This document shows, piece after piece, positions 1-37,122 of a stretch of DNA of 37,122 nucleotides (its first letter is position 1; every line of letters starts with the position of its first letter). The stretch is from contig JAJTGC010000034.1 in assembly GCA_021298975.1 (NCBI GenBank), forward strand, positions 1 through 37,122, written 5' to 3'. The position numbers were made by a program, and so were the translations under genes. A model generated the notes under the pieces. That model was not told the origin of the DNA. It saw only the letters and a list, made by a program, of their open reading frames with translations, and did not search any database. The DNA comes from Oxalobacteraceae bacterium (GTDB lineage Bacteria; Pseudomonadota; Gammaproteobacteria; Burkholderiales; Burkholderiaceae_D).

Positions 1-1194
1 GCCATGCCCGCAGTGCCTGCAGATTGGTTGGCCTATGAAATGCTGCTGGCTGAAGCTGACCCGGATTTCGTCTGGCAGATGCCGGCTGATGAATGGGATG
101 CGATTGCACTGAACTACACCTCGGGTACCACCGGTGATCCCAAAGGCGTCGTCTATCACCACCGGGGCGCGGCGATCAATGCCATTTCCAATATTCTCGA
201 ATGGGATATGCCCAAGCATGCGGTCTATTTGTGGACCTTGCCCATGTTTCATTGCAATGGCTGGTGTTTTCCGTGGACGCTGGCAGCACGTGCGGGTGTG
301 AACGTCTGTCTGCGCAAGTTCGACGCCAAGCAGGTGCTGGCATTGATTGCGCAAGAGCGTGTTACGCATTATTGCGGTGCGCCGATTGTGCAAAGCGCGC
401 TGGCGTCAGCGCCCGAAGAATGGCGCAGTGGTATCACCCATCGTGTCTCGACCATGGTGGCCGCCGCGCCGCCTTCGGCGGCGATGATCGAGCAAATGGC
501 GGCGATGGGATTCGATCTCACGCACGTCTATGGACTCACCGAAGTCTATGGCCCGGCCACCGTGTGTGCGAAGCAGGGGGACTGGGCATCGCTGGACTCG
601 GGCGAGCAGGCACAGAAAAATGCGCGTCAGGGTGTGCGTTATCACCTACAAGCTGCGGTGGCGGTGCTGGATCCCGAGACCTTGCAAGCAGTACCGTCAG
701 ACGGCGAAACTCTGGGCGAGATTATGTTTCGCGGGAATATTTGCATGAAGGGCTATCTGAAGAACGAGGCCGCAACCACCAAGGCGTTCGAAGGGGGATG
801 GTTTCACACAGGAGACCTCGCGGTGATGTCAGCCGATGGCTATGTGCGCATCAAGGATCGCAGCAAGGACATCATCATTTCGGGTGGAGAAAATATTTCG
901 AGTATTGAAGTCGAGGATGCGATTTACCAGCATCCTGCAGTGGTGGCAGTCGCTGTGGTCGCAGCACCAGATCCCAAATGGGGTGAGGTGCCTTGTGCCT
1001 TCGTTGAGCTGCGCGCGGGTATGAAGTTGACTGCGGAAGACATCATCACGCACTGCAAATCGCGACTGGCCGGATTCAAGGTGCCGAAAAAAGTCGTGTT
1101 CAGAGAATTGCCAAAGACATCCACAGGCAAGATTCAGAAGTTCGCCTTGCGCGAAGAGGCAGGCTCGCTCGAAGCGATCGAGCGGGGTGCCTGA
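1..1194 (+). CDS. Acyl-CoA synthetase (AMP-binding, ANL superfamily), 3' part
   Basis: This is the C-terminal ~397 residues of an AMP-forming acyl-CoA ligase; the reading frame is open at the window edge, so the N-terminus lies outside. The adenylation loop SGTTGDPKG is near residue 40 of the visible part, followed by the YGLTE-type motif, the GWFHTGDL and DRSKDIIISGGENIS hinge region, and the C-terminal PKTSTGKIQKF with the catalytic lysine. These enzymes activate a carboxylic acid to acyl-AMP and transfer it to CoA. The overall pattern (HCNGWCFPW, GGENISSIEVED) resembles the medium/long-chain or methylthiopropionyl-CoA ligase-like group, typically about 540 residues. The acyl substrate cannot be told from sequence. 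It ends about 100 bp before a convergent minus-strand gene. Confidence 0.9.
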   Translation, partial: AMPAVPADWLAYEMLLAEADPDFVWQMPADEWDAIALNYTSGTTGDPKGVVYHHRGAAINAISNILEWDMPKHAVYLWTLPMFHCNGWCFPWTLAARAGVNVCLRKFDAKQVLALIAQERVTHYCGAPIVQSALASAPEEWRSGITHRVSTMVAAAPPSAAMIEQMAAMGFDLTHVYGLTEVYGPATVCAKQGDWASLDSGEQAQKNARQGVRYHLQAAVAVLDPETLQAVPSDGETLGEIMFRGNICMKGYLKNEAATTKAFEGGWFHTGDLAVMSADGYVRIKDRSKDIIISGGENISSIEVEDAIYQHPAVVAVAVVAAPDPKWGEVPCAFVELRAGMKLTAEDIITHCKSRLAGFKVPKKVVFRELPKTSTGKIQKFALREEAGSLEAIERGA

Positions 1195-1296
1195 GTTGAT
1201 CGCTTGAGCCATCAAAGTAATGCAAGAAGCTGGTACCGTCTGACCAGAAAACCGATAGGCCGAGTACTTCAGAGCACGCAGAAAACAGCCAAGTGC

Positions 1297-1839
1297 TTAT
1301 TTTTTTTGTGATGTCTGCAGCTGAATTTTTGCCCATATACCCACGGCCTGCGGCGTGAGGCCATTCCATTTATCTATCTCGGGCTTGGAAACGGTCGCAG
1401 GTGGCGGGCCCAGTGACGCGAGTGCTGTCTGAAATTCTTTTTCGCTGGGTTTTTCGGAGAGCTTGCTGAAAAAATCGATACGCCAGATATTGCATAGGGC
1501 TGCATCGCGCACCACCGCTGTTTTGTTTTTGGGCCAGCCCTTGCTGATCTCGGTCAGCACCCCATCACGGCGCTTGCGCAGTTCTGCATTATTGAGCTTT
1601 TGTTTGGTACGTGCCTCGTGCTGAACGGCATAAACCTGCGCATACAAACCGGCGATCTCGCCCATCACCTCACCAAATTGCGGCGAGGGTGTGGTCAATG
1701 TCGAATGCATGAGCGAAATAGCCGAGCAGCGCAGGGCTGCACTCTCTACACCGGCTTCCGTCTTGGTGTCAGCACCTGTGACTGTCATTGAGGTAAGTGA
1801 CAGCAGACCGGTCATCAACAGGAATACATATCGCCGCAT
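1297..1839 (-). CDS. Hypothetical secreted protein with signal peptide
   Basis: This is a 180-residue protein of unknown function. It begins with a typical Sec signal peptide: a short Arg-Arg start, a hydrophobic stretch of roughly residues 4-20, and probable cleavage near VTGA. The mature part is polar and mostly helical-looking, with two cysteines (one near the new N-terminus, one mid-protein in LCNIWR) that could form a periplasmic disulfide. It starts only 11 nt after the stop of the upstream MFS permease, and an AAGGAC ribosome binding site lies in that gap, so the two are probably one transcript. I do not recognise the family. A periplasmic role linked to the permease is possible but unproven. 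Confidence 0.7.
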   Translation of the reverse strand: MRRYVFLLMTGLLSLTSMTVTGADTKTEAGVESAALRCSAISLMHSTLTTPSPQFGEVMGEIAGLYAQVYAVQHEARTKQKLNNAELRKRRDGVLTEISKGWPKNKTAVVRDAALCNIWRIDFFSKLSEKPSEKEFQTALASLGPPPATVSKPEIDKWNGLTPQAVGIWAKIQLQTSQKK

Positions 1840-1850
1840 TGTCTGTCCTT

Positions 1851-3134
1851 TTATTTATTGACCATCTTTGCCGGCACTCTGAGGGTCAACAGGGCACCCA
1901 TGACCAGGACAGCCGAGAGTAGATACATGCCGGCGTCGGTGGACGCAGTCAGTTCCTTGAGCCAGCCGACTGCATACGGGCTGATGAAGCCGGACAGATT
2001 ACCCAGCGAATTGATCATGGCAATGCCAGCCGCCGCACCCGTACCGGCAAGGAAAGCGGTGGGCAAACTCCAGAATAAAGGCAGCGTGCACAGAATGCCC
2101 GAGGTCGCCAATGTCAGTGCTGCCATTGCCAGCACGGTGTTTTGTGACCAGATAACCGACAGGATCAGGCCCACGGCGCCCAGCAGTGCGGGGACGGCGA
2201 CGTGCCAGCGGCGCTCACGGTGACGATCAGCACTGCGGCCGACCAGGAGCATGGCTACCGCCGCAAAACCGTAGGGAATGGCGGACATCATGCCCACCTG
2301 TAGCGGGTCAGCGATACCCATGGCTTTGATGATGGTAGGCAGCCAGAAGCTCACGCCATAAATACCCATCACAAAACTGAAATAGATCATTGCCAGTAAC
2401 CAGACGCGACCACTCGTGAACACCTTGATCAGCGATTCTTCTTCTTTTTCAGCGTGCTCGGCAGCGATGTTTTTTTGCAGTAGTGCGGCTTCGTCTTCCG
2501 TCAGCCATTTTGCAGCCGAGATACGATCATCCAGAAAAACAAAGACCACCACACCAAGAATGACAGCCGGTATACCCTCCAGCAGGAACATCCATTGCCA
2601 GCCCGACCAGCCTTGCTGCCCATCAAACAGCTTCATGATCGCGCCCGACAGAGGACCACCGATCACGCCCGAAAGAGGAATTCCCGTCATGAACAGCGAG
2701 GTGATTTGCGCTCGCCGGTGCGATGGATACCAGTAGGTGAGATACAAAATAATGCCGGGGAAGAATCCAGCTTCGGCAACCCCCAACATAAAGCGCATCA
2801 CATAAAAACTGGTGGGCGTGGTGACAAACATCATTGCCGCCGACAAAATGCCCCAGGTGATCATGATCCGGCCGATCCAGACCCGCGCACCGACCTTGTG
2901 AAGGATGATATTGCTCGGTACTTCGAAAAAGAAATAGCCGATGAAAAAGATACCGGCACCGACTGCATAGATCATGTCCGAGAAGCCCAGATCATTGAGC
3001 ATCTGCAGCTTGGCGAATCCAACGTTTACCCGGTCAAGGTAGGCAATGACATAGCAGATGAGCAGCAGGGGTATCAATCGCCAGCCAACCTTGCGGTAGG
3101 TCGCATCTTCGAATGCGCGCGCGTCGTCGCTCAT
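1851..3134 (-). CDS. MFS transporter, anion:cation symporter (phthalate permease-like) family
   Basis: This 427-residue inner-membrane permease has about 12 hydrophobic segments. The N-terminal RLIPLLLICYVIAYLDRVNVGFA is the signature start of the ACS family of the major facilitator superfamily (phthalate, glucarate, tartrate and 4-hydroxyphenylacetate permeases), where the Asp-Arg after TM1 is conserved. Further family features are the GYFFFEVPSN segment in TM2, the RxxLGVAEAGFFPG motif of TM4 and the YWYPSHRRA cytoplasmic loop. The family imports organic acid anions with protons; the exact substrate cannot be read from sequence. It has a good promoter with an inverted repeat over the -10, and the downstream secreted-protein gene lies 11 nt away. 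Confidence 0.9.
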   Translation of the reverse strand: MSDDARAFEDATYRKVGWRLIPLLLICYVIAYLDRVNVGFAKLQMLNDLGFSDMIYAVGAGIFFIGYFFFEVPSNIILHKVGARVWIGRIMITWGILSAAMMFVTTPTSFYVMRFMLGVAEAGFFPGIILYLTYWYPSHRRAQITSLFMTGIPLSGVIGGPLSGAIMKLFDGQQGWSGWQWMFLLEGIPAVILGVVVFVFLDDRISAAKWLTEDEAALLQKNIAAEHAEKEEESLIKVFTSGRVWLLAMIYFSFVMGIYGVSFWLPTIIKAMGIADPLQVGMMSAIPYGFAAVAMLLVGRSADRHRERRWHVAVPALLGAVGLILSVIWSQNTVLAMAALTLATSGILCTLPLFWSLPTAFLAGTGAAAGIAMINSLGNLSGFISPYAVGWLKELTASTDAGMYLLSAVLVMGALLTLRVPAKMVNK

Positions 3135-3181
3135 GTTGTTCCCCTGTTATTGTGGTTATTTTTCGCTCTGATGGCGGTGTT

Positions 3182-3220
3182 ATCGGACGGAATTGTATCC
3201 GATGCGCCAAGCGCAACCAA
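3182..3220 (-). promoter_or_regulatory. Promoter of the MFS gene with overlapping inverted repeat
   Basis: On the minus strand, TTGGTT (3215-3220) and TACAAT (3192-3197) are separated by 17 nt, a good sigma-70 match, about 60 nt upstream of the permease start. The -10 box lies inside a perfect inverted repeat, ATCGGA (3182-3187) and TCCGAT (3198-3203), with 10 nt between arms. This placement is typical of a repressor operator. No regulator gene lies next to it, so the cognate factor is unknown. Confidence 0.5.
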
Positions 3221-3259
3221 GAATACGTTCCTGAGCTTCGTTCTCTGCAGGGCATGAAA

Positions 3260-3265
3260 TATAAT
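3260..3265 (+). promoter_or_regulatory. Candidate -10 box for serC
   Basis: A perfect TATAAT lies 85 nt upstream of the serC start and in the right orientation. The -35 region (TTCGTT, 17 nt upstream) is a poor match, so an activator or another start point is possible. Transcription from here would rule out the upstream in-frame start codon at 3267. Confidence 0.4.
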
Positions 3266-3350
3266 CTTGGTGGTCATGACGGCTGCTTCACGAGTCGCTG
3301 CGTCCCTGTCAACCCCGGTCATGCCGACCGTTTCCGTGGATAGAATCTCT

Positions 3351-4430
3351 ATGCGAGTCACTAATTTCAGTGCCGGTCCGGCGGTTTTGCCTGAGGCTGT
3401 GCTGCGCCGTGCTGCCGATGACATGCTGGATTGGCACGGTACCGGCATGTCGGTGATGGAAATGAGCCATCGCGGCGCGGAGTTCACGGGCATCGCACAA
3501 AAGGCAGAAGCAGACTTCCGGCAACTGCTGGGAATTCCGGATCACTACAAGGTCTTGTTCCTGCAGGGTGGGGCGATGGCGATGAATGCCGTCATTCCCA
3601 TGAATCTGCTCGGAAAAAATGCGCGTGCAGCGTATGTGAATACCGGCGAGTGGTCGAAAAAATCCATCAGCGAGGCCTGTAAATATGGTGAGGTCGACGT
3701 ATTGGCCTCGGCGGAAGATCGCCAGTTCACCTATGTCCCGCCGCAATCGACATGGAAACCGCATGCGGGTGCGGCCTATGTGCATGTGTGTACCAATGAA
3801 ACCATCGGCGGTGTTGAGTATCACTGGGTACCCGACACGGGTGATGTGCCGCTGGTGGCCGATATGTCGTCACATATTTTGTCGCGTGAAATCGATGTAT
3901 CAAAATACGGCGTTATTTATGGCGGCGCGCAAAAAAATATCGGACCCGCAGGGCTGACCTTTGTGATCGTGCGGGAAGACTTGCTCGATAGGGCGTTGCC
4001 GATCACGCCTACAGTGTTTCATTGGAAAGCTCAGGCAGAGGCCGCCTCCATGGTGAATACACCACCCACCTATGGTATCTACATCGCCGGTCTGGTCTTC
4101 GAATGGTTGCTTGAGCAGGGAGGGCTGGCCATCATGGAACAGCGCAATATCGAAAAAGCCAAACTGCTGTATGACTACCTTGACAGCACCCGTTTCTATA
4201 TCAGTCCCGTGGCACCTGAAGCACGGTCACGGATGAACATACCGTTCTTTTTGCAAGATGCTGCACTTGATGCGGCGTTTCTTGCAGGTGCGGAACGCCA
4301 GGGCATGCGCCAGCTCAAAGGACATCGTGTTGTCGGCGGTATGCGCGCCTCGCTCTACAACGCCATGCCCATCGAAGGCGTGCGCCAGCTGGTGGATTAC
4401 CTGCAAGAGTTTGAACGTTCCCGCGCCTGA
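3351..4430 (+). CDS. serC: Phosphoserine aminotransferase
   Basis: SerC is a PLP enzyme that converts 3-phosphohydroxypyruvate plus glutamate to phosphoserine in serine biosynthesis; it also acts in pyridoxal phosphate synthesis. The chosen start at 3351 gives 359 residues, the normal length. It begins with VTNFSAGPAVLPEAVL, the family's conserved N-terminus; the frame stays open upstream to 3267 but that extension is unlike SerC. The PLP-binding lysine is Lys195 in GGAQKNIGPAG. Other family blocks are WHGTGMSVMEMSHR near residue 28 and the C-terminal GHRVVGGMRASLYNAMP. It stands alone as a monocistronic or first gene, and in this order would follow gyrA or precede pheA in some relatives, which is not seen here. 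Confidence 0.96.
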   Translation: MRVTNFSAGPAVLPEAVLRRAADDMLDWHGTGMSVMEMSHRGAEFTGIAQKAEADFRQLLGIPDHYKVLFLQGGAMAMNAVIPMNLLGKNARAAYVNTGEWSKKSISEACKYGEVDVLASAEDRQFTYVPPQSTWKPHAGAAYVHVCTNETIGGVEYHWVPDTGDVPLVADMSSHILSREIDVSKYGVIYGGAQKNIGPAGLTFVIVREDLLDRALPITPTVFHWKAQAEAASMVNTPPTYGIYIAGLVFEWLLEQGGLAIMEQRNIEKAKLLYDYLDSTRFYISPVAPEARSRMNIPFFLQDAALDAAFLAGAERQGMRQLKGHRVVGGMRASLYNAMPIEGVRQLVDYLQEFERSRA

Positions 4431-4523
4431 GCGGGATTTAATTTGCGGTTGCGGTATCAAATGGCTTGTTCGCTCGGGCGCTTGCATCGGGCGACGGTCT
4501 TTTTCTGATGCCGGAGTTCGACG

Positions 4524-5258
4524 ATGCCGTTTTCCAAGCCACACAAAAATCACGAAGGTTCCGAGCTGACGCTCAATGAACGGCAGCGTCGTGATCTTAT
4601 GCACACGATGGCGTTCTGTGGTGAAAGACCTGTGGCTGATCTTACCGAGATGTCCGACGCCGAGCGCTGCAAATGGCTGTTCTGGAATCTCCATGAAAAT
4701 CTCGAGCACATACGCAGTATGGAGCCGACATTACAAGGTCGGGTCACCAGTCTGCAATTCACGGTGCTGGACAGTGCAACTTCGATGGGGGCAGCGGCGG
4801 TCGGTGAAAATGGCCTCGACAAGCGCTTGGATTTGTCCTGTCATTGGCTGTTGGGTCTGACGTATCCCGGCTATCCGGATGAGATAACGCACTCGGTGGG
4901 TGATGGCTGGATCAATCTGATCATTGCAGATCAGTCACCAGCGCATTTGTTGGTGCATGACGGGCAACGTGCCTATCTTGATGCAGACCACACGACCTAT
5001 CCGAATCAGCTATTCCTCGAAGGTTGGATCAGCAACCACATCTGGCAGGAAATGCGACCGCATCTATGGAATGCCAATCCCACTTGTCGCACGGATGTTG
5101 TATTGCTCGATAACGTGCTGTTTCCGGTCAGGCAGGGTTTTGATTTTGTGCAGGGGCCGGCGGGGTCGATCGGTGTGATGAATATTGAGTTCCGTGCGTT
5201 CTCGCATCCCACTGAGCGTCGTGCATTTCGTCGCGGTGAGCCGCGCCACCGATCGTAG
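4524..5258 (+). CDS. Conserved-looking hypothetical protein, 244 residues
   Basis: This is a soluble protein of unknown function. There is no signal peptide or membrane segment. The N-terminal ~70 residues are acidic and helical with several Trp/Cys (CKWLFWNLHENLEHI), and the rest looks like mixed alpha/beta with many aromatic and His residues. GGAG at 4513-4516 is well placed for the ATG at 4524. It starts 93 nt downstream of serC on the same strand, so cotranscription is possible. The long clean frame, ribosome binding site and GC pattern matching the neighbours support a real gene. I recognise no catalytic motif and assign no function. Confidence 0.72.
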   Translation: MPFSKPHKNHEGSELTLNERQRRDLMHTMAFCGERPVADLTEMSDAERCKWLFWNLHENLEHIRSMEPTLQGRVTSLQFTVLDSATSMGAAAVGENGLDKRLDLSCHWLLGLTYPGYPDEITHSVGDGWINLIIADQSPAHLLVHDGQRAYLDADHTTYPNQLFLEGWISNHIWQEMRPHLWNANPTCRTDVVLLDNVLFPVRQGFDFVQGPAGSIGVMNIEFRAFSHPTERRAFRRGEPRHRS

Positions 5259-5270
5259 TGGGGACGTGCG

Positions 5271-5387
5271 ATGCATCGCGCACCTGTGCCCTCTCCGGAT
5301 GATGAACCTTTCGGTGACGATTTACCGCAACCCGTGCCACAAGAAGAACCGGTACCTGATCCCAATCCCGAGATCGTGTTCGTATGA
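5271..5387 (+). CDS. Possible small proline- and acid-rich protein, 38 residues
   Basis: This ATG frame of 38 codons lies 12 nt after the preceding gene, with GGGGA a few bases upstream. The product is about one quarter proline and one quarter Asp/Glu, with a repeated EPVPDPNPE-like pattern and no hydrophobic segment, so it would be disordered. Small disordered proline/acid-rich proteins are common in Burkholderiales, but I cannot name a family. The biased composition argues for selection, while the short length leaves real doubt. Confidence 0.4.
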   Translation: MHRAPVPSPDDEPFGDDLPQPVPQEEPVPDPNPEIVFV

Positions 5388-5426
5388 GCGCAACACTGAT
5401 GGCATCAAATCTGGCTCGATACGCCT

Positions 5427-6836
5427 TCACTCTGCCGCAAGACTGTTTTTTGTATCGTTCTCTGCTTCGAGAATGCGTTGTACCCGTCGCAAATACCAGA
5501 CCAGGGCGGCGCCGACCAGTACAAGGCTGAGACTATTGGCAAGCCAGAACCCAGCGGCACCTTGCAAAAATTCGGGTGTGTTGTCCAAGACATTGAATCC
5601 CATCAGATAACCCCCACTCAGTCCCACACCCCACAGTGCCACGGCGTACATGATGGTGGGTATGGTGGCGACTTTATAGGCGCGGAGTACAAACGCAGTA
5701 CCGACTTGCAGCGCATCAAAGAGCTGGTAAAAAGCGATGAAGAAAAACAGTGGCATGGCGGCTGCTGCCACACCCGCGTCCGGTGTGTAAATGCCAATGA
5801 TTTCGGCACGCATAACCCAGACGATAATACCTAGGCAGACCGCAAGCAGGGTGCCCAGCCGAACACCCGCGTTGCCGGCATGTCGCGCTGACTGCAGTCG
5901 CCCTGCACCGATTTCCTGTGCAACGATGGTGCCGGTCGCACTTGCTATCGAGAGCGGCAGCATATACAGCACCGTCCCGAAATTCGCCGTGATCTGATGC
6001 GCCGCCATCGCATGATTGCCCAGACGCGCAATGAACAGCGCCATGAACGCAAATGCCGTGACTTCGATCAGATACGACAAACCCATCGGTACACCCAGCC
6101 GCAGCAAGGCCATCTGTGCTGGCCATACAGGCTTGCCCAGACCACCAACGAAAATCTTGAATTGCGAATAGAAATCGTCATGCCGCAGCACCAGCCAACC
6201 AGCAAGCAGGGCAATCCAGGCAGTGACTGCGGTTGCCATTGCACAGCCGGGACTGCCGAAAGCAGGCAGACCCAGTCCGCCGAAAATGAACAGCGTATTC
6301 AGCGGAATTTTGAGCAGCAGCGCCGAGAGCTGAATCGCCATCACTCGGCGCGGTCGCGAAATCGCCGTGTTCAGTGATGAGTACACCCGTAGTCCCAGCG
6401 TTGCTGGCAGGGCGAGTGCCAGTATGCGCAGGTACTGTTCGACTTTGTCGTTGAGCTCTGCGTTGGCTTGTGCAATCGACAGCAAGGGATGAGGAAAACA
6501 TAAAGCGAGGGCACCCAGGCATGAAAGGAATAGCGTCAGCCAAACGCCTTGGCGCACCTCAAAGCCAATCGCCTCGAATTTGCGCGCGCCATAGAGCTGT
6601 CCAATGGTAGGAGAGAGCGCCTGCATGATGCCCGAGAGCCCGACAAAGATGCTGATGTAGATCGAGGCACCCAGTCCCAGGGCAGCCAGGTCGGTCGGAG
6701 AATAGCGCGCGGTCATCATGGTGTCGATGACACCGTTGGCAATGACCGCGAGTTGTCCGATCAGGGTAGGCCAAGCCAGCGCGGCCACGCGTGAGGTCAG
6801 TGAGCCACTGAATTGCGGATGCACCGCATCACTCAT
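5427..6836 (-). CDS. MATE family multidrug/Na+(H+) antiporter, NorM-like
   Basis: This 469-residue integral membrane protein has about 12 transmembrane helices arranged as two related halves. The opening VAALAWPTLIGQLAVIANGVIDTMMTARYSPTDLAALGLG is the typical MATE first half (P-x4-Q... DT.M.G..). The second half carries the equivalent MGLSYLIEVTAFAFMALFIARLG and a conserved Gln-Ile-Thr motif (AAHQITANF). MATE exporters expel cationic drugs or metabolites in exchange for Na+ or H+. Its ATG overlaps the TGA of the upstream glycosyltransferase gene by 4 nt, so translation is probably coupled, although a functional link is not obvious. The substrate cannot be inferred. Confidence 0.92.
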   Translation of the reverse strand: MSDAVHPQFSGSLTSRVAALAWPTLIGQLAVIANGVIDTMMTARYSPTDLAALGLGASIYISIFVGLSGIMQALSPTIGQLYGARKFEAIGFEVRQGVWLTLFLSCLGALALCFPHPLLSIAQANAELNDKVEQYLRILALALPATLGLRVYSSLNTAISRPRRVMAIQLSALLLKIPLNTLFIFGGLGLPAFGSPGCAMATAVTAWIALLAGWLVLRHDDFYSQFKIFVGGLGKPVWPAQMALLRLGVPMGLSYLIEVTAFAFMALFIARLGNHAMAAHQITANFGTVLYMLPLSIASATGTIVAQEIGAGRLQSARHAGNAGVRLGTLLAVCLGIIVWVMRAEIIGIYTPDAGVAAAAMPLFFFIAFYQLFDALQVGTAFVLRAYKVATIPTIMYAVALWGVGLSGGYLMGFNVLDNTPEFLQGAAGFWLANSLSLVLVGAALVWYLRRVQRILEAENDTKNSLAAE

Positions 6837-8548
6837 GGAACCGCGCGTTTGAAGAGGCGGAAGGATTCATTGCGATCCGAGGCACGACGGCCTTGCCACA
6901 GCAGCGTGAATTCGCTGTCAACCACGCTGAGTTGCGCACGCTGCTTGCGCACACCGGTATCCTGCACCAGTAGAAATTCGCAGCGCTCGTCTGCGGTTTT
7001 TGAAAATCGGACGTCACCCAGATAAGCGAAAGACGCTCGCTGCGCGGGCCCCACGCCACGCGCGCTAACGCATTGGTAGGTATCCGGCAAACGCTGGTTG
7101 ATCTGTCGCGCCACCTCCGCATAGCTTTGACCATAATTAAGCCAGGGCAGCCACAGTGTCATCAGCAACAGCCAGCACAGCACCAGCCCGCCTGTGGAAA
7201 GTACGACCGCACGCCATAGCACGGGTGGTCTGCGACCCAGACGCCATTGCAGCAGCAGCACCCAGCCAACGGAACTGGCCAACGCGATCAGCAAGGCGAC
7301 GAGATTGAATTCAGGTTTGAACCCGGGTGCGAGTTTGAAGGCATTTTTTGCGAGCTGCGCTGGCCAGCCCGTCTGCTTGGCGATCCACCCGAGCCAGATG
7401 AAGGCAGCAATCGCCGAGAGCGTCATGACGGAGAACCAGTCAATTGCATTGATGGCACCGCGTTTTAATGTAGGCAAGCCAAAGGTCGCGAGAATGGCAA
7501 GCGGCGGCAGCAAGGGCAGCAAATCGACATCGCGTGACGCTGGTGCGGCTAGATTAAGCAGCAGCAGTGCCGCAATCCCTGCCGCCGGCAAAAGAATATG
7601 CAGGCTCACGTGTGTGCGCCATGCATAGATAGCCCAGAGCGCAATGGGCCAGGCGGGCCATGCGTGCCACAGCAGGGTTTTACCAAGAAATCGGATATTC
7701 GTGAGGGTAGGCCCACCTGCCATCAGAAATTTGCTGCCCATCCAGTGCCCCGCCAGTCCCTGATCTGCGGGCACCAGCAGTGAGTGTGCAGCGATCCATG
7801 CGAGGGGTATCAGCAGCGCCAGCGGCAGGGTGACCAGCATCAGCTGTTGCAGTACCCGTTGATAACGCAGTGCCGCCAGCAGCAGCATCGCCATGACCAA
7901 ACCGAGTGGTACTGTCCAGCCCCGGGTCAGCACCAGCAAACCAAGCGTGGCGCCCAGCAGCAGTGCGTCTTTGGGTCGCGCACGGTCAAACACACAGGCA
8001 GCGGCATAAAACGCGGCCGCGACCAGGGCAACATGCAGCGCGGGCGTGGCAGTTTCATGGCTGCGCAGCAGAAGACCGAGGCAAGCCATGTAGATCAGCA
8101 GCGCGCCATCGGCCAGTGTGCGACCGTAATCCAGTGCTGCCGGTTGTCCACCAAACGCGAGCTTGAGCGGTTGTGCTTCGCCACGACCGCCCAGCACATA
8201 GGCCGCGCGCCAGACGGATGCAGCGCCGATTGCAAAAAATACGAGGGTAGATAGCCGTGCCGCCAGCACATCGCCGGCGACCCAGCCAAACAGCTTGATC
8301 AGTACCGCCCCGATCCAGAATGCCAGCGGACCGTCGTTTGGCATGGGCAGGCCAACGATGTTGGGCGAAAGCCAGTCGGCCATCGTGCCATGCGCCATGG
8401 TCCACATGACCCCAAACCCAGCCGCATCATCGGTTTTCCAGGGATCGCGACGAATAAATCCCGGCAGGATGTAGAGCAGGCACAGGCCTATCAGTCCCCA
8501 GCGCGGTAAGGTGATGGTGGCAGCAGCGGAAAGTCGAACGGGTCTCAT
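6833..8548 (-). CDS. GT39/ArnT-like membrane glycosyltransferase
   Basis: This polytopic protein of 571 residues (start at 8548) has about 11-13 hydrophobic segments. The first periplasmic loop has the acidic cluster RRDPWKTDDAAGF, corresponding to the DE/DD-type catalytic acid of GT-C fold enzymes such as ArnT and PMT. A polar C-terminal domain of about 110 residues follows the last helix. Such enzymes move a sugar from a polyprenyl-phosphate donor to lipid A or protein; the acceptor here is unknown. An upstream TTG at 8614 also opens this frame, but it lies inside the rpmE terminator hairpin and is rejected. The gene overlaps the MATE gene by 4 nt. Confidence 0.85.
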   Translation of the reverse strand: MRPVRLSAAATITLPRWGLIGLCLLYILPGFIRRDPWKTDDAAGFGVMWTMAHGTMADWLSPNIVGLPMPNDGPLAFWIGAVLIKLFGWVAGDVLAARLSTLVFFAIGAASVWRAAYVLGGRGEAQPLKLAFGGQPAALDYGRTLADGALLIYMACLGLLLRSHETATPALHVALVAAAFYAAACVFDRARPKDALLLGATLGLLVLTRGWTVPLGLVMAMLLLAALRYQRVLQQLMLVTLPLALLIPLAWIAAHSLLVPADQGLAGHWMGSKFLMAGGPTLTNIRFLGKTLLWHAWPAWPIALWAIYAWRTHVSLHILLPAAGIAALLLLNLAAPASRDVDLLPLLPPLAILATFGLPTLKRGAINAIDWFSVMTLSAIAAFIWLGWIAKQTGWPAQLAKNAFKLAPGFKPEFNLVALLIALASSVGWVLLLQWRLGRRPPVLWRAVVLSTGGLVLCWLLLMTLWLPWLNYGQSYAEVARQINQRLPDTYQCVSARGVGPAQRASFAYLGDVRFSKTADERCEFLLVQDTGVRKQRAQLSVVDSEFTLLWQGRRASDRNESFRLFKRAVP

Positions 8549-8612
8549 TCGGTGTAGCGGAGTGACTTGAATCGAGTAATAGCTGGCGCGTTTATTCTGA
8601 CGCAAAGAAAAC

Positions 8613-8638
8613 AAAAAGGCAGCCAGCGCTGCCTTTTT
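8613..8638 (-). terminator. Intrinsic terminator of rpmE
   Basis: A perfect 11-bp stem, AAAAAGGCAGC (8613-8623) against GCTGCCTTTTT (8628-8638), has a 4-nt loop. Read on the minus strand it is followed by a further T-rich tract. It lies just after the rpmE stop at 8657 and before the glycosyltransferase gene. Confidence 0.88.
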
Positions 8639-8656
8639 GCAATGTCAGGTTCGCAA

Positions 8657-8923
8657 TCAGCCTGTTGCTTTGGTCTTGGAACCGACCACGCCGAACTTCT
8701 GGCGGAATTTCTCGACGCGACCTGCGGTGTCGACGATCTTGTGTTTGCCGGTGAAGAACGGATGCGATTCCGACGACACTTCAACCTTCAGCAGTGGATA
8801 GTCGTTCCCTTCGAAATTGATGGTTTCGCGGGTTTGTACGGTCGAACGGGTGATGAATTTGAAATCACAGGACAGGTCGTGAACGACGATGTCGCGGTAT
8901 CCGGGGTGAATGCCTTCTTTCAT
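8657..8923 (-). CDS. rpmE2: 50S ribosomal protein L31, type B
   Basis: An 88-residue L31 protein of the large ribosomal subunit. [10 protein letters not shown] and the [24 protein letters not shown] block are diagnostic of the family. The CxxC zinc-ribbon pairs of type A L31 are missing, so this is the zinc-independent type B form, about 85-90 residues long. In organisms with both forms, type B is derepressed under zinc limitation; many Burkholderiales carry only type B. No Zur-like palindrome was seen upstream, so it is probably constitutive here. It follows rho on the same strand but has its own candidate promoter and terminator. Confidence 0.96.
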
Positions 8924-9022
8924 TACGGTCTCACTAAGATAGGGTAGCCAATCGCCACTTCGTCGGTCTGTGCTGCTTCGTGACCCGGTTGGCGTTCACT
9001 TGCCCGGTTAAAAAGAAACGGG

Positions 9023-9028
9023 ATTATA
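9023..9028 (-). promoter_or_regulatory. Candidate -10 box of rpmE2
   Basis: A perfect TATAAT on the minus strand lies about 100 nt upstream of the rpmE2 start. The -35 region has no good match at 16-18 nt. The ~95-nt leader this implies has room for autogenous control by L31, but I see no clear structure to support that. Confidence 0.35.
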
Positions 9029-9133
9029 TAGGGAAATCAAGGGCTTGAGCCACAGTTTTGCTGATTACCGAAGCCTCGAGGCCCACCGTTGCGACGGGGT
9101 GAGCTTGCTTTGGGTGAGCCGAACCCGCATCGG

Positions 9134-9157
9134 GGATTCCGGCCTCAGCCGGAATCC
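9134..9157. repeat. REP-like perfect hairpin downstream of rho
   Basis: GGATTCCGGC (9134-9143) and GCCGGAATCC (9148-9157) form a perfect 10-bp stem with a 4-nt loop, about 33 nt after the rho stop. It has no T-run in the rho direction, so it is not a classic terminator. The GGATTCCGGC core resembles dispersed palindromes common in betaproteobacterial intergenic regions. The rest of the 8924-9190 gap shows only the rpmE promoter region. Confidence 0.5.
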
Positions 9158-9190
9158 AGCGTCTTTATTTCAATTCAGGCAATTTCCTTG

Positions 9191-10453
9191 CTATCCGCCG
9201 CGGCGCATCATGTCAAAGAACTCGACGTTGTTCTTTGTTGCCTTCATCTTGTCCAGAATGAACTCCATCGCCTCGATCTCGTCCATGCTGTAGAGCAGTT
9301 TGCGCAAGATCCAGACTTTTTGCAGCACATCGGGTTTGATCAGCAATTCCTCGCGACGGGTGCCGGACTTGTTCAGGTTGATGGCGGGGTAAACGCGCTT
9401 CTCGGCCAGACGACGCTCGAGGTGCACTTCCATGTTGCCGGTACCTTTGAATTCTTCAAAAATCACATCGTCCATGCGGCTGCCGGTTTCGATCAGCGCG
9501 GTCGCAATAATGGTCAGCGAACCACCTTCTTCGATATTCCGGGCTGCACCGAAGAAGCGTTTGGGGCGTTGCAGCGCATTCGCGTCCACGCCGCCGGTCA
9601 GTACCTTGCCGGAGGCGGGAATCACGGTGTTGTAAGCACGAGCCAGTCGGGTGATCGAATCAAGCAGGATGACGACATCCTTTTTCATTTCCACCAGACG
9701 CTTGGCTTTTTCCAGCACCATCTCGGCGACCTGCACGTGACGCGTTGCGGGTTCATCAAAGGTCGAGGCCACCACTTCGCCGCGCACCGATCGCTGCATT
9801 TCAGTCACTTCTTCGGGACGCTCGTCGATCAGCAGCACGATCAGCGTGATGTCGGGATGGTTGGACGTGATCGCATGGGCGATGTGCTGCAATATGACGG
9901 ACTTGCCGGACTTCGGTGACGCGACCAGCAAGCCGCGCTGGCCTTTGCCGATGGGCGCGATCATGTCGATGATGCGTCCGGTGATATTTTCCTCGCCACG
10001 CATCTCGCGTTCCAGCAGCAGCGGCTGGTTCGGGTGCAGCGGTGTCAGATTTTCAAACAGAATCTTGTGCTTGGAGGCTTCCGGCGATTCGCCGTTGACC
10101 TTGTCGACTTTGACCAGTGCAAAGTAGCGTTCACCATCTTTCGGTGTACGCACTTCACCTTCGATGGAATCACCGGTATGCAGATTGAAGCGGCGAATCT
10201 GCGACGGCGAGATATAGATGTCATCCGTTGACGCCATGTAGCTGGCATCGGGTGACCGCAGAAAACCAAAGCCGTCAGGCAGTACCTCGAGCACACCATC
10301 CCCGAAAATTTGTTCACCGGATTTCGCGCGTTTTTTCAGGATCGCGAACATCAACTCCTGTTTGCGCAGCCGCGCGGCATTATCAATGTCGAGGCCGATG
10401 GCCATTTCCAGCAAAGCGGAGACGTGAAGTGCCTTTAGTTCAGATAGATGCAT
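9191..10453 (-). CDS. rho: Transcription termination factor Rho
   Basis: This 420-residue protein is near-collinear with E. coli Rho (419). The hexameric RNA helicase terminates transcription at rut sites. The N-terminal [18 protein letters not shown] and the RNA-binding cold-shock domain [16 protein letters not shown] (about residues 50-65) are followed by the Walker A segment ASPKSGKS near residue 178, the [12 protein letters not shown] block (Walker B region near 207), the Q-loop [12 protein letters not shown] and the R-loop [25 protein letters not shown]. The start agrees with other Rho proteins. It lies just behind trxA, separated by a terminator, so its ~60-nt leader may be the seat of autoregulation known for rho. 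Confidence 0.98.
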
Positions 10454-10515
10454 ATGGTCTGGTCCCAGGTCGGGAAATTTTCAGGTGGGGGAGGGTACGA
10501 CGGTGGAATCGGGAG

Positions 10516-10546
10516 AAAAAGACTGCGGCACGGGTGCGCCGCAGTC
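10516..10546 (-). terminator. Intrinsic terminator of trxA
   Basis: GACTGCGGC (10521-10529) and GCCGCAGTC (10538-10546) make a 9-bp GC-rich stem with an 8-nt loop. On the minus strand it is followed by TTTTT (complement of 10516-10520). It lies 14 nt after the trxA stop and upstream of rho. Confidence 0.85.
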
Positions 10547-10560
10547 GGGAATGATATCGA

Positions 10561-10887
10561 TCAGATATTGCTGTCAATGAAGGAGGTCAGCTGACCCTTG
10601 GCCAGTGCGCCGACTTTCTGTCCGGCCGGTACGCCGTTCTTGAACAGGATCAGCGTCGGAATGCCGCGGATACCGAACTTTGCGGGTATCGCCTGATTCG
10701 AGTCCACGTCCATTTTCATGATCTGAATCTTGCCGTCATATTCCTTGGCGATTTCCTCAAGGATAGGGGCAATGCTCTTGCAGGGGCCGCACCACTCTGC
10801 CCAGAAATCGACCAGCACGGGCTTGTCGGATTTGAGCACGTCGGTTTCGAAGGAGCTGTCGGAAATGTGTTTTATGTTTTCGCTCAT
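10561..10887 (-). CDS. trxA: Thioredoxin 1
   Basis: A 108-residue cytoplasmic thioredoxin with the redox motif WCGPC (Cys33 and Cys36), the buried Asp27 and the cis-proline loop in [12 protein letters not shown]. It reduces protein disulfides with electrons from thioredoxin reductase and serves ribonucleotide reductase and peroxiredoxins. Length and motifs match the E. coli protein (109 residues). TGAGGAC upstream of the ATG is a good ribosome binding site. It precedes rho on the same strand, a gene order shared with E. coli and many proteobacteria, but a terminator separates the two. Confidence 0.97.
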
Positions 10888-11159
10888 GATGTCCTCAGTG
10901 AGAGGGAAGTTTCGTACGCTTTAGTTTGTGAAGTTGTCGCGGTGCAGGCGTCTGCTCTGCCTGCTTTGCAATGACTTCCCTGTTGCTTCTTTGTTACCCA
11001 GCTTGCAATTATTCTGGCCTGCTGCGTGCGCCTTGTGGGTGACGAGCTCAATCGATGTGTGGATTTGAAGCAGAAGGTGCCGAGGCGGGAATTTCGTGAA
11101 TCATACCTGATTTTCCGGAAAGGGTGCCCGAAAGCCTGACTGCCGCAAGCGCGAATCCA
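10888..11159. other. Divergent intergenic region between trxA and the addB-like gene
   Basis: This AT-variable stretch of about 270 nt lies between divergent genes and must carry the trxA promoter, but I see no convincing -35/-10 pair for it. No RNA gene, repeat or credible small ORF was recognised; the frames that cross it have an unlikely Ser/Thr/Arg-rich composition. Confidence 0.4.
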
Positions 11160-11188
11160 TTGATCGGTCGCATACAATGCGTTTTCAT
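11160..11188 (+). promoter_or_regulatory. Candidate promoter of the AddB/AddA-type operon
   Basis: TTGATC (11160-11165) and TTTCAT (11183-11188) are 17 nt apart. An alternative -10, TACAAT, lies at 11173-11178. Either would start transcription downstream of the ATG at 11177, which favours translation from the ATG at 11222. Confidence 0.35.
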
Positions 11189-11221
11189 TCCTGTTCGCAT
11201 CTCCCCTACCTCACCAAAAGC

Positions 11222-13900
11222 ATGACGCAGAGTACGCGCCACATTTCCCCAGGCCCCGGATTCTGGCCGCAAGTCGCACAACATCTGGTGGACGATGCCG
11301 GGGTGATGGCGGCACACCCCGACTTGTCTTCGGCGCTTGTGCTGGTGCCCGCCTGGCATCACGCCGCTCCACTGCGGCGCGCGCTCTCGAACCGGCTTGG
11401 GCCTTCATTCATTCCACCACGCATCCGTACGCTTGCCTCATGGCTGTCGCAGTACCCGCCCGAGACGGGCGGGCAGGGGGCTGCATCGTCGGGCGAGCGA
11501 CTGATGTCGCTGTATGCCTCCCTGCGCGAGCTGCCGTGGCTCAAAAAACTCTTTGCCGCCCGCCGAAATACCGACCTGATGCCACTCGCGCAGACCTTGC
11601 TGGCCATCTGCGATGAACTCACCGCGGCACTTTTGCCCGCCGCACTTGCACAACCCGAGGCGGTTGAAGACCGCTGGCATGCCGCCTTGTCTCAGCTATC
11701 GCCACGCGCGGCAGCTTTGTTGTCTGAAGAGGCGCGACTGGTCTGGAATCTGTGGCAGGCAGAGCGCGATGCGCGTGACCCCGGTATCAGACTACACGCG
11801 GCAATGCAGCGCGCAGCGTCCGAGGCGACGCTGCCCCTGTACTGGTGCGCGCCGTCGCAGCCCAATGCCCTGGAAGCGAGTTTTCTCAATGCGTATGCAC
11901 TGTGCCAGCCGGTGCATCTGATGGTACTGGACTGGTCACAACCGAACGGGCCGGCAGCCTACAGCGCAGCCTGGCCCGAATTGATGGACGAGCCAACGCA
12001 GGCTCCCATGTCGTCCGCCGCGATCGAGACGCCGACAGGTGTCGCCTTGTATGAAGCTGCGGGCCTGGAAGATGAAGCGCAGCGTGCAGCACAAACCATC
12101 ACCGATTGGCTGAGCGAGGGCAAGCGACGCATTGCGCTCATTCCCCAAGACCGGATCGCCGCTCGACGGGTACGCGCTTTGCTCGAGCGCGCGCAGGTGA
12201 TGGTGTCGGATGAAACCGGATGGAAGCTTTCCACCACCCGCGCTGCCGCTGTGCTGCACGCCTGGTTGGCGCTGGCAGCGTCCGGCGGCGAGGTGGCGAC
12301 CCTGCTCGATTTTCTGAAATCACCTTTCTTGTTTGACGATGAACAGCGTGCAGCAGCGCAGCGCGCCGATATCGAGCGGGCACTGCTGACGGGCGGGATC
12401 AGTTCCGGCTGGCCATTGATTCTGGCGGCACTCTCGGCTTTGCCGCAAGCCAGCGCCCTGATTGAAGCGATGGCACGTGAAGTACAGCGCTGCAGTGGCC
12501 GCAAGACGCTGGCCGAATGGACGGATGCCACCAAGGGGGCATTCGATGCGCTGGGTATGGCATCCGGTATGGGCGAGGATATCGCGGGTATGCAGGTCAT
12601 CGCACTGCTGGATCAGATCCGCCTTGACAGCGAACAGCTGGAGGAACGTTTTTCACTTGCCGAGTGGCGCTCGCTGGTGGACTTGCAGTTGGAACAAACC
12701 GTTTTCGTTGCGCCGCGCGTTGATCAGCGCGTCATGATCGTGCCCTTGAACGGTACCTCCTTGCGTGAATTCGATGCCGCTATCGTGCTCGGTGCTGACA
12801 GCGATCATTTGCCCTCACGTCCCACCGAGACCCTGTTTTTTGCGAATGCCGTGCGCCGTGAACTGGGTCTGGCCACACGGGAAAGCCGACAGCGTCAGCA
12901 GTTACGTGAATTGACCGCTTTGCTGATCAGTTGTCCCGAAGTCGTACTGTCCTGGCAAGGCGCGCAGCGTGGTGAAACCAACGCACCCTGTACCTGGTTG
13001 CAGCGACTCGAGCTGGTGCTCGATCGTGCCGGTTGTCCGGCGTTGCCGCGTCACGCGCCCCGCCTGACACCCACGTCGCTCACGGCAGTGCAAGCGCACA
13101 TGCCCCGACCTGCGGCGCCTGGATTAATGCCGGAACGATTATCAGCCAGCGGCTACAACAGTCTGGTGGTCTGTCCTTATCAGTTTTTTGCGTCACGCAT
13201 GCTCAGGCTGTCCGCCGCGGATGAATTGAATGCATTGCCGCAAAAAAGAGATTACGGCGAGTGGCTGCATCAGATACTCAAGTGCTACCACGACACCGTT
13301 CGCGAGCAGGCAGTACCTGTGCATGCGCGCGAGGTCTGCATGGCATCCGTGAGCGACGCTGTCTTCGGCGATATTTTGCAAAAAAATCCGGCGGCGCTGG
13401 GTTACCAGTCGCGCTGGGGAAAAATCATGAACGCTTATGTCACGTGGGCGAATGCACATGAGGCAGAGGGTTGGCAGTTCGGTTTTGGCGAGCAATGGCA
13501 GGAGCGCTTGTTATCGTGGGATGGCGGCTCGGTCAAACTGGTCGGTCAGATCGATCGTATCGATGTTCGCGACGAGGGTGAGTGTCTGGTACTGGATTAC
13601 AAAAGCGCGAAAAAAGACAAGCTCAATAACCGTCTCAAGACACGGGAAGATCATCAGCTTCCCTTTTATGGTTTGCTGCTTGATCCGCCGCCTGCCGCTG
13701 CCGCCTATGTTGCCATTGATGATGAGAAGCCGGCGCTGGCCGAGGCTGGTAATTACGCCACCTGGCGAGACGGCTTGCGTTCGCAGATCATCACCAATTG
13801 GCAGGCGATGTCGGAGGGCGCGCGCTTGCCTGCTTGCGGCACTCAGAAAAACTGCGACTGGTGTGATGCACGCGGACTCTGCCGCAAGGGAGTCTGGTGA
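11222..13900 (+). CDS. AddB-like PD-(D/E)XK nuclease with Fe-S cysteines (recombination/repair)
   Basis: An 892-residue protein (start at 11222; an ATG at 11177 would add 15 residues). The C-terminal ~240 residues form a RecB-type nuclease: Asp778 in GQIDRID, Asp792 and Lys794 in VLDYKSAKK, and a following Gln/Tyr helix (HQLPFYGLLL). Four cysteines match the AddB iron-sulfur arrangement: Cys651 in VVCPYQFF, then Cys878-x2-Cys881-x5-Cys887 at the C-terminus. The N-terminal part resembles an inactivated helicase fold and has no Walker A motif. Together with the next gene it should process double-strand breaks for RecA. It is the shorter betaproteobacterial form, compared with ~1160 residues for Bacillus AddB. 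The stop overlaps the next start. Confidence 0.85.
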   Translation: MTQSTRHISPGPGFWPQVAQHLVDDAGVMAAHPDLSSALVLVPAWHHAAPLRRALSNRLGPSFIPPRIRTLASWLSQYPPETGGQGAASSGERLMSLYASLRELPWLKKLFAARRNTDLMPLAQTLLAICDELTAALLPAALAQPEAVEDRWHAALSQLSPRAAALLSEEARLVWNLWQAERDARDPGIRLHAAMQRAASEATLPLYWCAPSQPNALEASFLNAYALCQPVHLMVLDWSQPNGPAAYSAAWPELMDEPTQAPMSSAAIETPTGVALYEAAGLEDEAQRAAQTITDWLSEGKRRIALIPQDRIAARRVRALLERAQVMVSDETGWKLSTTRAAAVLHAWLALAASGGEVATLLDFLKSPFLFDDEQRAAAQRADIERALLTGGISSGWPLILAALSALPQASALIEAMAREVQRCSGRKTLAEWTDATKGAFDALGMASGMGEDIAGMQVIALLDQIRLDSEQLEERFSLAEWRSLVDLQLEQTVFVAPRVDQRVMIVPLNGTSLREFDAAIVLGADSDHLPSRPTETLFFANAVRRELGLATRESRQRQQLRELTALLISCPEVVLSWQGAQRGETNAPCTWLQRLELVLDRAGCPALPRHAPRLTPTSLTAVQAHMPRPAAPGLMPERLSASGYNSLVVCPYQFFASRMLRLSAADELNALPQKRDYGEWLHQILKCYHDTVREQAVPVHAREVCMASVSDAVFGDILQKNPAALGYQSRWGKIMNAYVTWANAHEAEGWQFGFGEQWQERLLSWDGGSVKLVGQIDRIDVRDEGECLVLDYKSAKKDKLNNRLKTREDHQLPFYGLLLDPPPAAAAYVAIDDEKPALAEAGNYATWRDGLRSQIITNWQAMSEGARLPACGTQKNCDWCDARGLCRKGVW

Positions 13901-16900
13901 TGACATCGGGGCAGGATTTTTTCGCCGATGGTCAGGTCGTTGAAGCCGAGACTTTTGCCAGGCTGGCCTGCGATCCCGCACGCTCGGTGCTGGTAGAGGC
14001 ATGTGCCGGCAGCGGTAAAACCTGGTTGCTGGTCTCGCGGCTCTTGCGTCTCTTGCTCGCGGGTGTCAAGCCGGAAGAACTGCTCGCCATTACGTTCACG
14101 CGCAAGGCGGCGCAGGAAATGCGCGAGCGTCTGCTCCTGTTGCTGCATGAATTGGCGCTGGCAACTGATGCGAGGATTGTCGCACTACTGCTTGAGCGTG
14201 GCCTGAGCGAGGCGGAGGCCAGCGAAAAAATCACGCTGGCGCGTGCGTTGTACGGGCGCGTCTTGTCCAGCTCTCAGGCGCTCGCTGTTGATACTTTTCA
14301 CAGCTGGTTCATGCGGCTGCTGCAGATCGCACCGCTTGCATCGGGCGTGCCGCACGGCTTTGTGCTGGTCGATAACGCGACTGAGCTGCGCGACGAGGCC
14401 TGGCTGCGTTTCATGCAGTCGCTCAACGATCTGTCCAACGCAGATTTGCGAGATGCGTTGATGACGGTCTATGAGATTGCTGGCGACTGGACCGGCAAGG
14501 ACATGATTGATGCCTTTGTCGACCGGCGCGCAGAGTGGTGGGTGGCGAGCGCTGCCGGTGACCCGCTGGACGGGCTGCGTGATCTGTGTGGTGACGATGG
14601 CGTACACGATGCGCGGCTCACGCTCTGGGATGATCAAGCGTTGCAGAGCCGTTTTCTCCGTATCGCATCTTCCCTGGGCAAGGGAACGAAGACCCAACAG
14701 CAAACGGCATCGGCACTGGAGCAGGCGATGAGTGCGGGTGCCAGTGTTGATGCGTTTCAATCGATTGCTGCAATTTTTCTGACAGCGAAAGATCAGCCAC
14801 GCTCGCTGACCATCACCCAAGCCATGCGTCAGGTGATGACTGAGGAGGCGAGTGCCTTGTTGCAAAGCGAATGGATAGCACTCTCTGATGTGCTGGTGAG
14901 CCTGAAAAAACGCAGCCAGGATAGGTCGGTTATCCGTCTCAACGAAGCCCTTGCCATCATAGGCAATGCCTGTCTGGAGCACTATCAGGCCATCAAGGCC
15001 GACCGTCGCATGCTGGATTTTTCCGATCTGGAGTGGCATGCATGGCGGCTGCTGACCCGCAGCGATCATGCCGACTATTTGCATGCGCGTATGGATGCGC
15101 GTTACCGCCATATTCTGATTGATGAGTTTCAGGATACCAATCCGCTGCAGTGGCAGATCGTGCGCGCCTGGCTGGATGCGTATGGAGAGGATCATCAGCG
15201 ACCCAGCGTCTTTATTGTCGGTGATCCCAAGCAATCGATCTATCGCTTCCGACGCGCCGAGCCACGCGTATTTGAATCAGCACGCGTGCTGCTGCGTTCA
15301 CAGGGCGCGACGGATCTGAAGACCAATCTCACCTATCGCAATGGTAAAAATATTGTCACCGTACTGAATCAGGCGATGCAAGGGAATACCTTGTATCAGG
15401 CGCAGGCCACGCGGTCGTCGAGCGATGGCATGGTGTGGCGATTGCCACTGGTTCGCGCCGACGTGCCTGAGCTGGCAAGTACTGAGGGGACGGAAGGTTT
15501 CACCTTGCGCGATCCGTTGCAGGTGTTCCCGACCGAGGAGGATGATTTTCGCCGTCAGCAGGAAGGGTTCATCGTGGGCTGTGCCTTGCAGCAGGCGCGC
15601 GTGCAGCGTGATGGTCGCGTGCCTGACTGGGCTGACATGATGATACTCGTGCGAAGTCGTACCCATCTGATTGCTTATGAACGTGGCTTGCGTGATGCTG
15701 GTGTTCCTTTCGTCTCCAGTCGCGGTGGCGGTTTGCTGGATGCGCTTGAAGTCACGGACATGATCGCGCTGTTGCGTTGGCTGACCATGCCTTCGGATAA
15801 TCTGGCGCTGGCACAAGTGCTCAAGTCACCCATTGGTGGTGCATCGGACGACGATCTGATTGAGCTTGCTCGTTCAGGCGAGGGGCACTGGTGGCAGCGT
15901 CTTTCGTCTTTATTCGAAAATACCAGTCAGTCGGAAATCACAGAAGATCAGAGCAAGGTATCGCAACACAACACCCTGTCTCCGGCACTTCATCGTCTGG
16001 TGCCGCTGCTGCGGGACTGGCAGCACGCGTCGGCGAGTTTGCCCGTGCATGATTTGCTGGACAAGATCATGCATCAGGGGCAGCTTGCGCAGCGCTACGC
16101 AAGCACCTTGCCGGCATCGATGCGCGCACAGGTGCTCGGTAATCTGGATGCCTTTATTGCGTTATCGCTCGAAGTCGATGCGGGTCGTTATCCGAGTATT
16201 GCGCGCTTTATTGATACGCTGCGCCGTCTCAAGCGTGGCAGCGATCAGGAAGCGCCCAACGAGGCAGATATTGATGCATCGGCAGATGCGGTGCGCATCA
16301 TGACGATTCACGGTGCCAAAGGCCTGGAGGCTGAGATCGTTGTGCTCATGGGATCGAACCACAGTGACAGCAGTCGTGATCATTTGGGTGTGCTGTGCGA
16401 ATGGCCTCAGGATGCATTGGCGCCTACGCATTTTTCTGTTTTTGGTAAAAGCGCAGCGCGAGGTTGGGCGCGCGAATCACTGTTCCTGCAAGAAGAGCAT
16501 TTCCGACAACAGGAAAACTGGAATTTGCTCTACGTGGCTGCAACGCGCGCGAAGACGATGTTGATTGTCAGCGGCGTGCATTCCGGGAAAAATGAAGCCG
16601 GCGTCGTCGCTGGCAGTTGGTATGAAAAATTACTTCACGCGGACGAGGTGATGCCGGAATTTACCGCAAAGCAAAGTCTGGTGACCGATGAGGTCTTCGT
16701 GCTCGACCTGTTTGATCCTCCGGAACTGCCACCTGCCGAGCAAAAAGCCGGTACGAAAGATACCGAGTTCACGCGCGAAGGCAGTTTGCTGCATTTGTTG
16801 ATGGAGCGGCTCACCGAAACGTCTGTCTGGCCCGTGCAGGTACCAGCGATTCGCGTTGTCGCGCAATGGCTGGGATGCAGCATGGTGCAGTCAGCCGTGG

Positions 16901-17238
16901 TGTGCGAACAGGCAAGGCAGATTTTGACGTCGACAACACTGGAACAATTCTTTGATCCTCACCGTTTCGTATTCGCACGCAATGAGATGGAGCTGATCCA
17001 TGAGGGCGAGCTGATCAGACTGGATCGCGTGGTGATGTTGGATGATGCCCTGTGGATTCTTGATTACAAACGTAATTATTTTGAATTTCAGCAGGCAGAT
17101 TATCAGGCGCAACTTGAGCGGTATCGGCAGGCTTGTCTGTTACTGTTTCCCGGCGTGCGGATCCGTTGCGGCTTGATTACCGTCGATGGCAAACTGTGGG
17201 ATCTGGATGCGCCGAGTGAGCAGATGGCCAGTGCGTGA
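13900..17238 (+). CDS. AddA/RecB-type UvrD helicase-nuclease
   Basis: A 1112-residue superfamily 1A helicase with a C-terminal nuclease. Visible motifs are Walker A ACAGSGKT (34-41), motif Ia ITFTRKAAQEMRER, Walker B LIDEFQDT (Asp408-Glu409), motif III VGDPKQSIYRFRRAEP near 440, motif V IMTIHGAKGLEAEIV (about 801) and motif VI LLYVAATRAKTMLIVSG. The nuclease site has Asp1042 in RLDRVV, then Asp1055 and Lys1057 in ILDYKRN. This matches AddA more than RecB in order and length (B. subtilis AddA is 1232). Its ATG shares one base with the preceding stop (TGATG), so the pair is translationally coupled. A GTG one codon upstream is a possible alternative start. A terminator overlaps the stop. Confidence 0.92.
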   Translation: MTSGQDFFADGQVVEAETFARLACDPARSVLVEACAGSGKTWLLVSRLLRLLLAGVKPEELLAITFTRKAAQEMRERLLLLLHELALATDARIVALLLERGLSEAEASEKITLARALYGRVLSSSQALAVDTFHSWFMRLLQIAPLASGVPHGFVLVDNATELRDEAWLRFMQSLNDLSNADLRDALMTVYEIAGDWTGKDMIDAFVDRRAEWWVASAAGDPLDGLRDLCGDDGVHDARLTLWDDQALQSRFLRIASSLGKGTKTQQQTASALEQAMSAGASVDAFQSIAAIFLTAKDQPRSLTITQAMRQVMTEEASALLQSEWIALSDVLVSLKKRSQDRSVIRLNEALAIIGNACLEHYQAIKADRRMLDFSDLEWHAWRLLTRSDHADYLHARMDARYRHILIDEFQDTNPLQWQIVRAWLDAYGEDHQRPSVFIVGDPKQSIYRFRRAEPRVFESARVLLRSQGATDLKTNLTYRNGKNIVTVLNQAMQGNTLYQAQATRSSSDGMVWRLPLVRADVPELASTEGTEGFTLRDPLQVFPTEEDDFRRQQEGFIVGCALQQARVQRDGRVPDWADMMILVRSRTHLIAYERGLRDAGVPFVSSRGGGLLDALEVTDMIALLRWLTMPSDNLALAQVLKSPIGGASDDDLIELARSGEGHWWQRLSSLFENTSQSEITEDQSKVSQHNTLSPALHRLVPLLRDWQHASASLPVHDLLDKIMHQGQLAQRYASTLPASMRAQVLGNLDAFIALSLEVDAGRYPSIARFIDTLRRLKRGSDQEAPNEADIDASADAVRIMTIHGAKGLEAEIVVLMGSNHSDSSRDHLGVLCEWPQDALAPTHFSVFGKSAARGWARESLFLQEEHFRQQENWNLLYVAATRAKTMLIVSGVHSGKNEAGVVAGSWYEKLLHADEVMPEFTAKQSLVTDEVFVLDLFDPPELPPAEQKAGTKDTEFTREGSLLHLLMERLTETSVWPVQVPAIRVVAQWLGCSMVQSAVVCEQARQILTSTTLEQFFDPHRFVFARNEMELIHEGELIRLDRVVMLDDALWILDYKRNYFEFQQADYQAQLERYRQACLLLFPGVRIRCGLITVDGKLWDLDAPSEQMASA

Positions 17239-17255
17239 GTGGGCGCGCTTTTTTT
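17231..17255 (+). terminator. Candidate intrinsic terminator of the addB/addA-like operon
   Basis: GTGCGT (17231-17236) can pair with GCGCGC (17243-17248), including two G-T pairs, over a 6-nt loop, followed by seven T (17249-17255). The stem begins inside the last codons of the helicase gene. The remaining gap to 17428 shows no further feature. Confidence 0.55.
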
Positions 17256-17428
17256 CCCTGCAGGTTCCGAGTGTCGTGCGCAGAGACCTTTCAATCAAGG
17301 AGGTCGCGATACAGGTCGGTCAGTTGGAGCAGGCCGGCAATTTTATTACCAAATTCATATCTTCAGTCGCAGGGCGCTGGTAAAACTCGCGCAATCCGTG
17401 AAGATGCCGCGACAAGTCCCTGAATGTA

Positions 17429-17458
17429 TTGACGGAAATTCGTTCGCACGACTATAGT
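17429..17458 (+). promoter_or_regulatory. Strong sigma-70 promoter of the zapA operon, likely leaderless
   Basis: TTGACG (17429-17434) and TATAGT (17453-17458), each 5 of 6 to consensus, are 18 nt apart. The expected start point, 6-8 nt after the -10, coincides with the ATG at 17465. No Shine-Dalgarno sequence could exist on such a transcript. Confidence 0.6.
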
Positions 17459-17464
17459 GCCGCC

Positions 17465-17680
17465 ATGATTTCCGAATTCGAGAAACTACTGGGAAAAATC
17501 GGTCAATTGTCCGAGCTCGCGCAGGCATTGCGCCGCGAGAATGCGACCTTGCGCGCCGACATGGTCTCGCTCGCTGATGAAAATTCTCGGATGGCATCAC
17601 GCATGAAGGAAGCCCACGAGCGCGTCAGCGCTTTGCTGCAGTCGATACCGGCTTCCACAGAGGATGAGGAGGCAGCATGA
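17465..17680 (+). CDS. Short coiled-coil protein upstream of zapA (TIGR02449-like)
   Basis: A 71-residue protein that is almost entirely one amphipathic helix: heptad-like Leu/Ile/Met spacing from FEKLLGKIGQLSELAQALRR to about residue 55, then an acidic tail ending in EDEEAA. Short coiled-coil ORFs of this type (family TIGR02449) occur directly before zapA in proteobacteria, which suggests a role in cell division or as a ZapA partner, though this is not established. The TGA overlaps the zapA ATG by 4 nt (17677-17680), so the two are coupled. I chose ATG 17465; a TTG in frame at 17429 is the -35 box of the promoter and is not a start. Confidence 0.75.
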   Translation: MISEFEKLLGKIGQLSELAQALRRENATLRADMVSLADENSRMASRMKEAHERVSALLQSIPASTEDEEAA

Positions 17681-17988
17681 CCACGATTGATGTCATGATC
17701 ATGGGCCAGTCCTACCGGCTTGCCTGCAAGGAGGGCGAGGAGTTGGCGCTTAAGCAAGCAGTCGCTTACGTCGATGAGCGCATGTGTACTATCCGCGATG
17801 CCGGAAAAGTCAAAGGCACCGACCGCATTGCGGTGATGGCCGCACTTGGCATGGCCGCCGATTATTTGGGTTCGCGCTCAGTGGAAGGCCCCTTTGCCTC
17901 CATGTCCGTCTCGGACATGCGCCAGAAAATTAACGACATGCATGCAGTACTCGACAGCGCACTTGCGCCCCAGGAGCGATTGTTCTGA
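17677..17988 (+). CDS. zapA: Cell division protein ZapA
   Basis: A 103-residue protein. ZapA binds FtsZ and bundles its filaments at the Z-ring in the cytoplasm. The N-terminal globular head includes DVMIMGQSYRLACKEGEE, with the conserved Y-x-L-x-C-x-x-G-E-E stretch. It is followed by ALKQAVAYVDERM and, after AALGMAADYL, a C-terminal helix that forms the tetramer coiled coil. The length and motifs match the family (E. coli ZapA is 109). It overlaps the upstream coiled-coil gene by 4 nt and is followed by the 6S RNA gene, the same neighbour order as zapA-ssrS in E. coli. Confidence 0.93.
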   Translation: MTTIDVMIMGQSYRLACKEGEELALKQAVAYVDERMCTIRDAGKVKGTDRIAVMAALGMAADYLGSRSVEGPFASMSVSDMRQKINDMHAVLDSALAPQERLF

Positions 17989-18047
17989 GGCGTGACGCTC
18001 AAGCGCAAACAACACCTGAGGTAATGCATCGAGGCGCATTAAAATCT

Positions 18048-18075
18048 TTGACACACGCACCGTTTCAGGTAGACT
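18048..18075 (+). promoter_or_regulatory. Promoter of 6S RNA
   Basis: TTGACA (18048-18053, perfect) and TAGACT (18070-18075) have 16 nt between them. The predicted start near 18082 coincides with the 5' end of the conserved 6S-like sequence. Confidence 0.65.
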
Positions 18076-18081
18076 CACTTC

Positions 18082-18260
18082 TCCTGCCGTGTTCGCGTTT
18101 GCCATATATTCCTTGAACCATTCAATAGCATAGGCTGCGGGATTCGTTCAGTAGGCGTGAACGTCGCTAGTCCGACGATCCCAATATTGAACTACTGTGG
18201 CCAACTTGAACCGCTTTGGTTCAGGATGCCGGCGCAGCGGCCCGATGTCTTGCGGAACCC
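18082..18260 (+). ncRNA. ssrS: 6S RNA
   Basis: About 180 nt with no ORF, a strong promoter and a position directly after zapA, where 6S RNA lies in E. coli. The sequence has the 5' CTGCCGTGTTCGCG start, the TTCCTTGAACC block in the first arm, ACTTGAACC and GGTTCAGGAT in the second arm, and a 3' end at TTGCGGAACCC, all of which I recall from betaproteobacterial 6S RNAs. 6S RNA mimics an open promoter and sequesters the sigma-70 RNA polymerase holoenzyme in stationary phase. Ends are approximate. I could not pair the closing stem perfectly by eye, so a covariance-model check is needed for the exact fold. Confidence 0.82.
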
Positions 18261-18281
18261 GTTGATCATCATAAAAATAAT

Positions 18282-18764
18282 ATGCGTTACTGGCTGATGA
18301 AATCCGAGCCTGATGAGGCCAGCATCGATGACGCGCTGGCGGCTGACAAGCAAACCGTCGCATGGACGGGCGTGCGCAACTATCAGGCGCGCAACTTCAT
18401 GCGCGATCAGATGCAGATCGGTGATGGTGTCTTGTTTTATCACTCCGGCTGCGCCAGACCGGGTATCGCCGGCATTGCCCAGGTGGCCAGCAACAGCTAT
18501 CCCGACCCCACGCAATTCGATCCAAAGAGTCCGTACCATGATCCCAAATCCAGCCCGGACCATCCGCGCTGGTTGTTGGTTGATGTACGTGCGCTGAAAA
18601 AAATCCGGCTCATTGGCTTGCCCGAACTGCGCGCAGAAGCCGAGTTGGCTGATATGCTGGTTTTGCGACGTGGTAACCGGCTGTCGATTACGCCCGTGAC
18701 TACGCGGGAGTGGTGTCATATTGTTGGAAAAATCGCGAACGTGAAGGAAGTGCTGACGGAATAA
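18282..18764 (+). CDS. EVE domain protein
   Basis: A 160-residue protein that is one EVE domain from end to end. The N-terminal YWLMKSEPDEASIDD, the WTGVRNYQARNFMRDQMQIGDGVLFYHS block (residues ~29-58) and PRWLLVDV in the middle are diagnostic. The fold is related to PUA and YTH domains and is thought to bind modified bases in DNA or RNA. Stand-alone EVE proteins are widespread in proteobacteria, and their cellular role is poorly known. It starts only 21 nt after the 3' end of 6S RNA with no terminator between, so it may be read through from the ssrS promoter, as ygfA is in E. coli. No ribosome binding site is evident. Confidence 0.92.
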   Translation: MRYWLMKSEPDEASIDDALAADKQTVAWTGVRNYQARNFMRDQMQIGDGVLFYHSGCARPGIAGIAQVASNSYPDPTQFDPKSPYHDPKSSPDHPRWLLVDVRALKKIRLIGLPELRAEAELADMLVLRRGNRLSITPVTTREWCHIVGKIANVKEVLTE

Positions 18765-18846
18765 CACCGCAAATTTTGTGGCGGGAATAGGGTGTCAAGC
18801 GCTTGATTTCTCAAGACACTGTGCCGTGTCGTCGGGCTGGCTCGTC

Positions 18847-19643
18847 ATGTATTCAGGCTTTATTCGGCGGCCCTCACTACGTTCACCGGTTTTGCTGCAG
18901 GCTTGCTGGGCATCGGCGGCGGTATGCTGATGGTTCCCTTCATTACCATGCTTTTATCGGCGCAGGGCTTTCCGCGCGAAATCGTGGTGCATGTGGCGAT
19001 CGCCACCTCCTTGTCGACCATCATGTTTACCTCGCTGTCTTCGGTGCGTGCCCATCACAGACGCGGTGCCGTCGTCTGGCCCATCGTAAAGCTGCTGGCG
19101 CCGGGTATATTGATTGGCTCCTGGATTGGTCCATGGATTGGTGCACAGCTTGATGCATCAGCACTGGCATTGTTCTTTGCGGTGTTTGTCGGTTTTTCAG
19201 CGACGCAGATGCTGCTCGATAAAAAACCGTCACCGACGCGCGAATTACCCAAGGCGCCCGGCATGCTTGGTGCGGGTGCCGTGATTGGTGTTCTGTCAGG
19301 GTTGGTGGGTGCGGGGGGTGGCTTTGTGTCCGTGCCCTTCATGACCTGGTGCAATGTAAAAATACACAATGCGGTGGCGACCAGCGCTGCTCTGGGCTTT
19401 CCGATTGCCCTGGCCGGCACGCTCTCGAATATTTATTTTGGCCTGCAGGAACCTGGTCTGCCCACCGGATCGCTGGGCTTTATCTATCTGCCTGCATTGC
19501 TGGTGATTTCAGTGGCCAGTGTGCTTACCGCGCCGCTGGGTGCCAAAACGGCACACGCATTACCCGTCAAGAGTCTGAAAAAAGTATTCGCGGCAGTGCT
19601 CTATCTGCTGGCAGGCTATATGTTTTACAAGGCTTTTCGCTGA
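18847..19643 (+). pseudogene. TauE/SafE family permease with out-of-frame 5' end (possible frameshift)
   Basis: From 18864 to the stop at 19643 the frame encodes a TauE/SafE membrane protein: about 8 hydrophobic segments in two halves, each with the repeat signature GLLGIGGGMLMVPF and GLVGAGGGFVSVPFM. The family exports or imports sulfite, sulfoacetate and other organic anions. Homology-like sequence (SAALTTFTGFAAGLLGIGGG) starts before 18903, yet that frame has no ATG or GTG back to the stop at 18804, and the only common start is a TTG at 18903, which would cut off the first helix. An ATG at 18847 opens the neighbouring frame and would join after one added base near 18864. This may be a sequencing error, a recent frameshift, or a rare start (CTG 18819). 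Confidence 0.7.
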
Positions 19644-19709
19644 CAAAGGGGTTTTTCGTCATGTAGCGCGATGCCTCACAGTGAGCTGCAACCGTTCCTC
19701 AGATCAGCC

Positions 19710-21224
19710 TCAGCCCAACTGCTCGCGCAGCCTATTCTTTTGTACCTTGCCCATCGTATTGCGGGGTAGCTCAGCGACAAAATGCACCCGCTTAGGTACT
19801 TTGAAATTGGCGATCCGGGATTTCAGGGTATCGATGAGCGCTGTTTCCGACAGGGTCGCGCCATCCCGCATCACCACGACTGCGACGACGGCTTCACCGA
19901 AGTCCGGATGGGGTACGCCAATCACGGCGGATTCGAGTACGCCTGACATCTCATCGATCACGGATTCGATTTCCTTTGGATAGACGTTATAGCCACCCGA
20001 AATGATCAGATCCTTGCTGCGGCCGACGATCGACAGGTAGCCGTCCGCATCGAACCGTCCGACATCACCGGTTTTGAAAAAAGCATCCGCAGTAAATTCC
20101 TCGGCCGTTTTTTCCGGCATCTCCCAGTAGCCTTTAAAGATATTGGGGCCTTTGACCTGAATGTCACCGATCTCGTCGGTACCGCACGCCTGAGCGTCCT
20201 GATTCATCACACGCACCAATACGCCGGGTAACGCAGGCCCGACGGTACCCGCCTTGCGCGGCCCTTGGTAAGGATTCGAAGTCAGCATGGCCGTTTCGCT
20301 CATGCCATAGCGCTCCAGTATCGTATGTCCGGTTTTCTCAATGAAGGTCTCGAAGGTTTCGGTCAGCAAGGGAGCCGATCCCGAAACAAACAAACGAATG
20401 TTTTTGCAGACTTCATGATCAAGCGCGGGGTCGGACAGTAGACGCACATAGTAGGTTGGCACGCCCATGAAGACGGTTGCGCGAGGCAAATGTCGCATCA
20501 CGCTCGTGCTATCGAACTTTGACAGAAATATCGTTTTACTGCCGTTCATCAGCGCACCATGCGCGGCAACGAACAGACCATGAATATGAAACAAGGGTAG
20601 CGCATGCAGCAGCACATCACTTGGTTGCCACTGCCATGCTTTCTGCAGCACGCGAATGTTCGACGCCAGATTGTCGTGGCTCAGCATCGCGCCCTTGCTG
20701 CGTCCTGTGGTGCCGGAGGTGTACAAAATTGCGGCGAGGTCATCCGGATCGCGATGCACGGTATCGAAATGATCGGCATGATGAACCGCGCGCGAGAGCA
20801 GGGTGCCACTGTTGCGTCCCTGCTGCGGCTCGTCGAGCGTGAACACATGGCGGGTACCGGCACGAAAAGCGATTTGCGTTATCCACCCAAAATTGTTCGG
20901 TGTGCAGACTACGACCGCCGGTGTGGCATTGCCGATGAAATATTCCATCTCCGAGGCGCGATACGCAGTGTTCAGTGGCAGGTAGACAAAGCCCGCCCGT
21001 ACCGTGGCCAGATAAAGCATTAAGGCTTCGGGTGATTTTTCTACCTGCGCCGCGATCCGTGAGCCGGGAGGTAGCGCCAAGCTGGCCAACAGGTTCGCTA
21101 TTTTTGCAGTGCCGCGCTCGAGATCGCGCCAACTGTAATACGCCGCCTCTTCTGTCTCAAGCCAGCAATCATCAAGATCTTGCGGAAAGCGGGAACGAAA
21201 CAGGGCATAGAGATTGGCATTCAT
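19710..21224 (-). CDS. matB: Malonyl-CoA synthetase-like AMP-binding enzyme
   Basis: A 504-residue ANL superfamily ligase, close to the usual MatB length. The adenylation loop is [17 protein letters not shown] (about residue 166), followed by [11 protein letters not shown], the YGMSET motif near 309, the [36 protein letters not shown] hinge, and [11 protein letters not shown] with the catalytic lysine near the end. HIHGLFVA and [11 protein letters not shown] are typical of malonyl-CoA synthetases, which activate malonate (and methylmalonate) with ATP and CoA. No malonyl-CoA decarboxylase (matA) gene is adjacent. It overlaps the lgt stop by 4 nt, so the order lysR-lgt-matB is probably one operon. 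The substrate assignment is from family resemblance. Confidence 0.8.
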
Positions 21225-22033
21225 GACAGCGGCTCACTCTTTTTTTGATAAGCGATCACAAGCAAGACAATGCCCAGCACGATCATCGGCAGCGACAACA
21301 TTTGTCCTGCGGAGATGGTCCAGCCGGCGATGCTGACTTCATAGTCAGGCATACGAAAATATTCGGTAAAGAAGCGCGCTATGCCATAGCCTGCTGCGAA
21401 CACGCCACTGACGGCCATGAACGGGCGCGGCTTGCGCGCATACAGCCACAGAACAATGAACAACAACACGCCATCAATAGCGGCCTGATACAGCGGTGAG
21501 GGGTGTCGTGGCAGCGGTAGCGGATCGAGATTAGGCCAGACCATCGCCCACGGCAGCGCAGGATCGGCCGCGCGTCCGGGAAGTTCGGCGTTGATGAAAT
21601 TGCCGATACGACCCGCGGCATAACCGAGCGGCACCAGTGGCGCAATGAAGTCCATCACATCCATGAGCCGGCGATCGTGTTTTCTCGCCCACAGTGCCAT
21701 GGCGACCAGCACGCCTAAAAAGCCGCCATGAAACGACATGCCGCCTTGCCAGATCGCGATGATTTCCATCGGCCGCGCGAGGTAATACATCGGGTGATAA
21801 AACAGGACTTCGCCCAGCCGTCCGCCGATGATGACACCGAGCACGCCATAGAACAGCAGGTCGTCGATATCTTCATTGCGCCAGCCTTGTGCCGCGATGT
21901 GCGGCTGTTTGATGCGCAGGCGACCCAGCACAATGAAAAAAATGAACGCGGTCAGGTACATCAGTCCATACCAGCGTACGGCAAAGGGACCGATCGCAAT
22001 CGCGATAGGATCCGGCATAGGATGAATCAGCAT
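21221..22033 (-). CDS. lgt: Prolipoprotein diacylglyceryl transferase
   Basis: A 270-residue inner-membrane enzyme with about seven transmembrane helices. Lgt transfers diacylglycerol from phosphatidylglycerol to the lipobox cysteine of prolipoproteins, the first step of lipoprotein maturation. Diagnostic stretches are [26 protein letters not shown], the [13 protein letters not shown] block (conserved His) and the Lgt signature [26 protein letters not shown] and [13 protein letters not shown] follow in the C-terminal half. The start at 22033 directly follows the lysR stop with no gap; an internal Met6 is a possible alternative. Matches the family length. Confidence 0.97.
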
Positions 22034-22924
22034 TCAGCTTGTCTTTCGCATCAGATCAAGAAAAGCGGCCAGCACAGGCGAGGGGTTGTCGCGCCGCCAG
22101 GCCAGACCGATTTCCACCCATGGCGAGACTTCCTGCATTGCCCGGAACTCCACGCCCGGCCGCTTCATATTGGACACGGATTGTGGCACAAGCGCAAAGC
22201 CCATGCCGGCCGAAACCAGACTGACGATCGTTTGCATTTGTATCGCTTCTTGTCCAATGCGTGGACTTAGTCCGGCGTCGCGAAGACAACCCAAAATCTG
22301 GTCATGAAATGCGGGGCTCATGCGTCGCGGAAAAATAATCAGCGGCAGGTCAGCGCAACGCTTGAGCGACAGTTTATTTTTGGTGGTGGCCGTGCCTTCA
22401 GGAAGCGCCAGCACCAGCTGCTCGGAGGTCAGCGGCAGGTAGTCGACTTCGGTTTTGAGCTTGTCCGGCAGCGGTGGCAGGAGAAATCCGATGTCAATAC
22501 GACCCGAGGCCAGCAACTCGAGTTGGACATCGGTGGTGGCCTCTTGCAGGTCCAGGTGGACCGAGGGCAGGGTCGTACGGAATTCCCGCAGCGCCGTCGG
22601 CAGTACGCTGTAATCCGCCACCGGAACGAAAGCGAGCGACAGCCGGCCTGATTCGCCGGCGGCGGCACTTTGGGCCAGGCTCGCCAAGCCTTCGACCTGT
22701 TGCAGCAGACGCTGCACCTCGGGCAGCAGCGTCTGTCCCGCGGCGGTCAGCGCGACGCTACGGCGGGTCCGGGAAAACAGCGGCGTCCCCAGTTGTGCTT
22801 CCAGCGCCTGAATGGCCTGCGACAGCGGCGGCTGCGTCATGTGCAGACGCCGTGCAGCGCGGCCAAAGTGCATTTCCTCGGCCACCGCCACGAAGTAGCG
22901 CAGTTGGCGAAATTCAGCGTTCAT
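22034..22924 (-). CDS. LysR family transcriptional regulator
   Basis: A 296-residue LysR-type regulator (start at 22924). The N-terminal winged helix-turn-helix runs from MNAEFRQLRYFVAVAEEMHFGRAA through MTQPPLSQAIQALEAQLGTPLFSRT to about residue 60, and the remaining ~230 residues are the two-lobed effector-binding domain. The frame opens further upstream to 22990, but that extension is unlike LysR N-termini. It is divergent from ilvD, with a shared 110-nt region holding an inverted repeat, and is followed without a gap by lgt. Divergence suggests it controls ilvD or itself. The effector is not known; the arrangement lysR next to ilvD recurs in Burkholderiales. Confidence 0.92.
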   Translation of the reverse strand: MNAEFRQLRYFVAVAEEMHFGRAARRLHMTQPPLSQAIQALEAQLGTPLFSRTRRSVALTAAGQTLLPEVQRLLQQVEGLASLAQSAAAGESGRLSLAFVPVADYSVLPTALREFRTTLPSVHLDLQEATTDVQLELLASGRIDIGFLLPPLPDKLKTEVDYLPLTSEQLVLALPEGTATTKNKLSLKRCADLPLIIFPRRMSPAFHDQILGCLRDAGLSPRIGQEAIQMQTIVSLVSAGMGFALVPQSVSNMKRPGVEFRAMQEVSPWVEIGLAWRRDNPSPVLAAFLDLMRKTS

Positions 22925-22930
22925 GAAGTC

Positions 22931-22949
22931 TGATATGTAAAAAGTATCA
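22931..22949. promoter_or_regulatory. LysR-type inverted repeat between lysR and ilvD
   Basis: TGATA (22931-22935) and TATCA (22945-22949) form a 5-bp inverted repeat with 9 nt between, which contains the T-N11-A core of LysR operators. It lies 6 nt upstream of the lysR ATG, suitable for autorepression, and about 20 nt before the ilvD -35 box. Confidence 0.5.
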
Positions 22950-22969
22950 ATAAAGCCTGAATCATATAT

Positions 22970-22998
22970 TTGACACAGGGTCTGGCACAAGGCATCGT
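22970..22998 (+). promoter_or_regulatory. Candidate ilvD promoter
   Basis: A perfect TTGACA (22970-22975) is followed after 17 nt by CATCGT (22993-22998), a weak -10. A weak -10 with an upstream LysR-type palindrome is a layout seen for activated promoters. Confidence 0.4.
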
Positions 22999-23034
22999 GA
23001 CAAGCTTTCCGTAACCCGTTGCACTGGAGACAGC

Positions 23035-24708
23035 ATGGCAGCCAATGATCGTTCGAAACATATTACCGAGGGCGTCGCACGCAGCCCGAACCGCGCCATG
23101 TACTACGCGATGGGCTACGAAAAGAAGGATTTCGACAATCCCATGATCGGTGTGGCCAATGGTCACTCAACCATTACGCCATGTAATTCCGGTCTGCAGA
23201 AACTGGCGGATGCGGCGATTGCGGCGACCAAGGCGTCGGGTGGCAATCCACAGGTGTTTGGCACGCCGACCATTTCCGACGGTATGTCGATGGGCACCGA
23301 GGGCATGAAGTACTCGCTGATTTCACGCGAAGTGATTGCTGACTGTATCGAAACCTGCGTGCAGGGTCAGTGGATGGATGGCTGCGTGGTGATTGGTGGC
23401 TGCGACAAGAACATGCCGGGCGGGATGATCGCGCTCGCGCGCACCAACGTGCCGGGTATTTATGTGTATGGCGGCACCATCAAGCCGGGCAAATGGAAGG
23501 GTACCGATCTGACCATCGTGTCAGCCTTCGAAGCTGTGGGTCAATTCACTGCCGGCAATATGTCGGAAGAAGATTTCATTGGTGTCGAGCGCAATGCCTG
23601 CCCGTCCACCGGTTCTTGCGGTGGCATGTTCACCGCGAACACCATGTCCTCTTCTTTCGAAGCATTGGGCATGTCGCTAATGTATTCGTCGACCATGGCC
23701 AATCCGGATGACGAGAAAACGGTGTCTGCCGCCGAGTCGGCACGTGTCTTGGTTGAGGCTGTCAGGCGCAATCTTCGTCCGCGCGACATCATCACCCGCA
23801 AGTCGATTGAAAATGCAGTAGCCGTGATCATGGCAACAGGTGGCTCGACCAATGCGGTGCTGCACTATTTGGCGATTGCGCATGCTGCAGAGGTGGAGTG
23901 GACCATTGATGATTTCGAGCGCATGCGTAAAAAAGTGCCGGTGATCTGTAACCTGAAACCGTCGGGTCAGTTTGTGGCGACCGATTTGCATGATGCGGGC
24001 GGTGTGCCGCAGGTCATGAAGCTGCTGCTCAATGCCGGTCTGCTGCATGGCGATTGCATCACCATCACCGGCAAAACACTGGCCGAAGAACTGGCGCATG
24101 TGCCTGATGTGCCACGCGCCGATCAGGATGTGATTCGCACTATCGACAAGGCACTCTACAAGGAAGGCCATCTCGCTATCCTCAAAGGCAATCTCTCCCC
24201 CGAGGGCTGCGTAGCCAAGATCAGCGGCCTGAAAAATCCCGTCATCACCGGACCCGCCCGCGTGTTTGATGATGAACCGTCGGCGATGGCAGCCATCCTG
24301 GCTGACAAGGTCAAGGCAGGTGATGTGGTGGTGATGCGTTATCTGGGACCGCGTGGCGCGCCCGGCATGCCTGAGATGCTCTCGCCGACATCAGCACTGA
24401 TCGGCAAGGGTCTGGGTGAGTCGGTGGGCTTGATTACCGATGGCCGTTTCTCGGGTGCGACCTGGGGCATGGTGGTCGGTCATGTGGCGCCCGAGGCGAT
24501 CAGTGGCGGCACGATTGGTCTGGTAGAGGAAAACGACTCCATCACCATTGATGCGCGCAAGCTTTTGATTCAATTGAATGTGCCCGATGAAGAAATTGCC
24601 CGTCGCCGCGCGGCCTGGAAAGCACCCGAGCAAAAATATACCCGGGGTGTCCTGGCTAAATTTGCCAAATTGGCATCGTCAGCCAGCCGTGGTGCGGTGA
24701 CGGATTAA
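23035..24708 (+). CDS. ilvD: Dihydroxy-acid dehydratase
   Basis: A 557-residue Fe-S enzyme that dehydrates 2,3-dihydroxy-isovalerate and 2,3-dihydroxy-3-methylvalerate to the 2-keto acids in valine and isoleucine synthesis. Cluster-ligand regions are visible: TPCNSGLQ near residue 44, [10 protein letters not shown] near 122 and [18 protein letters not shown] near 190. [15 protein letters not shown] and the C-terminal [19 protein letters not shown] complete the signature. At ~557 residues it belongs to the shorter IlvD type (as in mycobacteria, cyanobacteria and plants, often [2Fe-2S]) and not the 616-residue E. coli type. GGAG precedes the ATG. It is monocistronic and divergent from lysR. Confidence 0.97.
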
Positions 24709-24792
24709 ACTTTGTGAGCGAATGTAATTGCCGTCCGCGGTGCATCGTGGGCGGTGATAGTGTTTATCGTAAGCAGAATTACCAAAAAGATG

Positions 24793-24798
24793 TAAAAT
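24793..24798 (+). promoter_or_regulatory. Candidate -10 box of the cytochrome c gene
   Basis: TAAAAT lies 30 nt upstream of the start with a poor TAAGCA at 17 nt. The region has no clean FNR box. Support is limited to position and match. Confidence 0.3.
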
Positions 24799-24828
24799 TC
24801 TGTGGTCATCAAACTAATGGAGATTGAC

Positions 24829-25137
24829 ATGAAACGTATCCTTGTTGCCGCAGTGGCCTTGAGCGCATTGGTGTCGGGCGCTGCATTCGCCAGCGAGCAG
24901 CTGGCAAGAGAAAAGAACTGCCTCGCCTGCCATGCAGTCGATTCCAAGCTGGTCGGCCCAGGCTATAAAGAAGTCGCCGTCAAGTACAAAGGCGACAAGT
25001 CGGCTGAAGCGAAGCTGGCAACCAAGATCATGAAGGGCGGTAGCGGCGTGTGGGGTCAGATCCCCATGCCTGCAAACCCACAAGTTTCCGATGCCGAGGC
25101 AAAGACACTGGCGAAATGGATTCTGTCGCTGAAGTAA
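24829..25137 (+). CDS. Class I cytochrome c (c551/c8-like), periplasmic
   Basis: A 102-residue protein with a Sec signal peptide (residues 1-21, cleavage after AFA) and a mature domain of about 81 residues, the size of cytochrome c551. The heme is attached at CLACH (Cys31, Cys34, His35) and the distal ligand is probably Met80 in GQIPMPAN. The C-terminal helix ends in LAKWILSLK, the usual last helix. It would shuttle electrons in the periplasm, for example between bc1 and an oxidase or nitrite reductase; no partner gene is nearby. GGAG sits 9 nt upstream of the ATG, and a strong terminator follows, so the gene is a single unit. Confidence 0.95.
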   Translation: MKRILVAAVALSALVSGAAFASEQLAREKNCLACHAVDSKLVGPGYKEVAVKYKGDKSAEAKLATKIMKGGSGVWGQIPMPANPQVSDAEAKTLAKWILSLK

Positions 25138-25156
25138 TCGATAGCATTCATGAAAT

Positions 25157-25185
25157 AAAAAAGCGCTCCTCGGAGCGCTTTTTTG
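25157..25185 (+). terminator. Intrinsic terminator of the cytochrome c gene
   Basis: AGCGCTCC (25162-25169) and GGAGCGCT (25172-25179) form a GC-rich stem flanked by A (25157-25161) and T (25180-25184) runs, so it can work in both directions. It lies 20 nt after the stop codon. The following gap to 25375 shows no gene or motif. Confidence 0.92.
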
Positions 25186-25375
25186 TTGGCCGCTGCAGCG
25201 TCATGCCCATCGCCTGGGTTACAAATTTTTTGACCTTTTGACTTTGGTTTGAATAGGAAATTTTCTGCTTATGAGACGCGCATGATGCCGCAACAGGCAT
25301 TGATCACCCTGGAGGAGTGGGGTGGGTTGCAGACGAAGGTCCCACAGAAAGCGTTGCAGAGCCCGTTGCCAGTCA

Positions 25376-26515
25376 TTATTTGGTCACAGCGATTTGCGAA
25401 CGCTTGCCACCCTTGTACGTATAAAGCGTCAGAAAACCATTCTTCATGTCGCCACGCGCATCGAATTCGATCTTGCCGGTGACACCGTCGTAGCTGATCT
25501 TTGCGAGTTCTGGCAAATAGTTGGCGGGTTCTGCGGAATTCGCTTTTTGCATGGCGGCGACCATGACCATCACCGCATCGTAGACATAAGGCGCATACAG
25601 TTTGACCTCAACACCAAATTTCTTTTTGTAGTCGTCGCGGAATTTTTCCACGATTTTTTTCTGACTTTCTTCGACCCCACCCGCCTCCGCACACACCACT
25701 TGTCCATCGCTCATGCCGGCGCCTGCCAGTGACGGCAACTGCTCAGTACAAATACCGTCGCCGCCCATGAACTTGGCTTGGATGCCGAGCTGCTTCATTT
25801 GGCGCAGCATGGGTCCGCCGACCGCATCCATGCCGCCAAAGAAAATCAGGTCAGGCGACTTGCCCTTGATCGCAGTCAGGATGGCGTTGAAGTCGGTGGC
25901 TTTATCGGTGGTGTACTGACGACCGACGATGGTCAGGCCAGCGGCTTTGGCCGCTTTCGCAAATTCGTCAGCGACACCCTGGCCATAGGCGGTGCGGTCG
26001 TCAATGATGGCGATGCGTTGCGCCTTGATATCCGAAGCGGTGTAGCGGCCGAGTGCGCCACCAAGCTGACCATCATTAGCCACGACGCGAAATGCACCTT
26101 TGTAGCCCTGCATCGTGTACTTGGGATTGGTGGCGGATGGCGAAATCTGAGGAATACCAGCGTCGTTATAGATTTTTGATGCAGGGATCGTGGTGCCTGA
26201 ATTGAGGTGACCGATGACGCCGCTGACTTTGGCATCGGCGAGTTTCTGTGCAGCGGCAGTTGCCTGCTGCGGATTGGCGCCGTCATCTTCGCCCTGCAAT
26301 ACGAATTTGATTTTTTTGCCGCCGATAGTCACGCCTTTGGCATTGAGCACATCAATCGCCATGCGTGCCCCGTTTTCGTTGTCCTTGCCCAGATGCGCGA
26401 TCTGACCCGACAGCGGGCCGACATGGCCAATTTTTACCACCTGTTCTTGCGCCATTGCTTGCATGCTGATGGCGCTCAACAGGGTCAGGCACAAGGCTTT
26501 GCGGGTGAGCTGCAT
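25376..26515 (-). CDS. Branched-chain amino acid-type ABC transporter substrate-binding protein
   Basis: A 379-residue periplasmic binding protein of the LivJ/LivK type. The signal peptide covers residues 1-22 (cleavage after AMA). The mature part opens with VVKIGHVGPLSGQIAHLGKDNENGARMAID and contains GVIGHLNSGTTIPASKIY, the substrate-contact region of LivK proteins, then the hinge pattern of Peripla_BP_6. It would deliver Leu/Ile/Val or a related amino acid to an ABC permease. No permease or ATPase gene lies in this window, so it is an orphan or works with a distant system. GGAGG is well spaced upstream of the ATG. It starts 54 nt after dadA on the same strand. Confidence 0.92.
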   Translation of the reverse strand: MQLTRKALCLTLLSAISMQAMAQEQVVKIGHVGPLSGQIAHLGKDNENGARMAIDVLNAKGVTIGGKKIKFVLQGEDDGANPQQATAAAQKLADAKVSGVIGHLNSGTTIPASKIYNDAGIPQISPSATNPKYTMQGYKGAFRVVANDGQLGGALGRYTASDIKAQRIAIIDDRTAYGQGVADEFAKAAKAAGLTIVGRQYTTDKATDFNAILTAIKGKSPDLIFFGGMDAVGGPMLRQMKQLGIQAKFMGGDGICTEQLPSLAGAGMSDGQVVCAEAGGVEESQKKIVEKFRDDYKKKFGVEVKLYAPYVYDAVMVMVAAMQKANSAEPANYLPELAKISYDGVTGKIEFDARGDMKNGFLTLYTYKGGKRSQIAVTK

Positions 26516-26569
26516 GAATATCCTCCAGAACGGAAAACGAAATTATCGTTGATTTACAAGCTTACCCGA

Positions 26570-27883
26570 TCAGCGTGCCGGTGCGGTGCGGAGTTTGGGT
26601 GGCAGCTCGGCTTGCCCCATGCCCGTGAATGCAAAATCAAGATCAGGGCGGCGGCCCGACAGGATGTCGGCAATCGCGCGACCTGAGCCGCAGCCCATGG
26701 TCCAGCCCAGTGTGCCGTGGCCGGTGTTCAGGAAAAGATTGGGTATGCGCGTTGCGCCGATATAAGGCACATTGGATGGTGTCAGCGGCCGCAGGCCACT
26801 CCAGTACACCGGACGATCATAGTCGCAGGCGTCGGGGAACAGCTCTCGGGTGCGGTGGGTAATGGCTTCGCAGCGGGCTGGATTGAGTTCTCTCGAGTAG
26901 CCATTGATTTCGCAAGTGCCAGCGACGCGCAAACGGTTACCCAGCCGCGAGATCACCAGCTTGTGGCCGTCATCGGTGAGTGACACGTGCGGGGCAAGTG
27001 CCGAATCGCGGACGTCATAGGTCGCCGAGTAGCCTTTGCCCGGATACAACATCAGCGCAATGCCCAGCGGCTTGAGCAATGTGGTGCTGAAGCTGCCCAT
27101 CGCGATCAGTACACTGTCGGCATGCAGTACCCGATGGCGACCTTCGGCATCGATGACTTCAACGCCTGTCAAGCGCTTTGAACTGCCGGCACCTTCGGTG
27201 AGCAAGCGTGTGGCCATGGTGTTGAAACGAAAATCCACGCCGGCAGCCGCGGATCGTTGTGCGAGGCCGGTGGTGAATTTGTAGACATCACCGGATTCAT
27301 CCGTCTGGGTGAAATCACCCCCAACAATCTTGTGACGTATGGCGCCCAATGCGGGCTCCAAGCGCACCACCTCGTCAGCGCTGATTGTCTGGCGCGGACA
27401 GCCCAGCTCGCGCATCAGTTTTGCGGCGGGAAGTGACTGACGAAATTCCTCTTCGTCCGTATAGAAATGCACAATGCCGCGTGTCTCGCAATCATAGTCA
27501 ATACCTGTCTCGGCGCGAACGGATTGCAATGTCTGACGGCTGTATTCAGCCAATGCGACGATTTGACGGATGTTGTGTGCGGTACGGTGAGCGGTGCACT
27601 CGCGCAAAAACGCCATGCCCCAACGCCATTGCAGCCAGTCTGCCCGTGGACGAAACAGCAGCGGCGCATCTTCCCGGCCCAGCCACTTCAGGATTTTCAG
27701 GGGTGCTGCAGGATTCGCCCAGGGTTCGGCGTGGGAGACGGAGATCTGACCACCGTTGGCAAAGCTGGTCTCAAGCGCGGGGCTGGGCTGGCGATCAATG
27801 ACAATAACTTCGTGCCCTGCTTTTTGCAAAAACCAGGCAGACGCAGTGCCGATGATGCCCGCGCCAAGAACGATGACTTTCAT
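26570..27883 (-). CDS. dadA: D-amino acid dehydrogenase, small subunit type
   Basis: A 437-residue FAD flavoprotein that oxidises D-amino acids (mainly D-alanine) to keto acids and ammonia, passing electrons to the respiratory chain at the inner membrane face. The Rossmann motif GAGIIG is at residues 7-12, followed by ETSFANGGQISVSHAEPWANP, which matches the DadA family almost residue for residue. FNTMATRLL, YWSGLRPLTPSNVPYIGAT and NTGHGTLGWTMGCGSG near the C-terminus complete the FAD fold. Length matches E. coli DadA (432). AGGATG provides a ribosome binding site. No alanine racemase gene (dadX) is adjacent here, unlike in many species. Confidence 0.94.
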   Translation of the reverse strand: MKVIVLGAGIIGTASAWFLQKAGHEVIVIDRQPSPALETSFANGGQISVSHAEPWANPAAPLKILKWLGREDAPLLFRPRADWLQWRWGMAFLRECTAHRTAHNIRQIVALAEYSRQTLQSVRAETGIDYDCETRGIVHFYTDEEEFRQSLPAAKLMRELGCPRQTISADEVVRLEPALGAIRHKIVGGDFTQTDESGDVYKFTTGLAQRSAAAGVDFRFNTMATRLLTEGAGSSKRLTGVEVIDAEGRHRVLHADSVLIAMGSFSTTLLKPLGIALMLYPGKGYSATYDVRDSALAPHVSLTDDGHKLVISRLGNRLRVAGTCEINGYSRELNPARCEAITHRTRELFPDACDYDRPVYWSGLRPLTPSNVPYIGATRIPNLFLNTGHGTLGWTMGCGSGRAIADILSGRRPDLDFAFTGMGQAELPPKLRTAPAR

Positions 27884-28030
27884 TGGAACATCCTGTGAGA
27901 TGAGCGGATGAGTGATGCGATGGTCGCTGCAAAGGAAGTCAGGATTGTAAAAAGACTGTGCATGAAATAGGCGTCATTTACGCCACGGATTATTCAAATT
28001 TTTGTGCGCAATACCCGGCGTATTGGTACC

Positions 28031-28549
28031 TCAGTGTGGCAGTTGATGATCCGCTGATATTCGTGCAACTTCATCCGATACCGCACGACGCACTTCCTCT
28101 TCAATACGTTGTTCAAGCAGCCCACCCACTTCGAACGCCAGCGTTGAAGAAAGTTCCGCTGCAGCATTCTGTGCGGCGCCTGGCAAGGCGTTGGCCAAGG
28201 CCGAGAGTAGTTCAGCTTGCAGTTTTGCACCCATTGCGCGGGGTAAATGTTCGCGCAGCGCAGCTTCGAGCAACACAGGAATCTGCATTGCCAGTTCGGC
28301 GCTCAAGCGCGCTGTCAGTTCGGCTTCGATCTGTTCCAGCGACGGAAAGGGAGAGGTTGTGGCGTCTTCAGGGGCCGCTGTCAACGACATTGGGCTTGTT
28401 TCGTCCACCGTCTCAACCATCGTCTCGACCACGGTCATCTGTTCTACCCGGGCAGGGGTGGTGTATTCGTCATCAATGATGTCAGTAAGCACAGGGATGT
28501 CGGCATCGGCCTCATCGCCCGGGCGGGTGGTGTGGTTCATATCGCTCAT
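28031..28549 (-). CDS. Hypothetical protein coupled to holC (DUF2486-like)
   Basis: A 172-residue acidic, soluble protein. The first ~80 residues are low-complexity Asp/Glu/Thr-rich, beginning with DADIPVLTDIIDDEY; the second half is a run of amphipathic helices rich in Leu, Ala and Glu (EQIEAELTARLSAELAMQIP... QRIEEEVRRAVSDEVA). An IPVLT(D/E)I start and the location after holC fit the Burkholderiales DUF2486 family as I recall it; that name should be verified. Its ATG overlaps the holC stop by 4 nt (ATGA), so it is translated with holC. A helper role for the clamp loader chi subunit is a guess only. Confidence 0.72.
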   Translation of the reverse strand: MSDMNHTTRPGDEADADIPVLTDIIDDEYTTPARVEQMTVVETMVETVDETSPMSLTAAPEDATTSPFPSLEQIEAELTARLSAELAMQIPVLLEAALREHLPRAMGAKLQAELLSALANALPGAAQNAAAELSSTLAFEVGGLLEQRIEEEVRRAVSDEVARISADHQLPH

Positions 28550-28971
28550 GTTTTTTCTGCCACGAAATGGGTGAGGGGATAGCCGCGCTGCTGGTATTGC
28601 CGGTAACGCTCGCGCCCTGCGGCAAGATCATCTTCGTCGGTGGAGATGACTTCAAACAAACGCTCAAAGCGTGCGAAATGAGCGGGCGCCTCGCCCGACA
28701 AATTAATCAGTATCTGATGATGCGGGAGCGTTGCCTCGGCATCATCCGTCAGGATCACCGGCGTTTGTGACGCCAGCACATCATCGGCCGTGACGTGCGG
28801 CAGGAAATCCTGCTCAGAAAAACTCCAGAGCGCTTCATCCAGTGCTTCCAGCTGCTGGCGGTCCCGGGTAAAAACCACCACGCGCATATCCGCCGCACGT
28901 GCTTTGCGTACCAGTCGGCAGGCATACAGCAGCTTGTCGGGTACCTTGCTGTGGAAGTCGACGCGGGTCAT
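28546..28971 (-). CDS. holC: DNA polymerase III subunit chi
   Basis: A 141-residue protein. Chi joins the clamp-loader complex via psi and binds the C-terminal tail of SSB at the replication fork. Recognisable family stretches are the N-terminal RVDFHSKVPDKLLYACRLVRKA, the VVVFTRDRQQLEALDEALWSFSEQDFLPH block and PVILTDDAEATLPHHQILINLSGEAP. Length compares with 147 in E. coli. The gene lies 5 nt downstream of prlC and overlaps the next gene, giving a likely operon folD-prlC-holC-hypothetical. No holD (psi) gene is in the window, as expected outside enterics. Confidence 0.92.
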   Translation of the reverse strand: MTRVDFHSKVPDKLLYACRLVRKARAADMRVVVFTRDRQQLEALDEALWSFSEQDFLPHVTADDVLASQTPVILTDDAEATLPHHQILINLSGEAPAHFARFERLFEVISTDEDDLAAGRERYRQYQQRGYPLTHFVAEKT

Positions 28972-28976
28972 GGCAT

Positions 28977-31037
28977 TCAGGCAGCCTGCACCATGCCGTT
29001 GTGTCGCAGGAGCGCATCAATGCTGGGCCCACGTCCACGAAAAGCGGTGAATGATTCCAGCGCTGGCCGCGAGCCGCCAACAGAAAGAATTTCGCGATGA
29101 AAGGCCAGGCCTGTCTCTGCCAGCCGGTTGGGATCGCCTTGGGCTTCTTCGAAAGCGCCATAGGCGTCTGCCGAAAGCACCTCAGCCCACTTGTAGCTGT
29201 AATAACCCGCCGCGTAGCCACCCGCAAAAATATGCGAGAACGAATGCTGAAAGCGATTGAAGGCCGGCGGGATAATGACGGCGACCTTGTGTCGAACATC
29301 TGCCACCAGATCCGCGACCGATAGCGCTCCGTTGGGATCGTAATCATGATGCAGTCGCATGTCGACCAATGAAAACTCCACCTGACGCAGCATCTGCAAG
29401 CCGGCGTGATAATTCTTGGCGGCGATCATCTTGTCAAACAGTGCGCGGGGCAAGGGCGCGCCCGTCTCTGCATGCGCCGTCATATGCTGCAGCACATCCC
29501 ATTCCCAACAAAAATTTTCCATGAATTGCGAAGGCAACTCGACCGCATCCCATTCGACACCGGAAATGCCTGACACGCCCAGTTCATCCACCGCGGTCAG
29601 CATGTGATGCAGCCCATGACCAAATTCATGGAACAGCGTAATCACTTCATCGTGCGTGAAATAAGCCGGCTTTTTTACGCCATCAATCACGGCAGGTTCG
29701 GTGAAATTGCAGGTCAGGTAGGCAATCGGTGTCTGCACATCGCCCGCCAGATTTTTTCGGCCACGCGCATCATCCATCCAGGCGCCGCCACGTTTGCCAG
29801 ATCGTGCATATAGATCCAGATAAAACTGGCCGATCAGTCGACCTTTCTTTTCAATCCGGAAGAACTTCACATCCGCATGCCAGACCGGGCTGTGGTCTGG
29901 CGCGATCTCGACACCAAACATGTTTTGTATCAGACGGAAGAGTCCACCGACGACTTTGTCCTCGGGGAAGTAGAGCTTCACTTCCTGCTCGGAAAATGCA
30001 TAACGTTTTTCACGCAGCTTCTCCGATGCATAGGTCATATCCCAAGCCTGTAGTTGGTCGATACCGAGTTCGGTGCGCGCAAACTCGCGCAGCTCGGCCA
30101 GATCATTTTCGGCAAAAGTGCGTGCGCGTGCAGCAAGATCTTCCAGAAATCCGATGACCTGTTCCGGCGAGGTCGCCATTTTCGGTACCAGAGAGACTTC
30201 GGCAAAATTTTTATAGCCGAGTATTTTCGCTTCTTCGTCACGCAACTTCAGGATATCGATGATGTTCTGCGTGTTATCCCATTCAGGATTGCCGCCCAGC
30301 TCGGAAGCCTTGGTGGCGTTGGCGCGATAAATGGTTTCGCGCAGCGCACGATCATCTGCGTACTGGAGAATCGGGAAGTAGGAAGGGAAATGCAGGGTAA
30401 AACGCCAGCCTTGCTTGCCTTCTTTTTCTGCATTTGCCTTGGCCGCTTGCTTTACATCGTCAGGCAGGCCGGTCAGGCGAGATGCATCATCAATCAGCAG
30501 CTCATAGGCATTGGTCGCATCCAGCACGTTTTCGGAAAAGCGGGTTGACAGCTTTGCCTGTTGCTCCTGAATTTCTGCAAATCGTTTTTTTTGCTGCTCG
30601 GGCAATTCTGCGCCACCCAGACGGAAATCACGGATGGCGTTATCGATGATCTTGCGCCGTGCCGGTGACAGCGCCTGATGGCCCGAACTTGCTTGCAGCG
30701 CTTTGTATTTTTCAAACAGCTTCAGGTTTTGGCCGAGCTCCGTCCAGAATTCTGTCACTCTGGGCTGATTCTCGTTGTAAGTGGCACGCAACTCGGGGGT
30801 GTCGACCACGGCATTCAGATGTCCGACCACGCCCCACGCACGACCCAACCGCTCAGTCACACGCTCCAGCGGTTCGACAAAATTTTCCCAGTCCGCGCTG
30901 GCGTCGGGTGCTTCCAGTTGGCTGACCAGTGCACGAGCGTCATTCAGTAGCTGGGTAATGGCGGGTGTGACATCTGCCGGACTGAAAATATCAAAGCGTG
31001 GCAAATCAGAAAAATCGAGCAGGGCATTCGTGGTCAT
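28977..31037 (-). CDS. prlC: Oligopeptidase A (M3 family zinc peptidase)
   Basis: A 686-residue cytosolic metallopeptidase that degrades short peptides, including cleaved signal peptides. The M3 zinc motif HEFGH is at His470-Glu471-His474, followed by GLHHMLTAVDELGVSGISGVEWDAVELPSQ, which supplies the third ligand glutamate and conserved family residues. Length matches E. coli PrlC (680). The start MTTNALLDFSDLPRFD fits the family, with AAGAGAA as ribosome binding site. It begins 16 nt after the folD stop and ends 5 nt before holC, so the three are probably cotranscribed. Confidence 0.96.
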   Translation of the reverse strand: MTTNALLDFSDLPRFDIFSPADVTPAITQLLNDARALVSQLEAPDASADWENFVEPLERVTERLGRAWGVVGHLNAVVDTPELRATYNENQPRVTEFWTELGQNLKLFEKYKALQASSGHQALSPARRKIIDNAIRDFRLGGAELPEQQKKRFAEIQEQQAKLSTRFSENVLDATNAYELLIDDASRLTGLPDDVKQAAKANAEKEGKQGWRFTLHFPSYFPILQYADDRALRETIYRANATKASELGGNPEWDNTQNIIDILKLRDEEAKILGYKNFAEVSLVPKMATSPEQVIGFLEDLAARARTFAENDLAELREFARTELGIDQLQAWDMTYASEKLREKRYAFSEQEVKLYFPEDKVVGGLFRLIQNMFGVEIAPDHSPVWHADVKFFRIEKKGRLIGQFYLDLYARSGKRGGAWMDDARGRKNLAGDVQTPIAYLTCNFTEPAVIDGVKKPAYFTHDEVITLFHEFGHGLHHMLTAVDELGVSGISGVEWDAVELPSQFMENFCWEWDVLQHMTAHAETGAPLPRALFDKMIAAKNYHAGLQMLRQVEFSLVDMRLHHDYDPNGALSVADLVADVRHKVAVIIPPAFNRFQHSFSHIFAGGYAAGYYSYKWAEVLSADAYGAFEEAQGDPNRLAETGLAFHREILSVGGSRPALESFTAFRGRGPSIDALLRHNGMVQAA

Positions 31038-31053
31038 GGTTCTCTTAAAAAAA

Positions 31054-31899
31054 TCAGTTGCGTTCAGCCGCTTCGAGGGTGTTCACCAGCAGCATGGTAA
31101 TCGTCATGGGGCCCACACCACCGGGAACGGGTGTGACCCAGCCCGCCACCTCGCAGGCACCCGCGTAGTCGACATCGCCGCAGAGTTTGCCAGCGTCATC
31201 ACGGTTCATGCCGACATCAATCACCACCGCGCCCGGTTTGATCATGTCACCCGTCACGATGTTTCGCTTGCCGGTGGCAACGACCAGAATATCGGCGTCC
31301 CGGGTGTGATGCCCAAGGTCACGCGTCTTGGAATTGCAGATGGTGACGGTAGCGCCCGCTTGCAAGAGCAGCATGGCTTGCGGTTTACCCACAATATTCG
31401 ACGCGCCCACCACCACGGCATGCGCGCCGCGCACCGGGTAATCAATCGATTCCAGCATCTTCATTACACCGTAGGGCGTGCAAGGACGGAACAGCGGCTG
31501 GCCTGTCATCAGCAGGCCAGCATTACTGATGTGGAAGCCATCCACGTCTTTTTCGGCGGCGATGGCTTCGATCACTTTGTGCGAATCAATATGGGCCGGC
31601 AGCGGCAGCTGAACCAGAATGCCGTGAATTTTCGGATCGTCATTGAGTGCATGGACACGGGCCAGCAGCGCATCTTCGGTCATGCTGGCCTCGTATTTTT
31701 CAAACACGGAGTAAATGCCGTTTTCCTCGCAGGCCTTGATCTTGTTGCGAACATAGACCTGTGAGGCCTGGCTGTCGCCCACCAAAATGACAGCCAGTCC
31801 GGGTTGATGACCCCGGTCAGTGAGTGTGGCGGCGCGTTTGGCGACTTCGGCCCGGATCTGTTTCGAGAGGAGGTTGCCATCAATGATTTTTGCGGACAT
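31054..31899 (-). CDS. folD: Methylenetetrahydrofolate dehydrogenase/cyclohydrolase
   Basis: The bifunctional enzyme interconverts 5,10-methylene-, methenyl- and 10-formyl-tetrahydrofolate using NADP. The start at 31899 gives 281 residues beginning [16 protein letters not shown]; an upstream extension to 31998 is open but not FolD-like. Key segments are [22 protein letters not shown] with the catalytic lysine, [29 protein letters not shown] (NADP site), DVGMNR and the C-terminal [16 protein letters not shown]. It heads a probable minus-strand operon with prlC and holC. It is divergent from aceE. Confidence 0.96.
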
Positions 31900-31932
31900 A
31901 GGACTTATCTGGGAAAGAGTAGGGAAAGCAGG

Positions 31933-31938
31933 ATTATA
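31933..31938 (-). promoter_or_regulatory. Candidate -10 box of folD
   Basis: A perfect TATAAT on the minus strand is about 34 nt upstream of the folD ATG. The -35 region has no clear match. Confidence 0.4.
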
Positions 31939-32070
31939 AGGCGACCCCGCTTTGATGCCGGGCAAAGTCCTTGTGTTCCTGCAGCAGCGGCAAGTCAACC
32001 AGCGCTAGAGTGAGCCCCTTGCTGATTTTCTGCCAAGAATATTCCACATTATGAAATCAAATACCGTATT

Positions 32071-32098
32071 TTGAAAATTGAGGAAGTGCTGATAAACT
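32071..32098 (+). promoter_or_regulatory. Candidate promoter of the pyruvate dehydrogenase operon
   Basis: TTGAAA (32071-32076) and TAAACT (32093-32098) are 16 nt apart in an AT-rich segment, 93 nt upstream of aceE. The ATG itself is preceded by a clear AAGGAG (32178-32183). No PdhR-like operator was recognised. Confidence 0.5.
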
Positions 32099-32191
32099 TC
32101 CGTTCTGATCCAAAGGCGTACAAAATCTGATGTAGCCTGACCCTGGCCGTCCAATGCAGACTGGCCTCCACACAATGAAGGAGACTTCCTC

Positions 32192-34894
32192 ATGGCAGCG
32201 CAAATCGACACTATCCTGGCGCAGGCCGCCAATGACCCTGATGTGATGGAAACACAGGAATGGCTAGACGCCCTCGAAGCCGTTCTCGATCACGAAGGTC
32301 CCGAGCGCGCGCATTACCTGCTCGAGCGCATGGTCGACCTGGCCCGCCGCCGTGGCGCGCACATTCCCTTCTCAAGCAATACCGCCTACGTCAATACCAT
32401 TCCGGCTCATCTGGGTGAGCACTGCCCGGGCAATCTCGAATATGAAGAGCGACTGCGTTCTTATATGCGCTGGAACGCCATGGCGATGGTGGTCAAGGCC
32501 AATCGCGCCGATGGTGATTTGGGTGGCCATATTTCCAGCTTCGCTTCGCTGGCCAACATGCTGGGTATTGGCTTCAATCATTTCTGGCATGCGCCGACCG
32601 AGCATCACGGCGGCGATCTGCTGTACATCCAGGGGCATTCATCGCCCGGCATCTACGCTCGCGCCTTTCTGGAAGGTCGTATCAGCGAAGATCAAATGCT
32701 CAATTTCCGTCGCGAAGTCGATGGCAAGGGCTTATCGTCTTATCCCCACCCCAAGCTGATGCCGGATTTCTGGCAGTTCCCGACGGTCTCCATGGGTCTG
32801 GGCCCGCTGATGGCGATCTATCAGGCGCGGTTTCTCAAGTATCTGCATGCACGCCAGATTGCTGATACCGCCAATCGCAAGGTCTGGGCGTTCTGTGGTG
32901 ACGGCGAGATGGATGAACCGGAATCGATGGGCGCCATTGGCATGGCTGGTCGTGAAATGCTCGATAACCTCGTTTTCGTCATCAATTGCAATCTGCAGCG
33001 TCTGGATGGCCCGGTGCGCGGTAACGGCAAGATCATTCAGGAACTCGAAGCCGATTTCCGCGGTGCGGGCTGGAATGTGGTCAAAGTCATCTGGGGCGGT
33101 AACTGGGATGATCTGCTCGCCCGTGACAAGGACGGCGTTTTGCAGCGGATCATGATGGAAACCGTCGACGGCGAGTACCAAAACTACAAAGCCAAAGACG
33201 GTGCTTATGTGCGCAAGCATTTCTTCGGCAAGGATCCCAAGGCGCTGGAGCTGGTCGCAAATATGTCGGACGACGATATCTGGCGTCTGCTGCGCGGGGG
33301 TCATGATCCGCACAAGATTTACGCGGCTTACAAAGACGCACAGGAACACAAAGGTCAGCCAACTGTTTTGCTGGTCAAGACCGTCAAAGGTTATGGCATG
33401 GGCAAATCCGGCGAGGCCCGCAATACCGCCCACCAGACCAAAAAACTGGATGATGTTGCCATTCGCGAGATGCGCGACCGCTTCGGCATTCCGATTCCCG
33501 ACGATCAGTTGCATGACGTGCCCTTTTACAAGCCGGCTGACGATGCGCCCGAGATGAAATACCTGCATGAGCGCCGCAAGCAGCTCGGCGGTTATCTGCC
33601 GCAGCGCCGCCGCAAGGCAGATGACATGCTTGCGGTACCTGAGCTGTCAGCATTTCAGGCAATGCTCGATGCCACCGCAGAGGGCCGTGAAATCTCGACC
33701 ACGCAGGCGTATGTTCGCTTCCTTACTGTCTTGTTGCGGGATGCTGGCCTGGGTCCACGAGTGGTACCCATTCTTGTTGATGAGGCGCGGACATTTGGCA
33801 TGGAAGGTTTCTTCCGTCAGATTGGTATCTTCAGCCAGCAGGGGCAGTTGTATGAGCCGGTCGACAAAGATCAGGTCAGCTACTACCGTGAAGACAAGGC
33901 CGGACAGATACTGCAAGAGGGTATCAACGAAGCAGGTGCGATGAGCTCCTGGATTGCTGCGGCGACTTCCTACTCGACCAATAACCGGGCGATGATCCCG
34001 TTTTATATTTTCTATTCAATGTTTGGCATGCAGCGCATCGGCGATCTTGCGTGGGCTGCTGGCGACATGCGTGCGCGCGGCTTCCTGCTCGGCGGAACCT
34101 CAGGCCGTACCACGCTCAATGGTGAAGGTTTGCAGCATGAGGACGGTCACAGTCATGTGATGGCCTCCACCATTCCGAACTGCATGCCCTACGACCCCAC
34201 GTTTTCGCATGAACTCGCCGTCATCATGCACGATGGACTCAAGCGCATGATCGAAAAGCAGGAAGATGTGTTTTATTACATCACCCTGATGAATGAAAAC
34301 TACAGCCATCCGGGTCTCAAGCCGGGTCAGGAAGAGGGCATTCTGAAAGGCATGTATCTCTTGCAGTCGTCGGCAGTAAAAAAAGCCAAGCAGCGCGTAC
34401 AGCTCATGGGTTCAGGCACCATCTTGCGTGAAGTAATTGCTGCTGCTGAATTGCTCGAAAAAGACTGGGATGTGGCGGCGGATATCTGGTCGGCACCGTC
34501 GTTCACCTTGCTCGCGCGTGATGGACAGGATGCCGAGCGCTGGAATCTGCTCAACCCCACCGCGAAAAAACCGCGCACGCCCTTTGTCACGCAATCGCTG
34601 CAGAGCAGTTCAGGCCCAGTTATTGCTGCCACTGACTACATGCGCACTTACGCCGAGCAAATTCGCCCGTTCATGCCGGCAGGTCGCACGTACAAGGTCT
34701 TGGGTACCGATGGTTTTGGCCGATCGGACACCCGTGCAAAATTGCGCGAGTTCTTTGAGGTTAATCGGTATTTCGTCACCGTGGCGGCACTCAAGGCGCT
34801 CGCTGATGCCGGCAGTATTGACGCCTCGGTGGTTGCAAAGGCGATTGAAAAATACGGACTGGATCCAAACAAACCTAATCCAGTCAGTATGTAA
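32192..34894 (+). CDS. aceE: Pyruvate dehydrogenase E1 component, homodimeric type
   Basis: A 900-residue thiamine diphosphate enzyme that decarboxylates pyruvate and reductively acetylates the lipoyl group of E2. The length fits homodimeric E1 (E. coli 887). Visible motifs are IPFSSNTAYVNTIP near residue 55, YIQGHSSPGIYARAFLEGR near 145, the TPP motif GDGEMDEPES at 236-245 with its downstream Asn, the HQTKKLDD stretch and HEDGHSHVMASTIPNC in the middle third. The C-terminal domain includes VLGTDGFGRSDTR. The first ~40 residues are the segment that in E. coli contacts the E2 subunit-binding domain. It is the first gene of the PDH operon. Confidence 0.97.
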   Translation: MAAQIDTILAQAANDPDVMETQEWLDALEAVLDHEGPERAHYLLERMVDLARRRGAHIPFSSNTAYVNTIPAHLGEHCPGNLEYEERLRSYMRWNAMAMVVKANRADGDLGGHISSFASLANMLGIGFNHFWHAPTEHHGGDLLYIQGHSSPGIYARAFLEGRISEDQMLNFRREVDGKGLSSYPHPKLMPDFWQFPTVSMGLGPLMAIYQARFLKYLHARQIADTANRKVWAFCGDGEMDEPESMGAIGMAGREMLDNLVFVINCNLQRLDGPVRGNGKIIQELEADFRGAGWNVVKVIWGGNWDDLLARDKDGVLQRIMMETVDGEYQNYKAKDGAYVRKHFFGKDPKALELVANMSDDDIWRLLRGGHDPHKIYAAYKDAQEHKGQPTVLLVKTVKGYGMGKSGEARNTAHQTKKLDDVAIREMRDRFGIPIPDDQLHDVPFYKPADDAPEMKYLHERRKQLGGYLPQRRRKADDMLAVPELSAFQAMLDATAEGREISTTQAYVRFLTVLLRDAGLGPRVVPILVDEARTFGMEGFFRQIGIFSQQGQLYEPVDKDQVSYYREDKAGQILQEGINEAGAMSSWIAAATSYSTNNRAMIPFYIFYSMFGMQRIGDLAWAAGDMRARGFLLGGTSGRTTLNGEGLQHEDGHSHVMASTIPNCMPYDPTFSHELAVIMHDGLKRMIEKQEDVFYYITLMNENYSHPGLKPGQEEGILKGMYLLQSSAVKKAKQRVQLMGSGTILREVIAAAELLEKDWDVAADIWSAPSFTLLARDGQDAERWNLLNPTAKKPRTPFVTQSLQSSSGPVIAATDYMRTYAEQIRPFMPAGRTYKVLGTDGFGRSDTRAKLREFFEVNRYFVTVAALKALADAGSIDASVVAKAIEKYGLDPNKPNPVSM

Positions 34895-34999
34895 GAAATC
34901 AGTATCAAATTTTTGATTTCACAGAAAAAGAGTGGTTGAAAATAAAAGTCTGCGCTGAATTTTTACGCCACCGAATGAGTCGCACCAAAAAAATAAAAC

Positions 35000-35005
35000 G
35001 GGGGG
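35000..35005 (+). promoter_or_regulatory. G-rich ribosome binding site of the lipoyl-like gene
   Basis: A run of six G (35000-35005) lies 4 nt before the ATG at 35010. It is an unusually G-rich, strong anti-SD match, which argues that this gene is actively translated. Confidence 0.6.
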
Positions 35006-35009
35006 ATAT

Positions 35010-35528
35010 ATGCGGCTGTTTGAAATCAAAATGCCGGAGCTGGGGAATGTTGGCGAAGTTATCGTGACCGAGGTGCTGATTCAACCCAATCAGCATGTCG
35101 CCCTTGATCAGCCCATGATCACCGTCGAGACCGATATGGCAACCATGCAAATACCGAGTCCGAGATCAGCTGTCGTACACGAAATCAAGACCAGCGCAGG
35201 TGCCGCGCTCGTCGCAGGATCGCTGCTCGTGGTGTTGCGCGAGGCGACGGCCGATGATCTGGTTGCTACCGAGTTGGTTTCGGTAAAGGTGCCCGTGATT
35301 GGAGATTTTCGCAATCTCATCTCGCTCAAGGTGATTGAATTGCTGGTGCGTGTGGGTGACGAAGTTCAGCGCGGGCAGGCGCTGGTCACGTTGGAAGCGG
35401 ATGAATTTCTCGTCGAGGTGCCGAGTGAATACACCGGTATCGTGCGCGAGATGAAGGTAAAACTGCGCGACCGGGTTACGCCGGGCGCGGTCATTCTGAT
35501 GATCGAAGAAACGCAGGACGCTGCATAA
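35010..35528 (+). CDS. Tandem lipoyl-like domain protein lacking both lipoylation lysines
   Basis: A 172-residue protein made of two biotinyl/lipoyl-type domains (about residues 1-78 and 90-168) joined by a short linker, with no subunit-binding or catalytic domain. In aceF the lipoylated Lys43 sits in the turn ESDKASMEIP. Here domain 1 has ETDMATMQIP, with Met43 in its place, and domain 2 has EADEFLVEVP, with Glu132. Domain 2 is otherwise close to the aceF lipoyl domain (GDF...VIELLV...GD), with a 3-residue insertion near residues 101-107. Domain 1 has also lost conserved glycines, for example PGD to PNQ. Frame intact, strong ribosome binding site, between aceE and aceF. It cannot carry lipoate at the normal sites. 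A structural, docking or regulatory role in the PDH complex is inferred; decay of a duplicated E2 domain is the alternative. Confidence 0.85.
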   Translation: MRLFEIKMPELGNVGEVIVTEVLIQPNQHVALDQPMITVETDMATMQIPSPRSAVVHEIKTSAGAALVAGSLLVVLREATADDLVATELVSVKVPVIGDFRNLISLKVIELLVRVGDEVQRGQALVTLEADEFLVEVPSEYTGIVREMKVKLRDRVTPGAVILMIEETQDAA

Positions 35529-35603
35529 ACAAGGCAGTTTTCTGATCAGCCAGTGATCTCACCGGCAATTGTTTACAAAAAATAGGAAAAACGGAGCGAC
35601 AAC

Positions 35604-36944
35604 ATGAGTCAAGTAGAAATCAAAGTGCCTGACATCGGCGACTTCAAGGAAGTCGAAGTGATCGAGTTGCTCGTCAAGCCGGGCGATACCGTCAAGGCAG
35701 AACAGTCGTTGATTACGGTGGAATCCGACAAGGCCAGTATGGAAATTCCCAGTAGCCATGCTGGCGTAGTCAGGGAATTGAAAATAAAGATTGGTGACAA
35801 GGTCGCCGAAGGCTCGCTGATTCTGATGCTTGACGCAGATAGTGCGGATACTGCAGTCGCTGCAGTAACAGCGGCGCCACCTTCGCAAACGGTATCCGTA
35901 CCAGCCCCGGCACCAGCAGCGGCGCCTGCACCCGCCCCCCAGCCAGCACCAACACCGGCACTGCAGGCGGTATCAATACCCCCGACAGCCAACTCGGCGG
36001 CAACTGACAATGGCAATGGACAAAAACCACATGCCTCGCCATCGGTGCGCAAATTCGCGCGCGAACTGGGCGTTGAACTCTTGCGGGTCACTGGCTCGGG
36101 CCCCAAAGGCAGAATACTGCTCGACGATGTGCAGGGTTTTGTCAAAGGCGTCATGACAGGCAGCAGCGCTGCGCCTGCGGCCAGCAGCGGTGGTGGTGGC
36201 ATGGGCATGTCGCTGTTGCCGTGGCCATCGCTGGACTTCAGCAAATTCGGTGACACGGAATTGCAGCCGCTCTCGCGCATCAAGAAAATCAGCGGCCCGA
36301 ATTTGCATCGCAACTGGGTCATGATCCCCCATGTGACGCAGTTCGATGAGGCCGACATTACCGAGCTCGAAGAATTCCGCAAGAGCGCCAACGAATCGCT
36401 GGCGAAATCCGGCGTCAAGCTCACCATGCTGGCTTTTGTGATCAAGGCCAGTGTTTCAGCCCTTAAAAAATTCCCAGCCTTTAATGCGTCACTGGATGCT
36501 AACGGCGAAAACCTGATTCTCAAGCACTACTACCACATTGGTTTTGCAGCCGACACACCGAACGGTCTGGTGGTACCCGTCGTGAAAAATGCCGATAAAA
36601 AAGGTATTGCCGAGATTGCCAAAGAAATGGCAGAGCTCTCGGCACAGGCGCGCGAGGGCAAACTCAAGCCGGCCGATATGCAGGGTGCCAGCTTCACGAT
36701 TTCATCGCTCGGTGGCATTGGCGGTACCAAGTTCACGCCCATTATCAATGCCCCTGAAGTGGCGATTCTCGGCTTGTCGAAGTCAGCCATTCAGCCGGTC
36801 TGGGATGGCAAGCAGTTCGCACCGCGTCTGATCATGCCGCTGTCGTTGTCATATGACCACCGTGTGGTTGATGGCGCCATGGGTGCGCGGTTCATCGTCC
36901 ATCTCGGTGACGTGCTGGCGGATATGCGCAAGACTTTGCTGTAA
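35604..36944 (+). CDS. aceF: Dihydrolipoamide acetyltransferase (E2), single lipoyl domain
   Basis: A 446-residue E2 protein that transfers the acetyl group from lipoate to CoA and forms the core of the PDH complex. Domains in order: one lipoyl domain (1-80, Lys43 in SDKAS intact); an Ala/Pro linker (about 88-140); a peripheral subunit-binding domain (144-180, PSVRKFARELGVELLRVTGSGPKGRILLDDV); a Gly/Ser hinge; and the catalytic domain (about 215-446) with His419 and Asp423 in YDHRVVDGA. E. coli AceF has three lipoyl domains and Ralstonia-type E2 often two, so a single one is at the low end. GGAG precedes the ATG. It lies 75 nt after the tandem lipoyl-like gene. Confidence 0.96.
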   Translation: MSQVEIKVPDIGDFKEVEVIELLVKPGDTVKAEQSLITVESDKASMEIPSSHAGVVRELKIKIGDKVAEGSLILMLDADSADTAVAAVTAAPPSQTVSVPAPAPAAAPAPAPQPAPTPALQAVSIPPTANSAATDNGNGQKPHASPSVRKFARELGVELLRVTGSGPKGRILLDDVQGFVKGVMTGSSAAPAASSGGGGMGMSLLPWPSLDFSKFGDTELQPLSRIKKISGPNLHRNWVMIPHVTQFDEADITELEEFRKSANESLAKSGVKLTMLAFVIKASVSALKKFPAFNASLDANGENLILKHYYHIGFAADTPNGLVVPVVKNADKKGIAEIAKEMAELSAQAREGKLKPADMQGASFTISSLGGIGGTKFTPIINAPEVAILGLSKSAIQPVWDGKQFAPRLIMPLSLSYDHRVVDGAMGARFIVHLGDVLADMRKTLL

Positions 36945-37047
36945 GCCGCCCGAACTGGGCTTAGCCGCAGGTGCAGAGTTCGATAAAAGCTCGGCGCTGC
37001 CTCGCCGTGTGATCAGTTTCGCCATGCAAAAATAACGGAGTACAGAC

Positions 37048-37122
37048 ATGAGCACGATAGAAATTCACGTTCCTGATATTGGCGACTTCAAGGAAGTCGA
37101 AATCATTGAGTTGCTGGTCAAA
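37048..37122 (+). CDS. lpdA: Dihydrolipoyl dehydrogenase (E3) with N-terminal lipoyl domain, 5' end only
   Basis: Only 25 codons are in the window. They encode the start of a lipoyl domain, STIEIHVPDIGDFKEVEIIE, almost the same as the aceF start. Preceded by CGGAG at a good distance. In Burkholderiales and Neisseria the PDH cluster continues with an E3 that carries an N-terminal lipoyl domain, so lpdA is the likely identity. A second E2-type protein is possible, since the flavoprotein domain is not visible. Confidence 0.75.
   Translation, partial: MSTIEIHVPDIGDFKEVEIIELLVK

Follow-up and report, generated by a model that had tools for sequence, protein, structure and literature searches.

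Lipoyl domains in and around the pyruvate dehydrogenase complex

Human E3BP, an accessory component of the pyruvate dehydrogenase (PDH) complex, carries one lipoyl domain (PMC7448341), and the account in PMC10156792 gives E3BP a subunit-binding domain and a core-binding part. The N-terminus of multi-lipoyl E2 proteins, such as E. coli AceF (7b9k), holds lipoyl domains in a row. LbpA of sulfur oxidation, as presented in PMC6067878, has the lipoyl fold, binds lipoate and is encoded beside the enzyme that it serves. PDH operons may also house other genes: PMC5777263 describes BPH, a proteasome homolog, in the PDH operon of Cupriavidus metallidurans.

How lipoyl domains dock has been described for several partners. 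According to PMC6270654, the beta1-beta2 loop and the residues adjoining the lysine matter for E1 recognition, and the NMR results given in that source for the E. coli didomain show little or no interaction between E3 and the lipoyl domain. In PMC8421416, the contacts of the E. coli lipoyl domain with the catalytic domain of E2 are made by D213, D217, E218, E220, E242, D244 and M248. Lipoyl domains are studied as swinging arms. The locus described here keeps two of them, beside the genes they most resemble, after the arms have been removed. It lies in a window of 37,122 nucleotides, the whole of one contig (C24) of an Oxalobacteraceae assembly of 2.69 Mb in 131 contigs that is 88.6% complete (G000).

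A tandem lipoyl-type protein without attachment lysines

The tandem gene is an open reading frame at 35010..35528 on the + strand, with an ATG start, zero internal stops and 172 codons for amino acids; orthologs and dN/dS values also mark it as a gene. Its product has a mass of 18.7 kDa, a predicted pI of 4.6 and no cysteine. Pfam finds Biotin_lipoyl (PF00364) in two stretches with an E-value of 3.9e-27. Domain 1 (residues 1-80, 35010..35249, +) has its match at residues 5-76 and is further documented by a residue table, and domain 2 (residues 89-172, 35274..35525, +) has its match at 35283-35504; a structural model covers both. Frame and Pfam thus agree with an earlier note on this DNA, which had read two lipoyl-type domains in one intact frame of the PDH operon.

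The same note had claimed that both lipoyl lysines are replaced, and the codons bear this out. At the lipoyl-lysine site, domain 1 has Met43 (ATG, 35136..35138, +) and domain 2 has Glu132 (GAA, 35403..35405, +); AceF, encoded downstream, keeps its lipoyl lysine K43 (codon 35730-35732). The only lysines of the tandem protein are residues 7, 60, 93, 107, 149 and 151, and neither beta-turn has one. The protein therefore shows the PF00364 family membership and the fold of a functional lipoyl carrier and lacks the beta-turn lysine. In biotin carrier protein (BCCP) the biotinylated lysine sits in this same turn, so the tandem protein does not qualify as a BCCP either.

Other family tests give a similar picture. 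The E2 model TIGR01348 scores 125.1 bits on the tandem protein, against a cut-off of 552.1, which sets it apart from E2 acyltransferases. Pfam finds neither the E3-binding domain (PF02817) nor the acyltransferase domain (PF00198), both of which are present in aceF, and without PF02817 the protein lacks the peripheral subunit-binding domain of a PDHX-type E3-binding protein. The NqrA and RnfC barrel-sandwich families, which have a related fold, give weak Pfam scores, with no stretch passing alone. Inspection of the sequence by eye shows no signal peptide and no adaptor hairpin.

Both domains are predicted to fold normally. An AlphaFold2 (AF2) model built from 26 sequences has a mean pLDDT of 84.7, six longer strands per domain, and a linker and tail of low confidence. 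Both lysine-site residues sit in the beta-turn: strands 35-40 and 45-49 flank residue 43, and strands 124-130 and 133-138 flank residue 132. The pTM of 0.47 leaves the mutual arrangement of the two domains unfixed by the model. Ranked by E-value, the best Foldseek hits are biotin carboxylase and 2-oxoacid dehydrogenase chains, headed by a propionyl-CoA carboxylase chain; for 1qjo, 1iyu and 1gjx, each a single lipoyl domain, the target TM is 0.82-0.84.

The PDH operon around the tandem gene

The tandem gene lies between the genes for E1 and E2 of the PDH complex. Upstream, aceE encodes an E1 of 900 aa (32192..34894, +; NCBIfam TIGR00759, 1459.6 bits against a cut-off of 859.9). Downstream, aceF encodes an E2 of 446 aa (35604..36944, +; TIGR01348, 622.9 bits against 552.1), in which Pfam finds one normal lipoyl domain, the E3-binding domain and the catalytic domain. 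The lpdA gene, for an E3 with an N-terminal lipoyl domain, begins at 37049..37122 (+) and is cut by the contig end after its first 25 codons. The contig thus ends inside the lpdA lipoyl domain (37049-37122), which resembles that of aceF, perhaps as an assembly break at a repeat.

The aceE stop is followed by 115 nt before the tandem gene, and 75 nt separate the latter from the aceF start. Consensus matching on the + strand finds no terminator-like sequence from the aceE stop codon up to aceF; the single promoter-like match of that strand in 31900-37122 lies upstream of aceE, in a search whose promoter matches do not rise above those of shuffled sequence. A GGGGGG run (35000..35005, +), four bases before the ATG, resembles a ribosome binding site, and GGGGG stands a few bases 5' of the ATG in three orthologs as well. 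The earlier note had called this site strong: the run itself is there, and we rate it as a plausible ribosome binding site, not a strong one.

The machinery for lipoylation is present in the same bacteria. Both lipB and lipA score above their cut-offs in all seven genomes tested, the four carriers of the tandem gene included, so the missing lysines are not explained by a loss of lipoate. In G000 the two genes stand together on a different contig from the PDH operon, and the rest of that genome yielded no additional lipoyl domain of PDH type.

Comparison with normal lipoyl domains

A profile collected 154 lipoyl-domain rows from the fetched loci, 12 of which are tandem domains; after trimmed repeats were collapsed by their cores, the other 142 gave 100 distinct comparison domains. 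These are a selection and not a census, since the loci were picked for likeness to the tandem protein or because they belong to PDH operons in the genus, and domains of this kind also went into the profile. The lipoyl lysine is present in 100 of the 100, in 15 lipoyl domains of five further loci, and in 14 more that were read by eye. The beta1-beta2 loop has 8 residues in 97 comparison domains and 7 in the other 3, and it has 8 in domain 1. Domain 2 has 11 residues in this loop in all four copies, the result of a 3-residue insertion in the surface loop (residues 102-104 as aligned; 35313..35321, +) whose residues vary at one place.

The E2-contacting residues listed in PMC8421416, with D217 left out, were mapped by eye onto the 100 domains and the four tandem copies. 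By this mapping, E242 is E in all 100 and in both tandem domains, and D244 is D or E in all 100 and is likewise kept in both, as D or E in domain 1. At the D213 place, D stands in 97 of 100, E in domain 1, and V or F in domain 2. The E218 place has E or D in 76 of 100, E in domain 1 and S in domain 2; the E220 place has E or D in 85 of 100, I or V in domain 1 and K in domain 2; and the M248 place has M in 96 of 100, M in domain 1, and V or I in domain 2. As mapped, domain 1 appears to keep most of the E2-docking residues, and domain 2 appears to have lost several. Domain 2 also has Phe instead of Ala after the lysine site and has lost the Met at +3 and the DKA motif. The net charge of the tandem domains is -2 to -5, compared with -6 to -9 in 37 lipoyl domains from E2 and E3 proteins of the genus.

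Occurrence, selection and descent

The full-length tandem gene occurs in four of the 21 genus genomes examined (G000, G002, G013 and G018), in each case between aceE and aceF, so that encoding with PDH genes, as expected of an accessory subunit, is seen in all carriers. The earlier note had proposed a search for homologs with both lipoyl sites replaced in PDH operons, and these are the three further intact copies, 81-83% identical to the G000 protein. In 15 of the 21 genomes the aceE-aceF gap is assembled, measures 63-202 nt as cut, and has no tandem gene. G006 and G012 count neither as carriers nor as genomes without the gene, because contig ends cut their aceE.

Wider searches were made with a profile at an E-value of 1e-22 in the family (294 genomes) and order (399), and of 1e-20 in the class (369) and phylum (398); the samples overlap, each includes G000, and many genomes were scored on their best 8-12 first-look candidates only. 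Among these scored candidates no further free-standing tandem copy was found at any of the four ranks. The other matches listed lie in open frames of at least 447 residues, save for a frame of 308 residues that a contig end interrupts. In the family, order and class searches, those inspected proved to be ordinary E2 or E3 proteins that retain their lysines; in the phylum search, matches were inspected in six of the 23 genomes besides G000, one of which, G929, had come from the class sample. Two peptide patterns run against genome contigs matched only the three known relatives. In a plasmid search, all 59 matching records stay below 60% identity to the tandem protein, and of the best 10 of these, six fall on annotated aceF or lpdA genes and four on sequence without annotation. 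The tandem protein is thus known so far from one Oxalobacteraceae clade only.

Within this clade the tandem gene is under purifying selection. Across the four copies, pairwise dN/dS is 0.054-0.142 (NG86) and 0.05-0.17 over three estimators, and a codon bootstrap in the three pairs tried gives 0.065-0.220, with the 97.5% bound at most 0.22. Met43 (ATG throughout) and Glu132 are invariant in all four. The Glu132 codon is GAA in two copies and GAG in two, and this synonymous change argues that Glu is held as a residue. Domain 1 has 61-62 of 80 residues identical in five distant pairs and an NG86 dN/dS of 0.034-0.183 over six pairs. Domain 2, at 0.038-0.124, falls between domain 1 and the AceF lipoyl domain, which at 0.016-0.076 is more tightly held.

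Full-length copies at the same place in four of 21 genomes point to neither decay nor an error of a single assembly. The view of the earlier note that the gene is maintained and not decaying is thereby strengthened: its relatives are neither all frameshifted nor all without it, being intact in four and absent in 15; dN/dS stays well away from 1; and none of the separately assembled carrier genomes shows a lysine at either site. The tandem protein is probably a helper or a brake rather than the product of a broken gene.

Trees of aceE and aceF place the four carriers and G006 in one clade (100/100 in the protein and DNA trees). G006 falls inside the carriers, with support of 91/87 and 84/87, and the AU test rejects the four carriers as a group without it (p 0.0025). 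From this topology the tandem gene probably arose once, before the clade, and is either unassembled in G006 or lost from it. A domain tree of 98 out of 126 rows places both domains amid lipoyl domains of the PDH type, on stems of 2.18 and 1.34 with much shorter end branches. The nine outside domains of this tree were labelled by the author as 2-oxoglutarate, branched-chain or other types, and one of them, whose own branch is very long, was placed with the PDH-type domains; with short alignments and long branches, exact neighbours are unsure. Long stems with short end branches are as might be expected for a protein that changed its role and was then held.

The two domains share only 19 of 78 residues with each other, and the AceF lipoyl domain shares 33 of 80 with domain 1 and 37 of 78 with domain 2. 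Each being closer to the AceF domain than to the other suggests that either descends from a normal PDH lipoyl domain, and the place of the gene would be accounted for if the 5' end of aceF had been duplicated in part. An origin outside the PDH family is disfavoured by the domain tree, within the limits of its few columns and long branches. Base composition and the plasmid search give no sign of horizontal import: G+C and third-position G+C are the same as in aceE and aceF, and the plasmid matches all stay below 60% identity.

Neighbouring changes in the operon

Between aceF and lpdA lies a remnant of a deleted gene (36949..37032, +), the last 28 codons of a proteasome homolog, which match residues 162-189 of the complete G006 copy at 89% identity. 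Pfam assigns this gene type to Proteasome only (PF00227), and we take it to be BPH from how the protein begins and from where the gene stands in the operon, the latter as in PMC5777263. A complete copy stands between aceF and lpdA in nine of 17 genus genomes examined. The deletion junction of G000 is identical in G002 and G018, which conflicts with the aceE and aceF tree and suggests recombination within the PDH operon of the clade. The fourth carrier, G013 (L048, G013:C150, 5-460), combines the tandem gene with a BPH frame that stays open from residue 1 to residue 152, where the contig ends. A role of the tandem protein as a replacement for BPH was considered and rejected, since this carrier keeps its BPH frame; six non-carriers (G001, G005, G009, G016, G017 and G020), moreover, have no BPH match.

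AceE itself carries substitutions at positions 30, 32, 33 and 37 (residues 30-37, window 32279-32302) that are common to G000, G002, G006 and G013. They first seemed specific to the clade (3 clade rows vs 11), but G012, whose aceE is cut by a contig end, has three of the four, and co-evolution of E1 with the tandem protein is therefore kept as a lead only. The segment presumably corresponds to the E2-binding N-terminus of E. coli E1p. As given in PMC6270654, that E. coli region comprises residues 1-55. A second aceE-like E1 gene, 53-57% identical, is present in G004, G006, G008 and G010 (L087, L089, L090 and L091) and in part in G012.

Possible function and competing explanations

Taken together, the retained fold, the loss of both attachment sites, the selection on the gene and its constant position in the PDH operon point to a docking role without acyl transfer, for which the PDH complex is the most economical partner. 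The tandem protein may be a non-catalytic accessory subunit of lipoyl descent that occupies lipoyl-domain docking surfaces and holds or tempers the complex, a reading that we put forward tentatively and somewhat short of calling probable. The protein would be made together with the complex and would use the docking surfaces of true lipoyl domains while being unable to receive lipoate. Domain 1, which retains the methionine and the greater part of the acidic patch, could dock at the E2 catalytic entrance as a blank arm. Domain 2, with its enlarged E1-recognition loop and with docking acids that are in part missing or of opposite charge, would have another partner, E1 being the likeliest. Overall, either a subunit would be held in place, or reductive acetylation and transfer would fall through competition with the real arms. 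Because the protein is expected to be made with the core subunits, a standing accessory subunit is favoured over an on-demand switch. The earlier note had suggested that the protein may bind E1 or E3 and cap or tune the complex; judged by domain anatomy, E2 for domain 1 and E1 for domain 2 would be likelier partners than E3, for which this anatomy gives no support. Several points weigh against the accessory-subunit reading: domain 1 is under looser constraint than the AceF lipoyl domain, domain 2 has lost several E2-contact residues and has Phe in place of Ala, and carriers are four genomes of a single clade. A bolder form of the proposal, possible and yet rather doubtful, is a "blank arm" subunit with which the complex carries its own competitor, in which one domain would match the E2 entrance and the second, through its rebuilt loop, E1, so as to set or gate the step from pyruvate to acetyl-CoA without phosphorylation.

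Operon position alone does not prove partnership, as BPH shows: the pull-downs from Cupriavidus metallidurans described in PMC5777263 recovered no PDH subunit. An unrelated gene can evidently ride in a PDH operon, and the tandem protein might likewise be a scaffold or adaptor of lipoyl fold that acts outside the complex and shares only its transcript. Periplasmic adaptor proteins of the HlyD/AcrA type use non-lipoylated lipoyl-type domains for docking. Domain 2, which has lost docking residues and the DKA motif, would suit such a role, and Foldseek matches biotinyl and lipoyl carriers alike; however, by sequence the protein is nearest to PDH lipoyl domains, PDH docking residues persist in domain 1, and the signal peptide or hairpin of an adaptor was not seen by eye. 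We regard this explanation as conceivable, though on the unlikely side. Within the complex, a structural spacer or an assembly aid without catalytic effect, which might for example hold E1 during assembly, would fit both the expected co-expression with core subunits and two domains joined by a short linker of about 10 residues. Yet 15 relatives with a one-lipoyl-domain E2 do without it, most of them seen with a lipoyl-bearing E3, and such a role is unlikely.

A decoy or regulator of lipoylation would bind LipB, LipA or a lipoamidase and stay unmodified, and a kept lipoyl fold, absent attachment lysines and the presence of lipBA agree with that. These enzymes, however, act on the lysine turn, where domain 2 has lost the Ala after the site and the Met at +3, and the gene is encoded with PDH while lipB and lipA stand on another contig, all of which makes a decoy improbable. 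A slowly decaying, functionless duplicate of the aceF 5' end would account for the restriction to one clade and for the long stem branches. Intact frames in all carriers, low dN/dS, fixed Met43 and Glu132, and a conserved loop insertion speak so clearly against decay that we give it very little credence.

Comparison with known systems

The lipoyl-domain family is well known; on the features tested, the tandem protein fails as a lipoyl carrier, as an E2 and as an E3BP. In the open-licence literature searched, no described free-standing bacterial lipoyl-domain protein lacking the lysine and encoded in a PDH operon was found. If the protein acts on PDH, it would represent a bacterial, kinase-free tuning of a central metabolic gate. 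It would then also be a naturally occurring dominant-negative protein with which docking and acyl transfer could be told apart in 2-oxoacid dehydrogenase complexes.

Multi-lipoyl E2 proteins share with it the fold and the arrangement of two domains in a row, as in E. coli AceF and in a two-lipoyl E2 locus (L060), and the best PDB sequence match is 7b9k_A (E 4.9e-37, residues 4-169). Unlike them, the tandem protein is free-standing, has no E3-binding or catalytic domain, and has lost both lysines; its linker is short, whereas theirs are longer and often rich in Ala and Pro. HlyD/AcrA-type adaptors differ in architecture and location, and RND_mfp matches the tandem protein below threshold only. 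BPH is likewise an extra, non-PDH gene of the PDH operon, with an unrelated fold (PF00227) and a place after aceF, not before it. LbpA resembles the tandem protein in being a lipoyl-fold protein encoded beside its enzyme and differs in that it binds lipoate. E3BP/PDHX and fungal PX are, as the tandem protein may be, accessory and non-catalysing components of PDH; the subunit-binding domain of E3BP has no counterpart in the tandem protein.
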